The notes below the pieces were generated by a model. The model did not search any database. It was not told where the DNA came from and saw nothing but the letters and a program-made list of their open reading frames with translations. Shown here one piece after another: positions 1-64,000 of a stretch of DNA of 64,000 nucleotides (position 1 is the first letter of the stretch; the number at the start of each line of letters is the position of its first letter). The translations under genes and the position numbers were made by a program. This DNA is from Marinomonas hwangdonensis (lineage in GTDB: Bacteria; Pseudomonadota; Gammaproteobacteria; Pseudomonadales; Marinomonadaceae): NCBI RefSeq assembly GCF_003721245.1, contig NZ_RIZG01000006.1, positions 1 to 64,000 on the forward strand, read 5' to 3'.

Positions 1-39
1 GTGGGAGATCCCATGTGAGAGTAGGTCGTTATCAAGATC
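1..39 (+). rRNA. rrf: 5S ribosomal RNA, 3' end only
   Basis: The first bases match the conserved 3' part of gamma-proteobacterial 5S rRNA, with the CCCATGTGAGAGTAGGTC block of the last helix/loop. The 5' two thirds lie outside the window. A strong terminator follows within about 10 bases, as expected for the last gene of an rRNA operon. The exact 3' end is estimated. Confidence 0.85.
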
Positions 40-46
40 AATTTTT

Positions 47-83
47 AAACCCTGTCAAAATCTTTTTTGGCAGGGTTTTTTTT
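47..83 (+). terminator. Rho-independent terminator of the rRNA operon
   Basis: A 13-bp stem (AACCCTGTCAAAA pairing with TTTTGGCAGGGTT, one G-T pair) with a short loop is followed by a run of T. It sits directly behind the 5S rRNA. Confidence 0.85.
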
Positions 84-98
84 GTTTAGTGAATTACA

Positions 99-128
99 TT
101 CACCGACAGCTTAGATTCGTCGTATAAT
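99..128 (+). promoter_or_regulatory. Candidate sigma-70 promoter of ribA
   Basis: A perfect TATAAT (123-128) is preceded, with an 18-bp spacer, by TTCACC (99-104), which matches four of six -35 bases. It would give ribA a leader of about 110 bases. I see no FMN riboswitch in that leader. Confidence 0.4.
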
Positions 129-248
129 GGTTGAAATTGTAGAGCTGTTCAAAAAGGATATTTTTTAGCATGTCGGTTTTTTTAAGAACCTAAATAAAAA
201 CCGGTTTAAGCTGATGGCTAAATATGAATCCTTAAAATGAGAAAATTT

Positions 249-857
249 ATGAGTGATTTAACAATAAAGCGTCGAGTTATGATCCCAGTAAGGGCTGGTA
301 AAGTTATGGCTGAGTTTATCTCTTTTAATGGGGATGACTCTGGCAAAGAGCACATTGGAATTTATTTTGAGGGGAGTCAGGACGGTTCTGTAGATGCTGT
401 GCCACTGGTACGCCTTCATTCTGAGTGTCTTACGGGAGATGTATTTGGCTCTGGTCGGTGCGACTGTGGCGAGCAGCTAGATGAGGCAATCGATCGAATC
501 AATCAAGAGGGCGGGTATATTCTGTATTTACGCCAGGAAGGTCGAGGTATTGGGCTGTATGCTAAGCTTGAAGCTTATGCTCTTCAAGATCAAGGTTATG
601 ATACTTATCAAGCGAATGAAATGTTGCATTTGCCTGACGACGGACGAGATTTTGGTATTGCTGCGAAGATGTTACAAGCCTTAGGTGTTTCTAAAGTTCG
701 CTTACTGACTAATAATCCAGATAAAGCGCAACAGTTGTTAGAACATAATATTGACGTGATCGAGCTTGTGCCAACTAAAGTCCATGTGAACCAGCATAAC
801 CGTCTATACCTAGAAACAAAAGCAAAGAGAAAACAGCATACTCTTAAATTCGATTAG
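249..857 (+). CDS. ribA: GTP cyclohydrolase II
   Basis: Catalyses the first committed step of riboflavin synthesis: GTP is opened to 2,5-diamino-6-ribosylamino-4-pyrimidinone phosphate, formate and pyrophosphate, in the cytosol. The zinc-binding cysteines are visible in [17 protein letters not shown], followed by the family motif RQEGRGIGL and [21 protein letters not shown] near the C-terminus is also typical. The protein is about 202 aa, the normal length for a stand-alone RibA without a fused RibB domain. I prefer ATG 249 over ATG 237 because a TGAG ribosome-binding match lies 7 bases upstream and homologues start near here. It is monocistronic, between the rRNA terminator and a bidirectional terminator. 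Confidence 0.95.
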
Positions 858-906
858 AAAATTTTACATATTTGATTGTTGTTTTAAATAACATTGCTGC
901 TCTGGT

Positions 907-944
907 AATACTAAAAAAGGCGCCTAAGCGCCTTTTTTAGTATT
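907..944. terminator. Bidirectional terminator between ribA and the helicase gene
   Basis: A perfect 17-bp inverted repeat (AATACTAAAAAAGGCGC, loop CTAA, then its complement) has A-rich and T-rich flanks. It can therefore stop transcription from both ribA and the convergent helicase gene. Confidence 0.9.
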
Positions 945-946
945 CA

Positions 947-2149
947 TTATTTTTTAGTGACTGGTTTTTTCTTTTTCTTTTTACTACTGGGTGAACGGGC
1001 TTTAGTTTTTGGCTCGAGACCTTCAATACGGCCAAACTTTATATTGGCTTGCATAAAGCGCTGAATTTTTTCAATCATGGGTAAGTCATTAATATCAATT
1101 AACGATATACAATCACCTGGCGCACCTTCTCGTGATGCTCGCCCAGCTCGATGGATGTAGGAGTCAGCTTTACGTGGTAAACGAAGGTTAATAACGGTAT
1201 TAATCTCAGGCAAATCTATGCCTCGGGAAGCCACATCCGTTGCTACTAGTACCTGAAGTCGACCACGCTTCATCTGTTTCATGTGTTCGCTTCGGTCGCC
1301 TTGTTTCATTTCACCGTGCAAACCATCACACATAAGACCCATCTTGCGAATGCGTTGCACCCAAACGTCAACGTGTTCTCGGTTTGAGACAAATAATACG
1401 GCTTGTTGCACACGTTCTTTCGTTAAGAGGTGTTTGAGAATGGCTTCTTTGTGTTCTTCACTATCGACGCGATACGCGATCTGTCTAATTTGACTTGGAA
1501 CAATACGAGAAGACTCACCAAGACGAATTTGCTGCGTTTCGCTATTCAATAAGGCACTTGCAAAGCGGCCCATTTTTTCGCCTTCCAACGTGGCGGAAAA
1601 CATCAGTGTCTGGTGTTCTTTCGGTAATTCTTTGGCAATATGATTGATTGCACTAACAAACCCCATGTCTAACATGCGATCGGCTTCGTCTATGACGAAA
1701 TAGGTGACATCAGTCAGATCAAGCCATCTTTTTTCATCTAATTCCACTAAACGGCCAGGAGTGGCAACGAGAATATCACACGGCTCACTGAGTTGTTGTT
1801 GTTGCATGCCATACGGCGTGCCACCTATGATCAGGTGTGCCTGGATACGAGTATGTTGAATCAATTGTTCAACGACGTTAAAAATTTGGCGCGCAAGCTC
1901 TCTGCTTGGCGCTAATATAAGTACCTTGGGCGCAGTTGTTGATTGTTCATCGCGATCAAGTATGTGCTGGACAGCAGGAGCACAAAAGGCAATGGTTTTT
2001 CCCGTTCCGGTTGGTGCGGTAGCGAGAAGGTCTGAGCCGTCTAATGCAATTGGAATGGCTTGTTGTTGTATCTCTGTGGGTTTTTCAAATCCAAGATGAC
2101 TGATGGCTTGTTCTATAGTGGAATCCAAATCTAATTCGGCAAATGACAT
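947..2149 (-). CDS. srmB: DEAD-box ATP-dependent RNA helicase, SrmB type
   Basis: Cytosolic RNA helicase, by family probably an assembly factor of the large ribosomal subunit. All core motifs are visible in order: Q motif (GFEKPTEIQQQAI), Walker A (APTGTGKT), PTREL-like APSRELA, GG, TPGR, DEAD-type VIDEADRMLDMGF, SAT, then the second RecA domain with ATDVASRGIDLPE and HRAGRASR. The C-terminus is a short Lys-rich tail. The order of residues around motif I and the length of about 400 aa fit SrmB better than RhlE or DeaD. ATG 2149 is chosen over the upstream ATG at 2185 because GAGAG lies about 7 bases before it and the protein then starts MSFAELDLD, like SrmB. Confidence 0.85.
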   Translation of the reverse strand: MSFAELDLDSTIEQAISHLGFEKPTEIQQQAIPIALDGSDLLATAPTGTGKTIAFCAPAVQHILDRDEQSTTAPKVLILAPSRELARQIFNVVEQLIQHTRIQAHLIIGGTPYGMQQQQLSEPCDILVATPGRLVELDEKRWLDLTDVTYFVIDEADRMLDMGFVSAINHIAKELPKEHQTLMFSATLEGEKMGRFASALLNSETQQIRLGESSRIVPSQIRQIAYRVDSEEHKEAILKHLLTKERVQQAVLFVSNREHVDVWVQRIRKMGLMCDGLHGEMKQGDRSEHMKQMKRGRLQVLVATDVASRGIDLPEINTVINLRLPRKADSYIHRAGRASREGAPGDCISLIDINDLPMIEKIQRFMQANIKFGRIEGLEPKTKARSPSSKKKKKKPVTKK

Positions 2150-2379
2150 GTAAACTCTCTGTAGCGGGATAAATGGCACGGCCATTAATGAGACTCATAA
2201 GTTTGATATGATGATCACAATGTGTATGGACGTATAGCCACCGTGATGGTCTGTATATTTCATCATGATACCTTGTTTTTAGTGGTTTCGAAATCGAAAC
2301 ATCGACGGTGAACGGTTAAGTTAGACGCTTTGTGTGGTTTGTTCTAAAATAGAGACAAATATTTATAAGAAGACAGGCT

Positions 2380-2940
2380 ATGTTGTTATCAGATGAGTTA
2401 GTGACTGCTCAAACAATGAGGTGGGTTAAAGACTTTATTGTGACGTTAAATGTATGTCCCTTTGCTAAGCGTGAAGTAGAAAAAGACCGTGTTCGTTGTG
2501 TTGTAGTACGCTCAAAAAAAATTGACGTTGCATTGGAAGAGCTCATATCTGAAATTCAATGGTTGGACGAACACTCAGAGACAGAAACAACACTCTTAGT
2601 CTTTCCAACGTTGTTTAAAGACTTTCATCGTTATTTAGATTTTGTGGAAACGGCAGAAAACCTAATGTTCGATCAAGGCTGCGAGGGGGTGTATCAGCTA
2701 GCAACCTTTCATCCTGACTATTGTTTTTCTGGTGCAGAGCCGGATGATGTATCAAACTACACAAATCGATCTCCTTACCCAATGTTACATATTTTAAGAG
2801 AAGAGAGTCTGGATAAAGCCATTGAGTTTTATGGTGATACCACAGACATACCAAATCAAAATATCATAAAAATGGAAACATTAGGTAAGCATAAATTAGA
2901 CAGTATTTTTACGCTCTGCATGAAAGTAGATAATGAATAA
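2380..2940 (+). CDS. DUF1415 family protein
   Basis: A 186-aa soluble protein with the layout of the DUF1415 family: an N-terminal helix ending in NVCPFAKRE, then TLLVFPTLFKDFHRYLDF, and the block ATFHPDYCF followed by NRSPYPMLHILRE. The biochemical role of the family is not established. The conserved Cys and His residues could bind a metal, which is inference only. It has its own start region after the divergent helicase gene and is followed 87 bases later by the CvfB-type gene. No signal peptide or membrane segment is present. Confidence 0.85.
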   Translation: MLLSDELVTAQTMRWVKDFIVTLNVCPFAKREVEKDRVRCVVVRSKKIDVALEELISEIQWLDEHSETETTLLVFPTLFKDFHRYLDFVETAENLMFDQGCEGVYQLATFHPDYCFSGAEPDDVSNYTNRSPYPMLHILREESLDKAIEFYGDTTDIPNQNIIKMETLGKHKLDSIFTLCMKVDNE

Positions 2941-3027
2941 TAGAGGGTAAATTTTGCTTAAAACATCCGTATTGCGCTTATTAATGAAATGCGTATAGTG
3001 CGAGAAAAATAGCTTGTCGGAGAACCC

Positions 3028-3861
3028 ATGGCTGCTCAAATTGGACGCTTAAATACACTAAGTGTCGTGAAAGAAAAAGATTTCGGTGTTTACTTAGACG
3101 CAGGTCAGTTGGGAGAGATCCTACTTCCTAAGCGTTATGTTCCTAAAGGCTTGACCATCGGTCAGGATGTTGAGGTATTTGTTTATCTAGATTCGGACGA
3201 TAAACTCATCGCTACAACTGACTTTCCTAAGGCTCAGGTCGGTGAATTTGCTGCGCTGACGGCGATAGAAGTTAATCAAGTAGGTGCTTTTTTTGACTGG
3301 GGATTACCAAAAGATTTACTAGTCCCTTTTAGTCAGCAAAAAAATCGTGTGGAGGAAGGTGAGACGCACCTGTTGTTCATATACCTAGACAATATTACTA
3401 ATCGGATCGTTGCCACAACGAAGGTAGATGCTTTACTTAACCGTGAAGAAGCGCCTTATAGAGTCGGCGACAAGGTGTCTATTATTATCGGTGATAAGAC
3501 CAATATTGGTTTTAAGTGCGTGATTGATAATCGCTTTTGGGGAGTATTGTTTTTTGAGGATGCGTTCAGGCAACTTCGCAAAGGTGAAAAAACCACTGGG
3601 TTTATTAAGCAGATGCGTGAAGATGGAAAAATTGATTTAAGTCTTCAAGAAGTCGGGTATAAAAAAGTTCGTAACATCTTAGACGATATTATGGACTATC
3701 TTGATGCTCAAGGCGGAGAGTCACCACTAACCGATAAAGCCTCACCAGAAGCCATTTATGCTGTTTTTAAAGTTAGTAAAGCCACCTATAAAAAAGCACT
3801 TGGTGCGCTTTATAAGGAAAAGAAGATTCAGCTGACAAAAGAAAAAATCAGCAAAATTTAG
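3028..3861 (+). CDS. cvfB: S1-like RNA-binding protein, CvfB/YitL family
   Basis: A 277-aa protein of the CvfB family: tandem OB-fold S1-like domains (about residues 5-65, 70-130 and 140-215) and a C-terminal winged helix (about 225-277). Typical sequence landmarks are FGVYLDAG, GEILLPKRYVP, GAFFDWGLPKDLLVPF and the basic C-terminus. CvfB in Staphylococcus binds RNA and affects virulence gene expression. In gamma-proteobacteria the role is unclear, probably post-transcriptional. ATG 3028 has a good GGAG site. The gene ends in a terminator that overlaps the 3' end of convergent panE. Confidence 0.85.
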   Translation: MAAQIGRLNTLSVVKEKDFGVYLDAGQLGEILLPKRYVPKGLTIGQDVEVFVYLDSDDKLIATTDFPKAQVGEFAALTAIEVNQVGAFFDWGLPKDLLVPFSQQKNRVEEGETHLLFIYLDNITNRIVATTKVDALLNREEAPYRVGDKVSIIIGDKTNIGFKCVIDNRFWGVLFFEDAFRQLRKGEKTTGFIKQMREDGKIDLSLQEVGYKKVRNILDDIMDYLDAQGGESPLTDKASPEAIYAVFKVSKATYKKALGALYKEKKIQLTKEKISKI

Positions 3862-3886
3862 TGTTTTTTACACAAGAGTGAATTTC

Positions 3887-3920
3887 AAGCTGCTAAGTGA
3901 TACTTAGCAGCTTTTTTTTG
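3887..3920 (+). terminator. Rho-independent terminator of cvfB, inside the panE 3' end
   Basis: A 12-bp perfect stem (AAGCTGCTAAGT, loop GAT, then complement) is followed by eight T on the plus strand. The stem includes the last codons and stop of panE on the other strand, so one sequence serves as coding DNA and as terminator. Confidence 0.85.
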
Positions 3921-4840
3921 ACTTCTTCTCGCTGTTCTTCAAATTCGACACCATCATAAAGAAGCTGTTGAATAGGAAGTGTGATGGGGCTGTTGTTGAT
4001 TAAAAAACCAGAAATATAGTTGTTTTCTGTTTGGCGTCGAAGTCTTAGGTCTTCATGCATCGATGAACGGTTTAACCGAGTTAACTGAGCAATGGTATTC
4101 ACTCTGTTTCTTAAATTATCTGACGTAAGGTGTTGGCTTTCTTGAATAAAACAAAATTTCGGGTGGGTGAAAATATCAGCTAATTCGTCCAACGTGGCTT
4201 TGATAAGCGGTTTATACTCTTCGTTTAAGAGATCACCATTTTGAATGTTAAAAATGGCCGTTATTGGATTAATGACCGCGTTAACAGCGAGCTTTTCAAG
4301 CATTCTCTGACGTATATTTTTCACTGTTAGGCTTTCTATTGGAAAAACTTTGGTGGCATCAGATGGCGTCCACTCACCAAAAAATGTATCACCGAGACCG
4401 GTATGCTTTATGTGATTGACGTCTACTTTTAACACACCTTCACTGGTGGTACCGGCCCATAAGGTTTGAGAGTTTTGGATGCTTTCTTGTAATATTTCTT
4501 GGGCGCCTAGGCCATTGCAAAGACATGCCACGTCTGCGTCGGGTGTAATGTAATTAGAAACCTGATTAAAGGCATCGGCGAGATCAAAAGATTTTGTACA
4601 CAGAAGCACCTTATCGTATGACTCTGTTAATTCCTTTGCTAAGAAGATTTTTACCTTATGTTTCGAACTGATCACTTCTTGTGTTCCGCCTTCATCAGTG
4701 AATGACTCAAGCGTGATCCTCTTGCCGGGACTTTCTGATCGATAAACTAGATGTACCTTATAGCCTAGCTTTTCAAGTTTACAGGCCCAGAAAAGACCAA
4801 TAGCGCCAGCGCCGATAACCAACCAAGGCGAGTTCTTCAT
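3893..4840 (-). CDS. panE: 2-dehydropantoate 2-reductase family protein (PanE/ApbA)
   Basis: Predicted to reduce ketopantoate to pantoate with NADPH for coenzyme A synthesis. The N-terminal Rossmann fold shows GAGAIG (about residues 10-15), LLCTKSFDL follows for the cofactor-binding region, and the C-terminal helical domain contains KLAVNAVINPITAIF with the catalytic Lys region, plus SSMHEDL. At 315 aa the length is normal. The gene is single, divergent from yajQ with 83 bp between starts. Other ketopantoate-reductase-like enzymes share this fold, so the substrate is inferred from family. Confidence 0.85.
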   Translation of the reverse strand: MKNSPWLVIGAGAIGLFWACKLEKLGYKVHLVYRSESPGKRITLESFTDEGGTQEVISSKHKVKIFLAKELTESYDKVLLCTKSFDLADAFNQVSNYITPDADVACLCNGLGAQEILQESIQNSQTLWAGTTSEGVLKVDVNHIKHTGLGDTFFGEWTPSDATKVFPIESLTVKNIRQRMLEKLAVNAVINPITAIFNIQNGDLLNEEYKPLIKATLDELADIFTHPKFCFIQESQHLTSDNLRNRVNTIAQLTRLNRSSMHEDLRLRRQTENNYISGFLINNSPITLPIQQLLYDGVEFEEQREEVKKKLLSIT

Positions 4841-4923
4841 AATAGGTTTCCATTAGGTGTTTTATTTCAATCCCTGTTATTATCGCTTTAAAATACCTGA
4901 TTGAAAATGCAAAGGAGCATAAA

Positions 4924-5409
4924 ATGCCATCATTTGACGTAGTATCCGAGTTGGATTGGCACGAAGTGAGTAACGCCGTAGACCAAGCGAACAGAGAAAT
5001 TACTACTCGATACGATTTTAAAGGTGTCAAAGCACACTACGAAATTAAAGATAAAACCAGTGTGGTGATGGAGGCAGAGGCAGAACCACAGCTTCGACAA
5101 ATGTCTGATATTCTTAATCAAAAACTGGTAGGGCGTGGCATCGATCTAAAAAGTTTGCAACGTGAAGATGTCATTAAAGGCAATATGCGTGCCTCTCAAG
5201 CCGTTAAAATGAAAGAAGGGCTTGAAACAGACGAAGCTAAAAAGATCGTAAAAATGATCAAAGAAAGCAAAGTTAAGGTTCAGGCTCAGATTCAAGGGGA
5301 TCAACTTCGTGTGACCGGTAAAAAACGCGATGAGCTGCAGCAAGTAATGGCCTTATTGCGCAGTGCTGACTTAGCACAGCCTGTACAGTTTACTAATTTC
5401 AGAGATTAA
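4924..5409 (+). CDS. yajQ: YajQ family nucleotide-binding protein
   Basis: A 161-aa protein of the YajQ (UPF0234) family, nearly full-length identical in layout to known members: starts MPSFDVVSELD, then ITTRYDFKG, KTSVVMEAE and ends with LAQPVQFTNFRD. Two ferredoxin-like domains are expected. Members in Xanthomonas and Pseudomonas bind cyclic di-GMP and affect transcription. Whether this one does is inference. An AAGGAG ribosome site lies 8 bases before the ATG. Confidence 0.95.
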   Translation: MPSFDVVSELDWHEVSNAVDQANREITTRYDFKGVKAHYEIKDKTSVVMEAEAEPQLRQMSDILNQKLVGRGIDLKSLQREDVIKGNMRASQAVKMKEGLETDEAKKIVKMIKESKVKVQAQIQGDQLRVTGKKRDELQQVMALLRSADLAQPVQFTNFRD

Positions 5410-5467
5410 ACTCAGCGGTTTTTTAGCAGAAGCGAGCGTTATCAGCATAGTCAGGTGACGCTCGTGT

Positions 5468-5788
5468 TCATTGATTTTTACGAATAAGGGTGCTTTTCAC
5501 CAATATCCAGCCCTCCTGCTCCAACAAGATTTTCTGCTTCATAAACGCGTCACTGCCCTCATTAAAACTGATTTTACCTTGTGAGTTAACAACCCTATGC
5601 CAAGGCAGCCTTGTGTCATTGGGTAAGTTTTTTAGCAGGTATCCTACTTGCCTTGCGTATCCAGAACGCCCAGCTTGCCGCGCTAACTCCCCATAAGAAA
5701 TAATTTGACCCGCTGGTATGGCATCCAAGAGGATCAGTACCTGCGTTTTAAATTCTTCTATCGCTTGATTAGTCATGTCATCGCCCAT
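5468..5788 (-). CDS. atl: Alkyltransferase-like protein (ATL), MGMT fold without the active cysteine
   Basis: A 106-aa protein corresponding to the C-terminal DNA-binding domain of O6-alkylguanine-DNA alkyltransferases. The helix-turn-helix region (ISYGELARQAGRSGYARQVG) is present. The usual active-site PCHR is PWHR here, with Trp in place of the acceptor Cys, followed by VVNSQGKIS. This is the signature of ATL proteins, which bind alkylated guanine and pass the lesion to nucleotide excision repair instead of repairing it directly. A start at the internal ATG (5776) is also possible. It lies convergent to yajQ and divergent from fxsA. Confidence 0.85.
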   Translation of the reverse strand: MGDDMTNQAIEEFKTQVLILLDAIPAGQIISYGELARQAGRSGYARQVGYLLKNLPNDTRLPWHRVVNSQGKISFNEGSDAFMKQKILLEQEGWILVKSTLIRKNQ

Positions 5789-5841
5789 AAGTAGATGTTA
5801 GGTTTATATATGATTTTGAAGAAGCAATATAGAAGGTGATC

Positions 5842-6330
5842 ATGAGATTTGCTCTTTTGTTATTTATTTTGGTTCCTGTTGTAGAAATGCTGGTGCTCAT
5901 CCAAGTAGGTGGTCAGATTGGCGGCTTAACAACAGTGGCCTTGGTGTTTTTGACTGCCGTAGTGGGGATCGCCCTAATTCGTAAGCAAGGGCTACAAACT
6001 TCGCTAAAAGCGCAAGAGAAGATGCGCCGTGGTGAAATACCTGCGTCTGAAGTAGCGGAGGGGGCAATGTTGATTTTTGCTGGTGTTTGTTTGTTGATTC
6101 CAGGCTTCGTTACCGATGTGTTGGGGGGGGTAATGTTAATTCCTCCCTTAAGAAAATTGCTTGCAGCCGGGTTAATTGTAAAATTCATTAGCTCTTTTGC
6201 CGTGAAGGGGGCTCAGCAAAGTGGCCACTACCATTTCACTTCCCGCTATGACAAATCGTCGAAAGACAAAGGCGACATCATAGAAGGGGAATACGTAAAT
6301 GAAGAAAATGACTTAATAGACAAAAAATAA
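5842..6330 (+). CDS. fxsA: FxsA family inner-membrane protein
   Basis: A membrane protein of the FxsA family: three to four hydrophobic segments in the first 130 residues (FALLLFILVPVVEMLVLIQV; GLTTVALVFLTAVVGIALI; AMLIFAGVCLLIPGFVTDVL) with the conserved PG and a charged hydrophilic tail (KSSKDKGDIIEGEYVNEEN). In E. coli, FxsA overproduction relieves F-plasmid exclusion of phage T7; the cellular function is unknown. ATG 5842 is chosen because AGAAGG lies 5 bases upstream. Codons 94-95 contain a run of eight G (6123-6130), see findings. It is immediately upstream of groSL, as in many gamma-proteobacteria. Confidence 0.9.
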   Translation: MRFALLLFILVPVVEMLVLIQVGGQIGGLTTVALVFLTAVVGIALIRKQGLQTSLKAQEKMRRGEIPASEVAEGAMLIFAGVCLLIPGFVTDVLGGVMLIPPLRKLLAAGLIVKFISSFAVKGAQQSGHYHFTSRYDKSSKDKGDIIEGEYVNEENDLIDKK

Positions 6331-6343
6331 TTGATGTCATGGG

Positions 6344-6370
6344 TTGAAATTGAAAATGTCAGCCGTATAT
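6344..6370 (+). promoter_or_regulatory. Candidate sigma-32 heat-shock promoter of groSL
   Basis: TTGAAA (6344-6349) is separated by 13 bases from CCGTATAT (6363-6370). Against the sigma-32 pattern CTTGAAA-N11..15-CCCCATNT, the -35 core is complete and the -10 element keeps CC, AT and the last T. It lies 87 bases upstream of groS. No CIRCE inverted repeat is seen. Confidence 0.6.
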
Positions 6371-6387
6371 AAAGCGTAAATTCAGAT

Positions 6388-6429
6388 TCTCGCTTAACCG
6401 CGAGATATGTCCTGCCAGGGGATTCCTGG
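6388..6429 (+). other. Two small hairpins in the groSL leader
   Basis: TCTCGC/GCGAGA (6388-6405, 6-base loop) is followed by CCAGG/CCTGG (6415-6429, 5-base loop). Both lie between the candidate heat-shock promoter and the ribosome-binding site GGAGA at 6443-6447. They leave the ribosome site free, so they look more like mRNA-stabilising elements than a thermosensor. Confidence 0.4.
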
Positions 6430-6456
6430 TAATGTTTTAATTGGAGAAAATGATTA

Positions 6457-6747
6457 ATGAATATTCGTCCTTTGCACGATCGTGTCGTTGTTCGCCGTAA
6501 AGAAGAAGAGACAACAACCGCATCTGGTATCGTCTTGCCTGGCTCTGCTACAGAAAAACCTACTCAAGGTGAGGTTTTGGCTGTGGGCACTGGTCGTATT
6601 CAATCTAATGGTGATGTGCAAGCACTTGCTGTTAGCGTTGGTGACACTGTGTTGTTTGGTCAATACTCAGGTCAAACAGTGAAAATCAATGGTGAAGAGC
6701 TACTTATCATGAAAGAAGACGAAATCTACGGCGTTGTTGAAGCCTAG
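6457..6747 (+). CDS. groS: Co-chaperonin GroES
   Basis: A 96-aa co-chaperonin that caps the GroEL ring. The sequence starts [14 protein letters not shown] and contains the mobile loop [18 protein letters not shown] that docks onto GroEL, then [11 protein letters not shown] and a C-terminus [12 protein letters not shown]. The length is typical. A GGAGA site precedes the start by 9 bases. It forms an operon with groL, 58 bp downstream, probably driven by a heat-shock promoter. Confidence 0.98.
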
Positions 6748-6793
6748 TTCGTTTTGTAGTTCATATTCTATTTGTAACATTTAAAACAGTTAA

Positions 6794-8449
<1,656 letters not shown>

Positions 8450-8477
8450 TTTCGCTCTAACTCATTGTTTTAAAAGA

Positions 8478-8506
8478 AACCTCGCTTTATAGCGAGGTTT
8501 TTTTTA
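8478..8506 (+). terminator. Rho-independent terminator of groSL
   Basis: AAACCTCGCT, loop TTAT, AGCGAGGTTT followed by a T run. It is 28 bases behind the groL stop. Confidence 0.9.
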
Positions 8507-8556
8507 GTGTAAAATATTATTGGTAATGATTTTTATTATATTTAATGGGTGATTAG

Positions 8557-9279
8557 ATGGCCTTGTTGTCGCAGCGAGATCTGTTGGAGTTGATAGAAGC
8601 AAAGCGTTTTGGTGTTGAATATCAGCCTATTGTAGAGCTGAGCAGTGGAGATGTGTTTGCCTATGAGGCGCTTTCAAGGTTTAGAATGCCTGATGGGCGA
8701 TTCGTAAGGCCAGACATTGTTTACGCTTCTCTTCATGATAACCCTTTGTTGTTGTTGCAAGTAGAATTGGCACAGAAGAAAATTCAACTAAGCAATCGCA
8801 GTCAAGCTGAAAAAGTGTTTGTTAATCTAGATCAAGACGCTTTTTATGCCTGCGGGCAAGATTTATTGGATAACCCTTTTATTGAATTGATACAACTGGA
8901 GGGAAAAGACAGGGTTGTTGTTGAATTGATAGAAAATTCAGAAATCAGTGATGCTTTAATGAGTTTGTCCATGATTGAGGTTTTTAATCAATTAGGTGTT
9001 CGGACAGCGCTCGATGATTTATGCAATGCTAAGTCCATGCTGTCTGTCGCTGTTCTACAATTAGTAGAGTGGATCAAGCTTGACAGATGTGTGCTGGAAA
9101 AAAGACGAGACGCGAATTTTATGATTTTCGTATCGAAAATTATTGATTTTGCTCATGCCACAGGTAAAAAAGTGGTATTAGAAGGCATTGAGTCCCATGA
9201 TGATTGGTTTTTTGCAAAAATGCTAGGGGTGGATTACGTGCAGGGTTTTTATTACCGAAGTCAGTTTATAACCCGCTGA
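8557..9279 (+). CDS. EAL-domain protein (cyclic di-GMP phosphodiesterase-like)
   Basis: A 240-aa protein that is little more than one EAL domain, with no sensor, GGDEF or membrane segment. The signature YEALSR is at residues 36-41. Residues matching the metal and c-di-GMP ligands can be found: N in VNLDQ, E in VVELIE, DD in ALDDL, K in IKLDR, E in LEGIE and Q in VQGFYY. Loop 6, normally DDFGTG, is DDLCNA, so enzymatic activity is uncertain and a binding or effector role is possible. The gene sits alone between the groSL terminator and fimV, on the same strand. The neighbour suggests a link with polar or pilus functions, which is inference. Confidence 0.8.
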   Translation: MALLSQRDLLELIEAKRFGVEYQPIVELSSGDVFAYEALSRFRMPDGRFVRPDIVYASLHDNPLLLLQVELAQKKIQLSNRSQAEKVFVNLDQDAFYACGQDLLDNPFIELIQLEGKDRVVVELIENSEISDALMSLSMIEVFNQLGVRTALDDLCNAKSMLSVAVLQLVEWIKLDRCVLEKRRDANFMIFVSKIIDFAHATGKKVVLEGIESHDDWFFAKMLGVDYVQGFYYRSQFITR

Positions 9280-9282
9280 ACT

Positions 9283-9313
9283 AAAAAGCATGCTCGCGAG
9301 CTGGCACTTTTTT
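9283..9313 (+). terminator. Possible imperfect terminator after the EAL gene
   Basis: AAAAAG and CTTTTTT flank an interrupted GC-rich inner stem containing the palindrome GCTCGCGAGC. The pairing is imperfect. Confidence 0.35.
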
Positions 9314-9429
9314 CTGTAAGTTGCCTCTTAACTGCAAACCGTTGATTCTAAAGCTATTGATAAATGGCTACCTGTGTAAGATACTAGTTGATAAACACGT
9401 GTTCATTATTTGTAAATAAAGGGAATATT

Positions 9430-11673
9430 ATGCTCAGAAAAACCCTCGTCAGTATTGCTGTGTCAAGCGCACTTTTTGTGTCCAGCAGTTACGCATTGGA
9501 ACTGGGCGAATTGACCTCACAATCAAATATGGGCGAGCCTTACCGTGGTCAAATTGAGCTTAGCGATGTCAGCGGACTGACAGTTGACGATATATTGGTG
9601 CGGTTAGGGAGTGAAAGTGAGTTCCAACAAGCAGGTTTAGCGCCGACTCGGGTCCTATCGCGATTAAGATTTAATGTTGCAAGAGAAAACAACCGACTGG
9701 TTGTTAATGTCTCATCAGAAAGACCGTTGGACGTGGACGAACTGCGTTTTGTTTTAGCGGCTCGGTGGCCAAGTGGTCAAATAGTTAGGGAGTATCAAGC
9801 CCCCCTGAATCAGCCTGTTTTAATTGAGAAGTCACAGGAAGAGGTGGTCCAATCCAGTTCTTTAGAGACTCCCGCGGCTTCGCAAAACTCTGTGTTTCGT
9901 CAGGCAACCATAGCGGCGGAGAGGATGCCTAGTAAGGGGCAATTAAATGTCAACCAAGGCAATACGTTGTGGTCTATTGCGGATCAAAATAAAGCATCCA
10001 ATCAGTTAACCATTTATCAGACGATGATGGCTATTCAGGCGCTTAACAAAGACGCCTTTTATTCAGATAACATCAATTTGCTAAAAGAAGGCGCCGTATT
10101 GCGTCTGCCCACCCAAGAACAAATTGCACTGTTTAATCAATCTATATCGAAAAGCGAGTTCCAGCGTCAACATGATGCATGGATGGCTTTAAGAAATATT
10201 AATCGCGAAAACACCATCGAGCAAGCTCAGCTAAACACCCAAGCACAGGCAAAACAAGCGGCTCAGGCACCAACCAGTGATGATGATAAGCTTACATTGG
10301 CTTCTGGTCAGAGTGCATTACCTGAAAATGCTGCGAGCTCTAATGCTGGAGAAAATCAAAGCGCGGCTATGAATGTTTTGCAAGAGGAGTTAATCGCTTC
10401 TCAAGAGATGCTCGATAAGGAAAAGCGCGAAAAAGACGAATTATCGGGTCAATTGAATGACCTCAATACACAGTTGGAAACACTGCAGCAGCTTATCAGT
10501 CTCAAGGATAAGCAAATGGCTGAACTCCAGCAGTTATTTGCCAGTGCTCAGCAATCCTTGCAAGAGCAGAAAAACACCGTTGACCAGCTCTTAGAAGCTG
10601 ATCAGTTACGTAGAGAAAAAGAGCTAGCAGAAGCGAACTCGTTGACCAATAAAATCTTTGGTAATCCAATTGTCGTTTCCATCGGGGCGGTTGTTCTAAT
10701 ACTCTTAGGTTTCCTTATTGGTCTCGTTATGCGTCGTGCAGGAAAAAAGAAAGAAAAGGAAGCTTCAGCGGATAAGGATGAATTTGATTTGTCCAGTGCG
10801 GCGGTTGCACCAGTCGCGGCGGCCGTTGCTGCTGCCCCTGTGGTTGCCAGTAGTTTTGCCGAAGAGCCTGTAAAAGAAACGGTTGAAGAAAAAGAGCTCC
10901 CTGAAGAAGATCCTTTTGCATTTGATTTTGACAGTCCTGAAGAAGATGACGAGCTAGATAGATTTGGGGCTTTTGATGACGAATTAGAAAGTACCGATTT
11001 TGCTGATTTAACAGACCCTGAAGAGCAAGAGGATTTAGTAAAAGAGTTTGACAGTTCATTAGAAGACGATAAAGACAGTGTTGAAGATCTATTTGACTCT
11101 TTTGATGAGCTTGATGATCTATCAGACGATACGACATTAAAGTCAAATGATGGCGACGAGAAAGATGACTTTGCTGATTTAGATGTTGAGGATGAAGAGG
11201 ATATTCCAACGATGCAGCCTGAGTCTTCACTAGAGGAAGCTCTGTCTGAAGAGAAAAATAACGAGGCTCAATCAGAAGAAGAGTCCTTTGTTTCTAGTTT
11301 GTTGGATGACACGGATCAAGAAGATACTGATGAATCGGCAATCTTTGATGAGTCACCAAATGAGACGTTAGCCAATTCTATTGAAGAAACACTTGCTGAG
11401 GCACAAAGTGCGGAAGACGATTTCGAGATGCCTGAGTTTGGAGAAGCAGAAGCCGCTGAAGATGAAGAAGGCAGTGATGAAGAAGAAGAGTTTGATTTCT
11501 TTGATGCCAGTGGCGATGAAGTTGCAACCAAGTTGGATTTAGCAAGAGCGTATATGGACATGGGTGACGAAGAGGGGGCAAAAGTGATTCTTGATGATGT
11601 CATAGAGTCTGGTAACGAAAAACAAATCAGCGAAGCACAAAATATGATGGAGCGCATGTTCCCAAGTGATTAA
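9430..11673 (+). CDS. fimV: FimV-type polar/peptidoglycan-binding membrane protein
   Basis: A 747-aa FimV protein. Order of parts: signal peptide (about 1-22, ending SSSYA), conserved N-terminal region (LGELTSQSNMGEPYRGQIEL), LysM-like peptidoglycan-binding domain (about 173-225, NQGNTLWSIADQN), Gln-rich coiled coil (about 310-395), one membrane span (about 413-435), a very acidic low-complexity cytoplasmic stretch (about 440-700) and the C-terminal FimV/TPR motif (KLDLARAYMDMGDEEGAK). FimV homologues organise the cell pole, type IV pili and c-di-GMP/cAMP output. ATG 9430 is used, since the signal peptide begins there; an upstream TTG at 9388 would extend it. It overlaps truA by 8 bp. Confidence 0.93.
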   Translation: MLRKTLVSIAVSSALFVSSSYALELGELTSQSNMGEPYRGQIELSDVSGLTVDDILVRLGSESEFQQAGLAPTRVLSRLRFNVARENNRLVVNVSSERPLDVDELRFVLAARWPSGQIVREYQAPLNQPVLIEKSQEEVVQSSSLETPAASQNSVFRQATIAAERMPSKGQLNVNQGNTLWSIADQNKASNQLTIYQTMMAIQALNKDAFYSDNINLLKEGAVLRLPTQEQIALFNQSISKSEFQRQHDAWMALRNINRENTIEQAQLNTQAQAKQAAQAPTSDDDKLTLASGQSALPENAASSNAGENQSAAMNVLQEELIASQEMLDKEKREKDELSGQLNDLNTQLETLQQLISLKDKQMAELQQLFASAQQSLQEQKNTVDQLLEADQLRREKELAEANSLTNKIFGNPIVVSIGAVVLILLGFLIGLVMRRAGKKKEKEASADKDEFDLSSAAVAPVAAAVAAAPVVASSFAEEPVKETVEEKELPEEDPFAFDFDSPEEDDELDRFGAFDDELESTDFADLTDPEEQEDLVKEFDSSLEDDKDSVEDLFDSFDELDDLSDDTTLKSNDGDEKDDFADLDVEDEEDIPTMQPESSLEEALSEEKNNEAQSEEESFVSSLLDDTDQEDTDESAIFDESPNETLANSIEETLAEAQSAEDDFEMPEFGEAEAAEDEEGSDEEEEFDFFDASGDEVATKLDLARAYMDMGDEEGAKVILDDVIESGNEKQISEAQNMMERMFPSD

Positions 11674-12490
11674 AAAAGTAGTTCTGGTTATTGAATATGA
11701 TGGTTCTGAGTACAAGGGATGGCAATCACAGAAATTTGGTGTCCCAAGTGTCCAAGAAAATGTAGAAAAGGCTTTGTCTAAAATTGCTAATCATCCTGTG
11801 AAAGTTGTCTGTGCTGGCCGGACCGATTCGGGTGTGCATGCCAGTGCACAAGTTATCCATTTCGAAACGGACGTGCAACGTAATGAACGATCGTGGACAG
11901 TGGGTGTGAATACTTATTTGCCTGCCTCTATTTCTGTCGTTGCCGCTCGCTATGTGACTGATGACTTCCATGCTCGATTTAGTGCATTAACCCGCCGCTA
12001 TCGTTATGTTATTTATTCTGCGCCTTTTTGCCCAGCAATCTTGTCTAATGGTGTCACTTGGACTTATAAAGCGCTTAATGTTGAACGTATGAGTCAGGCT
12101 GCCAGCTTTTTTGTTGGTACTCACGATTTTTCTTCCTTTAGAGCAGTGGGCTGCCAAGCCAACACGCCAATACGTACTGTGCTAAATTTTCAGGTGCGGC
12201 AATTGGGTCAATATATTGTCCTCGATGTAAGGGCAAACGCGTTTTTACACCACATGATTAGGAACTTTGCAGGTGTTTTGATGACCGTAGGCGCAAACGA
12301 AAAGCCTGTCTCATGGGCCAAAGAAGTGCTTGATGCCAAGGACAGGACGAAAGGTGGGATTACCGCGCCACCGACAGGGTTATACTTTGTTGATGCTCAG
12401 TACCCTGAGCATTTTAACGTACCTACACGCCCACTAGGGCCACACTTTCTTCCCCACGTGAATGAGCCTGCTTATGAGCTGTCGAGTTAA
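11666..12490 (+). CDS. truA: tRNA pseudouridine(38-40) synthase
   Basis: Isomerises uridines 38-40 in the tRNA anticodon arm. The catalytic Asp is in GRTDSGVHA, and the family blocks EYDGSEYKGWQ, ARYVTDDFHARFSALTRRYRY and FLHHMIRNFAG are present. Length 274 aa is normal. It begins with GTG inside the last codons of fimV (8-bp overlap) and overlaps trpF, so the genes are translationally coupled. The gene order fimV-truA-trpF is conserved in pseudomonads and relatives. Confidence 0.97.
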   Translation: MIKKVVLVIEYDGSEYKGWQSQKFGVPSVQENVEKALSKIANHPVKVVCAGRTDSGVHASAQVIHFETDVQRNERSWTVGVNTYLPASISVVAARYVTDDFHARFSALTRRYRYVIYSAPFCPAILSNGVTWTYKALNVERMSQAASFFVGTHDFSSFRAVGCQANTPIRTVLNFQVRQLGQYIVLDVRANAFLHHMIRNFAGVLMTVGANEKPVSWAKEVLDAKDRTKGGITAPPTGLYFVDAQYPEHFNVPTRPLGPHFLPHVNEPAYELSS

Positions 12491-13091
12491 AATTTGCGGA
12501 ATTACCAATCTTGAAGACGCTCTAATCGCCTGCCATCACGGTGCTGATGCTCTTGGTTTTGTGTTTTACAGCAAGAGTCCACGCTATATTTCGCCTGAAG
12601 CAGCGAATGCTATTCTTGATCAATTGCCACCTTTTATTGTTCCTGTTGCCTTATTTGTCGATGCCCAGAGAGATTTTATCGATAGTGTGTTAGTGGGCAG
12701 TAGTAGGTGGATCATTCAGTTTCATGGTAACGAATCGGACGCCGAGTGTGCTTCTTACAAGCGCTGCTTTTACAAGGCGCTTCGTGTTAAAGCAGGTGAT
12801 GATATTTCATCGCTGGTTGATGATTATCCCAATGCCGCTGCTATTTTATTGGATGCTTATAAAGAGGGGGTTCCGGGCGGAACCGGTGATGTGTTTGATT
12901 GGTCATTAATTCCGTCAGAGCTTTCTAAACCCCTTGTGCTCGCAGGAGGCTTATCCCCTGAGAATGTACAAGCCGCGATAGAGCGGGTATCGCCTTATGC
13001 CGTTGATGTTAGTGGTGGTGTTGAGCAGTCCAAGGGGATTAAAAGCAAAAAGAAAGTACAACGCTTCATTGAGTTAGTGAAAACGGCCTAG
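12474..13091 (+). CDS. trpF: Phosphoribosylanthranilate isomerase
   Basis: Third step of tryptophan synthesis: Amadori rearrangement of phosphoribosylanthranilate. The TIM-barrel motifs VKICGIT (catalytic Cys), IQFHGNE, ILLDAYKEG (catalytic Asp), LAGGLSPENV and VDVSGGVE are all present. About 205 aa. Starts at 12462 and 12474 are both possible; 12474 is preferred because homologues begin close to the KICGIT motif and a GAG lies at a suitable distance. It overlaps the end of truA by 17 bp. No trpB or trpA follows, as in some other gamma-proteobacteria where they are elsewhere. Confidence 0.95.
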   Translation: MSCRVKICGITNLEDALIACHHGADALGFVFYSKSPRYISPEAANAILDQLPPFIVPVALFVDAQRDFIDSVLVGSSRWIIQFHGNESDAECASYKRCFYKALRVKAGDDISSLVDDYPNAAAILLDAYKEGVPGGTGDVFDWSLIPSELSKPLVLAGGLSPENVQAAIERVSPYAVDVSGGVEQSKGIKSKKKVQRFIELVKTA

Positions 13092-13464
13092 TCTCTATAA
13101 TCTGTGGTGCTATTTCATTGTTGTATTTGTCACTTTGATCTTGAGAGTGAGCTGCCCTTTGTTAAAAATGTAAAATCTTTTGAAAAGATGCTCATTTAGA
13201 TGACATTTTAATGGCGGATCTTACTCCTGAATGAGTCTTAGATAGTGTAGAATAGCACCGAAATAGTGAGCTTAAGTCTCTCATGAGTAGATGGGATGTT
13301 GGTCGTCTCTGAGTGAGCTGTAAAACTAAGTTAATGTATTACTGATTGATTTTAAATCAGGTTATTTAAAAGAATTGTTAGCAGTCGATTCCGTTTTGCC
13401 TTCTTGTTGCGCCTTGCAAAATGTAAGACATGGTCGGTTGTCATTAAGATATATGGAGAATTAA
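13092..13464 (+). other. Intergenic region and accD leader
   Basis: 373 bases without a gene. It is AT-rich. TAGAAT at 13248-13253 is a possible -10 element but no good -35 is placed upstream. An 8-bp AT stem (TTTTAAAT/ATTTAAAA, 13350-13371) and an overlapping alternative (CTGATT/AATCAG, 13342-13360) lie about 100 bases before accD. A long leader is plausible, since AccD is known to bind its own mRNA in E. coli, but nothing decisive is visible here. Confidence 0.4.
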
Positions 13465-14334
13465 ATGAGTAGCTGGTTAGATAAATTTGTCCCTTCCCTT
13501 GTTCGCAGCGAGTCCAAGCGTAGTACGTCGGGCTCAGTACCCGAAGGACTTTGGAAGAAGTGCCCTAAGTGCGAAAATGTTTTATACCGACCTGAACTCG
13601 AAAAGCATTTAGATGTATGTCCTAAGTGCACACACCATCTTCGCATTGGCGCACGCCGTCGTCTCGATATTTTTCTTGATAAGGAAGGTCGCCAAGAAAT
13701 TGGTGCGCATTTGGAACCAGAAGATAAACTCAAATTTAAAGATTCTAAGCGTTATAAAGACAGATTGGCCGATGCTCAAAAAGCCACTGGCGAAAAGGAT
13801 GCCCTTGTGGCAATGGAAGGATCGCTGGATGGCATGCCTCTAGTTGCGGTAGCGTTCGAGTTTAGTTTCTTGGGTGGTTCAATGGGTGCCATTGTTGGTG
13901 AACGCTTTATTCAAGCGGTCAACGTTTGTTTAGAAAAACGCATTCCACTGGTGTGTTTTTCTGCAAGTGGTGGTGCGCGTATGCAAGAAGCTCTTATTTC
14001 ATTGATGCAGATGGCCAAAACCAGTGCGGGCTTAGAGCGCATGAAGCAAGAGGGCATTCCTTACATTTCCGTAATGACGGATCCAGTCTTTGGTGGCGTA
14101 TCTGCCTCCCTCGCTATGCTTGGCGATCTGAATGTCGCTGAACCAAATGCGTTGATAGGATTTGCTGGTCCTCGAGTTATAGAACAAACGGTACGTGAGA
14201 AATTACCGGAAGGCTTTCAGCGTAGTGAGTTTTTGCTGAATAAGGGTGCATTGGATATGATCATCAAACGAGATGAAATTCGTCCGCGTTTGTATAATAT
14301 TCTTTCATTGCTTACTGCTAACAAGGTTGCTTGA
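13465..14334 (+). CDS. accD: Acetyl-CoA carboxylase carboxyltransferase subunit beta
   Basis: Beta subunit of the carboxyltransferase that makes malonyl-CoA with AccA. The N-terminal four-Cys zinc ribbon is visible (CPKCENV... CPKC, about residues 30-55). The crotonase-fold core shows [39 protein letters not shown] and [12 protein letters not shown]. Length 289 aa is standard. A GGAG site precedes the ATG. folC follows after 4 bases. Confidence 0.97.
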
Positions 14335-14338
14335 TTCA

Positions 14339-15595
14339 ATGACGCCTACGTCATTAGATAGTTGGCTCTCCTACATTGAGAGCCAACATCCTGCTGAGAT
14401 TGAGCTTGGATTGGATAGGGGTAGTCAGGTTTTAGCCAGACTAAACCTATCGAGACCTAAGCATAAAATTATCACTGTTGCTGGTACCAACGGGAAAGGC
14501 TCAACGTGCGCCATGCTGACACAGTATTTGTGTAGCCAAGGTTATTCTGTGGGTACCTATACATCCCCTCATTTCATTAATTTTAATGAACGGATTGCAC
14601 TTAACAATGTGCCATGCGATGACGCGCTTTTATGTAAGGCATTTGATGTTATTGAGTCTGCTAGGGGAGACATTCCACTTACCTACTTTGAATTCAGTAC
14701 CTTAGCCAGTTTTTGGATTTTTGATCAATCTGATCTTGATTTCTGGGTGTTAGAGGTCGGTTTGGGTGGGCGATTAGATTCCGTTAACATGATTGATACT
14801 GACGTGGCGGTTATCACATCGATCGCGTTAGACCACACGGATTGGCTGGGTGATAACCTAGACATTATCGCACAAGAAAAAGCCGGTATTGCTCGCCCCG
14901 GTAAGCTTTTGGTGAGTGGCGTGGTGAATCCTCCCATCACTATTGCTAAAAAAGCCGCCGACGTTGGCGCGATTTTGCAGCAAAAAGGCGTCGACTATTC
15001 TTTCGAAGTCAGTGATAACCAGTGGAAATGGATTGGTAACGGTCTAGTATTTGATGGCTTGCCCATACCAACCTTACCATTACAGAATGCAGCGACTGTA
15101 TTGGCCGTGCTTGTAAACATGGGCTTCAACCCTTTGAAAGACGACCTTGTTGACTTGTTTCGGTCGGCAAAGTTGACCGGACGATTTCAAAAAATGTCGT
15201 CAGATCCAGATGTGTATATTGATGTTGCTCATAATCCGGAAGCGGCGGTTGAATTAGCCAGTCGAATTAAAGCATTTGCGCGTCAACCTATTGCGGTTTG
15301 TGGCATGTTAAAAGACAAAGACATTGCCAGTGTCGTTACTCATTTGTCCGAGAGTTTTTCTGCTTGGTTTTGCTGTGATTTGGATGGCCCGAGAGGGGCG
15401 CAAGGGGCTGATATAGAGCAGCATCTTGTTGCCAGTATTCCTACTGCTACTTCGATGACCAAACACTTCGCTTCTTTTGATACGGCTTTCGAAGCGGCCG
15501 CCCGTTTAGCGGTTGAACAGCAGCGCCCCATCGTGGTGTTTGGCTCTTTTGTGACGGTTTCTCACTACCTTAAGTTAGTTCAAAATCAAGAGTAA
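14339..15595 (+). CDS. folC: Dihydrofolate synthase / folylpolyglutamate synthase
   Basis: Adds glutamate to dihydropteroate and extends folate polyglutamate chains. The ATP-binding loop VAGTNGKGSTCAM, the TSPHFINFNERI block, the LEVGLGGRLDSVN motif and ALDHTDWLG are clear; the C-terminal domain has DVAHNPEA. With the ATG at 14339 the protein is 418 aa. The longer reading frame from 14273 runs inside accD and is not used. Coupled to accD (4 bp) and followed 4 bp later by the SPOR-domain gene. Confidence 0.96.
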   Translation: MTPTSLDSWLSYIESQHPAEIELGLDRGSQVLARLNLSRPKHKIITVAGTNGKGSTCAMLTQYLCSQGYSVGTYTSPHFINFNERIALNNVPCDDALLCKAFDVIESARGDIPLTYFEFSTLASFWIFDQSDLDFWVLEVGLGGRLDSVNMIDTDVAVITSIALDHTDWLGDNLDIIAQEKAGIARPGKLLVSGVVNPPITIAKKAADVGAILQQKGVDYSFEVSDNQWKWIGNGLVFDGLPIPTLPLQNAATVLAVLVNMGFNPLKDDLVDLFRSAKLTGRFQKMSSDPDVYIDVAHNPEAAVELASRIKAFARQPIAVCGMLKDKDIASVVTHLSESFSAWFCCDLDGPRGAQGADIEQHLVASIPTATSMTKHFASFDTAFEAAARLAVEQQRPIVVFGSFVTVSHYLKLVQNQE

Positions 15596-15599
15596 TATT

Positions 15600-16151
15600 A
15601 TGATAGATAGAACCATTACCTATAGGTTAATTGGCGCCGGCATCATGGTATTGTCGGCCGCCATTGTCTTACCTTTGATATTGGATGGTGAGCGTCCTGC
15701 TGAGCTAGATGTACAAGTACGTGTGACGCCAACACCGGATTTTGAGCCAATCAATATTGTACCTGCTCAGCCTATCGATCAATTCCATGAAACCGTTCAG
15801 CAAGAAGCACAGGCATCTACGGACGATATTCGTTTGATTTCTGTGCCAAAGCCGGCAGTAGATCGACCCCTGGTACAAAATGCAACGCCGCCCCAGTCCA
15901 CTGAGTCTAGTGCTCCTGCTGGTGAAAGGTGGACACTTCAAATTGCGACATTCAAAAGTCAGGACAACGCCATACGGCTTGTTGATAAGTTAAAAGAGGC
16001 CAATTACAGTGCCTACAGCATAACAACCAATTCTCTTTACAAAGTTTACGTTGGTCCCGAATTTAAGCGCGAAGTATCAAATAAAATGCGTGAGGAAATT
16101 AAAACCACCTTTAATCTGACAGGCATAGTGGTTAAATACTCAGTAAATTGA
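15600..16151 (+). CDS. dedD: SPOR-domain membrane protein (DedD-like)
   Basis: A 183-aa bitopic protein: short cytoplasmic N-terminus, one membrane span (about 10-28, IGAGIMVLSAAIVLPLIL), a Pro/Gln-rich periplasmic linker and a C-terminal SPOR domain (about 108-183, WTLQIATFKSQDNAIRLVDKL ... YKVYVGPE in outline). SPOR domains bind denuded glycan strands at the division site. Position between folC and cvpA is the DedD position in enterobacteria and pseudomonads. Confidence 0.9.
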   Translation: MIDRTITYRLIGAGIMVLSAAIVLPLILDGERPAELDVQVRVTPTPDFEPINIVPAQPIDQFHETVQQEAQASTDDIRLISVPKPAVDRPLVQNATPPQSTESSAPAGERWTLQIATFKSQDNAIRLVDKLKEANYSAYSITTNSLYKVYVGPEFKREVSNKMREEIKTTFNLTGIVVKYSVN

Positions 16152-16244
16152 TCAATGGCTGTGAACTTAAGTGGTTGGAAAAAGCCAGACATCTGCTAAA
16201 CTTCGCAGCGATTTTTTTAGGTATTAATGGAACAGGCTCACTTT

Positions 16245-16760
16245 ATGTCGACGATTGATTGGTTGATTATTGCCGTAGTTATTCTTTCGACTCTGCTGAG
16301 TTTAAAGAGGGGCTTTGTTAAAGAAGTGCTGTCTCTTCTTACCTGGGTGGTCGCCTTTGTTGTTTCTGTGAAATTTTCTGGTCAGATGCAAGGGTTACTG
16401 ATTGAGCAAGTTCAAAATGATCAAATTCGCTACATCGTCTCTTTCGTGTCTCTCTTTGTTGCTTCTTTGGTTGTTGGAGCATTAGTCAGCTATTTACTAG
16501 GCTCCCTAATACAAGTAACCGGGTTATCGAGTACCGATAGAGTATTAGGAATGTTATTTGGTTTTGCCAGAGGAAGCTTGATCGTTGTCGCTTTTGTGTC
16601 ACTTTTAAGCCTGAGTCCTGCGATTGAAGAAACCGCTTTCTGGAAAACATCTCAGCTAATTCCACAGTTAGGACAGTTGAATGACTGGACGCGTGACATG
16701 TTAGGCAAGAGTTCGGATTTGTTTGATTCGACTCTCATCGACCGCGTCCTTGGAAGTTAA
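16245..16760 (+). CDS. cvpA: CvpA family membrane protein
   Basis: A roughly 171-aa inner-membrane protein with four predicted membrane spans, homologous to CvpA (needed for colicin V export in E. coli; linked more recently to envelope stress and bile resistance). Typical blocks: TIDWLIIAVVILSTLLSLKR, GFVKEVLSLLTW, GLSSTDRVLGMLFGFARG. ATG 16245 aligns with the E. coli start; ATG 16227 is an alternative and both have an AGG upstream. It lies directly upstream of purF, the standard arrangement. Confidence 0.93.
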   Translation: MSTIDWLIIAVVILSTLLSLKRGFVKEVLSLLTWVVAFVVSVKFSGQMQGLLIEQVQNDQIRYIVSFVSLFVASLVVGALVSYLLGSLIQVTGLSSTDRVLGMLFGFARGSLIVVAFVSLLSLSPAIEETAFWKTSQLIPQLGQLNDWTRDMLGKSSDLFDSTLIDRVLGS

Positions 16761-16783
16761 TAATAGAATTAAATGAAGAACCT

Positions 16784-16801
16784 TTGCGGCAACTGCCGCA
16801 A
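16784..16801 (+). promoter_or_regulatory. Hairpin in the purF leader
   Basis: TTGCGGC, loop AACT, GCCGCAA, 24 bases upstream of the purF start and without a T run. It could modulate cvpA-purF read-through or mRNA stability. It does not match the PurR operator. Confidence 0.4.
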
Positions 16802-16825
16802 TTCCCCAACACGAGGATCTAGAAA

Positions 16826-18334
16826 ATGTGTGGTATCGTTGGTGTCGTTGGCACGTCAGTAGTTAACCAAGCGATTTTTGATGCGTTAACGCTTCTGCAG
16901 CATCGTGGGCAAGATGCGGCAGGTATGGTCACTAGCCATAATGGACGCTTGTGTTTACGGAAGGACAATGGACCGGTGAGTGAAGTATTTCGCACTCGTC
17001 ATATGAAAAAACTGCACGGTAATATCGGTATTGGGCACGTTCGTTACCCAACAGCAGGCACTTCTAGCTCGGCCGAAGCTCAACCCTTTTACGTCAATTC
17101 GCCTTATGGTATCTCATTGGCACACAACGGTAATCTCACCAATACCGACAAGTTGAAGCAAGAAGTATTTGAGTCCGATTTACGCCACATCAATACTACA
17201 TCTGATTCTGAAGTTCTCGTCAACGTTCTTGCTCATGAACTTCATGAGGAAGGTAAGCTGATTCCTACACCAGAAGATATATTCAATGCGCTTGAGCGTG
17301 TCTACAAGCGCATTGAGGGTGGATATGCGGTTGTTACTCTCATTACGGGTTATGGCATCTTGGCGTTTCGTGATCCTGACGGCATCCGTCCACTTATTTA
17401 TGGTTCGAGACACACCGAGAAGGGCGTGGAATATATGGTGGCTTCAGAGAGCGTTGCGCTTGATGCAGCGGGTTTCACGTTAGAGCGTGATATTCAACCT
17501 GGTGAAGCCATTTTCTTTGATCTTAATCATAATGTACATGTTCGTCAGTGCACGCCTAAAAAAGTGGCTCGTCCTTGTTTGTTTGAATATGTGTACTTCG
17601 CCCGACCTGATACCGTCATTGATAACATTTCTGTTTACAAGGCGCGTATCAATATGGGAGATAGGTTGGCAGCTAAAATCCAACGTGAGTGGCTGGATCA
17701 TGACATTGATGTGGTCATTCCTATTCCTGATACAAGCCGAACTGCAGCGCTTCAAATTGCCCAAGCGTTGAATATTCCGTTCCGTGAAGGATTAGTTAAA
17801 AACCGTTATATCGGTCGTACTTTTATCATGCCTGGTCAAGCTGTTCGTAAAAAGTCAGTGCGTCAGAAATTGAACCCAGTACCTTTTGAGTTTAAAGACA
17901 AAACAGTATTGTTGGTTGATGACTCCATCGTTCGCGGTACAACCAGTAAAGAAATCATTGAGATGGCAAGGGAAGCAGGTGCGAAGAAGGTATATATCGC
18001 GTCCGCCGCTCCGGAAGTCCGTTATCCGAATGTGTACGGTATTGATATGCCCGCTGCGAAAGAACTGATTGCGCACAATCGTAACGTGGATGAAATTTGT
18101 TCTTTAATTGGTGCCGATAAGCTGATTTTCCAAGATCTTCAAGATTTGATTGATGCGTGTATTGATGAAAAACACTCAGATGTTAGAGAGTTTGATACAT
18201 CGGTTTTTGACGCAAAATACATTACAGGTAATATTGATGCGGCCTATTTGGCCAGTCTCGAAGGCGCCCGAAATGATTTAAACAAAGCGTCTGTTGAAGA
18301 CCAAGAAGCGAGTGATATGATGCACCCTATGTAA
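16826..18334 (+). CDS. purF: Amidophosphoribosyltransferase
   Basis: First step of purine synthesis: PRPP plus glutamine give phosphoribosylamine. The N-terminal nucleophile is Cys2 (MCGIVGVVG), followed by the glutaminase motifs [22 protein letters not shown] and LAHNGNLTN. The PRPP-binding loop [14 protein letters not shown] lies near residue 360. Length 502 aa is normal. A strong terminator follows, so the accD to purF block ends here. Confidence 0.98.
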
Positions 18335-18360
18335 TTGGGGCAGTATCTTGTGACAGATAG

Positions 18361-18395
18361 AACTAAGCCAGGTCACGCCTGGCTTAGTTGTTTTT
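18361..18395 (+). terminator. Rho-independent terminator of purF
   Basis: A 12-bp perfect stem (AACTAAGCCAGG, loop TCACG) followed by GTTTTT. Confidence 0.9.
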
Positions 18396-18434
18396 GGATT
18401 TGATTTTTTTGGAAGAATGGCTTGGAGTGAAGTA

Positions 18435-19610
18435 ATGGCTGATTATAAAGATGCAACGAATGCGATTCGCGCTGGTATTCGTCAAACACAAGAACAGGAA
18501 AACAGCGAAGCCATTTTTATGACCTCAAGCTTTGCTTATGGCTCAGCGGAAGAGGCCGCCGGTAAATTTTCGGGCGATGAAGACGGTAATGTGTATTCAC
18601 GGTTCACTAACCCTACCGTCGCCTTGTTTGAAAAGCGTCTCGCGACACTTGAGAAAGGCGAGGCCGCGATTGCAACCAGTTCAGGCATGGCTGCATTGAT
18701 GACACTGGCTTACAGCTTATTAAGTGCTGGTGATCGCATTGTGTGCTCACGTAATATTTTTGGTTCAACTGTGAAGTTCTTCAATGCTTATACTGTTAAG
18801 TTTGGTGTCGAAGTGGTTTATGTTGATGCGACTGATTATGCTGCCTGGGAGGAAGCGATCAATGACAAAACGCGTTTTTGTTATTTCGAGACGCCATCCA
18901 ATCCACTGTATGAAGTGGTGGATGTCGCACGTGTAGCTGAGTTAGCTCACGCCAAAGGTGCGTTACTTTGTGTGGATACGGTTTTAGCGACACCTGCGTT
19001 GCAGAATCCGTTAACTCAAGGAGCAGATATTGTCATGCAGTCTGCGACTAAGTTTATTGATGGGCAAGGCCGTTGTTTGGGTGGGGCTTTAATAGCCAGC
19101 CAAGAGATAGTGGATGTCTTCACAGCCTTTATGCGCAGTGCGGGTCCGTGCATGAGTCCATTTAATGCTTGGGTCTTGCTGAATGGATTGGAAACCTTAT
19201 CACTTCGTATGACAGCGCATTCAGCTAACGCGATGAAATTAGCTGAGTTTTTAGAGGCACATCCTAAGGTGCTTAAGGTAAATTACGGTGGTTTGCCCAG
19301 TCATAAGTATCATGAGCTAGCAAAACAGCAGCAAAAAGACTTTGGCGGATTGCTGTCTTTTGAAGTGGAAGGTGGGCGAAATGCAGCTTGGTCAGTGATT
19401 AACGCCACTAAATTGTTATCTATCACTGGTAACTTAGGTGACACCAAGAGTTTAGTGACTCACCCAGCGACTACTACGCACGGTCGATTAACCGATGATG
19501 AAAAAGCCAAGGCTGGTATTACAGAAGGCCTTATCCGTATTTCTGTAGGATTAGAGGACATAGAAGACATTATCGCTGATATTGATAGGGCGTTAGCGCA
19601 GCTGAATTAA
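18435..19610 (+). CDS. metZ: O-succinylhomoserine sulfhydrylase
   Basis: PLP enzyme of the Cys/Met metabolism family that makes homocysteine from O-succinylhomoserine and sulfide. Visible: SRFTNPTVALFE, ATSSGMAALM, ETPSNPLYEVVD, the PLP lysine in QSATKFIDG and the C-terminal LVTHPATTTHGRLT and IRISVGLEDIEDI. ATG 18435 has a GGAG 7 bases upstream and is preferred over 18417; this gives 391 aa. The position downstream of purF is the MetZ position in Pseudomonas, which supports this over MetB or MetY. Confidence 0.92.
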   Translation: MADYKDATNAIRAGIRQTQEQENSEAIFMTSSFAYGSAEEAAGKFSGDEDGNVYSRFTNPTVALFEKRLATLEKGEAAIATSSGMAALMTLAYSLLSAGDRIVCSRNIFGSTVKFFNAYTVKFGVEVVYVDATDYAAWEEAINDKTRFCYFETPSNPLYEVVDVARVAELAHAKGALLCVDTVLATPALQNPLTQGADIVMQSATKFIDGQGRCLGGALIASQEIVDVFTAFMRSAGPCMSPFNAWVLLNGLETLSLRMTAHSANAMKLAEFLEAHPKVLKVNYGGLPSHKYHELAKQQQKDFGGLLSFEVEGGRNAAWSVINATKLLSITGNLGDTKSLVTHPATTTHGRLTDDEKAKAGITEGLIRISVGLEDIEDIIADIDRALAQLN

Positions 19611-19642
19611 GCAAGTCGTTTTAACAAATAAATAGGCTATCA

Positions 19643-19677
19643 AAAAAGAGAAACGGGCAGGACCCGTTTCTCTTTTT
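19643..19677. terminator. Bidirectional terminator between metZ and the RND permease
   Basis: A 15-bp perfect stem (AAAAAGAGAAACGGG and its complement, loop CAGGA) has A and T tracts on either side. It serves the convergent genes metZ and the RND permease gene. Confidence 0.9.
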
Positions 19678-19680
19678 AGT

Positions 19681-22600
19681 TTAAACCTCCTCTACATCAT
19701 CCTTATTAGGCATCACAGGATGAGTCTGAAAGGCGTTTAGTTGTTTCCTTTCTTGTCTGCGATAGCCAAGTACCAATAAGCACGGTGTTAATATCAGGGT
19801 AAGGGGTGTGGCAAAGGTGAGTCCACCCACGATGGCAGTAGACAGCTGAGTCCACCACTGAGCTGAAGGAGCACCGATACTAAAGGCTTGATTCACTAAG
19901 TCGATGTTCAGCTGAAATACCATGGGGAGCAAACCCAGTACAGTGGTAATAGTCGTCAGCATAACAGGCCTTAAGCGTTGAACCCCTGTCCGTATTGCTG
20001 CCTCACGAACCATCAAACCTTGCTTTCTTAAACCATTAAAAGTGTCGATCAAAACAATATTGTTGTTTACCACGATACCCGCAAGCGCAATTACACCAAC
20101 ACCACTCATGACGACGCCAAAAGGCTGTCCTTTGACCATGAGCCCAATCAATACACCCATAGTAGAAAATACAACCGCACTTAAAATCAGCAAACACTGA
20201 TAAAAGTTATTAAATTGAGTTACCAAAATAATCGCCATGATAAAAAAGGCAATACCAAACGCCTTTAGCAAAAACACCATGGATTTTTGTTGCTCTTCTG
20301 TATTCCCCCTAAACTCATAGCTGACAGATTGATCGATATTTGCATTCTCTAATTTGGCGCGAATTTCTTTTATGACTTCATCAACGACGAGGCCGTCTTT
20401 CACATCGGCATCGATAGTAATAGTTTTCTTCCCAGCGGTTCTATTAATAATCCCTTGTTTTGGTGCTGCGTAGTGATGAATGAAGTTGCTTGCTGGAATG
20501 CTACCTTGATTCGTCGGAATTTGTAGCTGATCAAGCTGCTCAATACTGCGCTGATTAGTGGGGTAGCGTAGGATGATATCGATTTTATCGTCCACTCCCT
20601 CGGGTAAAAAGTCACTTAGCGTGATACCAGTGGTAATCAATTTAATAACATTGCCAAGACTGTTCACGTCGACGCCATATCGGCTGGCTTCTGCTCGATC
20701 AATATCCACACGCCACTCTATTCCCGGTAACGATCTATCATCACTCACAGTCAGGATGGCATCTTTTGCTAATAACTGCCGACTAATCTCATCAGCCGCT
20801 TGATTAAGGGCATCCGTAAAGTTTGAACTTAGCTGTAGTTGAATATCAGCCCCTGATTGGGGGCCACCTTGTTCTTTCTCTGCACTAACCTCTATACCTG
20901 GTATTTGTCGAGTTTTCTCTCTAATGCGTTCCAGAATAAGGCTAGCAGAGTCACGTTGGTACCAATCAATAAACTCCATATTAATTGAGCCTATGCTGTC
21001 AGGAGCGGCATTGTTGCCAGGATTGGCATAAGAGGTCACCACCACACTACTTAATTCGGGCAAACCGACCACTTGCTGTTCAACTTGTCTTACTAAAGCG
21101 TCTTTTTCATCAAGTGATAAGTTGCCGCGAGCGCGAATATCCAAATTCGCTGATTCGGGTTCAATGTTAGGGAAAAACTCAACACCTTTACCAAAGTGCC
21201 CATAACCGATAAACACACTGACCAGCAATCCAATAGTAAACACTAACACCCAGATTGGTCGCTCCACTAAACTCGTTAACGCTCTTCCATAGGCCCCTGT
21301 AACACCAGTAAGCTGGGTAAGATCCCCTGTTTCTGTGATGCGCAGTGATGCCAATGTTTTATCATTGTAGGCGCCTTTTTTTCCGATCAAGGAGCCAATG
21401 GTTGGAACAATAATTAGCGCCATCACTAAGGAGGAAGCAAGGGTGGCAATAATGGTGATGGGCATAAATTTCATGAACTCGCCCACAATGTCTGGCCAAA
21501 ACAATAACGGCATAAAAACCGCTAATGTGGTGGCGGTAGATGCCGTAATTGGCCATGCCATACGTTTGGCAGCTTCGCTGTATGCTTGTCTCTTTGACGC
21601 TCCTTCAGCCAGTTTTCTATCCGCGTATTCTGTAACCACAATGGCACCATCCACCAGCATCCCGACACTGAGGATTAATGCAAAAAGAACCACCATGTTG
21701 ATGGTATAACCTTGCAAGTCGAGTATTAAAATACCCGCTAAAAAAGCGCCTGGAATCGCTAGACCAACTAATAGTGCACTGCGGATTCCCAGTGCCCAGA
21801 CAATAACGATCATGACTAATAGAGTTGCGGCCAAAACGTTGTTGAAAAGGTCATTAAGTGAGGTTTCGATATCGGTGGATTTGTCTCCCGTAAGATTATA
21901 ATCAATCTCGCTTGGCCACAGCTCACTTTCGCTTTCAATGACGGCTTTCACAGCAGCAATCGTGTTGATGATGTTGGCACCCACGCGCTTTGAGACAGCA
22001 AGAGTAATACTCCGCTCACCATTGACGCGAGCGTAGCTGGTCGAATCTTCAAAAGTGAGCTCGCCGGTTGCAATATCGCCCAATAACACAACTTGATCTC
22101 CAACCGATTTGATGGGCAAGTTCATGATATCGTCTTTGGTTTTTAGCAAACCAGGGACTTTTAGAGAAAAACTTCCCGCACCCGTATCAAGATTGCCAGC
22201 CGCTACTAAGCGGTTATTACCCGAAACAAAATTAGCCACATCCGCTAAAGAGAGATCATAAGACTCAAGCTGTTCAGGGCGGATAATAATTTGCGCCTGT
22301 TGTTTACGATCACCGCTAATAGCCGCTTCTAAGACACCATCGACCGCCTCTATGGCTTCTTGTAAATTTTTTGCGGTTCGGCTAAGGGTAGCAAAATCGA
22401 CATTGCCCGATAAATTTACGCGAAGAACAGGAAAGGTAGAAAGATTGATCTCATTGACGGTTGGTTCATCTGCATCGGCAGGAAGCTCGCTTTTGGCTCT
22501 GTCTACTTTATCTTTGGTATCGATAATGGCCTGATCAATATCTATTCCAGAAAGAAACTCCAGCATGATCGAAGCATGACCTTCTGAGGCCGTTGACTTG

Positions 22601-22842
22601 AGTTCTTTAAGACCCTCTAAGCCTTTTAGCTCTTTTTCAAGAGGATGTACCAAAAGGCTGTCGGCGTCTTCTGGCGAAATGCCTTCCAGTGACACGGATA
22701 CGTACGCCATGGGGATTGTAATGTCTGGATCACTTTCCTTGGCAATCTCGATGTACGACACAGTACCCATAATGAGTACCAGCACAAAGAGCATCATCAC
22801 AGTTCGAGAGCGGGCCAAAGCCGCTTCAATTAATGCTTGCAT
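19681..22842 (-). CDS. RND efflux transporter permease (AcrB/HAE1-like)
   Basis: A 1053-aa inner-membrane permease with the RND layout: TM1 near residue 12, a large periplasmic loop, six TM spans, a second periplasmic loop and six more TM spans. TM4 reads SVGMLVDGAIVV and TM10 reads GIVVNNNIVLID. Compared with AcrB, the first Asp of the TM4 pair is kept, the second is Gly, and the TM10 Lys is Asn, so the proton relay must differ. The ending is hydrophilic. The adaptor gene is directly upstream (11 bp gap). No outer-membrane channel gene is adjacent. Substrate unknown. Confidence 0.88.
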   Translation of the reverse strand: MQALIEAALARSRTVMMLFVLVLIMGTVSYIEIAKESDPDITIPMAYVSVSLEGISPEDADSLLVHPLEKELKGLEGLKELKSTASEGHASIMLEFLSGIDIDQAIIDTKDKVDRAKSELPADADEPTVNEINLSTFPVLRVNLSGNVDFATLSRTAKNLQEAIEAVDGVLEAAISGDRKQQAQIIIRPEQLESYDLSLADVANFVSGNNRLVAAGNLDTGAGSFSLKVPGLLKTKDDIMNLPIKSVGDQVVLLGDIATGELTFEDSTSYARVNGERSITLAVSKRVGANIINTIAAVKAVIESESELWPSEIDYNLTGDKSTDIETSLNDLFNNVLAATLLVMIVIVWALGIRSALLVGLAIPGAFLAGILILDLQGYTINMVVLFALILSVGMLVDGAIVVTEYADRKLAEGASKRQAYSEAAKRMAWPITASTATTLAVFMPLLFWPDIVGEFMKFMPITIIATLASSLVMALIIVPTIGSLIGKKGAYNDKTLASLRITETGDLTQLTGVTGAYGRALTSLVERPIWVLVFTIGLLVSVFIGYGHFGKGVEFFPNIEPESANLDIRARGNLSLDEKDALVRQVEQQVVGLPELSSVVVTSYANPGNNAAPDSIGSINMEFIDWYQRDSASLILERIREKTRQIPGIEVSAEKEQGGPQSGADIQLQLSSNFTDALNQAADEISRQLLAKDAILTVSDDRSLPGIEWRVDIDRAEASRYGVDVNSLGNVIKLITTGITLSDFLPEGVDDKIDIILRYPTNQRSIEQLDQLQIPTNQGSIPASNFIHHYAAPKQGIINRTAGKKTITIDADVKDGLVVDEVIKEIRAKLENANIDQSVSYEFRGNTEEQQKSMVFLLKAFGIAFFIMAIILVTQFNNFYQCLLILSAVVFSTMGVLIGLMVKGQPFGVVMSGVGVIALAGIVVNNNIVLIDTFNGLRKQGLMVREAAIRTGVQRLRPVMLTTITTVLGLLPMVFQLNIDLVNQAFSIGAPSAQWWTQLSTAIVGGLTFATPLTLILTPCLLVLGYRRQERKQLNAFQTHPVMPNKDDVEEV

Positions 22843-22853
22843 ATTGGTAATCC

Positions 22854-23969
22854 TTAATTAGGGTAGTGTGCTGTTACACGATCACCCGGTGACACGAACC
22901 CTTGCCCCACAGTGATAATATTGACGTTAGTCGGCAAGCCACTTACCCAAACATTTTCTCGATCAGACTTGATCACCTCAACAGGCGATAGTACCACCAC
23001 ATTATTGACATTTAGGGTTTTAACAGCGGTCTGGCCAGCATTGTCCAGTGTTAATAAAGCAGCAGAAAACGAGTGGGCTAATTGCTCATCTAAAGTGAAA
23101 TCAACCGACGCAGTTAAACCCGATTGAATCCGGTTATTTGGATTGTCCACGTGTATTTCAACTGTAATGGTTCGACTTGCTTCATTGGCAATGGCGCTGA
23201 TAAAGGTAACCATACCGTCAACGCTGTCACCTGATTCAAACCGGATGCTGGCCTGAGTGCCTAATGAAATCTGATGAATTCGGTTTTGAGGAATGTTGAC
23301 GCTAACTTTTAAAGGGTCCAGTGACACCAAGGTGCCAATTTCGGAACCAGATGATAATACTTGCCCCTGTTTAACATCAAGAGAGTTAATAACGCCAGAA
23401 AAGGGGGCTGTCACATTGGCGTTTTCAAGATGAACACGGAGCGTGCTTTGTGTGGATTTTGCGGCGGCAAGCTCGGTTTCGGCTTGGGCTAGATTCACTC
23501 GCGAGGAAAAGTTTTCAAGGTTGAGCTGCTTTATACCGTCTAACTCTAACTGTCTCTGCTTTACAAGCAAATTGGCTTGTGCCAACTCCATCGTTAAGGT
23601 TCTATTGTCAATCTGCAGCAAAGATTGCCCTTTGTTAATCAATTGACCCTTTTCTACTTTTAGATCGGTGATTCGACCTGCATAGCTGTTAGTTAACACC
23701 AATGATTCGCTGGCCAGGGTTTTGCCAGTTAATGAGATATGCAGTTCAACGGACTCTGCAACGAGCGATTTTGCTTGTACAGGATACGCGTCTTTATTTT
23801 GAGCGGTATTAGTTTGATCTGAAGAAGAGACAGAAGAGTGAGAGCGCGCCTGAGAAGACGTTTCACTTGGACTGGTTGTGATGCCATTGCCGCCAATGAC
23901 CATCCAAGTTACAGCAGCAAAGGTAACCACCACAGCGGTGATGGGCCCCAGTTTATTTTTTAATTTCAT
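22854..23969 (-). CDS. RND efflux periplasmic adaptor (HlyD/AcrA-like)
   Basis: A 371-aa membrane-fusion protein. One N-terminal membrane anchor (about 5-25, LGPITAVVVTFAAVTWMVIG) leads into a Ser/Gln-rich linker, a split lipoyl domain (GRITDLKVEKGQLINKGQ, and later APFSGVINSLDVKQGQV), a helical hairpin (about 125-165) and beta-barrel and membrane-proximal domains. It couples the permease to an outer-membrane channel. ATG 23969 has GGAG 6 bases upstream and is preferred over 23981. It is the first gene of the pump operon, divergent from uup. Confidence 0.9.
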   Translation of the reverse strand: MKLKNKLGPITAVVVTFAAVTWMVIGGNGITTSPSETSSQARSHSSVSSSDQTNTAQNKDAYPVQAKSLVAESVELHISLTGKTLASESLVLTNSYAGRITDLKVEKGQLINKGQSLLQIDNRTLTMELAQANLLVKQRQLELDGIKQLNLENFSSRVNLAQAETELAAAKSTQSTLRVHLENANVTAPFSGVINSLDVKQGQVLSSGSEIGTLVSLDPLKVSVNIPQNRIHQISLGTQASIRFESGDSVDGMVTFISAIANEASRTITVEIHVDNPNNRIQSGLTASVDFTLDEQLAHSFSAALLTLDNAGQTAVKTLNVNNVVVLSPVEVIKSDRENVWVSGLPTNVNIITVGQGFVSPGDRVTAHYPN

Positions 23970-24177
23970 TGAATACTCCATGCGATAACGGTATGTGCGT
24001 CAGGCTTATCCAGTCACTGACATTCTTTCTACGTAGCATACTAGAATAAAGTGTCAAAAATACGATTTATGGCGAATCCCGAACGCTTTTTTGCGCCTTT
24101 ATTTGCGTATTTGATGAACCTTCGTTATGAAGAATGCTACTATACCGCCACAAAATTTTCACAAAATATGGATAGAT

Positions 24178-26109
24178 ATGAGTCTATTGTCGTTAGAACA
24201 GATCAGTGTTGCTTTTGGGCATAATCCGCTGCTGTCAAAAATCAGTTTTTCAGCAGAAGCTGGAGAGCGTGTTGCCATTATCGGTCGTAACGGTGCAGGT
24301 AAATCCACGCTATTAAAAGTTATTTCAGGCGAGCAAATTCCGGATGAGGGTGTCGTGCGTCTAGAAGGCGGTATGACCATTGGACAGCTCCCACAAGAGT
24401 TGCCTGATGCAAATGAAAAAACCGTCCGTGAAGTGGTTAGTGAAGGGGCGGGTGAAGCCCATTCATTGATGAGCCGCTATTTTAAGTTATTAGAAGACTT
24501 CGAAAATGATCATTCGAACGAATTAAGTGATATTCAGACGGAGTTGGACCGCATTCAAGGTTGGGATTTGGAGCAACGAGTCAACCACATGATTCAACGC
24601 TTGGCTTTGCCAGCAGATAAGCTGATGTCTGAGCTGTCGGGTGGTTGGCGCCGTCGTGTTATTTTAGCGCAGGCGTTGATTTCTAATCCAGATGTCTTAC
24701 TACTGGACGAGCCAACTAACCATTTGGACGTTCCAACCATCGAATGGATGGAGCAACAGCTTCAGCAATTCCGTGGATTGATCCTATTCATTACCCATGA
24801 CCGCCGTTTCCTAGAAAAATTGGCTAACCGCATCATCGAATTAGATCGCGGTAATTTGATTTCCTTTAGCGGTAACATTACCGCTTTCCTTGCCTTCAAA
24901 GAAAAAATGCTTGAAGAAGAGGAGCGTGCAAACGCCTTGTTTGACAAACGTTTGGCTGAAGAAGAGGTTTGGATTCGTCAGGGCATTAAAGCTCGTCGTA
25001 CTCGTAACGAAGGTCGAGTTCGTGCTTTGAAAGCCTTACGTGAAGAACGTTCTGAGCGTATCAACCGCCAAGGCAATGCTAAAATGGCGATTGAGACCAA
25101 AGATAAGTCTGGTAAGCTGGTGGCGGAATTTACACAGGTCGGTCATTCCTTTGAAGATAAAGTGATCCTGCAACCAATGGATTTTGTGGTGAATCGCGGC
25201 GACCGAATTGGTCTGATTGGCCCAAATGGTTGTGGTAAAAGTACCTTCCTGAAGATCCTTTTAGGAGATCTGGAGCCAAAGACAGGTTCGGTTCGTCAAG
25301 GTACGAAACTTAACGTGGCCTATTTCGATCAGCTGCGTGAACAACTTGACCCAGAACAAACCGTTGCAGAAAACGTTGGCGAAGGCAAAGACGTTATCGA
25401 AATTAATGGCCAGAACAAACATGTTATTGGCTATCTTGGCGATTTCCTTTTCCCACCTGAACGCGCTCGTACTCCAGTAAAAGCCTTGTCTGGTGGTGAA
25501 CGAAATCGTGTATTGCTGGCGAAATTGTTTACTCGCCCAGCTAACCTTTTGATCATGGATGAGCCAACCAACGACCTTGATGTAGAAACATTGGAGCTGC
25601 TTGAAGAGCTACTGATGAACTACGATGGTACTTTGTTATTGGTAAGTCATGACCGTGCTTTCCTAGATAACGTTGTAACCAGTGTTATTGCTTTTGAAGG
25701 CGAAGGCCGAGTGAAAGAATACGTTGGTGGCTATCAAGATTGGATTCGTCAAGGTGGTAAATTCCCAACAGAATCTACTTCCCAAACAGATGACGCGCCA
25801 AGCAAAAAAGAAAAAGCCAAAGCAGACGCAAAAAAAGCGGAAGAGGCTAGCCAGAAAACTACTGTGCAAGCCAAACCAAAGGCCAAGCTAAGCTACAAAA
25901 TTCAGCGCGAATTTGATGATATGCCAGCGACCATTGCGAAGTTGGAAGAAGAAATTGCGGCTTTGCATGTAACAACCAGCGCAGCAGAATTTTATGCTGG
26001 TGATGCGGATAAAGTTCAAAAAACCTTGGCAAAGCTAGCGCATAAAGAAGAAGAGCTTGAAACAACCATGGAGCGTTGGTTAGAGCTTGAAGAGATGCAA
26101 AACGGGTAA
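24178..26109 (+). CDS. uup: ABC-F family ATPase Uup
   Basis: A 643-aa soluble protein with two ABC domains (Walker A GRNGAGKST and GPNGCGKST; signatures LSGGWRRR and LSGGERNR; Walker B LLLDEPTNHLD and LIMDEPTNDLD) joined by the P-site tRNA interaction motif region (about 235-320), and a C-terminal Lys/Glu-rich coiled coil (about 540-643). Uup proteins act on ribosomes and on branched DNA. ATG 24178 is chosen since homologues start MSL. A short duplication spans the stop codon. The DUF2760/Hsp70 module starts 21 bases downstream and may be co-transcribed. Confidence 0.93.
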   Translation: MSLLSLEQISVAFGHNPLLSKISFSAEAGERVAIIGRNGAGKSTLLKVISGEQIPDEGVVRLEGGMTIGQLPQELPDANEKTVREVVSEGAGEAHSLMSRYFKLLEDFENDHSNELSDIQTELDRIQGWDLEQRVNHMIQRLALPADKLMSELSGGWRRRVILAQALISNPDVLLLDEPTNHLDVPTIEWMEQQLQQFRGLILFITHDRRFLEKLANRIIELDRGNLISFSGNITAFLAFKEKMLEEEERANALFDKRLAEEEVWIRQGIKARRTRNEGRVRALKALREERSERINRQGNAKMAIETKDKSGKLVAEFTQVGHSFEDKVILQPMDFVVNRGDRIGLIGPNGCGKSTFLKILLGDLEPKTGSVRQGTKLNVAYFDQLREQLDPEQTVAENVGEGKDVIEINGQNKHVIGYLGDFLFPPERARTPVKALSGGERNRVLLAKLFTRPANLLIMDEPTNDLDVETLELLEELLMNYDGTLLLVSHDRAFLDNVVTSVIAFEGEGRVKEYVGGYQDWIRQGGKFPTESTSQTDDAPSKKEKAKADAKKAEEASQKTTVQAKPKAKLSYKIQREFDDMPATIAKLEEEIAALHVTTSAAEFYAGDADKVQKTLAKLAHKEEELETTMERWLELEEMQNG

Positions 26110-26130
26110 ATTGCGCAAAACGGGTAAATT
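26097..26130 (+). repeat. Tandem 18-bp duplication at the uup stop codon
   Basis: GCAAAACGGGTAAATT occurs at 26097-26112 and again at 26115-26130, with GC between them (period 18). The first copy contains the uup stop codon. The second ends directly at the ATG of the DUF2760 gene and supplies its CGGG ribosome-binding match. Confidence 0.9.
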
Positions 26131-26739
26131 ATGACGAATAAAATAAAACCAGTTTCATTTGTACCGCGCTTTTTTGGCGCATTTGGTCAGTTCTTTAAAT
26201 ACATGGGGAGCGGCGACTACGCCGCTCGCTGTGACACGGTTGGTCAAGGCGAGCAATTTGCTTCTGAAGTTGAACCAAAAGTCATTACAGAAGAAGTGGA
26301 AGTAATTCGTGAAGTCGAAGTCGCTGCGCCTGTGTTGGATACGGTCAACGCTGACGGTGCACATCAGTTACTACAATTATTGCAACAAGAAGCGCGCTTT
26401 ATCGATTTCATTCAAGAAAGCATCGATGATTACAGCGATGCGGATGTGGGTGCGGCATCTCGCCAAATTCACGCGGGTTGTTCGAAAGTATTGAAGCAAC
26501 ATTTTACTATTGATGTCGTATCTATCGACGTAGTGAACACAGCTGCGGAAAACAGCCGCGTAGAAGTACCATCAGGTTATGATGCAAAACAGATCAAACT
26601 TGAAGGCCGAGTTGAAGGTGACGGCCCATACGCGGGCACGCTGATTCACCCCGGTTGGAAAGTAACCGAAACGCGTCTACCAAAAGTAACCAATACTGAA
26701 AGCCTGAACATTCTAGCGCCAGCTGAAATCGAGGTATAA
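26131..26739 (+). CDS. DUF2760 family protein
   Basis: A 202-aa protein of the DUF2760 family. Visible parts: a hydrophobic/aromatic N-terminus (VPRFFGAFGQFFKYMG), a Glu/Val-rich stretch (about 45-68, EEVEVIREVEV), a helical core (HQLLQLLQQEARFIDFIQE, YSDADVGAASRQIHAGCSKVL) and a C-terminal beta-rich part (GPYAGTLIHPGWKVTETRLP). No signal peptide, enzyme motif or membrane span is clear. It is 3 bp from the first Hsp70 gene, so it probably works with the two Hsp70 proteins, as a partner or client. The function of the family is not established. Confidence 0.8.
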   Translation: MTNKIKPVSFVPRFFGAFGQFFKYMGSGDYAARCDTVGQGEQFASEVEPKVITEEVEVIREVEVAAPVLDTVNADGAHQLLQLLQQEARFIDFIQESIDDYSDADVGAASRQIHAGCSKVLKQHFTIDVVSIDVVNTAAENSRVEVPSGYDAKQIKLEGRVEGDGPYAGTLIHPGWKVTETRLPKVTNTESLNILAPAEIEV

Positions 26740-26742
26740 CTC

Positions 26743-28521
26743 ATGAGTCAATATTTTATTGGTATCGACCTAGGTACCACGCATTCGGCTGTCTATTATT
26801 CGCCATCTAATCAAGCTGAAGCAGAAACGAATCAAGTAGAGCGTATTCAACAATTGGCCATTCCGCAGTTTATCGCGGCTGGCCAAGTGGATGCTCGTCC
26901 TTTATTACCTTCTTTTGTGTATTTCCCCCACAAAACCGAATTCTTAGAAAGCGATCTGCAATTGCCTTGGGGCAAAGCGCCTTCGATTGTGGGTCAGTTG
27001 GCTCGCGAATTGGGGGCAAAATCTTCTGGACGATTGGTGCAAAGTGCTAAAAGTTGGTTGTGCCATTCTCGCGTTAGTGCTGATGAAGCGGTTTTGCCGG
27101 TGGATGCACTGGAAGAAGTGGAAAAAGTGTCTCCGGCGCAAGTCACGGAAACGCTTTTGGCCCATCTGGTGAGTGCATGGACGAGTCAATTTCCTCATGC
27201 TCCTATTGCCGAGCAAACCGTTGTGATTACCGTACCCGCATCATTTGATCCTGCAGCTCGCGCCATTACTGAGCAAGCGGCAGAAAAAGTCGGTTTGCGT
27301 GCCCGTTTGATCGAAGAGCCACTAGCGGCGTTTTACGCTTGGTTGAGTGATCAGCAAAATTGGGCAGACAGCCAAGTCGTCAATGATCATATTTTGGTTG
27401 TGGATGTTGGCGGTGGTACCACGGATCTGTCATTAATCCAGGTGGTTGAACAAGAGGGTGCGCTTGGTCTAGAGCGAGTGGCAGTGGGTCGCCATATTTT
27501 GCTGGGTGGCGACAATATGGATTTGACGCTGACCTATCATGTAGCCGCGCAACTGGCACAAAACGGTACCCATCTCGAACCTTGGCAAATCAGCGGTTTA
27601 ACCCAAGCTTGTCGGGAGGCAAAAGAGCGCTTGTTGTCTAATGCTGACCTAGAGGACGTCAGTGTTGTCGTTCCAAGTCGGGGTCGCAGTTTGTTCAATA
27701 ACAGCATCAAAGCGACCTTGACACAAAATGATGTTCAGCAGCTTTTGATCGATGGTTTCTTTCCACAGGTGCAATTGGGTGAGCAAGCTCAAAAAGCAGC
27801 ACGCAGTGGTTTTAGTGCGATCAATTTGGATTACGAAGGTGATCCAGCGATTACCCGTCATATTAGTGAGTTTTTAGCTCAACATGATGTGAAACCAACA
27901 AAGATCTTGTTAAACGGCGGCGTGTTTAACGCCAATGTGATTCGCAGCACCCTAGAAACTCGCTTAGCAGCGATGCTGTCTGAGTCGTTGAGCGGCAGAG
28001 AATTAACCATGCTGACGCCATCGCATTTGGATCACGCAGTTGCCAAAGGTGCGACTTACTATGCCCAAGTGCAAGCGGAAGGCGGTGTTAAAGTAAAAAG
28101 TGGTTTAGCAGCCAATTATTACATCGGTGTGGCTAGCCCAATGCCAGCGATTCCAGGCATGGCACCACCTGTCGATGCTATCTGTGTTGCACCTTTTGGT
28201 TTGGAAGAAGGCTCTGAAGAGAAAATGCTGCCGAATGAGTTTTCGCTTATCGTTGGTGAAAGCGTGACCTTCCGTTTCTTCCAATCAAAAAATAGCGAAG
28301 CGCAATCTGTCGGTAAAGTTATTGCGTCTTTTTCGGTTGCTCAACTCGATGAATTGAACCCTTTATCGGTTCGTTTGGATGCCGGTCATTATCAAGCGGG
28401 TGACATGGTGCGAGTATATTTAACCGCTCGTGTTACCGAGTTGGGGTTGTTGCTATTGCAAGCGCACGATACCCAATCTGACCTAAGTTGGACAATTGAG
28501 TTTCAAGTTAGGGAGTCTTAA
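26743..28521 (+). CDS. Non-canonical Hsp70 family protein (short form)
   Basis: A 592-aa DnaK-like ATPase. Nucleotide-binding motifs are intact: phosphate 1 IGIDLGTTHSAVYY (about 5-18), connect/LIEEPLAAFYAW, phosphate 2 VVDVGGGTTDLSL (about 221-233), and the adenosine motif LLNGGVFNANVIR (about 387). The region after about 440 is short and does not look like the DnaK substrate domain with lid; no EEVD-like tail. It is flanked by DUF2760 (3 bp) and a second Hsp70 (3 bp). No dnaJ or grpE is adjacent. This is distinct from DnaK, HscA and HscC. Specific role unknown. Confidence 0.85.
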   Translation: MSQYFIGIDLGTTHSAVYYSPSNQAEAETNQVERIQQLAIPQFIAAGQVDARPLLPSFVYFPHKTEFLESDLQLPWGKAPSIVGQLARELGAKSSGRLVQSAKSWLCHSRVSADEAVLPVDALEEVEKVSPAQVTETLLAHLVSAWTSQFPHAPIAEQTVVITVPASFDPAARAITEQAAEKVGLRARLIEEPLAAFYAWLSDQQNWADSQVVNDHILVVDVGGGTTDLSLIQVVEQEGALGLERVAVGRHILLGGDNMDLTLTYHVAAQLAQNGTHLEPWQISGLTQACREAKERLLSNADLEDVSVVVPSRGRSLFNNSIKATLTQNDVQQLLIDGFFPQVQLGEQAQKAARSGFSAINLDYEGDPAITRHISEFLAQHDVKPTKILLNGGVFNANVIRSTLETRLAAMLSESLSGRELTMLTPSHLDHAVAKGATYYAQVQAEGGVKVKSGLAANYYIGVASPMPAIPGMAPPVDAICVAPFGLEEGSEEKMLPNEFSLIVGESVTFRFFQSKNSEAQSVGKVIASFSVAQLDELNPLSVRLDAGHYQAGDMVRVYLTARVTELGLLLLQAHDTQSDLSWTIEFQVRES

Positions 28522-28524
28522 ACC

Positions 28525-31245
28525 ATGGCACAACCAGCTTTTCATTCTGCTTATCGAGTTGGGATCGATTTAGGGACAACCAATTGTGTCGTCTCTTACG
28601 TTCCCGTAGCGAAACATTCGAATGCAAATGCGCCAGCTTTGCTGCCCATTCCGCAAGTGATGGCGGATGGCTCGGTACAAGAGTTTACTTATTTACCGAG
28701 TGCAATTTATGTGTTGGCGTCAGATGAGATGGGTAAAATTGATCTAGTTTTGCCCTGGCGTCACCATGATAAAGAACGAATCGTTGGTGTTGGAGCGTTA
28801 GCTTTAGGCCAGCGTCGAGCTGGGCAATTGGTACAAAGTGCGAAAAGCTGGTTGAGCCATCGTCAGGTAGATCGTCGTTCGGCGATCTTGCCTTGGGCGA
28901 GCGAGTTTCCTAAAAAGCTCAGCCCACTCGAGGCGAGTAAGGTTCTTTTATTACATATTAAGCAAAGCTGGAATCATCGCTTTGCTGATGCACCGTTAGA
29001 ATCTCAAACCATAGCATTAACTTTGCCAGCATCGTTTGATGAAGAAGCACGAGCGTTAACCCTGGAAGCCGCTAAACTGGCTGGTCTAAAAGATTTATAC
29101 CTTCTGGAAGAGCCGCAAGCGGCTTGTTATCACTACATTAGTGACGATGAGAAGCTCGCTGCGTTAGTCGATAAAAAAATGCTCTTGGTGGTCGATATTG
29201 GCGGTGGTACCAGTGACTTTAGTCTGGTTGCTATTCAGCCTACATCAGCCAAGGCTAAAAGTGTCTCTCTTAAGCGTATCGCAGTTGGTGAACATCTGTT
29301 GCTTGGCGGCGACAACCTCGATCAAGCCTTGGCGTTTCAGTTAGATCCCAAGCAAATTTCAGCGCTGTCAGCTACGCGCTTAGCGGCTTTGGTTCAGCAA
29401 ACTCGTCAAGCCAAAGAAACCTTATTAGGTGTAGACGCACCAGAATCCCTAAGTATTACCGTGCTTGGTGGTGGTAGTCGTTTAATCGGTGGTTCGCAGA
29501 AATTTGATGTGTCCCGAGAAACCTTATTAGAACAAATACGTAGCGGTTTTTTTCCTTTGGTGAATCACGATGATAAGGTGCAAAAGAACGATTATGCCAT
29601 GCACACCTTGGGCTTGCCTTATGAGTCAGATCCTGCGTTTACGCGGCATTTAGCGGCATTTTTACAGCAACATAAAGCAGTAATCGAAGCGGCAACAGGC
29701 TCAACCATGCCAGATGCGGTTTTATTTAATGGCGGTTTGTTTAACAGTCCTGTGTTAAAAGCTCGCTTACTAGAACAGCTAAATACTTGGTCTTCTAAGC
29801 CTATACTTGCTTGTTCTGCAGACGAACCTAACGATGCGGTTGCCAAAGGTGCAGTCATGTATTTGAACGCTTTGGCGGGAGAAAGTACTCGTATTGAAAG
29901 CGGTGTGGCGCACAATTTGTACCTTAAAGTTGGCGAGAATGAATTTGTCGGCATTTTGCCAAAAGGTACTTTAAAAGGCGAAACCATTCGCTTAGAACAA
30001 GAGTTCTTTGTCACTCTGGGCCAGCAAGTGCAGTTTCCTTTATATCGATCCGATGATCATATTGATTGTGTGGTTGGCAAAGTGCGTGATCAAGAGGGAT
30101 TGCACTATATTTCTACCTTGATGACAGAACTGGACGGCTCCATTGATTCCCAAGAAACAGCCGTAACGTTATCGGTACAAATGACCGAAGTGGGTGTGTT
30201 GCAAGTGGTGTTAAACGCGAACAACCAGAAAGACCAATGGCGTTTGGATTTTTCAACCCAAGTCAGTTCTTCGCAAGAGTCTGAGCAAAACGATGAAAGT
30301 GGTTTGTTACATGCCAATATGGGACAAGCAGAAGAACATTTAGCGAAGTGCTTTTCTAGCGCGGGTCAAAAGCAAAATCCGGACTTGGTAAAATCTCTTA
30401 AGCAGGATTTGGATCAGTTACTGGGTAATCGTGATGATTGGAACCTTGCCACTTCGCGACGTTTGGTCGATAAGCTTTTAGGTCTAAAGTCTGGTCGAAC
30501 CAAAAGTGCACAGCATGAACGTCAGTGGTTGCAGTTGATGGGCTATTGTTTGCGTCCAGGTTTTGGTGCGGCGGATGATTTGGCTCGTGTGCAGCAAGTG
30601 GTGAATGCCACTAAAGCCGGTACTCAGTTCGATACGGCGCCAGTTTGGGGGCAATATTGGACCTTGTACCGTCGTGTTGCAGGCGGTTTAACCATTGAAC
30701 AACAAACGTACTTGTTCAAACAATTTAGCCAATATTATTCGCCAACAGGGCAGCGTTCACGAGACAAAATGAAAGCTCTGACCACTAAATCCAGCGACGA
30801 TTTAATTCGTTTGGTTGGTGCGTTGGAGAGTTTGTCGTATGAAGATAAAGTCACTACGATTGATTGGTTGCTGAAGCGTTTGCAAAAGACCTCGGAGCCG
30901 GATACCGCTTGGTGGACAATAGGACGAATTGCCTCTCGTCATCTTTTATCTGGCAAGCAAGAGCAAAGAATTGCAGAAGAAAAACTGTTTCCGATTTTAG
31001 AGGTCGTCCTTAAAGAAGATTGGAAGAAGCGTAAGCAAGCAGGGCTAGCAGCCGTTCTAATGAGCCAAGTCAGCATTGGTGAATCAGACAAGCTGAGCGC
31101 TTTGCGTAAAAAAGTGGCCAATAAACTCAAAAAAGAGAAATGCCCAGCTCAATGGCTTGAGCGTTTGGAAAGTCAAATTGAGATTAACAGCCATGAGCTA
31201 AATGCCTTAGTCGGGGAGAGTTTACCGATTGGATTGCGTTTGTAG
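28525..31245 (+). CDS. Non-canonical Hsp70 family protein with long C-terminal extension (DUF3731-like)
   Basis: A 906-aa protein. The first 450 residues form an Hsp70 ATPase with VGIDLGTTNCVVSY, LLEEPQAACYHY, LVVDIGGGTSDFSL and VLFNGGLFNSPVL. A beta-rich middle part follows (about 450-580). The last 300 residues are helical and basic (LATSRRLVDKLLG, YCLRPGFGAADDLARVQQV, AGLAAVLMSQVS), matching what I remember of the DUF3731 extension of such proteins. It is the last gene of the uup/DUF2760/Hsp70 cluster. The two Hsp70 ATPases are clearly related to each other, so they may be a duplicated pair working together. Confidence 0.83.
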   Translation: MAQPAFHSAYRVGIDLGTTNCVVSYVPVAKHSNANAPALLPIPQVMADGSVQEFTYLPSAIYVLASDEMGKIDLVLPWRHHDKERIVGVGALALGQRRAGQLVQSAKSWLSHRQVDRRSAILPWASEFPKKLSPLEASKVLLLHIKQSWNHRFADAPLESQTIALTLPASFDEEARALTLEAAKLAGLKDLYLLEEPQAACYHYISDDEKLAALVDKKMLLVVDIGGGTSDFSLVAIQPTSAKAKSVSLKRIAVGEHLLLGGDNLDQALAFQLDPKQISALSATRLAALVQQTRQAKETLLGVDAPESLSITVLGGGSRLIGGSQKFDVSRETLLEQIRSGFFPLVNHDDKVQKNDYAMHTLGLPYESDPAFTRHLAAFLQQHKAVIEAATGSTMPDAVLFNGGLFNSPVLKARLLEQLNTWSSKPILACSADEPNDAVAKGAVMYLNALAGESTRIESGVAHNLYLKVGENEFVGILPKGTLKGETIRLEQEFFVTLGQQVQFPLYRSDDHIDCVVGKVRDQEGLHYISTLMTELDGSIDSQETAVTLSVQMTEVGVLQVVLNANNQKDQWRLDFSTQVSSSQESEQNDESGLLHANMGQAEEHLAKCFSSAGQKQNPDLVKSLKQDLDQLLGNRDDWNLATSRRLVDKLLGLKSGRTKSAQHERQWLQLMGYCLRPGFGAADDLARVQQVVNATKAGTQFDTAPVWGQYWTLYRRVAGGLTIEQQTYLFKQFSQYYSPTGQRSRDKMKALTTKSSDDLIRLVGALESLSYEDKVTTIDWLLKRLQKTSEPDTAWWTIGRIASRHLLSGKQEQRIAEEKLFPILEVVLKEDWKKRKQAGLAAVLMSQVSIGESDKLSALRKKVANKLKKEKCPAQWLERLESQIEINSHELNALVGESLPIGLRL

Positions 31246-31254
31246 CTTCGTAAT

Positions 31255-31281
31255 AAACAGATCTGGTTTTCAGATCTGTTT
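31255..31281. terminator. Inverted repeat, probable terminator after the Hsp70 module
   Basis: AAACAGATCTG, loop GTTTT, CAGATCTGTTT between convergent gene ends. The T tract is short on the plus strand. The minus-strand reading has a similar AT flank, so it could stop both. Confidence 0.6.
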
Positions 31282-31312
31282 GCCTCATTCCTTGTTTGTA
31301 TCATTGCCTTAT

Positions 31313-32146
31313 TTAGCTTCTGACTCGCTTCATATTGATTAGAATGGGGCTGCCAGTCATCGGATCTGGAATCAGGTCGCATTCAACTCCATACAACTCA
31401 CGCACCAGCTCTTTGGTCATCACCTCTTTTGGGCTTCCTTGGGTGATGATCTCGCCTTTTTTCATCGCAATAATATGATCAGAATATCGGCAAGCGCTTG
31501 GTAAGTCATGAACCACCATGGCGAGGGTTTTACCTTGTCTTGATAAATTACGTATTAGCTCGAAGACTTCAATCTGATGCCCTAAATCCAGCGCAGACGT
31601 AGGCTCATCCAACAATAGTAAAGGCGTTTCTTGGGCAATTGACATGGCGATCCAAGCACGTTGGCGTTGTCCGCCCGATAGAGTGTCTAGTAGTCGGTCT
31701 TTTAGTCCTTGTAAATCCGCGGCATCTAAAGCGTAGTCAATTGCTTGCTGATCATCCATAGCCCATTGCTTTAACAAGCTTTGGTGTGGATGGCGGCCAA
31801 AACGAATTAATTCCTCAATGGTTATGCCATCTGGCGCTAGCGTATCTTGTGGTAAAAGCGCAAGCCGCCTAGCGACTTCTTTGGAAGGTAGACAATGAAT
31901 GTCTTTACCATCTAACAGAACAACACCAGAACTGGGTGCGTGAACTCGAGACAAACCATTTAGTAGCGTTGATTTGCCACAGCCATTTGGTCCAACAATG
32001 GCTGTCACTTTGCCCTCTGGTAGCGAAACGTCCAGGTTTTCAATAATGCAGACTTTACCGTGTTTAAGCGTCAGTTTGCTGGCGCCAAGACGAGACTGGA
32101 AAGTGGGATGTGAAATTTTATCATTGTGAAGAGACGTCACCGTCAT
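31313..32146 (-). CDS. Iron-siderophore ABC transporter ATPase (FecE/FhuC-like)
   Basis: A 277-aa ATPase energising siderophore import across the inner membrane. Walker A GPNGCGKSTLL, signature LSGGQRQRAW, Walker B LLLLDEPTSALDLGHQ and switch His in MVVHDL are all visible, in the spacing of FecE/FepC/FhuC. ATG 32146 is chosen over 32182 since AAGGA lies 7 bases upstream and it overlaps the permease stop as ATGA. It is the last gene of a four-gene operon. Confidence 0.92.
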   Translation of the reverse strand: MTVTSLHNDKISHPTFQSRLGASKLTLKHGKVCIIENLDVSLPEGKVTAIVGPNGCGKSTLLNGLSRVHAPSSGVVLLDGKDIHCLPSKEVARRLALLPQDTLAPDGITIEELIRFGRHPHQSLLKQWAMDDQQAIDYALDAADLQGLKDRLLDTLSGGQRQRAWIAMSIAQETPLLLLDEPTSALDLGHQIEVFELIRNLSRQGKTLAMVVHDLPSACRYSDHIIAMKKGEIITQGSPKEVMTKELVRELYGVECDLIPDPMTGSPILINMKRVRS

Positions 32147-33228
32147 AACGAATTCCTTGAAGAGCGTCGAACGAGTATCCAAATTAAATAAGGCCCGCCT
32201 ACTACGGCAGTAACGATGCCAACAGGCAATTCAATTGGTGATAAAACCGTGCGACCAAAAAGGTCCGCTAGAATCATCACTAAGGCACCTGTCAATGCCG
32301 AGCTGACTAATGGGATTCCACGATATTTGGCAAGGACACGGGCGATCTCAGGGCCAACCAAGGCAACTAAACCGACAGGACCTGCTACGGCAACAGCCAG
32401 TCCGGTTAAGGTAATACAAAGGGTAAGGGCGATGATTCTAATGTGTTTGATGTTTGCACCAAGGCCTGTGATCACTTGATCAGAAAAAGGCATAAGGGCA
32501 AATTGCGTAGAAAAGAACAGACAAGCAACTAGGCAAATGACCAAACCCGCACCCAGTAAGTTGACCATAAGCGGCTCGCGAGCGCTTAAGCTGCCAACGG
32601 TCCAAGGGTAAGCGCTGTTTGCCACATCGATACTGACTTGGCTTAATAGCAATTGCGTCACAGCGCCAGCAATCGCGCCAATGCCAATGCCGGCAACAAT
32701 GAAGCGATAACCGCGAGTACCACTGCCGCCAGCTAGGCCAAATGCTAAAGCCGTTGCTGTTGCCGCACCTGCTAATGCCATCGCCGATGGTGCTAATGAA
32801 ATACCAGTGCCAACTATAGAAGACACGGCAAACGCCATGGCGGCATTGTCTATCCCTATGATTCCGGGTGTAGCGAGTCTGTTGCGGGCTATGGTTTGCA
32901 TCAAACAACCAGCCAAACTAAAAGCCGCGCCAGTAAATAGCCCAGCCAATAGTCGCGGTAAGCGTAAATCTTGCACGATAAATTGGCTCATGGCGTCGCC
33001 ATGTCCAAATAACACAGCAATCACTTCGGTTGGCGATATCGGCATGGTGCCGGAACCAAGAGTAACTACGCAGGCGCAAAATAAAGCAATTAACAGCCAT
33101 GTATTACGGATGACAGCTTGTTTCTCGATAAGTAAATGAGCATGTTCTCCGATGGAAAAAAGCCGATAACCTTGCGGTGTGGGGATTTCTTGCTTTGAGT
33201 CTGATATGACAAGGCTTTGATTATTCAT
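32143..33228 (-). CDS. Iron-siderophore ABC transporter permease (FecD-like)
   Basis: A 361-aa permease of the FecCD family with about nine to ten TM spans. An extended N-terminus of about 40 residues precedes TM1. Family marks: RLPRLLAGLFTGAAFSLAGCLMQ, RNRLATPGIIGI, and GPVGLVALVGPEIARVL, which contacts the ATPase. It overlaps the upstream permease gene (ATGA) and the downstream ATPase gene (ATGA), so all three are translationally coupled and likely form one heterodimeric importer. Confidence 0.92.
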   Translation of the reverse strand: MNNQSLVISDSKQEIPTPQGYRLFSIGEHAHLLIEKQAVIRNTWLLIALFCACVVTLGSGTMPISPTEVIAVLFGHGDAMSQFIVQDLRLPRLLAGLFTGAAFSLAGCLMQTIARNRLATPGIIGIDNAAMAFAVSSIVGTGISLAPSAMALAGAATATALAFGLAGGSGTRGYRFIVAGIGIGAIAGAVTQLLLSQVSIDVANSAYPWTVGSLSAREPLMVNLLGAGLVICLVACLFFSTQFALMPFSDQVITGLGANIKHIRIIALTLCITLTGLAVAVAGPVGLVALVGPEIARVLAKYRGIPLVSSALTGALVMILADLFGRTVLSPIELPVGIVTAVVGGPYLIWILVRRSSRNSL

Positions 33229-34244
33229 AGTGTGGGGAGCCTACGAGACCGAACAATTAATAATAGTACTGGAGCGCCAACAACAGCCGTTAGAACGCCT
33301 AAAGGCATTTCTGCTGGCTGAGCAATAAGGCGTGAAATAACATCGGCGGTAATAACAATAATGGGGCCAAGAGGTAGGCATAGCCATAAAGTGCGACGAA
33401 TATCTGGCCCAACCAAAGCACGTGCAGCAAAGGGAACAACCAAACCGATGAAGGCCACAGGTCCTGCAATGGCGGTAGCGCCGCCAACAAGTAAGGCGAC
33501 CGCAAAAATAACTACGCCACGAACTCTTTTTGGCTTGTGACCAAGTCCAATAGCAACCCGTTCACCAAGCGCCAAAGAGGCTAGTGGTTTGGCAGCGTAA
33601 AGAACGCAAAGTCCTGCGACTAGCATGGATGGTAAAACGGATAAAAGCGTGTTGGTATCCCGACCAGCAACGCTCCCTGTTACCCAAAAGCGAATTTCGT
33701 CAGCGGCTCGTTGATCAAATAGCAGTAACAAAGAAGTCACAGCGAGTAACAGACTAGAAAGCGCCGCGCCAGCAAGCACTAATCGAATTGGGTCGTTTTG
33801 TTGTCCTTGCATGCGAGCGACGCCAAGCACACATAAACAGCCTAGCAAAGCACCAAACTGGGCAACTCCAACCGTTAACGTCGCCGTACTGGCACCAAGA
33901 ACCAAAGTGATTGCAACGGCAAGAGAGCTGCCAGCGCTGACGCCCAGTAATCCCGGTTCTGCTAGCGGGTTACGGGCAACCGATTGCATCAATGCACCTG
34001 CGATGCCTAGCGTTAAACCAACAAATAAGCCAACAACGGTTCTGGTTGCTCGTAAATGAAATACGGTAAATTCTGCATCGGCTGAACCCTTACCTATTAA
34101 GGTTTGAAACGATGCGCTAGGAGACAGGCCTCCTGCTCCCAATAATAAACTGCAAATAAAGCAAAGTGCCAGCACCACAAGGGCTGACACAAACACTGTA
34201 GGCAAAGGCCGTTGAGCAGCCGGCAAACTAAACCAACCAATCAT
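33225..34244 (-). CDS. Iron-siderophore ABC transporter permease (FecC-like)
   Basis: A 339-aa FecCD-family permease. Landmarks: RATRTVVGLFVGLTLGIAG, ALMQSVARNPLAEPGLLGV (the conserved NPLAxPxxLG box), and GPVAFIGLVVPFAARALVG for ATPase contact. It partners the other permease. It begins 5 bases after the binding-protein gene stop and overlaps the next permease by 4 bases. Confidence 0.92.
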   Translation of the reverse strand: MIGWFSLPAAQRPLPTVFVSALVVLALCFICSLLLGAGGLSPSASFQTLIGKGSADAEFTVFHLRATRTVVGLFVGLTLGIAGALMQSVARNPLAEPGLLGVSAGSSLAVAITLVLGASTATLTVGVAQFGALLGCLCVLGVARMQGQQNDPIRLVLAGAALSSLLLAVTSLLLLFDQRAADEIRFWVTGSVAGRDTNTLLSVLPSMLVAGLCVLYAAKPLASLALGERVAIGLGHKPKRVRGVVIFAVALLVGGATAIAGPVAFIGLVVPFAARALVGPDIRRTLWLCLPLGPIIVITADVISRLIAQPAEMPLGVLTAVVGAPVLLLIVRSRRLPTL

Positions 34245-34249
34245 TGAAC

Positions 34250-35191
34250 TTATTGCATCTTAGTTTTTAATGTATTTTCGATATTATCAAGAATAGCTTG
34301 GGCCGCTAATGGACCTGCAGAGCTTGACCATAGCTGGCCATTGACTGTTACCACGTGATCTTGTTCAACTACATTTAGACGGGAAAATGCAGGGGATTTT
34401 CTTGCAGCTTCTAACGCATCTTTACCTTCTGTATTCAATGTTGCAAGGAATAACCAGTCGCTATCAATTTTTGTCAGGTTTTCTAAACTAAGAGGGCTGC
34501 TATGAGGACGATTCTCCTTAACAAGACCTGCATCAGAAACATCAAATCCTGTAGCGGCAATAACATCATTTGCGAACAAGCTTGCTGACATAACAATAGG
34601 GCCTTGTGGCATCCAACGTGCAATGGTAGAGGTACGTTTTCCTTCTGGTAATTGAGCAGTAACCATTGTTTTTAATTTGTTTTGACGACTTTTAACTTGG
34701 TTAAGAATGGACTCCATTTCTGCACTTTTGTTCAGCGCTTTGGCATATGAGCGTGAAATAGTCATCCAACTTCCCGATACGATGCCTGATGATGCAGGTG
34801 CAACGGTCGGAGCTATTTTTGACAGGATGTCATATTGTTCTTTTGATAAAGTTGATGAAGCGAGAATTAGATCAGGGCGTTGTGAGGCAATCGCTTCTAG
34901 GTTGTTCTGGCGTGATGTGCCAACGATGCTTACGCCTTCAGCGCGATCTTCAAGATATTCTGATACGGTATCACCACCACGAGTTGCGACCGCGCCTAAA
35001 GGTTTAATACCAAGCGCAATGGTATTGTCTAACGCGTCTTCAGACAGAGTTACCACGCGTTTCACATTGTCATTAACGCGGACATCACCGAATTTAGTCG
35101 TAATGGTTATTTCACCCGAGAAAGCGCTGAAAGAAGAGGTGACACAGGCGCAAAGTAAAAGTTTCTTCAAAGAAGGGCGATTAGGCAACAT
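34250..35191 (-). CDS. Iron-siderophore periplasmic binding protein (FecB-like)
   Basis: A 313-aa periplasmic binding protein. A signal peptide (about 1-25, KKLLLCACVTSSFSAFS) precedes VKRVVTLSEDALDNTIALGIKPLG in outline; the class III fold is supported by NLEAIASQRPDLILAS and a C-terminal domain. The Cys in LLLCACV is not in a clear lipobox, so a soluble exported form is likelier than a lipoprotein. First gene of the operon, AAGGA ribosome site, with a candidate Fur box about 100 bases upstream. No TonB receptor is adjacent, so the siderophore is unknown. Confidence 0.9.
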   Translation of the reverse strand: MLPNRPSLKKLLLCACVTSSFSAFSGEITITTKFGDVRVNDNVKRVVTLSEDALDNTIALGIKPLGAVATRGGDTVSEYLEDRAEGVSIVGTSRQNNLEAIASQRPDLILASSTLSKEQYDILSKIAPTVAPASSGIVSGSWMTISRSYAKALNKSAEMESILNQVKSRQNKLKTMVTAQLPEGKRTSTIARWMPQGPIVMSASLFANDVIAATGFDVSDAGLVKENRPHSSPLSLENLTKIDSDWLFLATLNTEGKDALEAARKSPAFSRLNVVEQDHVVTVNGQLWSSSAGPLAAQAILDNIENTLKTKMQ

Positions 35192-35292
35192 GACGGATTC
35201 CTTTAATTAATATATCTACCTCTACATCGCTCGTTACTTTGATTATAAAGGCAGCAAAATGAAGCGAATGCATAGGCAGGCGAATAAACGAT

Positions 35293-35311
35293 GCTAATGA
35301 TAACGCTTCTT
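35293..35311 (-). promoter_or_regulatory. Candidate Fur box of the siderophore transporter operon
   Basis: GCTAATGATAACGCTTCTT matches the 19-bp Fur consensus at 13 of 19 positions, with the left half (TAATGATAA) best. It is about 100 bases upstream of the binding-protein start, a sensible place for iron-dependent repression. Confidence 0.5.
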
Positions 35312-35416
35312 ATTAATTTTTAAACAGGGAATCTAGATTTTAATGTAACGAAAAGCGGAACGTAATGTTTTGATTTATGTGTCCCGCTTTGAGTTGAAAG
35401 TTACATAAGAAGGGTT

Positions 35417-35986
35417 TTAGTCCAAAGAGAACCCAAAGAAATTAATGTCTGTTTTATACGGTATTTCTTTTACTGATGTTTGTAGCTGATCAATTAACTT
35501 TAGATAAGTGGCCATTTGATGAGCTTGTAGATTTTTTTCACTTGGCATCGACGTAGTGAACTTAGTCGCTCTTAGCATGCTTTCACGCCACTGGTTTGGG
35601 TAAACTTTTTGTTGCCACTCTGATTAGAGGTAAGTTATCGAACTTATTCGCGCCAGTAACATTATATCAAGTACGGTATCTGGCTTTAATTCTAAGTCTA
35701 AATCCAACATGACATTTTCTAGGTTCGCAGTGCCTCGTATGGTAATGGTCTGAACGCCATCCGCACGGCTTAGAAAGTAACTCACTTGAGATAAGGGGAT
35801 TAAAGATTTATGAACTAATGCTTGGCCTTGCTCTTGAAGACGTTTTTCAAGTGTATTCGCTTCTAAATAGGTGTCGTCCGATAACGTGGCTTGAGCTTTA
35901 ATAATGGTAAAATCAGGAGCCGCAAACGCCAATTGAAAAGGCATTATAATCAAAAGAGACAGTAAAACGAGCTTGTTTTTTAACAT
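35417..35986 (-). pseudogene. Broken class 3 lipase gene with deleted core
   Basis: The first 120 codons (35986 to stop at 35624) encode a signal peptide (LVLLSLLIIMPFQLAFA) and the N-terminal part of a lipase_3-type protein, including TITIRGTANLENVMLDLDLE. The sequence then leaves the family: the catalytic GHSLGG region is absent. A one-base shifted frame gives KFDNLPLIRV, a block normally found after the active site. The first frame resumes after the in-frame stop with a 68-codon open tail (35623-35417, starts SEWQQKVYPNQWRES, ends NFFGFSLD). I read this as a lipase whose centre was deleted, out of frame. The N-terminal part could still be translated. Confidence 0.75.
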
Positions 35987-36072
35987 GGTGGAGTTGAAAC
36001 AACATAATAATAGGGAATCAGAGAGTACTAAAAAATGACTTTTACTAACATAGGTTTATCGTAAGTTGATAT

Positions 36073-36103
36073 CTTTGGTAAGTATGAAAATAACTTACCA
36101 AAG
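36073..36103. repeat. Perfect 11-bp inverted repeat
   Basis: CTTTGGTAAGT, 9-base spacer, ACTTACCAAAG, between the small ORF (ends 36131) and the broken lipase gene (starts 35986), both on the minus strand. There is no T run on either side, so an operator or an RNA stem is as likely as a terminator. Confidence 0.6.
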
Positions 36104-36130
36104 CATTGAAGAGGAGAAGGTAACGCTGAA

Positions 36131-36286
36131 TTATAAGTCGCAACCGCTCCAATTTATACGTCTAACGCCGCCAATATTGAGAGTAGATAGTTTGTAGAAG
36201 CTGCCTTTCATCATGTACACCGCATAAGCGCGAATCAGTGTTTTTTTGATTGTTTGTAGTGTGTCTTTTGTCATGATTTTTTTCAT
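36131..36286 (-). CDS. Small hypothetical protein
   Basis: A 51-aa basic protein starting MKKIMTKDTLQTIKK and ending RRINWSGCDL. I do not recognise it. The internal ATG at 36286 is chosen over 36361 because a strong AAGGGG site lies 6 bases upstream, which is the main reason to believe the ORF. A central stretch (LIRAYAVYMMKGSFYKL) may be an amphipathic helix. It lies in a region with several broken genes, so it may itself be a remnant. Confidence 0.45.
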   Translation of the reverse strand: MKKIMTKDTLQTIKKTLIRAYAVYMMKGSFYKLSTLNIGGVRRINWSGCDL

Positions 36287-36612
36287 GTTTTTCCCCTTCA
36301 GGTTAGTTTGTGCGCTGATAATAGGGCCACTAATTCTGCTCAACAAACGACGTATTTTCACTGGAATGATGAAATAAACTAACCGATCCTAGTGTTGCTA
36401 TTATTTATTCAAAACAGCGTTAAATGATCGATAAATAAAAGTTTTTTTGCATAATTCATACTTCAATCTAGTGGACTGTGAAGCATTTGTGAATATTGAA
36501 GGTTTAATGTTTTGACCGATCGGATATATATATTGAAACGCATCAAACATCGCTATCAACACGGCTTTAATTCCCCCAAGGCTTAACTAACAAAGGATGA
36601 GGTAGAATTCAC
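36287..36612. other. Intergenic region between the small ORF and the first GNAT remnant
   Basis: 326 AT-rich bases with no convincing gene. The minus-strand promoter of the small ORF and the plus-strand promoter of the GNAT remnant should lie here; a TATATATAT stretch near 36525 is the only visible AT-rich core. I see nothing else. Confidence 0.3.
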
Positions 36613-36795
36613 ATGCTTCCAATCGACATTCGATTAGCTTCGCAAGCTGATTTGGCCGAAATTCAGATTTGTGCCAAAAAAGCCTATGAAAAGTATGTTG
36701 TGCGCATAGGGCGGGAACCTGCGCCGATGCATGCGGACTTTGCAAAATTGATCGATGATGGCTTTATTAGTGTGTTATTTCAAAAGTCGCTCTAG
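36613..36795 (+). pseudogene. GNAT acetyltransferase remnant, N-terminus fused to the extreme C-terminus
   Basis: 60 codons. Residues 1-54 (IRLASQADLAEIQICAKKAYEKY, in outline, then GREPAPMHADFAKLIDDGFISVL) match the N-terminal strand and helices of GNAT enzymes. The acetyl-CoA motif and the rest of the domain are missing. The last residues, FQKSL, look like the common end of such enzymes, which suggests an internal in-frame deletion of about 90 codons. That last point is inference. A full enzyme would be about 150 aa. Confidence 0.7.
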
Positions 36796-36827
36796 ATGTG
36801 TTTATAGAAAATGAATAGGTAGTGCTC

Positions 36828-37243
36828 ATGATCAAAATCCGTCCATATCAAGCTAACGATGCTGAAGCTCTGTGGCATTTATTTTTCAATACGGTTCATG
36901 TTGTAAATGGACGGGACTATTCTCAAGCTCAAATCGAAGCTTGGGCGCCAGAATCTTTTGATATGACTGTTTGGCAAAATAAAATGACGGACCTTCAACC
37001 TTTTGTTGCTAAATTGGATGGTATGGTTGTTGGCTATTGCGATTTACAGACAGATGGTTTAATTGACCATTTCTTTTTTTATCCTTAGCAGAAAATCGAG
37101 GTGTTTCTCGTCTTTATTCCCATGTGAGTATTACCGCTAGGCCTTTCTATGAGCACTTTGGGTTTACTGTTATGAATGAGCAGAAAATTTCTGTGCGTGG
37201 TCAGGAGCTGACTAATTATGTGATGGAAAGAAGGTTTTGGTGA
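36828..37243 (+). pseudogene. GNAT acetyltransferase pseudogene with core deletion and frameshift
   Basis: ATG 36828 opens a normal GNAT N-terminus (IKIRPYQANDAEALWHLFFN ... MVVGYCDLQ, GLIDHFFFYP) that stops at 37088. In the next frame the C-terminal part continues: AENRGVSRLYSHVSITARPF, YEHFGFTV and LTNYVMERRFW, stop at 37241-37243. The acetyl-CoA-binding segment (QxxGxG) that should join HFFFYP to AENRG is missing, so a deletion of some 15 or more codons changed the frame. It lies 32 bp after the first GNAT remnant. Confidence 0.85.
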
Positions 37244-37317
37244 TCGGCTATCACCATAAGTTGTAATGCGTTAAACTACGCGCCCGCAATTTCCAGTAAT
37301 GTTAATCCGAGTACCTA

Positions 37318-37929
37318 ATGAGCGCTGAGTTTTCTATTTTATCTGCCACCTTATTGTTTTTGTTCGTTATCGATCCGTTCGGTAATATTCCTATTTTGTT
37401 ATCTGTGATGAAGGGCGTTCCTCAGAAACGTCAATATCAAATCGTGGTGCGCGATGGTTTGATCGGTTTGATTATTTTGGTGTGCTTCTTGTTCTTCGGT
37501 GCCGAGTTTTTGGCACTGTTGCATTTGGAAACGGAATCCATTTCGATTGCTGGTGGCGTGGTGTTGTTCGTGATTGCGTTGAAGATGATTTTTCCTTCAC
37601 CTTATGCGAAAGATGCGGGGCCTGTGATGGAGCCTTTTATTGTGCCAATTTCTATTCCCATGTTGGCAGGACCATCCACTTTGGCGACCTTGTTGGTGAT
37701 GGTTAAAAGCTACCCAAATGATCAACAAGACCTGCTGATCTCTGTTAGTGCGGCATGGGGTACTTCCGTGGTCATTTTGGCAATGGCTCCGTTGTTGAAC
37801 CGAGTGTTGAAAGAAAAAGGCTTAGCAGCGCTAGAGCGATTGATGGGCATGTTGTTGCTAATGATGTCAGTCCAGATGCTCGTGAATGGTATTCGTAGTT
37901 TATTCACGCATACGTTAGCTTCATTGTAG
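37318..37929 (+). CDS. MarC family integral membrane protein (YhgN-like)
   Basis: A 203-aa protein with six membrane spans. The MarC/UPF0056 landmarks are present: FLFVIDPFGNIPILL near the start, GGVVLFVIALKMIFP, and VPISIPMLAGPSTLATLL. The MarC family has no firm function; an earlier antibiotic-resistance role was withdrawn. It is intact, unlike the genes to its left, and marks the end of the decayed region. Confidence 0.9.
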   Translation: MSAEFSILSATLLFLFVIDPFGNIPILLSVMKGVPQKRQYQIVVRDGLIGLIILVCFLFFGAEFLALLHLETESISIAGGVVLFVIALKMIFPSPYAKDAGPVMEPFIVPISIPMLAGPSTLATLLVMVKSYPNDQQDLLISVSAAWGTSVVILAMAPLLNRVLKEKGLAALERLMGMLLLMMSVQMLVNGIRSLFTHTLASL

Positions 37930-37942
37930 AAAAGCTATTAGC

Positions 37943-37979
37943 TGAACCATTACCCCTTTTACATAAGAGCTAATGGTTC
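37943..37979. terminator. Possible terminator between marC-like gene and the hypothetical gene
   Basis: GAACCATTA and TAATGGTTC are separated by 18 bases, with overlapping alternative pairing (ATTAGCT/AGCTAAT). The genes on either side are convergent. There is no T run worth the name, so this is weak. Confidence 0.35.
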
Positions 37980-38043
37980 TTTGGGCATCTAAGTCGGTGG
38001 ATGTTGAATAGCCAGTGGCTCTGGTGGATATTCCCTAATATGA

Positions 38044-38559
38044 TTAATTTTCTACAGCCGGAATGTCACTGGGGTCGATAAGTCCATGTTCTACCGCAAT
38101 TTGTAGAAGCAGAATGACCAGTTCATCGGGTGGTAATAGATGTAAAGGCGTTGTTTGACCTTGTTCCGCTACGGCGTCGTCTAGGTCAACGTCACGGTCT
38201 TGAAACCATGAGTGAATACTTTGTACTTCGAAGCTAGGCTCTAAGCCTTTTATGTCGTAAGTGGCTTCAACTAAAAGACTAAGAGATTCTGGTTCAAGAG
38301 CGTAAATCACGTCGGTATCAAACTCATTTATCCACTCTGCTAAAATATCGCTGGCTTCAAAGCCAAATTCATAGAGTTGTTGTTCATCAAGGTCGTGTGC
38401 GTTAGGCTCGATACGATGGTTTTCCAGCCACTCGTCGTCGGGAATTACCAGCACTTCTTTTACTTGTGCTTCGTGAGTAGACCAGGTGAAAAGTAATGGG
38501 AAGGATGGCTCGTCGGAAGAGTTGGCGACAGCCGTCATGAATATAGGTAAACTTGCCAT
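38044..38559 (-). CDS. Hypothetical acidic protein
   Basis: A 171-aa soluble, strongly acidic protein. I do not recognise a family. Visible: an N-terminal beta-like stretch (PLLFTWSTHEAQVKEVLVIP), many Asp/Glu, and the segment DVIYALEPESLSLLVEATYD. The length and codon use fit a real gene. It is divergent from the M14 carboxypeptidase gene, with 37 bases between the starts. Confidence 0.65.
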   Translation of the reverse strand: MASLPIFMTAVANSSDEPSFPLLFTWSTHEAQVKEVLVIPDDEWLENHRIEPNAHDLDEQQLYEFGFEASDILAEWINEFDTDVIYALEPESLSLLVEATYDIKGLEPSFEVQSIHSWFQDRDVDLDDAVAEQGQTTPLHLLPPDELVILLLQIAVEHGLIDPSDIPAVEN

Positions 38560-38596
38560 AATTTAGAACCAATGTTTGATTGTTAAGGAAGAGTAA

Positions 38597-39751
38597 ATGA
38601 CCAGCCGAATCAAGATCAGTAGTGCGTTTGATGGCGGTAACATCTCCGTTATTAATGCTTCGGAGCCGGACAATATTAGAGTAAAGATCCCTAATGATAC
38701 AAACTCTAAATTTTTGCAGTGGTTTTATTTTCGATTACAAGGCGGAATGGGTGAGCAATGTGTTATCCATTTTGAAAATGCCAGCGATGCTGCTTACCCA
38801 GATGGTTGGGTCGATTATCAAGCGGTAGCCTCTTACGATAGAGAGTATTGGTTCCGCGTACCGACAGACTATGTAGATGGCAAACTGGTGATTACTCATC
38901 AACCAGAACAAGACAGTGTTTATTACGCGTACTTTGCGCCTTACAGCTACGAACGTCATTTGGACATGATTGCTTGGGCCGCCAGTCATGAGGACTGTAT
39001 AACCGATCACTTGGGTGAAACGGCCGAAGGACGAGATATCACCTTGTTGGAAGTCAGTAAGACACAAGGTTTAGCAAAAAACATTTGGATTATTGCTCGT
39101 CAACACCCTGGCGAAACCATGGCAGAATGGTTTATCGAGGGCTTGCTAGAGCGTTTATTTGATGAGTCTCATCCGATTGCTCGTTCTTTACTAGACCAAT
39201 GTCGTTTTTACATAGTGCCCAATATGAACCCTGATGGCGCTGTATTGGGTAATTTACGAGTCAATTCTAAAGGTGTCAATTTGAATCGCGAATGGAAAAA
39301 TCCTACGGCAGAATTTAGCCCTGAAGTATTAGCTGTACAGAGAAAAATGGCAGAAACGGGCGTCGATATGTTTCTGGATATTCATGGTGACGAAGCATTG
39401 CCTGTCAATTTTGTCGATGGCTGCCAAGGTGTCCCTTCTTTCGATGATCGTATGGCCGCGATGGAATCCTTGTTTAAAGAAACTTTTGTGGCCGTGAGTC
39501 CTGATTTTCAGTCTGAAATCGGTTATCAGCCTGACCAGTTTGGCGAAGCCAATTTGACTGTGGCTACTAAGTGGGTAGGGGAAACCTATCGCTGTTTGTC
39601 TTTTACCTTAGAAATGCCATTTAAGGACAATCAGAATTTGCCAGATGATGTGGTCGGTTGGTCCCCTGAGCGCGCTAAGATTTTGGGGGCGGACGTTCTA
39701 TACCCCATTTATCAGGTTATTTTAAGTTCTCATATGAAAGCAAATGAGTGA
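38597..39751 (+). CDS. M14 family metallocarboxypeptidase, cytosolic CCP-like
   Basis: A 384-aa protein. An N-terminal beta-sandwich (about 1-120) precedes a zinc carboxypeptidase domain: RQHPGE gives the first His and Glu (about 169, 172), DIHGDE the second His (about 263), and TLEMPFKDN the catalytic Glu (about 339). PNMNPDGAVLGNLR and NLNREW are also standard. No signal peptide, so it is intracellular. The domain plan resembles the cytosolic carboxypeptidases that remove glutamate in eukaryotes; the bacterial substrate is unknown. AAGGAAGAG precedes the ATG. Confidence 0.9.
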   Translation: MTSRIKISSAFDGGNISVINASEPDNIRVKIPNDTNSKFLQWFYFRLQGGMGEQCVIHFENASDAAYPDGWVDYQAVASYDREYWFRVPTDYVDGKLVITHQPEQDSVYYAYFAPYSYERHLDMIAWAASHEDCITDHLGETAEGRDITLLEVSKTQGLAKNIWIIARQHPGETMAEWFIEGLLERLFDESHPIARSLLDQCRFYIVPNMNPDGAVLGNLRVNSKGVNLNREWKNPTAEFSPEVLAVQRKMAETGVDMFLDIHGDEALPVNFVDGCQGVPSFDDRMAAMESLFKETFVAVSPDFQSEIGYQPDQFGEANLTVATKWVGETYRCLSFTLEMPFKDNQNLPDDVVGWSPERAKILGADVLYPIYQVILSSHMKANE

Positions 39752-39883
39752 TTTATATGTCATTAATCCATGTTTGCTATCTAGCGCGTTTTGCGAATTT
39801 GCATTAGGATTTGCTCCGTCGAAACGGCAATAAATAAATCCTTCTTTATTTATTATATCAATCTCTTGTTAGGACAAACAAAA

Positions 39884-40456
39884 ATGCCAAAGGCGAGTGA
39901 AATTAAAAAAAATACGGCGATTAGCTATGACGGTAAAACCTATATCATAAAAGATATTGAGCGTTCAGTCCCACAAGGACGCGCTGGTGGAAGCCTTTAT
40001 CGCATGCGTATGTATGACGTCGTATCTGGTCGCAAGTTGGACGAAACTTTCAAAGATTCAGACATGGTAGATCTTGCAGACCTAGTGCGCCGCCCTGTTA
40101 TGTTTTCTTACTCAGACGGAGATGAATTTGTCTTTATGGATGATGAAGATTACACACCATACAGCCTAAACAGAAAGGCCATTGAAGAAGAAATTTTGTT
40201 TATTAACGAATCGACTCAAGGCATTCAAGTTGTTTTGGTCAACGAAGCACCTGTGGCATTAGAGCTACCAACCAACGTAGAGCTAGAAGTCGTAGAGACT
40301 GACCCTTCTATTAAGGGTGCTTCTGCTACCTCTCGTAACAAGCCAGCTAAATTGTCGACTGGTGCTGTGATTCAAGTGCCAGAGCATATTTCTACTGGTG
40401 ACCGTATCAAGGTCAATGTAGAAGAGCGTAAGTTTGCAGGTCGTGCTGAGAAGTAA
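39884..40456 (+). CDS. efpL: Elongation factor P-like protein EfpL (YeiP)
   Basis: A 190-aa EF-P paralogue that rescues ribosomes stalled at polyproline and related motifs. It starts [18 protein letters not shown] and has the longer tip loop [10 protein letters not shown] with an Arg where classical EF-P has the modified Lys. [21 protein letters not shown] and [22 protein letters not shown] fit YeiP closely. ATG 39884 has AGGAC 8 bases upstream, against the longer frame from 39791. A terminator follows. Confidence 0.95.
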
Positions 40457-40475
40457 TTCTTCCAACGTCTTGTAA

Positions 40476-40505
40476 AAAAATGCAGCCAATTGGCTGCATT
40501 TTTGT
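40476..40505. terminator. Bidirectional terminator between efpL and trmJ
   Basis: AAAATGCAGCC, loop AATT, GGCTGCATTTTT, with A and T tracts on the two sides. The flanking genes are convergent. Confidence 0.9.
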
Positions 40506-40535
40506 TTAGAAAATAAAGTATAAGAAAGAGCTTAC

Positions 40536-41318
40536 TTACTCTTTTTTAGCCGCTTCTTTCATTGCGTCTTTGGCTTTTTTCTCTGGATGATTGTTTGCTT
40601 CTGTCAGTCCAGCTTCGCGTTGTACCGCAGCCAATACGCCGCGTAAAATCCCTAGTTCTTGTTTCTCAGGACGAGAGCGATTAAAGAAACGATGTAACTT
40701 ATCTAGAACCTTGCCTGGATGGCTACGGATGATGAAGTTGATACCAAACAGTGTTTCTTCTAAATGTTCGTAGAAAAGATCCATGTCTTTCTTATGCGGG
40801 TATTCAGGCGTTTCTTTTTTGTAGTTTTCTTTATTCTGGTTTGCCATCCATATTTCATAGGCGACGATTTGTACCGCTTGTGAAATATTCAACACTGGAT
40901 ATTCGTCGTTGGCGTCGATATAGACTTGGCGATGACATTGAGCGATTTCGTCGTTTAATAAACCAGTTGTCTCTCGGCCAAAAACGATAGCAACATTATG
41001 ATCCACCGCTTCTGGAATAACACTTTCGGCGCATTCACGGGCATTCATGATAGGAAGTTGAAACGTACGATGACGAGCGCTTGTGCCAATGACAAGGCTA
41101 CAGTCAGCGATGGCTTCTTCCAAGGTAGGAACGATAGTGGCATTTTCAAGTAGATCAACAGCACCTGCCGCGCGGCTGGTGGCTTCATCCGATGGGTAAT
41201 CGTTAGGCTCTACCAGATACAAGTTCGTTAGCCCCATATTTTTCATAGCACGAGCGATCGCGCCAATATTACCAGGGTGAAAGGTATTAATAAGAACAAT
41301 TCGAATATTACTTAGCAT
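40536..41318 (-). CDS. trmJ: tRNA (cytidine/uridine-2'-O-)-methyltransferase TrmJ
   Basis: SPOUT methyltransferase that methylates the ribose of nucleotide 32 in tRNA. N-terminal motif VLINTFHPGNIGAIARAMKNMG, then SRAAGAVDLLENA, the knot motifs IVFGRETTGLLNDEI and YPVLNISQAVQIVAYE. A C-terminal extension (about 165-260, Lys/Glu-rich) is typical of TrmJ. Length 260 aa compares with 246 in E. coli. No iscR/isc genes follow. Confidence 0.95.
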   Translation of the reverse strand: MLSNIRIVLINTFHPGNIGAIARAMKNMGLTNLYLVEPNDYPSDEATSRAAGAVDLLENATIVPTLEEAIADCSLVIGTSARHRTFQLPIMNARECAESVIPEAVDHNVAIVFGRETTGLLNDEIAQCHRQVYIDANDEYPVLNISQAVQIVAYEIWMANQNKENYKKETPEYPHKKDMDLFYEHLEETLFGINFIIRSHPGKVLDKLHRFFNRSRPEKQELGILRGVLAAVQREAGLTEANNHPEKKAKDAMKEAAKKE

Positions 41319-41401
41319 GGGACGTAAAGTACTCAGAGTTAGTGGGTTGAAGGTTATTGGTTTGAGGATTAATAGGCCGTCTGTAAAATGCCGTTGGGCG
41401 G

Positions 41402-42691
41402 TTAAGGCGTGAGCGAAAGGGTTTGCTCAGTGCTAGCAAAATCGGCCTTGTCTAAAATGATTTTGTGCGTTCTATTAAAGACAAACTGGTTACAGGTTTG
41501 ATGATACAGGGAACCCGTCATCAACACCATTCGGTAATTTCCGTAGGGAATGTAATTGGCAGCATAAGCACGTTTAGGGTGTAAGTAGATGGAGAAGGGG
41601 GCTTTCCCATCGTAAGACTCAAACCTTAAAATACTATGAGTTGGAAGCTGATTTAATATTCTTAGCCGACTCTTGCCTTGTGCTTCACCGAGTAGTTCAC
41701 CGTGCTTCGGTGCGATACCTGGGTGTCCAACACATCCTGTTTGTTGGGCTTGTTGATGGTTGCCGAAACCAATGTCTTTTGCTTGAACCCAACCACTGAT
41801 ACCTTGATATCGCACGGTTAGCCAATCGCCTTGGAGTTTGACTCCCTGCAAGTCAGCTTGTGCAGGCATCACTTCGAGTAGGTTACTACTCGCGGTTGGT
41901 TCTGCGTAAAGACTCGTTTCCATCAATGTGTGTCCATTGCCCACTCTAAATTGAGGATACAAGCCACTAACGTAGGTCGCGGCTTCGTTTTGCGGCCCGG
42001 TTCTTTGTATCAAAGATGGCCAGAATTGTGCCGTGACCATTCCCGCTGCAAAAAAGGACAGACAGAGGCTGGCTTGTAATAGCGTCTTTCCTGCCTTATT
42101 GCGCAAGAAACGGGAGCGAGACTGGGTATGAGTTTCTGCTGGTTGAGCATCATCATAATCAAAAGAGTCATAGGGGGGGATATCCCTACTATCGTCGACG
42201 GTCTTTTCCTCATGAAACCCATCTGATGAAAACTCTCGAGACGCCTTGTAAGCCTCCTCATAAAGCGCCTTTACTCGCTTTTCATTCAGGCTGTTTCTTG
42301 CCGCTTGAATGGCGTCATTGCGTGCTTTTTCATGTTGTGCATTATTGCGTTTCATTTCTTCGTAGGCGCGCTGACGCTCTTTAACAAAGGCTTCTTGATC
42401 CTGGTCTGACGCAGATGATGTATGCCTATACCGATTTTTAGCGCCTGAGCTCTGCGTGTTTTCTTTAGTAAAGGTGAACGGCTTCCAATCCTGAACAATA
42501 GCACTTTGACGAATGGCGCTTGTCACATTTTCATGAGCTTGCTGAAGACGTTGAAACAAAGCCGTGGTGTCAGTATGAGGGTTTTTATCAGGATGATAGC
42601 GTCTTGCAAGACGCTTGAAGGCAGCTTTGGCTTCTTGCTCAGTCGCTGTGGTAGGGATTTCTAACAGCTGATAGTCGTCTATTAAGCTCAT
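41402..42691 (-). CDS. Membrane-anchored J-domain protein with SH3-like domain
   Basis: A 429-aa protein. J-domain at residues 1-60 with the HPD motif at 33-35 (RRYHPDKN). A charged, coiled stretch (about 95-165), one membrane span (about 203-222, LQASLCLSFFAAGMVTAQFW) and a C-terminal part with an SH3b-like fold (about 240-310, LYAEPTASSNLLEVMP, GDWLTVRYQGISGWVQ) follow. With the J-domain in the cytosol the SH3-like part would be periplasmic. No close named homologue is recognised; it should recruit an Hsp70 to the inner membrane. It contains a C7 tract on the coding strand. Confidence 0.82.
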   Translation of the reverse strand: MSLIDDYQLLEIPTTATEQEAKAAFKRLARRYHPDKNPHTDTTALFQRLQQAHENVTSAIRQSAIVQDWKPFTFTKENTQSSGAKNRYRHTSSASDQDQEAFVKERQRAYEEMKRNNAQHEKARNDAIQAARNSLNEKRVKALYEEAYKASREFSSDGFHEEKTVDDSRDIPPYDSFDYDDAQPAETHTQSRSRFLRNKAGKTLLQASLCLSFFAAGMVTAQFWPSLIQRTGPQNEAATYVSGLYPQFRVGNGHTLMETSLYAEPTASSNLLEVMPAQADLQGVKLQGDWLTVRYQGISGWVQAKDIGFGNHQQAQQTGCVGHPGIAPKHGELLGEAQGKSRLRILNQLPTHSILRFESYDGKAPFSIYLHPKRAYAANYIPYGNYRMVLMTGSLYHQTCNQFVFNRTHKIILDKADFASTEQTLSLTP

Positions 42692-42753
42692 GGTCGAGGA
42701 TAAACATCCATGTGATCAAATTGGATTAATGTTGTACGCGCATTATGCACGAT

Positions 42754-43161
42754 TTACTTATCCAGCAAAACGTCTGCCTGTTCAAATACCACAGGGCGAC
42801 CTTCTTTGTTCGTTGATGTGACTGTCATGTTTGCGTTGAGCATCAAACGGTTGTCAACACTGCGATACACTTGTTGGTGAAATACCAATTTCAGACGGGA
42901 TAGGCGTTCAACCTGAATGTCAATGTAAAAGGCGTCACCACTTCTAAGTGACCCCTTGTATTCAAGTTCGGCTTTCATCAATACGAGATGAATGCCTTGC
43001 TGTGTAATGGCAGCAAAATCTAGGCCTCGGTCTTTAATGAACTGGTGTCGAGCGTGTTCTAAGTAATTTTGATAAACCGCATTGTTGACAATACCTTGCA
43101 TGTCACATTCATAATCTCGAACATCAAAATAAATACGATGTCTTAGTGTGTCAGATTCCAT
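42754..43161 (-). CDS. Acyl-CoA thioesterase, hotdog fold (YbgC/FadM type)
   Basis: A roughly 135-aa hotdog-fold thioesterase. The 4HBT block FDVRDYECDMQGIVNNAVY contains the Asp-rich start motif with D in the catalytic position, followed by YLEHARHQF. The substrate could be an acyl- or aryl-CoA; which one cannot be read from sequence. ATG 43161 is chosen for the GGAAAG upstream; the frame extends to 43200. It lies just after the GGDEF-like gene on the same strand. Confidence 0.85.
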   Translation of the reverse strand: MESDTLRHRIYFDVRDYECDMQGIVNNAVYQNYLEHARHQFIKDRGLDFAAITQQGIHLVLMKAELEYKGSLRSGDAFYIDIQVERLSRLKLVFHQQVYRSVDNRLMLNANMTVTSTNKEGRPVVFEQADVLLDK

Positions 43162-43206
43162 CAGAGAAACTTTCCTTTTTATTCGCGAATGAGAGGACAA
43201 ATTCCG

Positions 43207-44223
43207 TTATTCATAATGAGATACGGTATTTTTTCTACAACGCTTTGACTTGTTTAAACTTTTTTGAGCGCGCTCAATTAACTGTTTTGGACTTTCGCTA
43301 CCCACTACGGTTACTACGCCGATAGTTACGGTCACTTGTCGCAATAGTGTTTGGGTATTTTTATAGCGAATTTTCTGCGAAGCGACATGATCTTGTAATT
43401 GATTAGCTAGCGAGGTCGCATCACTCAGCTCAGTTTCTTTAAGTAACGCGGCAAAGCGGCCACCTTCGATCCGAGCTAGTACACAGTGCGGAGGTAATTT
43501 AGCTTGTAAAAGTTTGCCCACGTAACGTATTAATGCGGCTCCAGCTTTCTCGCCGTATTCCTTGTTTATTCCAGCCAAATCATCAATATCAATTAATAAT
43601 AAGCTCAAATCATCTTCTGCTTTCTGATTGAAGGCAAACAAGTAGCGTTCGAAGCCTTTCACATTAGCGAGTGAGGTCAGCAAGTCTGTCTCATCGGATT
43701 TTTTGCCGCTTGATTTTGATAAAGCGACTTTTAATGTAGCCAGCTCTTTTTGAACCTCCAGCAGATGCTGACTGTATTGCTTAATGACTGTATTTGTCTC
43801 CAAAGCGCTCTGTTCAAGCATGACAGTCAGTTGTTCTAGCTGACCATTGTCTGGTTCCTGTTTCAGCTCAGCGCTGACCTGAGTTAACTTGGTGCTGAAT
43901 GCTGTTAATTGTGTTAACGCTGTTTGAGTGTCTGAACCTAGCGTGGAAGAAAGAGTAGTGAGTGTTTGATTATGGCTTTTGGCTTTTTTTGCTTCTACAG
44001 GAAGTAAAAATTCGCGGTACAAATCAGATGAAACAAAGGAGGGCAAGCTACCGAATCTGCGTATTGCCTTGTCGACTATTTGGTTAAGCTTTGGGGTACT
44101 GTTTGATGCATATTCATACCAGATCCCATAGTTTTCAGGTGTTGGCGGTATGTTGAGCTTAAGCATAAGCGGGATCGCTGAGCGCATCCGCTGATTGGCT
44201 TGTTTAATACCCTTTTGAAACAT
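43207..44223 (-). CDS. Degenerate GGDEF-domain protein
   Basis: A 338-aa protein. The N-terminus (LNIPPTPENYGIWYEYA) matches the start of a family of cytoplasmic diguanylate-cyclase-like proteins. A long helical or coiled segment (about 90-180) precedes a GGDEF domain (about 185-330: LTSLANVKGFERYL, IDIDDLAGIN). The signature is EGGRF instead of GGDEF and no RxxD inhibitory site is seen, so cyclase activity is unlikely. It may act as a c-di-GMP- or GTP-binding partner. No membrane segment. Confidence 0.85.
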   Translation of the reverse strand: MFQKGIKQANQRMRSAIPLMLKLNIPPTPENYGIWYEYASNSTPKLNQIVDKAIRRFGSLPSFVSSDLYREFLLPVEAKKAKSHNQTLTTLSSTLGSDTQTALTQLTAFSTKLTQVSAELKQEPDNGQLEQLTVMLEQSALETNTVIKQYSQHLLEVQKELATLKVALSKSSGKKSDETDLLTSLANVKGFERYLFAFNQKAEDDLSLLLIDIDDLAGINKEYGEKAGAALIRYVGKLLQAKLPPHCVLARIEGGRFAALLKETELSDATSLANQLQDHVASQKIRYKNTQTLLRQVTVTIGVVTVVGSESPKQLIERAQKSLNKSKRCRKNTVSHYE

Positions 44224-44340
44224 TGAAACCTCTTCTGTTACAGCTTATTAGACAAAGACCTCCCATTTCGTTTGTCCGTAATACAAATTAGGTTGTGAGC
44301 TTAGGCGTAAGATAATATGGCTAACGATAACGAATAGCTA

Positions 44341-44688
44341 TTATCTACCAGACAATTTACTAGAAAATCCTTCTTTTTCGAGTAATTCTTTTACTTTCAG
44401 TCGGTTATCACCCTGTATTTCGATTTGACCTGCTTTGACAGCGCCACCCGTTCCACATTGAGTTTTGAGTTTTTTGCCTAGTATTTTTAAAGCGTCTTCC
44501 GTTATCGGCAGTCCTGTTATAACCGTCACCCCTTTTCCTTTACGACCTTTTGTCTCTAGTGTTATCAAAACCTTACCATTCCCAACAGGGCTGACTTGGC
44601 TTTTACACTGGCAATTTACAATAGATTGCTCACAGCTTGGGCAAAGCCTGCCTTGATCAGTTGAATAGACAATATTGCGATCTTTCAT
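44341..44688 (-). CDS. yciH: Translation initiation factor SUI1/eIF1-like protein YciH
   Basis: A 115-aa protein with a SUI1 fold in its C-terminal 70 residues (GRKGKGVTVITGLP, KLKTQCGTGGAVK, IQGDNRLKVKELL). The N-terminus has CPSCEQSIVNCQCK, a possible zinc site. YciH affects fidelity and mRNA selection in 30S initiation, and was reported as an inhibitor of translation under stress in E. coli. Confidence 0.93.
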   Translation of the reverse strand: MKDRNIVYSTDQGRLCPSCEQSIVNCQCKSQVSPVGNGKVLITLETKGRKGKGVTVITGLPITEDALKILGKKLKTQCGTGGAVKAGQIEIQGDNRLKVKELLEKEGFSSKLSGR

Positions 44689-44839
44689 AACGGTGTTCTC
44701 ATTGTGAATGGCTGACGACGAAAACTCTAAATATTACCACTTAATGGTAAATTCAACAGCGACAAACAAGGATTTTTCTAGCAGCTGCCGGAATACTGCA
44801 CTAAAGTGATGCCGTTAATGACTTGAGTGGGTTTCTATT

Positions 44840-45385
44840 ATGGAGAAATACCTATCGATTCGTCTGGCAAGGGAAGGGGATATCAAGCAACTGATGCTGT
44901 TTGAGTTTCGTAATCGTGGCTGGTTCAGTCGGTTCTTACCTTATTTACCGCATAGACAAAAAATCGATTTGTTTATCAAGCAGAGTTTAACTCGACCCTT
45001 AGCAACACAACACTACTTGGTGTTTTTGTCTAATGCGGTTTTGATTGGCCGGGTTAGTGTTCAATTTTTAGATAACCTTCAAGAAACAGTAGAAATTACG
45101 TACAAGGTGTCCAAAGCTTTTTGCAATAAGGGCATTGCTAAACACGCGTTAAAACACCTGCTGATTGTTTGGGCGAGCCAAGGTGTTAAAAAGGTTCACG
45201 CTCATATCACCGACCATAATATTGCTTCCAAACGCGTTCTCGTGGCTTGTGGCTTCACCTTACATGAGAGGCAATCACAAGCCATGAATTTAAACAACCA
45301 AGTACATGACTGTCTTGTCTATCAATGGTCTGCGAACGGAGAGTTGGATTGTTCAGTTTCGTTAACTTTAAAGGGTTCCAATTGA
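44840..45385 (+). CDS. GNAT family N-acetyltransferase
   Basis: A 181-aa GNAT protein of the RimJ/RimL-like group: IRLAREGDIKQLMLFEFRNR at the start, SVQFLDNLQETVEITYKV, acetyl-CoA motif FCNKGIAKHALKHLL (an altered QxxGxG), and NIASKRVLVACGF. The final 21 codons overlap the 3' end of truC on the opposite strand by 64 bp. Substrate unknown. Confidence 0.82.
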   Translation: MEKYLSIRLAREGDIKQLMLFEFRNRGWFSRFLPYLPHRQKIDLFIKQSLTRPLATQHYLVFLSNAVLIGRVSVQFLDNLQETVEITYKVSKAFCNKGIAKHALKHLLIVWASQGVKKVHAHITDHNIASKRVLVACGFTLHERQSQAMNLNNQVHDCLVYQWSANGELDCSVSLTLKGSN

Positions 45386-46083
45386 CTTAATATATTTAAT
45401 AGTTGTTCACCCAGTTCAGCTTGTATCGTCATTTTTTTTTGGCTAACAGGATGAGTGAAATACAAACTGGATGCGTGAAGCATTAAACGAAAGTCATTTG
45501 GCCACATGGTTTTGGCAACCTTGTTTACATGTCTGCAACCGTAACAGGAATCACCCACTAATGGGTTTAAGTGATGTTTAAAATGTCGCCTAATCTGATG
45601 CTTTCTCCCTTGTTTAGGGGTAACTTTGACCCAGCTAAGCCGCATGACGTTATAGCGACTAACAGGGACGGGAAGTTGAAAGCGCTGCTGCGTTATAAAG
45701 CCTGTTTGGGCGTCTTTTTCCGTTCCTTCAATCTTGAATCGAGAACGACCTTTTTGTTCGTTTAGTTTAGCGAGAGGGTAATCGATTAGGCCGGATGCGT
45801 CACAAAAACCTCTTACTAAACAGTGGTAGGTTTTTAGCGTTTCCGACTGTGCAAATTGCGTTGAAAGTTGTCTTGCGATATCAGGCGTAAAAGCCATGAT
45901 AAGCACCCCTGATGTGCCTCTGTCTAGGCGATGTACAGGGAACACCCATCGCCCTGTTTGATCCCTAAGCCTTTGTACCACGGCATCTTCCTCATCTTTG
46001 GCAAGATGTGTTCTATGAACCAATAAGCCCGCTGGCTTGTTCACAGCTATGAGGTGTTCATCTTGGTATAAAATCTCTAACAT
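45322..46083 (-). CDS. truC: tRNA pseudouridine(65) synthase
   Basis: RluA-family enzyme that isomerises U65 of tRNA. The catalytic Asp is in HRLDRGTSGVL. YQDEHLIAVNKPAGLLVH, KTYHCLVRG and GRKHQIRRHFKH are present. 253 aa, fits TruC (YqcB). The start ATG overlaps the stop of the upstream dehydrogenase gene as TGATG. Its 3' end overlaps the GNAT gene on the other strand by 64 bp. Confidence 0.93.
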   Translation of the reverse strand: MLEILYQDEHLIAVNKPAGLLVHRTHLAKDEEDAVVQRLRDQTGRWVFPVHRLDRGTSGVLIMAFTPDIARQLSTQFAQSETLKTYHCLVRGFCDASGLIDYPLAKLNEQKGRSRFKIEGTEKDAQTGFITQQRFQLPVPVSRYNVMRLSWVKVTPKQGRKHQIRRHFKHHLNPLVGDSCYGCRHVNKVAKTMWPNDFRLMLHASSLYFTHPVSQKKMTIQAELGEQLLNILSQLEPFKVNETEQSNSPFADH

Positions 46084-47021
46084 CAGTGTGACTTATCAAC
46101 AAAAATAGCGATCTTGTCCATCGCAATGTCCACTAAGGTTTGCATGGCTTCGTTGCTGGCCCATGCCACATGAGGTGTGAGTAGGAAGTTAGGACGTTGG
46201 CATAATGATTGAAGTGGGCTATTCATTGGCATGGGTTCTTGAAGGGCGACATCAAACGCAGCACCCGCAATGTGACCATTCTCAAGCGCCCCTTTAAGGG
46301 CTAACTCATCAACAATTCCACCGCGACTCATATTTAATAGAACAGTACTCGGCTTCATTAAGTCGAATTCATTTCCACTGATTAGATTTTTCGTATCGGG
46401 CGTTAAAGGACAATGAATGCTGACAATGTCAGCGATTTTAAGAGCCGAATCAAACTCCACATAACCTGGTCTGATATCACTAGCGCTTTTTCTTTCTGCG
46501 AACACCACTTTCATACCAAAAGCGAGGGCGATCGCTGCGACTTTTTTGCCTAATGTGCCACCTCCTAAAATAACAAAGGTGGACCCAGCTAGGTCTTTAA
46601 TTGGATAATCTAAAAAGCAAAAATATTCAGAAGACGCCCATTTACCTGCTTTAACATCCTCTAGATACGCAACCAAATTACGTCTTAAAGCCAACAACAT
46701 AGCAAAAGTGTGCTCTGGCACGCTGATAGTCGAATAATCTGTCACGTTTTGCACAAGAATACCCTTCCGTGAACATGCTTCTGCATCGACATTATTGGTG
46801 CCTGTTGCCATCACTTGAATCAGTTTCAATTGATTAGACGCGGCAATAGCGCCTGCGTTAATAACCACTTTATTGGTCAAAACAATATCGGCGCCTTGAA
46901 TGCGTTGAGCAACTTGGTCTTCCGAAGTATTGTCAAACATGACAACATCTTTCGCGGCGAGTGGCAGCTCAATGCGAATGTGATGGGGAAAAGAGCCTCT
47001 GTCTAAAAAAACGGCCTTCAT
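46083..47021 (-). CDS. D-2-hydroxyacid dehydrogenase (NAD-dependent)
   Basis: A 312-aa enzyme of the D-isomer-specific 2-hydroxyacid dehydrogenase family. The Rossmann motif is GGGTLGKKVA, the catalytic Arg is in NMSRGGIVDE and the catalytic His is in LTPHVAWAS. Glycerate/hydroxypyruvate reductase is the likeliest role by family resemblance, but substrate cannot be fixed. It is 19 bp behind tesA and overlaps truC by 1 bp, so the three share a transcript. Confidence 0.87.
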   Translation of the reverse strand: MKAVFLDRGSFPHHIRIELPLAAKDVVMFDNTSEDQVAQRIQGADIVLTNKVVINAGAIAASNQLKLIQVMATGTNNVDAEACSRKGILVQNVTDYSTISVPEHTFAMLLALRRNLVAYLEDVKAGKWASSEYFCFLDYPIKDLAGSTFVILGGGTLGKKVAAIALAFGMKVVFAERKSASDIRPGYVEFDSALKIADIVSIHCPLTPDTKNLISGNEFDLMKPSTVLLNMSRGGIVDELALKGALENGHIAGAAFDVALQEPMPMNSPLQSLCQRPNFLLTPHVAWASNEAMQTLVDIAMDKIAIFVDKSH

Positions 47022-47040
47022 ATTTATTCCTTATTATTGT

Positions 47041-47670
47041 CTATTTATTCTTTTCCAGTAATGGCAACAAGTGTGGCAGGATGTTCTCAAGTATGACAGG
47101 TTGGCCATCTTTGTTTGGATGTAATCCATCGTCTTGCATTAGCGCGTTGTTAAGCGCGACGCCTTCTAGCATGAATGGCAGATACGCTAACGCGTATTTG
47201 CTTGCAATATCCTTGTACAAATCAAAAAACATTTGCGTGTAGCGTTTACCGTAGTTTTGGGGGATCTGATTGCCAACCAGTAAGACAAGAGCGTCAGCTT
47301 GTTGAGCTTGCTCAACCATGGTTTCCAAATTTAAAGTGGTCTGTGAAAGAGGGTAACCACGTAAAGCATCATTAGCGCCAAGTTCTAGTATTACCCAACT
47401 TGGTTGGTGTGTATTGAGCAAAGCTTGAAATCTCGATAAGCCGCCTTGCGTTGTTTCACCGCTAACGCTGGCATTGACCACCTTTATATCTGGGTGTGAT
47501 TGTGAAAGTTGAGTTTCGAGTAAACTAACCCAACCATCTTGTTGTCGTAAGTTGTAAGCCGCACTCAGGCTATCGCCCATGACCAATAAGGTAGAAGCGG
47601 TAGCCAAAGAGCCGATAACGGACAATGTGAAAATGACGCACACTTTTTTAACGAGTCTTTTTACAAACAT
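47041..47670 (-). CDS. tesA: Acyl-CoA thioesterase I / lysophospholipase TesA (SGNH)
   Basis: A 209-aa periplasmic esterase. Signal peptide about 1-25 (VCVIFTLSVIGSLATAS). SGNH blocks: block I MGDSLSAAYNL (Ser), block II Gly in SGETTQGG, block III LGANDALRG (Asn), block V DGLHPNKDG (Asp, His). The start is 24 bases from the divergent ybbA start, so the tesA and ybbA promoters must lie in or overlap the coding regions. This arrangement is the same as in E. coli. Confidence 0.95.
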   Translation of the reverse strand: MFVKRLVKKVCVIFTLSVIGSLATASTLLVMGDSLSAAYNLRQQDGWVSLLETQLSQSHPDIKVVNASVSGETTQGGLSRFQALLNTHQPSWVILELGANDALRGYPLSQTTLNLETMVEQAQQADALVLLVGNQIPQNYGKRYTQMFFDLYKDIASKYALAYLPFMLEGVALNNALMQDDGLHPNKDGQPVILENILPHLLPLLEKNK

Positions 47671-47694
47671 ATTAAACCTTTAGAGTAATGTATT

Positions 47695-48378
47695 ATGACC
47701 AGTAACACCGCGATCAAAGTAACTAATTTAACGCATACCGTGACTTCGAATACAGGGAATTTAACCATATTGAAAGGAATCAATATGGAAATCAAGGAAA
47801 GTGAGTCCGTTGCTATCGTGGGGTCATCCGGTTCAGGAAAATCTACCCTTTTAGGTTTGCTCGCGGGTCTTGATGTTAACACTTCTGGCGACATTTTGGT
47901 TTATGATCAGCCTTTTTCTGGGCAGTCTGAAGAAAAAAGAGCCCTGATTCGAGGTGAACATGTCGGCTTTGTGTTTCAATCATTTCATCTTCTACCCAGT
48001 TTACAAGCTATTGAAAACGTCATGTTACCCGCAGAGTTAAAAGGCGATAAGGATGCACGTGTCAAGGCAGAAGCCTTGCTTGAGAAAGTTGGTTTATCTC
48101 ATCGTCTTACTCACTACCCACGCCAACTGTCAGGCGGAGAACAACAGCGTGTAGCGATTGCCAGAGCGTTTGCTTCTAACCCTAAAATACTTTTTGCTGA
48201 TGAACCGACAGGGAATCTAGACGAGGAAAATGGCAAATTAATTATCCAGCTACTGTTTGATCTTAATCGGTCACAAGGCACTACGTTAGTCATGGTAACG
48301 CACGACAACGAACTCGCTAAGATGTGTGATCGCCAGTTGGTCATGTCCGCAGGTCAATTAACGGAAAAATCCCTATGA
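47695..48378 (+). CDS. ybbA: ABC transporter ATPase YbbA
   Basis: A 227-aa ATPase of the MacB/LolD group. Walker A GSSGSGKSTLL, Q-loop FVFQSFHLLPS, signature LSGGEQQRVAIARA, Walker B ILFADEPTGNLDEENG and the His in MVTHDN are all there. It pairs with the YbbP permease (4-bp ATGA overlap). In E. coli the YbbA-YbbP complex acts with TesA at the envelope, probably on hydrophobic or lipid-linked substrates. Confidence 0.95.
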   Translation: MTSNTAIKVTNLTHTVTSNTGNLTILKGINMEIKESESVAIVGSSGSGKSTLLGLLAGLDVNTSGDILVYDQPFSGQSEEKRALIRGEHVGFVFQSFHLLPSLQAIENVMLPAELKGDKDARVKAEALLEKVGLSHRLTHYPRQLSGGEQQRVAIARAFASNPKILFADEPTGNLDEENGKLIIQLLFDLNRSQGTTLVMVTHDNELAKMCDRQLVMSAGQLTEKSL

Positions 48379-50834
48379 GCTTTACGTTTCGCTTAATGCT
48401 GAGAGATCTTCGAAGCGGAGATCTGCTTACTCTTTTGCTTGCATTAATTATTTCAGTGAGCACAGTCACTTCGATTGGTTTGTTTATCGATCGTCTGCAA
48501 TTATCTTTTGAAAAAGAATCCGCAACTTTACTGGCAGCGGACCGACTAGTAAGGTCAGATGATGAGATTTCAAAAGACTGGGTTACCAAGGCCACGGATC
48601 TGAATTTACAATACGCTGAGCGTACATCGTTCACTACTATGATGTTTGCGAATGATGCTCTGCAGCTGTCTCAATTGAGCGCAGTCACCGACGCGTATCC
48701 TTTGCGCGGCCGTTTTTTAGTCGATGACAGCCTGTTTGGTACCGGATATAACACAATCGACATTCCACAACCGGGTGAAGTCTGGGTGTCATCGCGGTTG
48801 GCCAGCTTGCTAAATGTGGATATTGGCGATCAAGTTGAAGTAGGCGATACATCATTGACTATTGCTAAGCTCTTAGTTCGTGACCCTGGTTCAAGTACTT
48901 CCGCTTTTGCTATTTCACCTCGCGCCGTAATGAACATGGCCGATGTGGCAGCCACAAACGTTATTATTCCGGGCAGTCGCGTTCGATATTCACTTTTACT
49001 GGCTGGTGACAAAGCGGCATTAGATGAATATGAAAATTGGGTGACACCACAATTTAATGACAGTCAGCGCTGGCGAACCCCGGTTCAACGTGGTGAACGT
49101 ATTGGTGACACAATTGGCCGGGCAGAGTCCTTTTTGTTACTGGCGGGCACTTTGGCTGTGGTTATGGCTGGGGTGGCCATGGCATTAGCCTCAGCTCGAT
49201 TTGTAAAGCGTCATTTAATGCAAGTGGCCATATTAAAGACATTAGGTGCGACACCTAAGTTGCTAGGCAAGGTGTTTTTCCAGCAGCTCGCTGTGTTATT
49301 TATAGTGGGATCTGTTTTGGGTTTGGCTATTGGCTGGGGAATTCAAGAAGTTATTGCTTCGATTCTTTCAGGGCTTATGTCAACAGGATTACCTGAGCCG
49401 TCAGTAATTCGTTTATGGCTTGGGGCAGCGACCGGCTTGATTTCCATGCTGGTGTTTTGTTTGCCACTCATGTCACACCTCATTAAAATATCGCCTTTGT
49501 CCGTTTTGCAGCCTAATGCGCGGGTCGAGCTAAATTCCGCGCTCATTTATGTCGTTGGCTTTATGGGTATTTATGGATTGATGTGCATTTATACCAATGG
49601 CTTTTTATTACCAACCATAATGACAATCGCCATTGCTGGGATTGCGCTTTTTGTCGCAGGTATCGGGTGGCTGGCCTTTAAACTGGGCCGCTCTTTGACG
49701 TCCGGCGCGACCAGTGGCTGGCAGATTGGTCTGGCGTCTTTATACCGACGCTTGGTTCCTAATCTATTTCAGCTGCTTGTATTTACGTTAATTATTATGC
49801 TGACCTTGATTTTGATTGGCATTAAATCAAATCTGATTGCGGATTGGCAACAGCAATTGCCAGAAGACGCGCCAAACCATTATTTGTTTAATGTGCAGGC
49901 CAATCAAATCGAGTCAATCAATAGCGCAACCGACGCTCTCAATGTTCCCAGATCAGATTGGTACCCTATGGTTCGTGGCCGAGTTGTTTCGGTAAACAAC
50001 GAATCTGTTCAAGATTTGTACCCAGATGAAAGAGGGGAGCCTGAACTGTATGAACGTGAATTGAATTTGACTTGGTCTGATACCATAGGACAGGGAAATA
50101 CGCTTGTTTCTGGGAATTTTTCGGCTGAAGGCTTGTCTGTAGAGCAAGAAGCAGCCAAAGAGGCCAATCTAACGCTGGGCGATGAATTGTCGATCAACAT
50201 TGGGGGGAATCTCGTTACGCTGCCAATTACGTCTATTCGCACCGTTGATTGGGGATCCATGCAGCCAAATTTCTATTTAATTCTGCCAAGGAGCGTATTG
50301 CAGGACTATCCTGCTAACTTCGTCAGCAGCTTATTTATTGACGAAACATCCGCGCAACCCTTTTACAAATCCATGGCGCAATTCCCAACGGTGTCTATTC
50401 TCAATGTTGGAGATGTATTGCGACAAATTCAAACCATCATAGGCCAATTGTCGAAAGCGATTCAGTTGGTGCTTTTTTGTATTCTCAGTGCTGGCGCTCT
50501 GGTTTTATTAGCCAGTGTGCGCTCGACGTTAGAAGAGAGATTAGAAGAGGGCGCATTGTTGCGTGTTTTGGGGGCGAAAAGTGCACTCGTTCGCCAAGCC
50601 TTATTGGTTGAATTTGGGGCGTTGGGTTTTTTTGCAGGCTTAATTGCCGCATTAGGCGCAGAAGCTTGTTTGCTTGGACTGCAAGTGTTTGTGTTCAATT
50701 CAGCCCCGAGTTTCCACCCGTCTCTTTGGTTGTTTGGACCCGCTATTGGTATTGGCGTCATCACCAGTATCGGATTATTGGCTAGTCGAAAAGTCCTTAA
50801 TGTTCCGCCTATGCACTTGCTTCGTGACTTATAA
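48375..50834 (+). CDS. ybbP: ABC transporter permease YbbP (MacB/FtsX fold)
   Basis: An 819-aa inner-membrane permease with ten predicted TM spans and two large periplasmic regions; FtsX-type domains at about 255-380 (FVKRHLMQVAILKTLGATP) and 700-815 (LEEGALLRVLGAKSALVRQ). The N-terminal span is LTLLLALIISVSTVTSIGLF. It is translationally coupled to ybbA. It is the permease half of a mechanotransmission-type ABC system, with TesA as the divergent partner. Confidence 0.93.
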   Translation: MSFTFRLMLRDLRSGDLLTLLLALIISVSTVTSIGLFIDRLQLSFEKESATLLAADRLVRSDDEISKDWVTKATDLNLQYAERTSFTTMMFANDALQLSQLSAVTDAYPLRGRFLVDDSLFGTGYNTIDIPQPGEVWVSSRLASLLNVDIGDQVEVGDTSLTIAKLLVRDPGSSTSAFAISPRAVMNMADVAATNVIIPGSRVRYSLLLAGDKAALDEYENWVTPQFNDSQRWRTPVQRGERIGDTIGRAESFLLLAGTLAVVMAGVAMALASARFVKRHLMQVAILKTLGATPKLLGKVFFQQLAVLFIVGSVLGLAIGWGIQEVIASILSGLMSTGLPEPSVIRLWLGAATGLISMLVFCLPLMSHLIKISPLSVLQPNARVELNSALIYVVGFMGIYGLMCIYTNGFLLPTIMTIAIAGIALFVAGIGWLAFKLGRSLTSGATSGWQIGLASLYRRLVPNLFQLLVFTLIIMLTLILIGIKSNLIADWQQQLPEDAPNHYLFNVQANQIESINSATDALNVPRSDWYPMVRGRVVSVNNESVQDLYPDERGEPELYERELNLTWSDTIGQGNTLVSGNFSAEGLSVEQEAAKEANLTLGDELSINIGGNLVTLPITSIRTVDWGSMQPNFYLILPRSVLQDYPANFVSSLFIDETSAQPFYKSMAQFPTVSILNVGDVLRQIQTIIGQLSKAIQLVLFCILSAGALVLLASVRSTLEERLEEGALLRVLGAKSALVRQALLVEFGALGFFAGLIAALGAEACLLGLQVFVFNSAPSFHPSLWLFGPAIGIGVITSIGLLASRKVLNVPPMHLLRDL

Positions 50835-50901
50835 ATGTCGCAATGTTTGGTCAATGCTGTTCTGATAGTGACTGATTCATAGTAGCGAAATGTGACATAG
50901 C

Positions 50902-53283
50902 ATGTATGTAGAAAAACACGGTTACATTGTGAGCCGCCACACGCGTGACGTGGGCGGCCAGATAGAAATGAGTCTTTTTGTAAAAACCGCTGAGGGGACA
51001 GTCAAGGTTGTCCCTGATCGGCAGCTTTGTGTTTTTTTCACAGAAGCAACACTCAGCGACTTGCCCCAGCATGTGGCTGGCGTACAGTGCATGGAATCCT
51101 CGTTTCTATCTTTTGCTCATAAGCCTGTCGTTCTTGTGCAATCCAAGAGTCTTGCACTCCACCAACAAATGCTTCACTTCGTCAAACAAAAGGGCTTTCC
51201 TGTGTTTGAAGAAGACATCAAAGCGCACAATCGTTATTTGATGGAGCGAAAAATTCGTGGTTCGGTACGATTTATTGGTATTCCTGATGCCAGTGGGCAA
51301 GTGTTTCGTGAGGCTCGGGTAATCGCTGGTGACTGGCATCCTGCTTGGACCGTATGGTCACTGGATATAGAGACATCCGTCTCCACAAATACCTTGCTGT
51401 CTATTGGTATCACCGCGGCCGATCAACGGGTGGCCTTTGTCGTGACAGATCAAGTCGCTACATCGACTGTCGTTGAGCGTTTTCCTGATGAGAAAAGCTT
51501 ATTATTGGCATTTATTCGCTATGTAAAAAAACATTCTCCAGACATTTTTATCGGCTGGAATTTAATCGGGTTTGATTTGCACTTTATTGATCAACGATGC
51601 CAAGCGTTAGGAATACGTCCTGCCTTTGGCGTTAATGGCGAAAGCTGGAACATTCGCTCTTCCGACAATCAAGGTAAATATTTTGCGAGTATTCCTGGCA
51701 GAGTGGCGTTGGATGGCATTACTCTATTAAAGGTGGGAGGTTATCACTTTGAGTCCTACAGTCTCAATAATGTCAGCAAAGAGATTCTTGACGATGGTAA
51801 ATTACTGCAAGGTGGTGAGCGTTGGCAAGAAATTGAGCGACTTCACAAAGAAGATTTAGACGCTTTTGTCGCTTATAACCTCCAAGACTGCGACCTTGTT
51901 CTGCGCATTTTTGATGCCTTGAAACTCATCGAGTTGCAACAAACACGCGTCGATTTGACCGGTATTCCATTTGAGCAAACGGGCGGGGCGGTGGCCGCGT
52001 TCGAAAATCTGTATTTGCCTAGGTTACATACTTCTGGCTGGGTCGCTCCAGCTTGGAGTGACGAAGAGTTTGTGGCCAGTCCAGGCGGTTTCGTCATGTC
52101 ATCTATCCCGGGGCTTTATAAAAATGTTTTGGTATTTGACTTTAAAAGCTTGTATCCCAGCATCATTCGTACCTTTCATGTGGATCCTTTGGCGCGCATT
52201 ATTGCTAAACAAGAAGTTGCTAAGCAGGAAACAGCTCAGCATTTGCCCACGCATCTAGACAATGATTCAATCTCAGCTGTGCCTCTCGTTCCGGGGTATT
52301 TGGGGGCGCACTTTCATCGTCAATCCGCTATTTTACCTGAATTAGTCAGTGAGCTTGCTCAAGCAAGAGAAGGCGCAAAACAATCCTCAAACAGCATTTT
52401 AAGTTACGCCATTAAAATCATCATGAATTCATTTTATGGTGTATTGGGGTCCAATGTGTGCCGTTTTTATCACGCCGAATTAGCGAGCTCGATCACGATG
52501 CGTGGCCATGAATTACTAGCTAAGACCCAAGTGTGGATGGAAGAGCGTGGAGCCAAGGTGATTTATGGCGATACGGATTCTTTGTTTGTCACACTGAATA
52601 ACGATCAGGAAGATCCTCACCAACATGGGAAGCTACTGTGTGAGCAAATCAACGCATGCTTGTCTCTATGGTGTCAAGAGTATGCTCAGTTAGACTCGCA
52701 TTTAGAATTGGAATTTGAGCGTGTCTATGAGCGCTTTTTTATGCCCACCATACGAGGCCAAGAAGAAGGCAGTAAAAAGCGTTATGCGGGGAAATCGGCT
52801 GGAGAGATGGTCTTTAAAGGACTTGAGGCTGCCCGCACGGATTGGACGCCCTTGGCTCGACAATTTCAGCGCACCTTATTTGAAAAAATCTTTAATGATG
52901 AAAATCCTGTAGCGTTCGTAGAAGAAACCATTGCCAAGCTTAGATCAGGTAAATATGACAACCAGTTGGTTTATAGCAAACAACTGAGCCGACCTCTTTC
53001 TTCTTACAGTAAAAATACACCGCCCCATGTAAGAGCCGCAGCCATGATTGATCAAAAAAGAGCAGAGCAAGGATTGCCGTTGGAATACAACAAAGGTCGA
53101 AAGCGAGTCCAGTACATATATCAACGCTCTGGTGTGGTGCCCTATGAGAGCGAAAAAGATCTGGTTGATTTAGATTACGAACATTACATTGAAAAACAAA
53201 TCGAGCCTATTGCGGACAGCTTGTTGCCTATTTTTAAAACGAGTATGGCAAATCTACTGTCGCAGCAATTTTCTTTACTTTAG
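50902..53283 (+). CDS. polB: DNA polymerase II
   Basis: A 793-aa family B DNA polymerase (783 aa in E. coli), used in damage tolerance and restart. The 3'-5' exonuclease is intact (DIETS near 155-159, GWNLIGFDLHFID, and YNLQDCDLV). The polymerase domain has DFKSLYPSI (about 413-421), KIIMNSFYGVLGS and YGDTDSLF (about 555-562). I found no LexA box in the short upstream gap. It begins 67 bp after ybbP, on the same strand, and converges on tatD. Confidence 0.96.
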   Translation: MYVEKHGYIVSRHTRDVGGQIEMSLFVKTAEGTVKVVPDRQLCVFFTEATLSDLPQHVAGVQCMESSFLSFAHKPVVLVQSKSLALHQQMLHFVKQKGFPVFEEDIKAHNRYLMERKIRGSVRFIGIPDASGQVFREARVIAGDWHPAWTVWSLDIETSVSTNTLLSIGITAADQRVAFVVTDQVATSTVVERFPDEKSLLLAFIRYVKKHSPDIFIGWNLIGFDLHFIDQRCQALGIRPAFGVNGESWNIRSSDNQGKYFASIPGRVALDGITLLKVGGYHFESYSLNNVSKEILDDGKLLQGGERWQEIERLHKEDLDAFVAYNLQDCDLVLRIFDALKLIELQQTRVDLTGIPFEQTGGAVAAFENLYLPRLHTSGWVAPAWSDEEFVASPGGFVMSSIPGLYKNVLVFDFKSLYPSIIRTFHVDPLARIIAKQEVAKQETAQHLPTHLDNDSISAVPLVPGYLGAHFHRQSAILPELVSELAQAREGAKQSSNSILSYAIKIIMNSFYGVLGSNVCRFYHAELASSITMRGHELLAKTQVWMEERGAKVIYGDTDSLFVTLNNDQEDPHQHGKLLCEQINACLSLWCQEYAQLDSHLELEFERVYERFFMPTIRGQEEGSKKRYAGKSAGEMVFKGLEAARTDWTPLARQFQRTLFEKIFNDENPVAFVEETIAKLRSGKYDNQLVYSKQLSRPLSSYSKNTPPHVRAAAMIDQKRAEQGLPLEYNKGRKRVQYIYQRSGVVPYESEKDLVDLDYEHYIEKQIEPIADSLLPIFKTSMANLLSQQFSLL

Positions 53284-53305
53284 TGCCTCATAGTGGCTCG
53301 TCATT

Positions 53306-54082
53306 TCAAACTCGAATACCAAAAGCCGTTTCAGTATTCTTGATGGTGGCTTGAATCAAAACGTCCAACGATATGCCCTGTAATTTAGCGACTTCTTCTG
53401 CTACCCAAGGTAAATATTTTGGGTGGTTTTTTTTCGGGCGAGGGCGGATGTTTCTTGGTAGAAGAAATGGGGCATCGGTTTCCAATAATAGCTTATCTAA
53501 TGGAATGTGAGGAACTGAGGCTTGCAAATCTTCACCACGTCGTTCGTCACACACCCACCCCGTTATACCAATAAACAAACCGAGTGCTAGGTAATTGTCC
53601 AACTCCGCTCTACTACCTGTAAAGCAATGTATAACAGACTTACTGGCCAACTCAGGGTGTTGTTTTAGAATGGCAATCATGTCTTTATGTGCATCTCGCT
53701 CGTGAAGGTATAATGGCAGTTGATGCTCCAACGCTAATTCGATTTGTTGATGAAAAGTATAAAGTTGCTCTTCGGACGTTGAATAGTTACGGTTAAAATC
53801 AAGACCGGTTTCTCCGATCGCGACAGGTTTCGAATTAGCGATTAGGGCTGAAAAGCGCTCTTTGCTCAAGCTATCCCATGTTTTAGCTTGATGAGGATGG
53901 CAGCCTAACGTGTTCCACATAGTTGGATAATATTGACTTAGTGCTTGTATTTGTTGGCTTTCGTTGTAATCCGATGCGATACAAATCATCCCCTTAACCC
54001 CCGTTGCTTGCATCTCTGCAAAGGTTTGCTCTAGGTTATCAAGAAATATCGTGTGATTTATGTTGACGCCAATATCTATCAT
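53306..54082 (-). CDS. tatD: TatD family hydrolase
   Basis: A 258-aa metal-dependent TIM-barrel hydrolase of the TatD family, a 3'-5' DNA exonuclease/DNase in several members. Motifs: TLGCHPHQAK, IGETGLDFNR, LYLHERDAHKD, SVIHCFTGS and LLLETDAPFLLP. The second N-terminal motif reads DIGVNINH, where many TatD proteins have DSHCH, so one metal ligand pair is altered, as in TatD itself. ATG 54082 gives an ATGA overlap with the upstream HDOD gene. Confidence 0.92.
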   Translation of the reverse strand: MIDIGVNINHTIFLDNLEQTFAEMQATGVKGMICIASDYNESQQIQALSQYYPTMWNTLGCHPHQAKTWDSLSKERFSALIANSKPVAIGETGLDFNRNYSTSEEQLYTFHQQIELALEHQLPLYLHERDAHKDMIAILKQHPELASKSVIHCFTGSRAELDNYLALGLFIGITGWVCDERRGEDLQASVPHIPLDKLLLETDAPFLLPRNIRPRPKKNHPKYLPWVAEEVAKLQGISLDVLIQATIKNTETAFGIRV

Positions 54083-55263
54083 GAAATCCCCATTTTTTTT
54101 GCCTTGCTTAAACTTTTCACGTACAAGTCTCTGAATTTTTGCTCGTCCATACCGGCTTGGCTTAATTTGTCGAATGGTAGCTTTTCCCATCGGCCCGCTT
54201 CATAAGCTTCAACCATTTTTAATACACTGCCAAGGTGTCCTTTATAATGCAATAATGCCATTTTCATATTTTCCTCTAGAGGCAGTTCTTCTAACAATAG
54301 GGGTAACGTTTCATCCAGAAAGCTGGGTAAATACGAAAACAATCCCACTAAAAAAGCCCCCTCTAGTTTTGGAAACAATGTGTCAGATACTTCTTCGCAA
54401 AAACAGGCTCTTGAAAGCGCCATGGAAAACAAACAGTCTGGTTTGCCGGGCACGCTGGTTAACATCGCTAGGCTAACCCATTTAATTAAATCTCGTATGC
54501 CAATAATTTCGATGGCTCGCTGTGCATTAGCAACATTAAATTGGCTATAGTAAAACGCGGATCGTGTGAGCTTAATTAATCGATAAGTCAGTGTTGGATC
54601 GCGTTCAATGGATTGGGCAAGTAATTTAGGAGAGGACTGATTGTCATTCAGCATCGCCAGCAACTCAATCAATATGACTTTGTATGTCAGTATTCTCTTT
54701 CCTTTTACGGCGGTACTTTTTTTGATGAAGTCCCCGCTGAAAAGTCCATTCGATATAACGTCTTTAAACAGATTAAATTGCTCAGCGTGTTGGATGCCAT
54801 TTATCCAGAGGCATTTTGACGCAATCAAGGGATGTTTTACCCGTTGCACTAACTCTTCAATGGCGTGATTTTCTAGCGTAAAAAGCACATAGTTAAAAGC
54901 ACTTAACCAATCAACGGAGAAGGTTCTTGGATCAGGGTTAATGATGCCAAATTGGTAACCTTGTAAACGCGCGTCAAGTAATACATCAAGTTCATTATCT
55001 GAAAAGATAGGCGTTTCGAGAAAAATCACAATTTTTTCTGTATTGCGAGCGGGCAAGGAGGAAAGTTCATTTACCGCGCCACGCACAAAGATAATGTTGT
55101 TTTCTGCCACCGATTTGATGTCAACATCAAACAGAAAAGGCCCCAAATAGTGGGAGGCATCGCCACAAAATGCATCATTAAGCAGTAAAAAATGGTAAGC
55201 CTTTGTCTCAATGTTATGGTTTACAACGGCTCTGCGACAAAAGAACACATCGGTTTGACTCAT
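54079..55263 (-). CDS. HDOD-domain signalling protein with degenerate EAL domain (YuxH-like)
   Basis: A 394-aa protein. The first 200 residues have the fold pattern of an EAL domain but no EAL motif (YHFLLL in its place) and no recognisable catalytic residues. The second half is an HDOD domain (LAQSIERDPTLTYRLIKLT, AQRAIEIIGIRDLIKWVSLAML). This plan is the YuxH type. It is probably a protein-binding regulator. It overlaps tatD by 4 bp and lies divergent from cheV, 114 bp away. Confidence 0.88.
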   Translation of the reverse strand: MSQTDVFFCRRAVVNHNIETKAYHFLLLNDAFCGDASHYLGPFLFDVDIKSVAENNIIFVRGAVNELSSLPARNTEKIVIFLETPIFSDNELDVLLDARLQGYQFGIINPDPRTFSVDWLSAFNYVLFTLENHAIEELVQRVKHPLIASKCLWINGIQHAEQFNLFKDVISNGLFSGDFIKKSTAVKGKRILTYKVILIELLAMLNDNQSSPKLLAQSIERDPTLTYRLIKLTRSAFYYSQFNVANAQRAIEIIGIRDLIKWVSLAMLTSVPGKPDCLFSMALSRACFCEEVSDTLFPKLEGAFLVGLFSYLPSFLDETLPLLLEELPLEENMKMALLHYKGHLGSVLKMVEAYEAGRWEKLPFDKLSQAGMDEQKFRDLYVKSLSKAKKMGIS

Positions 55264-55377
55264 TTTTAACCCTGCTACATAGCGTTTTATATAAAAAATT
55301 ACTGTATCGTTTAGCTGAATACAATATCATGGTTATAATGGATTTAAGCCTTAATTATAAATAGTTCGGAGTACCGT

Positions 55378-56313
55378 ATGGCAAGCATGTTAGACGCTGT
55401 AGATCAGAGAACCAAGTTAGTGGGTGAAAACCGCCTAGAACTGCTCATGTTTCGTCTTGGCAGAATGCAAATGTTTGCCATAAACGTGTTTAAGGTTCAA
55501 GAGGTGGTTATGCTGCCAAAATTGAATCTTATGCCGCATAGACACCCGTCAGTCGCTGGTGTGACGCATTTTAGAGGGCGAACGGTTCCTGTTATTGATT
55601 TGTCAGAAGCCATAGGTATGAAGCCGATTGATCGCTCTCAGCCGTGCAACCTAATAGTGACAGAATACAATAATACCGTTCAAGGCTTCATGGTTGGTGA
55701 AGTTGACCGTATCATTAATATGAACTGGAATGAGATTTTACCACCGCCGGATGGCACGGGCCGTCAACATTATTTAACAGCGATCACTCGTGTCAATGAT
55801 CGAATTGTTGAGATCATTGATGTTGAAAAAGTGCTCGCTGAAATATCGCCTTACGACAGTACAGTGAGCGATGACATCATTGATAAAGATCTACTTCAAT
55901 TGGCAAAAGGGCTTGAGGTTTTAGTCGTTGACGACTCTTCTGTGGGTCTGGCTCAGTGCCGGTCTACGTTAGATTATCTTGGCATTACCGTGCATACAGC
56001 AACAGACGGTAAGCGTGGTCTAGAGAAATTGAAAAAATGGGCCGCAGACGGTGAAGTGGTTCCTGAAAAACTCTTGATGATGATCACGGACGCTGAAATG
56101 CCGGAAATGGATGGCTATCGCTTGACTCGCGAGGTACGTGAAGATCCACGCTTAAAAGATCTTTATATTGTGCTACATACTTCTTTAAGTGGCAGCTTTA
56201 ACAAAGCCATGGTGCAAAAGGTAGGCTGTGACGATTTCTTGTCAAAATTTCAACCGGACAAACTGGCTTCTTTGATCCAAGATCGGATACGTAGCGTCGT
56301 AAATCGTGAATGA
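55378..56313 (+). CDS. cheV: Chemotaxis coupling protein CheV
   Basis: A 311-aa CheW-receiver fusion. The CheW domain (about 20-165) contains FAINVFKVQEVV and HFRGRTVPVIDLS. The receiver domain (about 180-305) has VVDDSSVG, the likely phosphorylated Asp238 in MITDAEMPEMDG, the Thr/Ser switch in VLHTSLSG and Lys in FLSKFQ. All receiver residues are intact. CheV links receptors to CheA and adapts by phosphorylation. CGGAG lies upstream. A terminator follows. No other chemotaxis gene is adjacent. Confidence 0.96.
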   Translation: MASMLDAVDQRTKLVGENRLELLMFRLGRMQMFAINVFKVQEVVMLPKLNLMPHRHPSVAGVTHFRGRTVPVIDLSEAIGMKPIDRSQPCNLIVTEYNNTVQGFMVGEVDRIINMNWNEILPPPDGTGRQHYLTAITRVNDRIVEIIDVEKVLAEISPYDSTVSDDIIDKDLLQLAKGLEVLVVDDSSVGLAQCRSTLDYLGITVHTATDGKRGLEKLKKWAADGEVVPEKLLMMITDAEMPEMDGYRLTREVREDPRLKDLYIVLHTSLSGSFNKAMVQKVGCDDFLSKFQPDKLASLIQDRIRSVVNRE

Positions 56314-56342
56314 AACGTAGCTAGACACATGTACCAACCAAT

Positions 56343-56377
56343 AAAAAGCAGGCTATTAACGTCTGCTTTTTATTTTG
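56343..56377 (+). terminator. Rho-independent terminator of cheV
   Basis: AAAAAGCAG and CTGCTTTTT with an 11-base loop, then TATTTTGG. It is about 30 bases after the cheV stop. Confidence 0.75.
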
Positions 56378-56450
56378 GATTCACTTTTTTTAGGCTTTCT
56401 TATCTAAATCAAAGTTGTTTAAAACGAATAAACTGGGTTTTTTAAACATC

Positions 56451-57254
56451 ATGCCGAATATTGAGCTGCTCATATTGTTTGCTGTGATTGGTGTTGCTAC
56501 AGGGCCAATGGCGTCCACCATATTGATTTCTCCTGCTTTACTGGCAGTTCCAATTTTATCCTTTTTTCTTCCAGTCCTTGGCTTATCATTTGATGCTTGG
56601 TTTTTAGTTTGCATTGCTACGGCTATTGTCGCCTTTCTTCCAACGCATCTTTACGCTTGGATTGTGGGAATGAAAAATAAGACCGTGGAGACACAAGTTC
56701 TTATTCGTCATACAGCGGGCATGGGGATGGGAGGTGTGATTGGCGCTCAGTTGTTATCTTTGGCTTCTGTATGGGCGTTTACATTGGCTTTTAGTTTGAT
56801 CGCCTTGCTGGCAATAGTCGGTGTTATTCTTGATTTGTTGAAAAAATCCAAGCCCATTCTTTTTCACCCGTACCTAGGTAACATGCCATCAGGTCTACTC
56901 ATAGGTACGGTGTCTGTTGTTTCAGGAAACGGAGGTGGCGTTTTAGGACATTATTTTTGTCACTTCAAACGCCTCCCTGTTCAGTTACAACAAAGCACGG
57001 TAGAGGGATTCGTTGTCTTTATATCGATAGCGGCCATGGTGGGTTTTCTTTACCCTGCCAGCGCATTTGATAACATGGCATTGCAAGGCTTCGCAGGTGT
57101 TATTTATCTTCCAGGTGCAGGCGCTTTGGCAATAAGTCATTTTTTCTTCTATTGGCTCTGTCGTAACCGAGGCAATGAACTCGACAAAAAGGTATTATCG
57201 ATGAGTTTTGTGATCTTTTTGTTGGCTTCTTTAACTCGTATGTGGACAACATAG
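56451..57254 (+). CDS. TSUP family (TauE/SafE-like) membrane permease
   Basis: A 267-aa protein with seven to eight membrane spans, of the sulfite exporter TauE/SafE family: two repeated halves, with MPNIELLILFAVIG at the start, TAGMGMGGVIGAQLLS and the second half with GLLIGTVSVVSGNGGGVLG. The substrate is an organosulfur or C2 compound in the family but cannot be named here. A TTG at 56415 would add 12 residues; ATG 56451 is preferred although no strong ribosome site is seen. A terminator overlaps the stop codon. Confidence 0.8.
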   Translation: MPNIELLILFAVIGVATGPMASTILISPALLAVPILSFFLPVLGLSFDAWFLVCIATAIVAFLPTHLYAWIVGMKNKTVETQVLIRHTAGMGMGGVIGAQLLSLASVWAFTLAFSLIALLAIVGVILDLLKKSKPILFHPYLGNMPSGLLIGTVSVVSGNGGGVLGHYFCHFKRLPVQLQQSTVEGFVVFISIAAMVGFLYPASAFDNMALQGFAGVIYLPGAGALAISHFFFYWLCRNRGNELDKKVLSMSFVIFLLASLTRMWTT

Positions 57255-57285
57255 CCGCAAATTAAGCGGCTTTCTTTTATTTTTT
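57253..57285 (+). terminator. Rho-independent terminator of the TSUP gene
   Basis: AGCCGC and GCGGCT around a 7-base loop, followed by TTCTTTTATTTTTT. The stem starts inside the stop codon. Confidence 0.8.
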
Positions 57286-57353
57286 AATCCAAATTTATAC
57301 GATAAACGTTTTTAAAGTTTCCTCATTTTAAGAATTAACCGATAAGGTATAGC

Positions 57354-58346
57354 ATGAATAATACAAGTAATTACGGTGTACTAATGATGAATTTAGGAAC
57401 ACCTGACGCGCCCCATGCGCCTGAAGTTCGACGTTATCTGAGAGAGTTTCTGTCTGATTCTCGCGTGGTAGATTTAAATCCTCTGTTGTGGAAGCCTATT
57501 TTAAACCTGATCATTTTGACCATTCGGCCCCCAAAGGTGGCCAAAATCTATCAACAAGTGTGGATGGATGAAGGGTCACCTTTATTGGTGCTAAGCCAAC
57601 GGTTGAAAGAGAATGTTAAAACGGCCTTGAGTGAAAAAGCCGGTCATACCGTTCCTGTTGAGCTGGCCATGACGTATGGCAATCCTAGTGTTGAAGTCGC
57701 CGCGAATAAACTTCGTGAGCAGGGCGTCACAAACATCCTTGTTGTCCCTATGTATCCTCAATTTTCTGCCACCACCACGGCGGCGGCTTATGATAGGTTA
57801 ATGAAGTCATTGAAGCGCTGCCCTCATTGGCCGTCACTTCAATTGTTGCACGATTATGCCGACCATCCGCTGTACATTAAAGCGCTTGCAGATTCGGTAC
57901 GGGCACAATGGGATAAGCAAGGTGAGCGCCGTCACCTAGTGTTTTCTTTTCATGGTATACCTAAACGATACGTAACTAACGGCGATCCCTATGCGAGACG
58001 CTGCCACCTGACCAGCCGTTTGGTTGCTGAAGAGCTTGAGTTAACAGAAGCAGACTGGACACATGTATACCAGTCACGGTTTGGACGTGAAGAGTGGTTA
58101 AAACCTTACGCTGATGTCACGTTAAAAGCCATGCCATCAAAAGGGATTAAAAGCATCAATGTGATCAGCCCCGCTTTTTCAATTGACTGCATTGAAACAT
58201 TAGAAGAAATCACCATAGAACTTGGGGATGAATTTAAACATAACGGTGGCGAAGCGTTTGACTATATTCCCGCTCTTAACGATTCACCGGATCAAGTCGC
58301 ACTCTACCTAAATTTGATCGAGCAGAATACCAAGCAATGGCAGTAA
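57354..58346 (+). CDS. hemH: Ferrochelatase
   Basis: Inserts Fe2+ into protoporphyrin IX, the last step of haem synthesis, at the inner face of the membrane. 330 aa. VLMMNLGTPDAP, the catalytic His in FSFHGIPKRYV, and the conserved Glu in SIDCIETLEEI are present. Many ferrochelatases have a [2Fe-2S] cluster near the C-terminus; no Cys cluster is seen here. AAGG precedes the ATG. A HAD gene follows after 1 base. Confidence 0.97.
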   Translation: MNNTSNYGVLMMNLGTPDAPHAPEVRRYLREFLSDSRVVDLNPLLWKPILNLIILTIRPPKVAKIYQQVWMDEGSPLLVLSQRLKENVKTALSEKAGHTVPVELAMTYGNPSVEVAANKLREQGVTNILVVPMYPQFSATTTAAAYDRLMKSLKRCPHWPSLQLLHDYADHPLYIKALADSVRAQWDKQGERRHLVFSFHGIPKRYVTNGDPYARRCHLTSRLVAEELELTEADWTHVYQSRFGREEWLKPYADVTLKAMPSKGIKSINVISPAFSIDCIETLEEITIELGDEFKHNGGEAFDYIPALNDSPDQVALYLNLIEQNTKQWQ

Positions 58347-58347
58347 T

Positions 58348-59103
58348 ATGAGTTCTATAATGACTGAAGTACAAAACAATGGGTTAACGACGATCGCTTT
58401 TGATGCTGACGATACTTTGTGGCGAAATGAAGATATTTTTATCCACGCCCAGGACGAATTTATACGATTGCTTTCGCCATATCATGATGATAACTATATC
58501 CGCTCGCATCTAAACGAAGTGCAGATTAAAAACCTTGAGCATTTTGGCTATGGCATAAAAGGTTTTACCCTATCAATGATAGAGACAGCGATAGAATTAA
58601 CGGAAGGCCGCGTTACGGGCAGAGAAATACATGAGATTATTCAGTTAGCCAAATGCATGCTCGCATCGCGCGTTGAACTGCTGCCGAATGTTTCCCAGGT
58701 GCTAGCAGAACTGCAAGGAAAATATCGTTTAATGGTAATCACAAAAGGCGATCTTCTTGATCAAGAAAGTAAACTGGCTCGCTCCGGTATCGCTGATGTG
58801 TTTGATGCTATTGAAGTAGTCAGCGATAAAACCTCGGATGCGTACCAACAAATACTGCAGCGACACAAAATAGCCGCCGAAGAGTTTCTTATGGTGGGCA
58901 ACTCTCTAAAGTCGGACATTCTTCCGGTTTTGGATGTGGGTGGACAAGCGCTGCACATACCTTATCACAGCACATGGGATCATGAACTTGTCACAGAAAG
59001 TACTCTTTTACGCTATCCTCAACTCGGAGCGTTGAGAGACATTTCTCAGCTTATTGATTGGTTGAGTGCTGTATCATCAAATACTGAAAAGGCGAAATTA
59101 TGA
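58348..59103 (+). CDS. HAD family hydrolase
   Basis: A 251-aa phosphatase-like protein. HAD motif I is FDADDTLWRNED (both Asp), motif II is MVITKGD, motif III the Lys in SDKTS, and motif IV is GNSLKSDILP. The helical cap (about 45-100) places it with the YjjG/phosphoglycolate-type group, but the substrate cannot be given. It sits 1 bp after hemH and overlaps the next gene by ATGA, so it is co-transcribed. Confidence 0.87.
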   Translation: MSSIMTEVQNNGLTTIAFDADDTLWRNEDIFIHAQDEFIRLLSPYHDDNYIRSHLNEVQIKNLEHFGYGIKGFTLSMIETAIELTEGRVTGREIHEIIQLAKCMLASRVELLPNVSQVLAELQGKYRLMVITKGDLLDQESKLARSGIADVFDAIEVVSDKTSDAYQQILQRHKIAAEEFLMVGNSLKSDILPVLDVGGQALHIPYHSTWDHELVTESTLLRYPQLGALRDISQLIDWLSAVSSNTEKAKL

Positions 59104-59429
59104 AATACATCAAGGTTATGATTGCCTCATTGATGGTCATGTCCAGTTTGGCTCAAGCCGACGAAAACACGTTAGACAAGGCCAAAGTGGGCGCACTTCA
59201 ATTATGGGAAAAGACAAAAACGACTACCTCGGAGGTGGCTGAAAAAACCTCGCAAAAAGCCTCTGAAGTGGGTGATAGAGCGTCTAAAATTGGAAGCAAG
59301 GTATCGGAAAGCGCGAAAGAAACTGGTGCCATAGCTTGGGAAAAAACAAAAGAAGCAGGATCTGCCACCGCAGAAGCGGCAAGAAAAGGGGCTGATAAAA
59401 TCCGAGGACTTGTTGATAAAGAAGAATGA
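59100..59429 (+). CDS. Small exported LEA-like repeat protein
   Basis: A 109-aa protein. Signal peptide of about 20 residues (VMIASLMVMSSLAQA) followed by a strongly amphipathic, Ala/Lys/Glu/Thr/Ser-rich segment with near-11-residue repeats: WEKTKTTTSEVAEKTSQKA, SEVGDRASKIGSKVSESA, KETGAIAWEKTKEAGSAT, AEAARKGADKIRG. This is the pattern of group 3 LEA proteins, which stay unfolded and become helical on drying. A membrane-protective or stress role in the periplasm is inference. It overlaps the HAD gene by 4 bp. Confidence 0.75.
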   Translation: MKYIKVMIASLMVMSSLAQADENTLDKAKVGALQLWEKTKTTTSEVAEKTSQKASEVGDRASKIGSKVSESAKETGAIAWEKTKEAGSATAEAARKGADKIRGLVDKEE

Positions 59430-59489
59430 CAAGAAGACAGTGCATTTTGTATGAAAGAGTAATACGTAAGTAACGAAAAGAGCTGACAC

Positions 59490-60002
59490 ATGTCTGACCA
59501 AGATAATAGCCACCCAAAGCAACCTCCCTCTAATTGGGAGCAAGAATTCCTAGACCAAGACGATGCTCATGTTCGCGCCGCTAAGATTCGTTATCGCTGT
59601 CCAAAATGCGAGAGCTTATTGGTTTTAAAGGAGGGGGCAAATGGCTCTTTTTGGGGGTGTGAAGCATTCCCAATATGTGATTACACAGCAAACAATCAAG
59701 AGGGCAAACCGGTTAGGCCTATACGTTACCTTTGCCCTGCGTGTCACTCACCACTGAGAAAAAAAACCTTTAAAGACAATACTTTTTGGGGATGCTCAAG
59801 TTATCCAGAATGTAAAATAACGGTTGAAGACAACCATGGTGTTCCATCAGATACAAAAAAGTACCCTTGTCGAGAGTGTGGTCATTACCTTATCAGAAAA
59901 AGAAGTAAAAACGGCTATTTCTGGGGGTGCATTACCTATCCAAAGTGCAAAAACACCTTGAATGACGACAAGGGATTACCAGTATTACGAAAAAAACGCT
60001 AG
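59490..60002 (+). CDS. Protein with three topoisomerase-type C4 zinc ribbons
   Basis: A 170-aa protein made almost wholly of three topoisomerase I-type zinc fingers: CPKCESLLVLKEG with FWGCEAFPIC, CPACHSPLRKKTF with FWGCSSYPEC, and CRECGHYLIRKRS with FWGCITYPKC. There is no topoisomerase core. It should bind single-stranded nucleic acid. The linkers are Lys-rich and the acidic N-terminus is short. Its 3' end overlaps convergent yfcH by 4 bp. Function beyond binding is unknown. Confidence 0.88.
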   Translation: MSDQDNSHPKQPPSNWEQEFLDQDDAHVRAAKIRYRCPKCESLLVLKEGANGSFWGCEAFPICDYTANNQEGKPVRPIRYLCPACHSPLRKKTFKDNTFWGCSSYPECKITVEDNHGVPSDTKKYPCRECGHYLIRKRSKNGYFWGCITYPKCKNTLNDDKGLPVLRKKR

Positions 60003-60886
60003 TCAGCTTCTATATCCTGCAATGCTCTCTCTAATTGGCCAAATTGAAATGAAAAACCTTTGTTCTCAAGTTTGTGGCAGGTGATTTTTGGACCTTCTGT
60101 TAACAGACTGGCCATTTCACCAAAAATGAGATTAAGCAGCCATTTGGGGGTTGGCATAAAAGCAGGTCGGTTTAATGAGGCGGCGTAGTATTTGGCAAAC
60201 TGCTTTTGTTGTACTACTTCTGGGGCCACTAAATTAAAGGTACCTTGGTAAGAGTCATCAGACATGGCCGCTGTGATGGCGCCAACAACGTCATCAATAT
60301 GCACCCATGGGAACCATTGTTTTCCATCAGCAATTGGCCCACCCATTCCCAATAAAAAGGGAAGTCGCATTTTTTTCAAAGCACCGCCTTTGCCAAGTAC
60401 GACCCCCAATCTAAAAATGGTTAAGTGGGTGTTTATGTCTGCATCTTGAAAAGCCTTAGCTGCATTTTCCCAAGCTAGGCATAAGTCATGAGAGAAACCC
60501 TCTCTGGGCGGCGTCTCTTCATCAAAAATACCGTTTCGTGCAACACCATAGTAGCCAACAGCGGACATAGAAATAATGCGTTTGGGTCGGTGTTGTAGAC
60601 TTTTCTGAATTTTGTTTGTCAGTGCTACTCTGCTATCGAATAAAGCTTGCTTGCGTTTTTTTGTCCAAGGTTGCGCCGCGATGTTTTCTCCAGCCAAATT
60701 GATGAAAATATCGAATTCTTCGTCTATTTGTACCAAGGTCTCGGTGGTTACTTGCGTCACTTTAGCGTCTAAGCGGCGGTCATTGACTGATCTGACGACC
60801 GCATGTACTTGATGTTCATTTTGCAGTAACGACTTAAGCAAGGTCTGCCCGATAAATCCTGTGGCTCCTGAAATTAAAACCTTCAT
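59999..60886 (-). CDS. yfcH: TIGR01777 family NAD(P)-binding epimerase-like protein (YfcH)
   Basis: A 295-aa short-chain dehydrogenase-like protein. GATGFIGQ at the N-terminus, INLAGENIAAQPW, the catalytic YYGV (Tyr) in SMSAVGYYG and FNLVAPEVV fit the TIGR01777/YfcH group. The role in cells is not well known (a cell-division inhibitor SulA annotation is a historical error). It converges on the triple zinc-ribbon gene. Confidence 0.9.
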   Translation of the reverse strand: MKVLISGATGFIGQTLLKSLLQNEHQVHAVVRSVNDRRLDAKVTQVTTETLVQIDEEFDIFINLAGENIAAQPWTKKRKQALFDSRVALTNKIQKSLQHRPKRIISMSAVGYYGVARNGIFDEETPPREGFSHDLCLAWENAAKAFQDADINTHLTIFRLGVVLGKGGALKKMRLPFLLGMGGPIADGKQWFPWVHIDDVVGAITAAMSDDSYQGTFNLVAPEVVQQKQFAKYYAASLNRPAFMPTPKWLLNLIFGEMASLLTEGPKITCHKLENKGFSFQFGQLERALQDIEAD

Positions 60887-61154
60887 CCAAATACGCCTTA
60901 GTTAGGTTAGTGTTAGGTCATACGCATAATAACGGATTTAAGATCAAAGACAGCAAGACTGGTGATTATGGTTAAATGATTTTTTGATATAACACCGCTC
61001 GTTGTGTTCGAAATAAGCCGTGTTTCTACTAAATGGCTTTAAACAGTCCGCTTTTGCGTGTACGGAGGATTAGTTTTAAGGTTTTTTGCTCTGCACCTTC
61101 TTTTTCTCGGGTAGGATAGCTAAAATATCGGACTGATTAAAATTAGGAACGAAT

Positions 61155-61532
61155 ATGTTACGCGAAGAATATGACCACATTGTCCTACTTGCCCATGGAA
61201 GTCCTGATCCGCTTTGGAAACAACCGTTTGAATCTTTATATCAACAAATTGCTCAGTCTTATGGCGCTAAAGGTATCAGCCTAGCTTATATGGAGCTGAC
61301 ATCGCCTTCCCTTGAAGATGTGATTGCAGGATTGACCAGTGATGTGAGAAAAGTGGCTGTACTGCCTTTGTTTTTCGCAGTTGGACGTCACCTGCGTAAA
61401 GATGTTCCTGCACAAATTGAAACATTACAAACAGAGCAGCTAACGATATCTTTATTACCTCCAATAGGCGACGATGAATTGGTAAAACAAGCCATGATGT
61501 CCGTTGTTGCAAGCCACTTAGGCCGAGCCTGA
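61155..61532 (+). CDS. cbiX: CbiX-type sirohydrochlorin chelatase-like protein
   Basis: A 125-aa half-length chelatase of the CbiX short form. The catalytic His in VLLAHGSPDP and the second His in VGRHLRKDVPAQ match the metal-insertion site. Short CbiX proteins dimerise and insert Co or Fe into sirohydrochlorin. No cobalamin genes are near. AGGAA lies upstream. The Wadjet-type operon starts 39 bp downstream, and co-transcription is possible. Confidence 0.88.
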   Translation: MLREEYDHIVLLAHGSPDPLWKQPFESLYQQIAQSYGAKGISLAYMELTSPSLEDVIAGLTSDVRKVAVLPLFFAVGRHLRKDVPAQIETLQTEQLTISLLPPIGDDELVKQAMMSVVASHLGRA

Positions 61533-61571
61533 CAGTGCAACCTTCTATTCTTGGTTCATGGAGTTGAATGA

Positions 61572-62978
61572 ATGCTATTTAAACACTTGCCCGATGAGAT
61601 ATTTCAGGCTCTAAGTGGTTCAAATAAGATGCTGATCGAAGCGGTGCTTTTTGACCTAGCAGAGGTTTTTTATGATCATGCTGAAGACCCAATAAAAGAC
61701 AAGTCGACCATCATTGAATCAATTGAAGACACCTTGCACAAGTTGGACACAATTGCATGGAACGATGAGCATAAAGAGTCTTTTGAGTCACCAAAAACCA
61801 TTCACGATTACGCATTACGCATTTATCATCGGTTGGTGAATACTGGGTGGTTAGTAGAAGAGCAAGAGCTGTATCGTGTCAGTGTTTTAATGACTCCGCA
61901 GATTTCCATGCTACTGCGTTCTTTGGTCGAAATTAGCCGCCACGGTAAGCGCAACTATGGCGCAACGGTATTGAGCATTCTTAGTAACCTTGAAGCCGTG
62001 GCCAAAAATCCGCAAGAGCGGGGCGTTATCTTGCGACAGTCAGCAGAAGCCTCAAGAGACTTTTCGGCCCATTTGAATCAAATTTTGCTGGGCATTCGCA
62101 GCTTACAAAGAGAGCTGTTTGCGAGTCGTGACCCTAAAGCAATTGTTGCTGGTTTCTTTGATTTGTTTGTCGAGGGAATACTGATCGCTGACTATAAAAC
62201 CATTAAAACGAGCAACAATCCTTTTCGATTTCGACGCCAGATTCTTGAGTTGACACAAGAGTTCTTGTCTAACCCAGACATTATGAAGCAGGTGACTCAA
62301 TGTTACGTTGATCAACAATTGATAACCGTTACGCAAGCTCAAGCCATGGTTGAAAAGGATTGTCGTGACATCATTCAAACCTTTAGTAATATTGAGCAAC
62401 GCTTAGAGCGCATTGATGAATACCGTTATCGATTAGAAAAACGAGCTGCTGACACTGCCCGTTACATGGACAGCTCGCGCCCTGGTTTGGCCAATAAGAT
62501 CGCCGGAATAATTGCAGATGTGGCTAAATTCGAAAAGCTGCCCATTTTGAAACAAGTTGTGGGTGCACGTTTTGTCGGTATGGCGTCAGCCGCACAACCG
62601 ACAAGACGCCGTGAACCACCACCACCGCGAGTCATGACACCGATAGAAGTGTCAGAAGAAGCCATCAAGATACGCGATCAACAACGCCGCTTTCATGAAG
62701 CAAGACAGGTCACTATTCCTAAGATGCAAAGCTATTTAGAAAAGCAAATGGCAGCGGAAAACAGCAAACATATTTTAGATTTTACCATTGAGTCGGTTGA
62801 AGACTTCGTTTGCTTTGATCACTTGCGCTATGTTGGCTCCCTGGGCGTCAGTGCGAAAAAAATTGAGGATTTATTCGAAGTGCATTTCACCAACCAGTAT
62901 TTAGACGTGCATGACTTTGTTGAATGTCGTGAATTTAGTGTGATACGCAGGAGCAAAGCGCCATGCTTAGAGAATTAA
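61572..62978 (+). CDS. jetA: Wadjet/Mks kleisin-like subunit JetA (MksF-type)
   Basis: A 468-aa protein with the size and features of JetA of Wadjet systems outside type I: an N-terminal winged-helix and helical part (LFKHLPDEIFQALSG, YALRIYHRLVNTGWLVEEQ), a long coiled middle (about 120-330), a Pro-rich linker (RREPPPPRVM, about 357-366), and a C-terminal winged helix. It does not look like DUF3375 of type I. It should bridge the SMC heads of JetC, as kleisins do. GGAG lies 8 bases upstream. It overlaps jetB by 16 bp. Assigned by family memory and by the operon, not by search. Confidence 0.8.
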   Translation: MLFKHLPDEIFQALSGSNKMLIEAVLFDLAEVFYDHAEDPIKDKSTIIESIEDTLHKLDTIAWNDEHKESFESPKTIHDYALRIYHRLVNTGWLVEEQELYRVSVLMTPQISMLLRSLVEISRHGKRNYGATVLSILSNLEAVAKNPQERGVILRQSAEASRDFSAHLNQILLGIRSLQRELFASRDPKAIVAGFFDLFVEGILIADYKTIKTSNNPFRFRRQILELTQEFLSNPDIMKQVTQCYVDQQLITVTQAQAMVEKDCRDIIQTFSNIEQRLERIDEYRYRLEKRAADTARYMDSSRPGLANKIAGIIADVAKFEKLPILKQVVGARFVGMASAAQPTRRREPPPPRVMTPIEVSEEAIKIRDQQRRFHEARQVTIPKMQSYLEKQMAAENSKHILDFTIESVEDFVCFDHLRYVGSLGVSAKKIEDLFEVHFTNQYLDVHDFVECREFSVIRRSKAPCLEN

Positions 62979-63604
62979 AAAAAGTCGTTGAAGAGTCTGG
63001 GAAAGACGCACAAGAGTTTCAGCAGACGGCAAACTTCATCCTTGCTAACCAATTTGCCAGCGCCTATAAGCACGGACAGCGTAAACATTATCTACTTATT
63101 GAGTCTTATCAAGAGTATTTTGAGCGCTTATTTGATGCCTTAGGAATGACGCTTTATATCAATGAAAATGAGCGCCTTGCGGGTGTGTTACCCATTCAAA
63201 AAGAAGCGTTTGTACGCTTAAAAACCGATGAAACCTTATTTTTACTCGTATTGCGACAGATCTATGAAGAAAAAATAGAGAATTTCGAGGTGGACAACGG
63301 TTTTGTTGCTACCAACACTCACACTATTTTGGATAGATTTGTGCAGTTGGTAAAAAGAGAAATCCCGAATGAAACTCGCTTTAAAGATATACTGGCGTTG
63401 TTCAGCCGTCACGGCATTATTATTCGTGGTAAGTCTTATGAAGAAGACAGTAAAAATTTGATGATTAACATTACTCCTGTGGTGAGGTTAATTGTGACAG
63501 AAGCTTACTTGCGACAGTTAGAGTCTTTCAATGGGGCCGATCCAGACGAAGATGACATGGCTGAATTGACTACAGAGACAGAAAACACAGGCACGCAGGA
63601 ATAG
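62963..63604 (+). CDS. jetB: Wadjet/Mks KITE-like subunit JetB (DUF4194, MksE-type)
   Basis: A 213-aa protein of the DUF4194 family, with FILANQFASAYKHGQ and LLIESYQEYFERLFDALG near the N-terminus, RLAGVLPIQ, and a C-terminal acidic tail (DPDEDDMAEL). It should form the KITE dimer that binds the kleisin. It begins inside jetA (16-bp overlap) and ends 9 bp before jetC. Confidence 0.85.
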   Translation: MLRELKKVVEESGKDAQEFQQTANFILANQFASAYKHGQRKHYLLIESYQEYFERLFDALGMTLYINENERLAGVLPIQKEAFVRLKTDETLFLLVLRQIYEEKIENFEVDNGFVATNTHTILDRFVQLVKREIPNETRFKDILALFSRHGIIIRGKSYEEDSKNLMINITPVVRLIVTEAYLRQLESFNGADPDEDDMAELTTETENTGTQE

Positions 63605-63613
63605 GACCAAAAT

Positions 63614-64000
63614 ATGAAAAAGTTAAATCGAATCGTATTAGTCAATTGGTACCTGCTGGGTGCGGAAGACATCAATATTCGCGGCAATACCGCTATTATC
63701 GGTCCCACTGGATCGGGTAAATCGTCGTTACTGGACGCCATCCAAACCGTTTTGACGGGTGCCAGTAAACGCCACCTTAACTACAATGCCAGCGCGAACG
63801 ATGGTAAAGCCAGTGGCCGTAGTATCCGCTCTTACATTTTAGGGATGATAGATTCTGGTCAAGCCAACGCTAAAATATTTGGCACTCAGCCAAGACAAGA
63901 CGCTGTCAGTTATCTTGCTTTGGTGTTTGAAGACAGTGTGACCGGAAACGAATCCAGTGTTGGCTTAGCATTAAGTGCGTCTCTGGCTTCTCCAGAAGAA
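63614..64000 (+). CDS. jetC: Wadjet/Mks SMC ATPase JetC (MksB-type), N-terminal part only
   Basis: 129 codons before the window ends. The sequence starts MKKLNRIVLVNWYLLGAEDI; Walker A is GPTGSGKSS at residues 30-38, followed by LLDAIQTVLTGASKRHLNYNA and later GRSIRSYILGM, the pattern of MukB/MksB/JetC SMC heads. AGGA lies 7 bases before the ATG. The coiled-coil arms and C-terminal head are beyond the window. The gene is 9 bp from jetB, so it is the third gene of the operon. Confidence 0.9.
   Translation, partial: MKKLNRIVLVNWYLLGAEDINIRGNTAIIGPTGSGKSSLLDAIQTVLTGASKRHLNYNASANDGKASGRSIRSYILGMIDSGQANAKIFGTQPRQDAVSYLALVFEDSVTGNESSVGLALSASLASPEE

Follow-up and report, generated by a model that had tools for sequence, protein, structure and literature searches.

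A JetD-less type I JetABC operon as the probable condensin of Marinomonas and the Marinobacterium/Nitrincola family

Introduction

An SMC operon in Marinomonas hwangdonensis raises the question of whether it serves in defence or in the upkeep of the chromosome. It lies at the right edge of the stretch of DNA analysed here (the window), which takes up positions 1 to 64,000 of a contig of 224,958 bases; the genome measures 3.455 Mb and is listed as 100% complete. An earlier note, made from the window sequence alone, proposed a Wadjet/MksBEF-type operon and held that the presence or absence of a jetD nuclease gene decides between defence and condensin. We agree that this is the deciding point. 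The main interest of the locus lies in something invisible from the window alone, namely the absence of other condensins in the genome and the genus.

Operon layout and protein identities

All three genes lie on the forward strand, and the coordinates exactly match the coupled operon described earlier, with jetA and jetB overlapping by 16 bp and jetB and jetC separated by 9 bp:

61572..62978, + strand: jetA/mksF-like kleisin gene, 468 aa (PF18982, PADLOC JetA1)
62963..63604, + strand: jetB/mksE-like KITE subunit gene, 213 aa (PF13835, JetB1)
63614..64000 in the window, + strand: start of the jetC/mksB-like SMC ATPase gene (AAA_29, PADLOC JetC1)

Reading past the window, as the earlier note had recommended, showed jetC to be a complete ORF of 1138 aa ending at contig position 67030. 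The place downstream, starting 11 bp after jetC, is occupied not by jetD but by a bolA-like gene (BolA equivalog score 108 bits, cut-off 137); a STAS-like ORF and a response-regulator ORF, both named by eye, come next. A cbiX-like gene precedes jetA (best NCBIfam match 61 bits, cut-off 120). Among the genus loci examined by tblastn (48 genomes in the genus), bolA followed jetC in 35/35 and a STAS match lay downstream of jetC in 34/35, while an orthologue of the cbiX-like gene was present, irrespective of gene order, in all 35 named genus loci of 16–19 kb. No signs of an island were seen around the operon, bolA and the cbiX-like gene being constant across 35 genus loci each.

Profile searches gave strong matches for both families that had been suggested as checks, PF18982 for JetA (E = 1.3e-79) and DUF4194 (PF13835) for JetB (E = 1.4e-20). 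JetA matched PADLOC JetA1 (PDLC00443) over residues 1–461 (E = 3.9e-227), JetB matched JetB1 (E = 1.3e-108), and the first 129 aa of JetC matched AAA_29 (E = 2e-19) and JetC1 (E = 1.9e-70). Over its whole length, the JetC ORF exceeded the cut-offs of AAA_29 and SbcC_Walker_B and fell just short of that of SMC_hinge (21.5 bits, cut-off 22.5). These matches support the Wadjet/MksBEF-type assignment; the statement that the operon is not type I proved wrong, since the best PADLOC models were JetA1 (DUF5716), JetB1 and JetC1, all of type I, as they were for a relative from family f37 of the same order. Against the Pfam MksE model (PF21980), the window JetB scored 16.8 bits, below the 27-bit cut-off, and an f37 JetB scored 28.5 bits, above it. 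The start of jetC reached 17.7 bits against the MukB N-terminal domain (PF04310), under the cut-off of 23. Walker A, SGGE and Walker B strings were found in all 34 JetC sequences checked from two families, although the string FDEAFNK for Walker B also served, with one other pattern, to fetch 32 of these sequences, so that this part is not independent.

In a fold search, the AlphaFold2 model of JetB (pLDDT 76.3) came closest to chains from the JetABC structures of E. coli and P. aeruginosa PA14, and next to MukE; the JetABC chains, whose subunit the fold-search output leaves unnamed, are taken to be JetB. The JetA model was of low confidence (mean pLDDT 66.7), and its five best matches were chains of Wadjet/MukBEF complexes with TM-scores of only 0.12–0.22; as these chains are likewise unnamed and are taken to be kleisins, the JetA fold match may be regarded only as supportive. 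Searches against the PDB with phmmer and profiles of JetA and JetB gave no matches. Three more searches, which used the JetA and JetB proteins of relatives that carry JetD in order to identify the chains matched by fold, were equally negative. The three genes specify a Wadjet-like JetABC (MksFEB) complex of type I, composed of a kleisin, a KITE protein and an SMC ATPase, without JetD.

Absence of the JetD nuclease

Neither JetD_C (PF09983) nor DUF3322 (PF11795) had any match in the M. hwangdonensis genome, and the Corynebacterium glutamicum control was positive for both. With no jetD adjacent and neither domain in the genome, the outcome falls on the side of MksBEF, as the earlier note had foreseen for an operon without the nuclease gene. 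Across the genus, JetD_C occurred in one of 48 genomes (G035), directly after a second jetABC, the JetC of which shares 27% identity with that of the window. This second operon (L064, G035:C9:1470000-1486000) spans positions 4111-10858, with jetABC followed by JetD and JetD_C over cut-off, and is likely a genuine Wadjet that shares the cell with the nuclease-less jetABC. Six more operons with JetC at 27–29% identity, from other families of the order, also had JetD beside jetC. JetD_C exceeded its cut-off in all seven of these JetD-bearing operons, so the search was able to see JetD where one exists. Two further loci in this identity band had no JetD: in L065, jetC is followed by EpmC, and in L072, the contig stops 0.8 kb beyond a shortened JetC.

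A JetD profile built from the seven JetD-bearing operons found none in 78 named relative loci (best E = 0.051), which offered at least 2 kb of downstream sequence in 75 cases and at least 5 kb in 69. The PADLOC JetA1 model PDLC00443 gave 752 and 731 bits to the two nuclease-less JetA proteins tested and only 202 bits to JetA of the JetD-bearing operon in the same genus. The model thus fits these two nuclease-less proteins far better than that JetD-linked JetA, a warning that jetABC matches in defence scans need not always mean defence. JetD is described in PMC10586767 as contacting an IFDR motif at the N-terminus of JetB. As a marker separating JetD-bearing from JetD-less operons, this motif did not discriminate, because within the first 40 residues it was absent both from all eight JetBs of the 27–29% group and from the JetD-less JetBs examined.

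Conservation in the genus and in named relatives

JetC orthologues were found in 48/48 genus genomes at 76–92% identity, and a family search returned the same 48 genomes. In 47 of them, jetC appeared as one match spanning at least residues 1–1130 of 1138. The exception, G022, has jetC in three pieces with two frameshifts and intact jetA, jetB and cbiX (L174, G022:C17, 6816-10254); the frameshifts are either a sequencing error or a real loss, and in the latter case jetC would be non-essential there and the cell would be without an intact condensin.

Named relatives were taken from the best 80 places (78 loci) of at least 289 relatives. Among these best 78 loci, the 36 with JetC identities of 76–91% all belonged to Marinomonas or Maribrevibacterium, and the 42 with identities of 39–41% came from Marinobacterium, Nitrincola, Neptunomonas, Neptuniibacter, Amphritea, Motiliproteus, Pontibacterium, Pokkaliibacter, an Osedax symbiont and uncultured kin. 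Judging from these identities, f37, at 39–41%, appears to be the Marinobacterium/Nitrincola band. The genes jetA, jetB and jetC stood in order in 77/78 loci; the odd arrangement in L113 consists of an inverted repeat at a contig end copying cbiX, jetA, jetB and part of jetC, and was read as an assembly artefact.

Against 25 to 35 named relatives per gene, the median dN was 0.099 for jetA, 0.095 for jetB and 0.087 for jetC. These values were below those of eight of nine neighbouring genes (0.151–0.284; most neighbour names assigned by eye), with only ttcA lower (0.063). The dN/dS ratio was dropped because synonymous sites were saturated in all genes (median pS 0.81–0.89), and dN alone was compared. 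Given its universal presence and strong constraint, the operon behaves like a housekeeping gene. Matches were found in 11 of 72,556 plasmid records and 2 of 50,697 phage records, at identities of 22–34%; with no match over 34%, the window's JetC clade was absent from the plasmid and phage collections searched.

The operon could still serve in Wadjet defence, with a nuclease acting in trans that is unlinked, goes unrecognised or belongs to another family, and to which JetABC would hand over the small circular DNA that it senses. The subunits are indeed closest to type I Wadjet models, and jetABC accompanied by jetD occurs in the same order. We nevertheless consider this improbable, because the organism's own genome has neither JetD_C nor DUF3322, the single JetD_C in the genus belongs to another operon, jetABC is present in every genus genome under strong constraint rather than patchily, and the next genes (bolA-like and, by eye, STAS-like and response regulator) look unrelated. 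Even less credible is a Wadjet in decay, being eliminated after the loss of jetD. The frame-shifted jetC of G022 would fit such decay, whereas the near-complete single jetC match in the other 47 genus genomes, the ATPase strings in 34/34 sequences (the Walker B part being circular) and a rate of protein change slower than in eight of nine neighbouring genes all speak against it.

Search for other condensins

ScpA and MukB served as condensin markers across the genus, and SMC was searched for in the M. hwangdonensis genome. The ScpA kleisin (PF02616) was found in 0/48 genus genomes, with 9 of 14 controls positive. MukB (PF04310) over cut-off was found in 0/48 genus genomes, with a positive E. 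coli control, and in 0/17 f37 genomes. Weak MukB matches in five genus genomes were ORFs of 526–527 aa below cut-off, and one in a single f37 genome was a 255-aa ORF; all were rejected. The SMC_N matches over cut-off in the M. hwangdonensis genome included ORFs of RecF size (381 aa) and RecN size (564 aa), named by size only, and the only matching ORFs above 1000 aa were jetC and one SbcC-like ORF. The latter, a 1237-aa ORF that had resembled an SMC, was set aside as SbcC-like after scoring 715 bits against the SbcC equivalog (cut-off 750). Among the types searched, JetABC is the only complex of known condensin type found in Marinomonas and in f37, by sequence searches that may miss a condensin of an unknown kind.

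Order-wide distribution of JetC and ScpA

An evenly drawn sample of 390 genomes of the order contained ScpA in 341. Full-length JetC of at least 39% identity was confined to two groups, the window's genus (18/18 sampled genomes) and f37 (16 genomes), and none of these 34 carriers had ScpA. Within f37, JetC was present in 16 of the 17 sampled genomes, all 16 without ScpA, and the seventeenth (G174) had ScpA and no JetC match. Fifteen non-carriers also had no ScpA, six of them of high quality; 12 of the 15 come without a family name, and more f37 members may be among them, against which the order of the handles speaks. In the high-quality subset (351 genomes with completeness of 90% or more and contamination of 5% or less), ScpA was missing from 34/34 JetC carriers versus 6/317 other genomes (Fisher p = 1.7e-41, a value that ignores shared ancestry and may reflect one or two events). 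All eight sampled genomes with a JetC of 27–29% identity had ScpA.

A separate JetC-like group of 1190–1230 aa coexists with ScpA in the order. Its 1210–1230-aa matches were first taken for SbcC, a reading discarded when the typed one (L082) proved to be JetC1 with a DUF4194 neighbour. Fourteen further loci of the group (L162-L170, L173, L176-L179) each had a JetB match beside the jetC-like gene, and all except L173 lay in genomes with ScpA. JetD, with JetD_C over cut-off, follows the jetC-like gene in L170; pseudouridine synthase and uracil phosphoribosyltransferase follow in its place in L162 and L164. In L173 (G396, f37; 3796-10864), a second mks-like operon accompanies the core JetABC of the genome, and the next ORF is borderline for JetD_C (21.1 bits, cut-off 22).

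JetABC could instead be an accessory condensin beside an undetected SMC-type complex, like MksBEF in Pseudomonas aeruginosa, and the coexistence of the ~1210-aa group, one member of which was typed JetC1, with ScpA in this order fits that arrangement. We regard it as unlikely for the window operon, because ScpA and MukB over cut-off were each found in 0/48 genomes with working controls, and the SMC_N matches of the organism's own genome hold no SMC-sized ORF except jetC and the sbcC-like one. We favour, with a probability of roughly 83%, the reading that a JetD-less type I JetABC acts as the cell's condensin, the only one of known type in Marinomonas and the Marinobacterium/Nitrincola family, in replacement of SMC-ScpAB. 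SMC-ScpAB was very probably replaced by JetABC; the direction of the replacement is one that we infer.

Evolutionary history

In a JetC tree of 57 rows, the genus and f37 families were sisters (SH-aLRT 99), apart from the eight-row 27–29% group (support 83) and from a mostly 1210-aa group; the tree carries SH-aLRT support only and an arbitrary root, and several rows of the outside groups sit on long branches. Of nine f37 loci in which the profile found no JetD, six have bolA near jetC, and the position near bolA is therefore probably ancestral. At L065 (3544-9720, EpmC next), a jetABC without JetD shares its genome with ScpA; this may be an intermediate state and suggests that JetD can be lost before SMC.

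One history, to which we give about even odds, is that an ancestral Wadjet plasmid-defence machine lost its nuclease before Marinomonas and the Marinobacterium/Nitrincola family split, was recruited to chromosome upkeep at a site near bolA and entirely supplanted SMC-ScpAB. If so, the standard bacterial condensin was replaced separately from the MukBEF case, and an immune system was domesticated into a core chromosome machine.

Proposed function and mechanism

The absence of other condensins and the constraint on the genes point to chromosome organisation or segregation as the most likely role of JetABC. By analogy with Wadjet and MukBEF, as treated in PMC10586767, two JetC motors, joined through JetA and bearing JetB, may drive DNA loop extrusion by ATP hydrolysis. 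In the absence of JetD, a finished loop would, judging from the relatives, lead to no cutting, and the motor would be free to run on the chromosome. Loop extrusion could then compact the chromosome and help to separate sisters. Such a role does not follow from family membership alone, because the nuclease-bearing relative MksBEFG of C. glutamicum is reported in PMC7083940 to make no contribution to chromosome folding. A seemingly chromosomal type I JetABC, with no other known condensin to mask its effects, in genera with many named strains, makes the question testable.

Comparison with known systems

PMC7485682 describes MksBEF as typically occurring with SMC-ScpAB or MukBEF, the review PMC4255302 as often combined with them, and PMC10406323 mentions bacteria encoding only MukBEF and MksBEF proteins. 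None of the literature matches listed reported that Marinomonas relies on MksBEF/JetABC alone as its condensin; no paper in the collection searched combined Marinomonas with Wadjet, and the portions of the literature examined described no lineage with JetABC/MksBEF alone as condensin. Petrushenko et al. 2011, reportedly the founding paper that named MksBEF, may list such lineages.

The operon shares with Wadjet type I the kleisin JetA (DUF5716), the KITE protein JetB (DUF4194), the SMC protein JetC and an identical gene order, and the best solved matches of the JetB model are in JetABC structures. It differs in having no JetD adjacent or matched at other places in the genome, in being core in the genus rather than patchy, and in a JetC only 27–29% identical to that of the JetD-bearing operons in the same order. 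Like MksBEF-type condensins, it encodes kleisin, KITE and SMC subunits together without a nuclease. It likewise resembles P. aeruginosa MksBEF, whose proteins were compared by description rather than by alignment, as a MukBEF-like complex without JetD. There, MksBEF stands beside SMC-ScpAB, according to PMC7485682, whereas here no SMC-ScpAB or MukBEF was found. With SMC-ScpAB, JetABC would share the proposed role in chromosome folding and segregation, although the protein families are different and ScpA is missing from 48/48 genus genomes. Enterobacterial MukBEF differs in that the MukB profile stayed below cut-off in 48 genus and 17 f37 genomes and that JetC is of the JetC1 type, yet MukE ranks with the solved folds closest to the window JetB, and MukBEF, as described in PMC10586767, offers a parallel of a diverged SMC complex apparently replacing SMC-ScpAB across a whole lineage.
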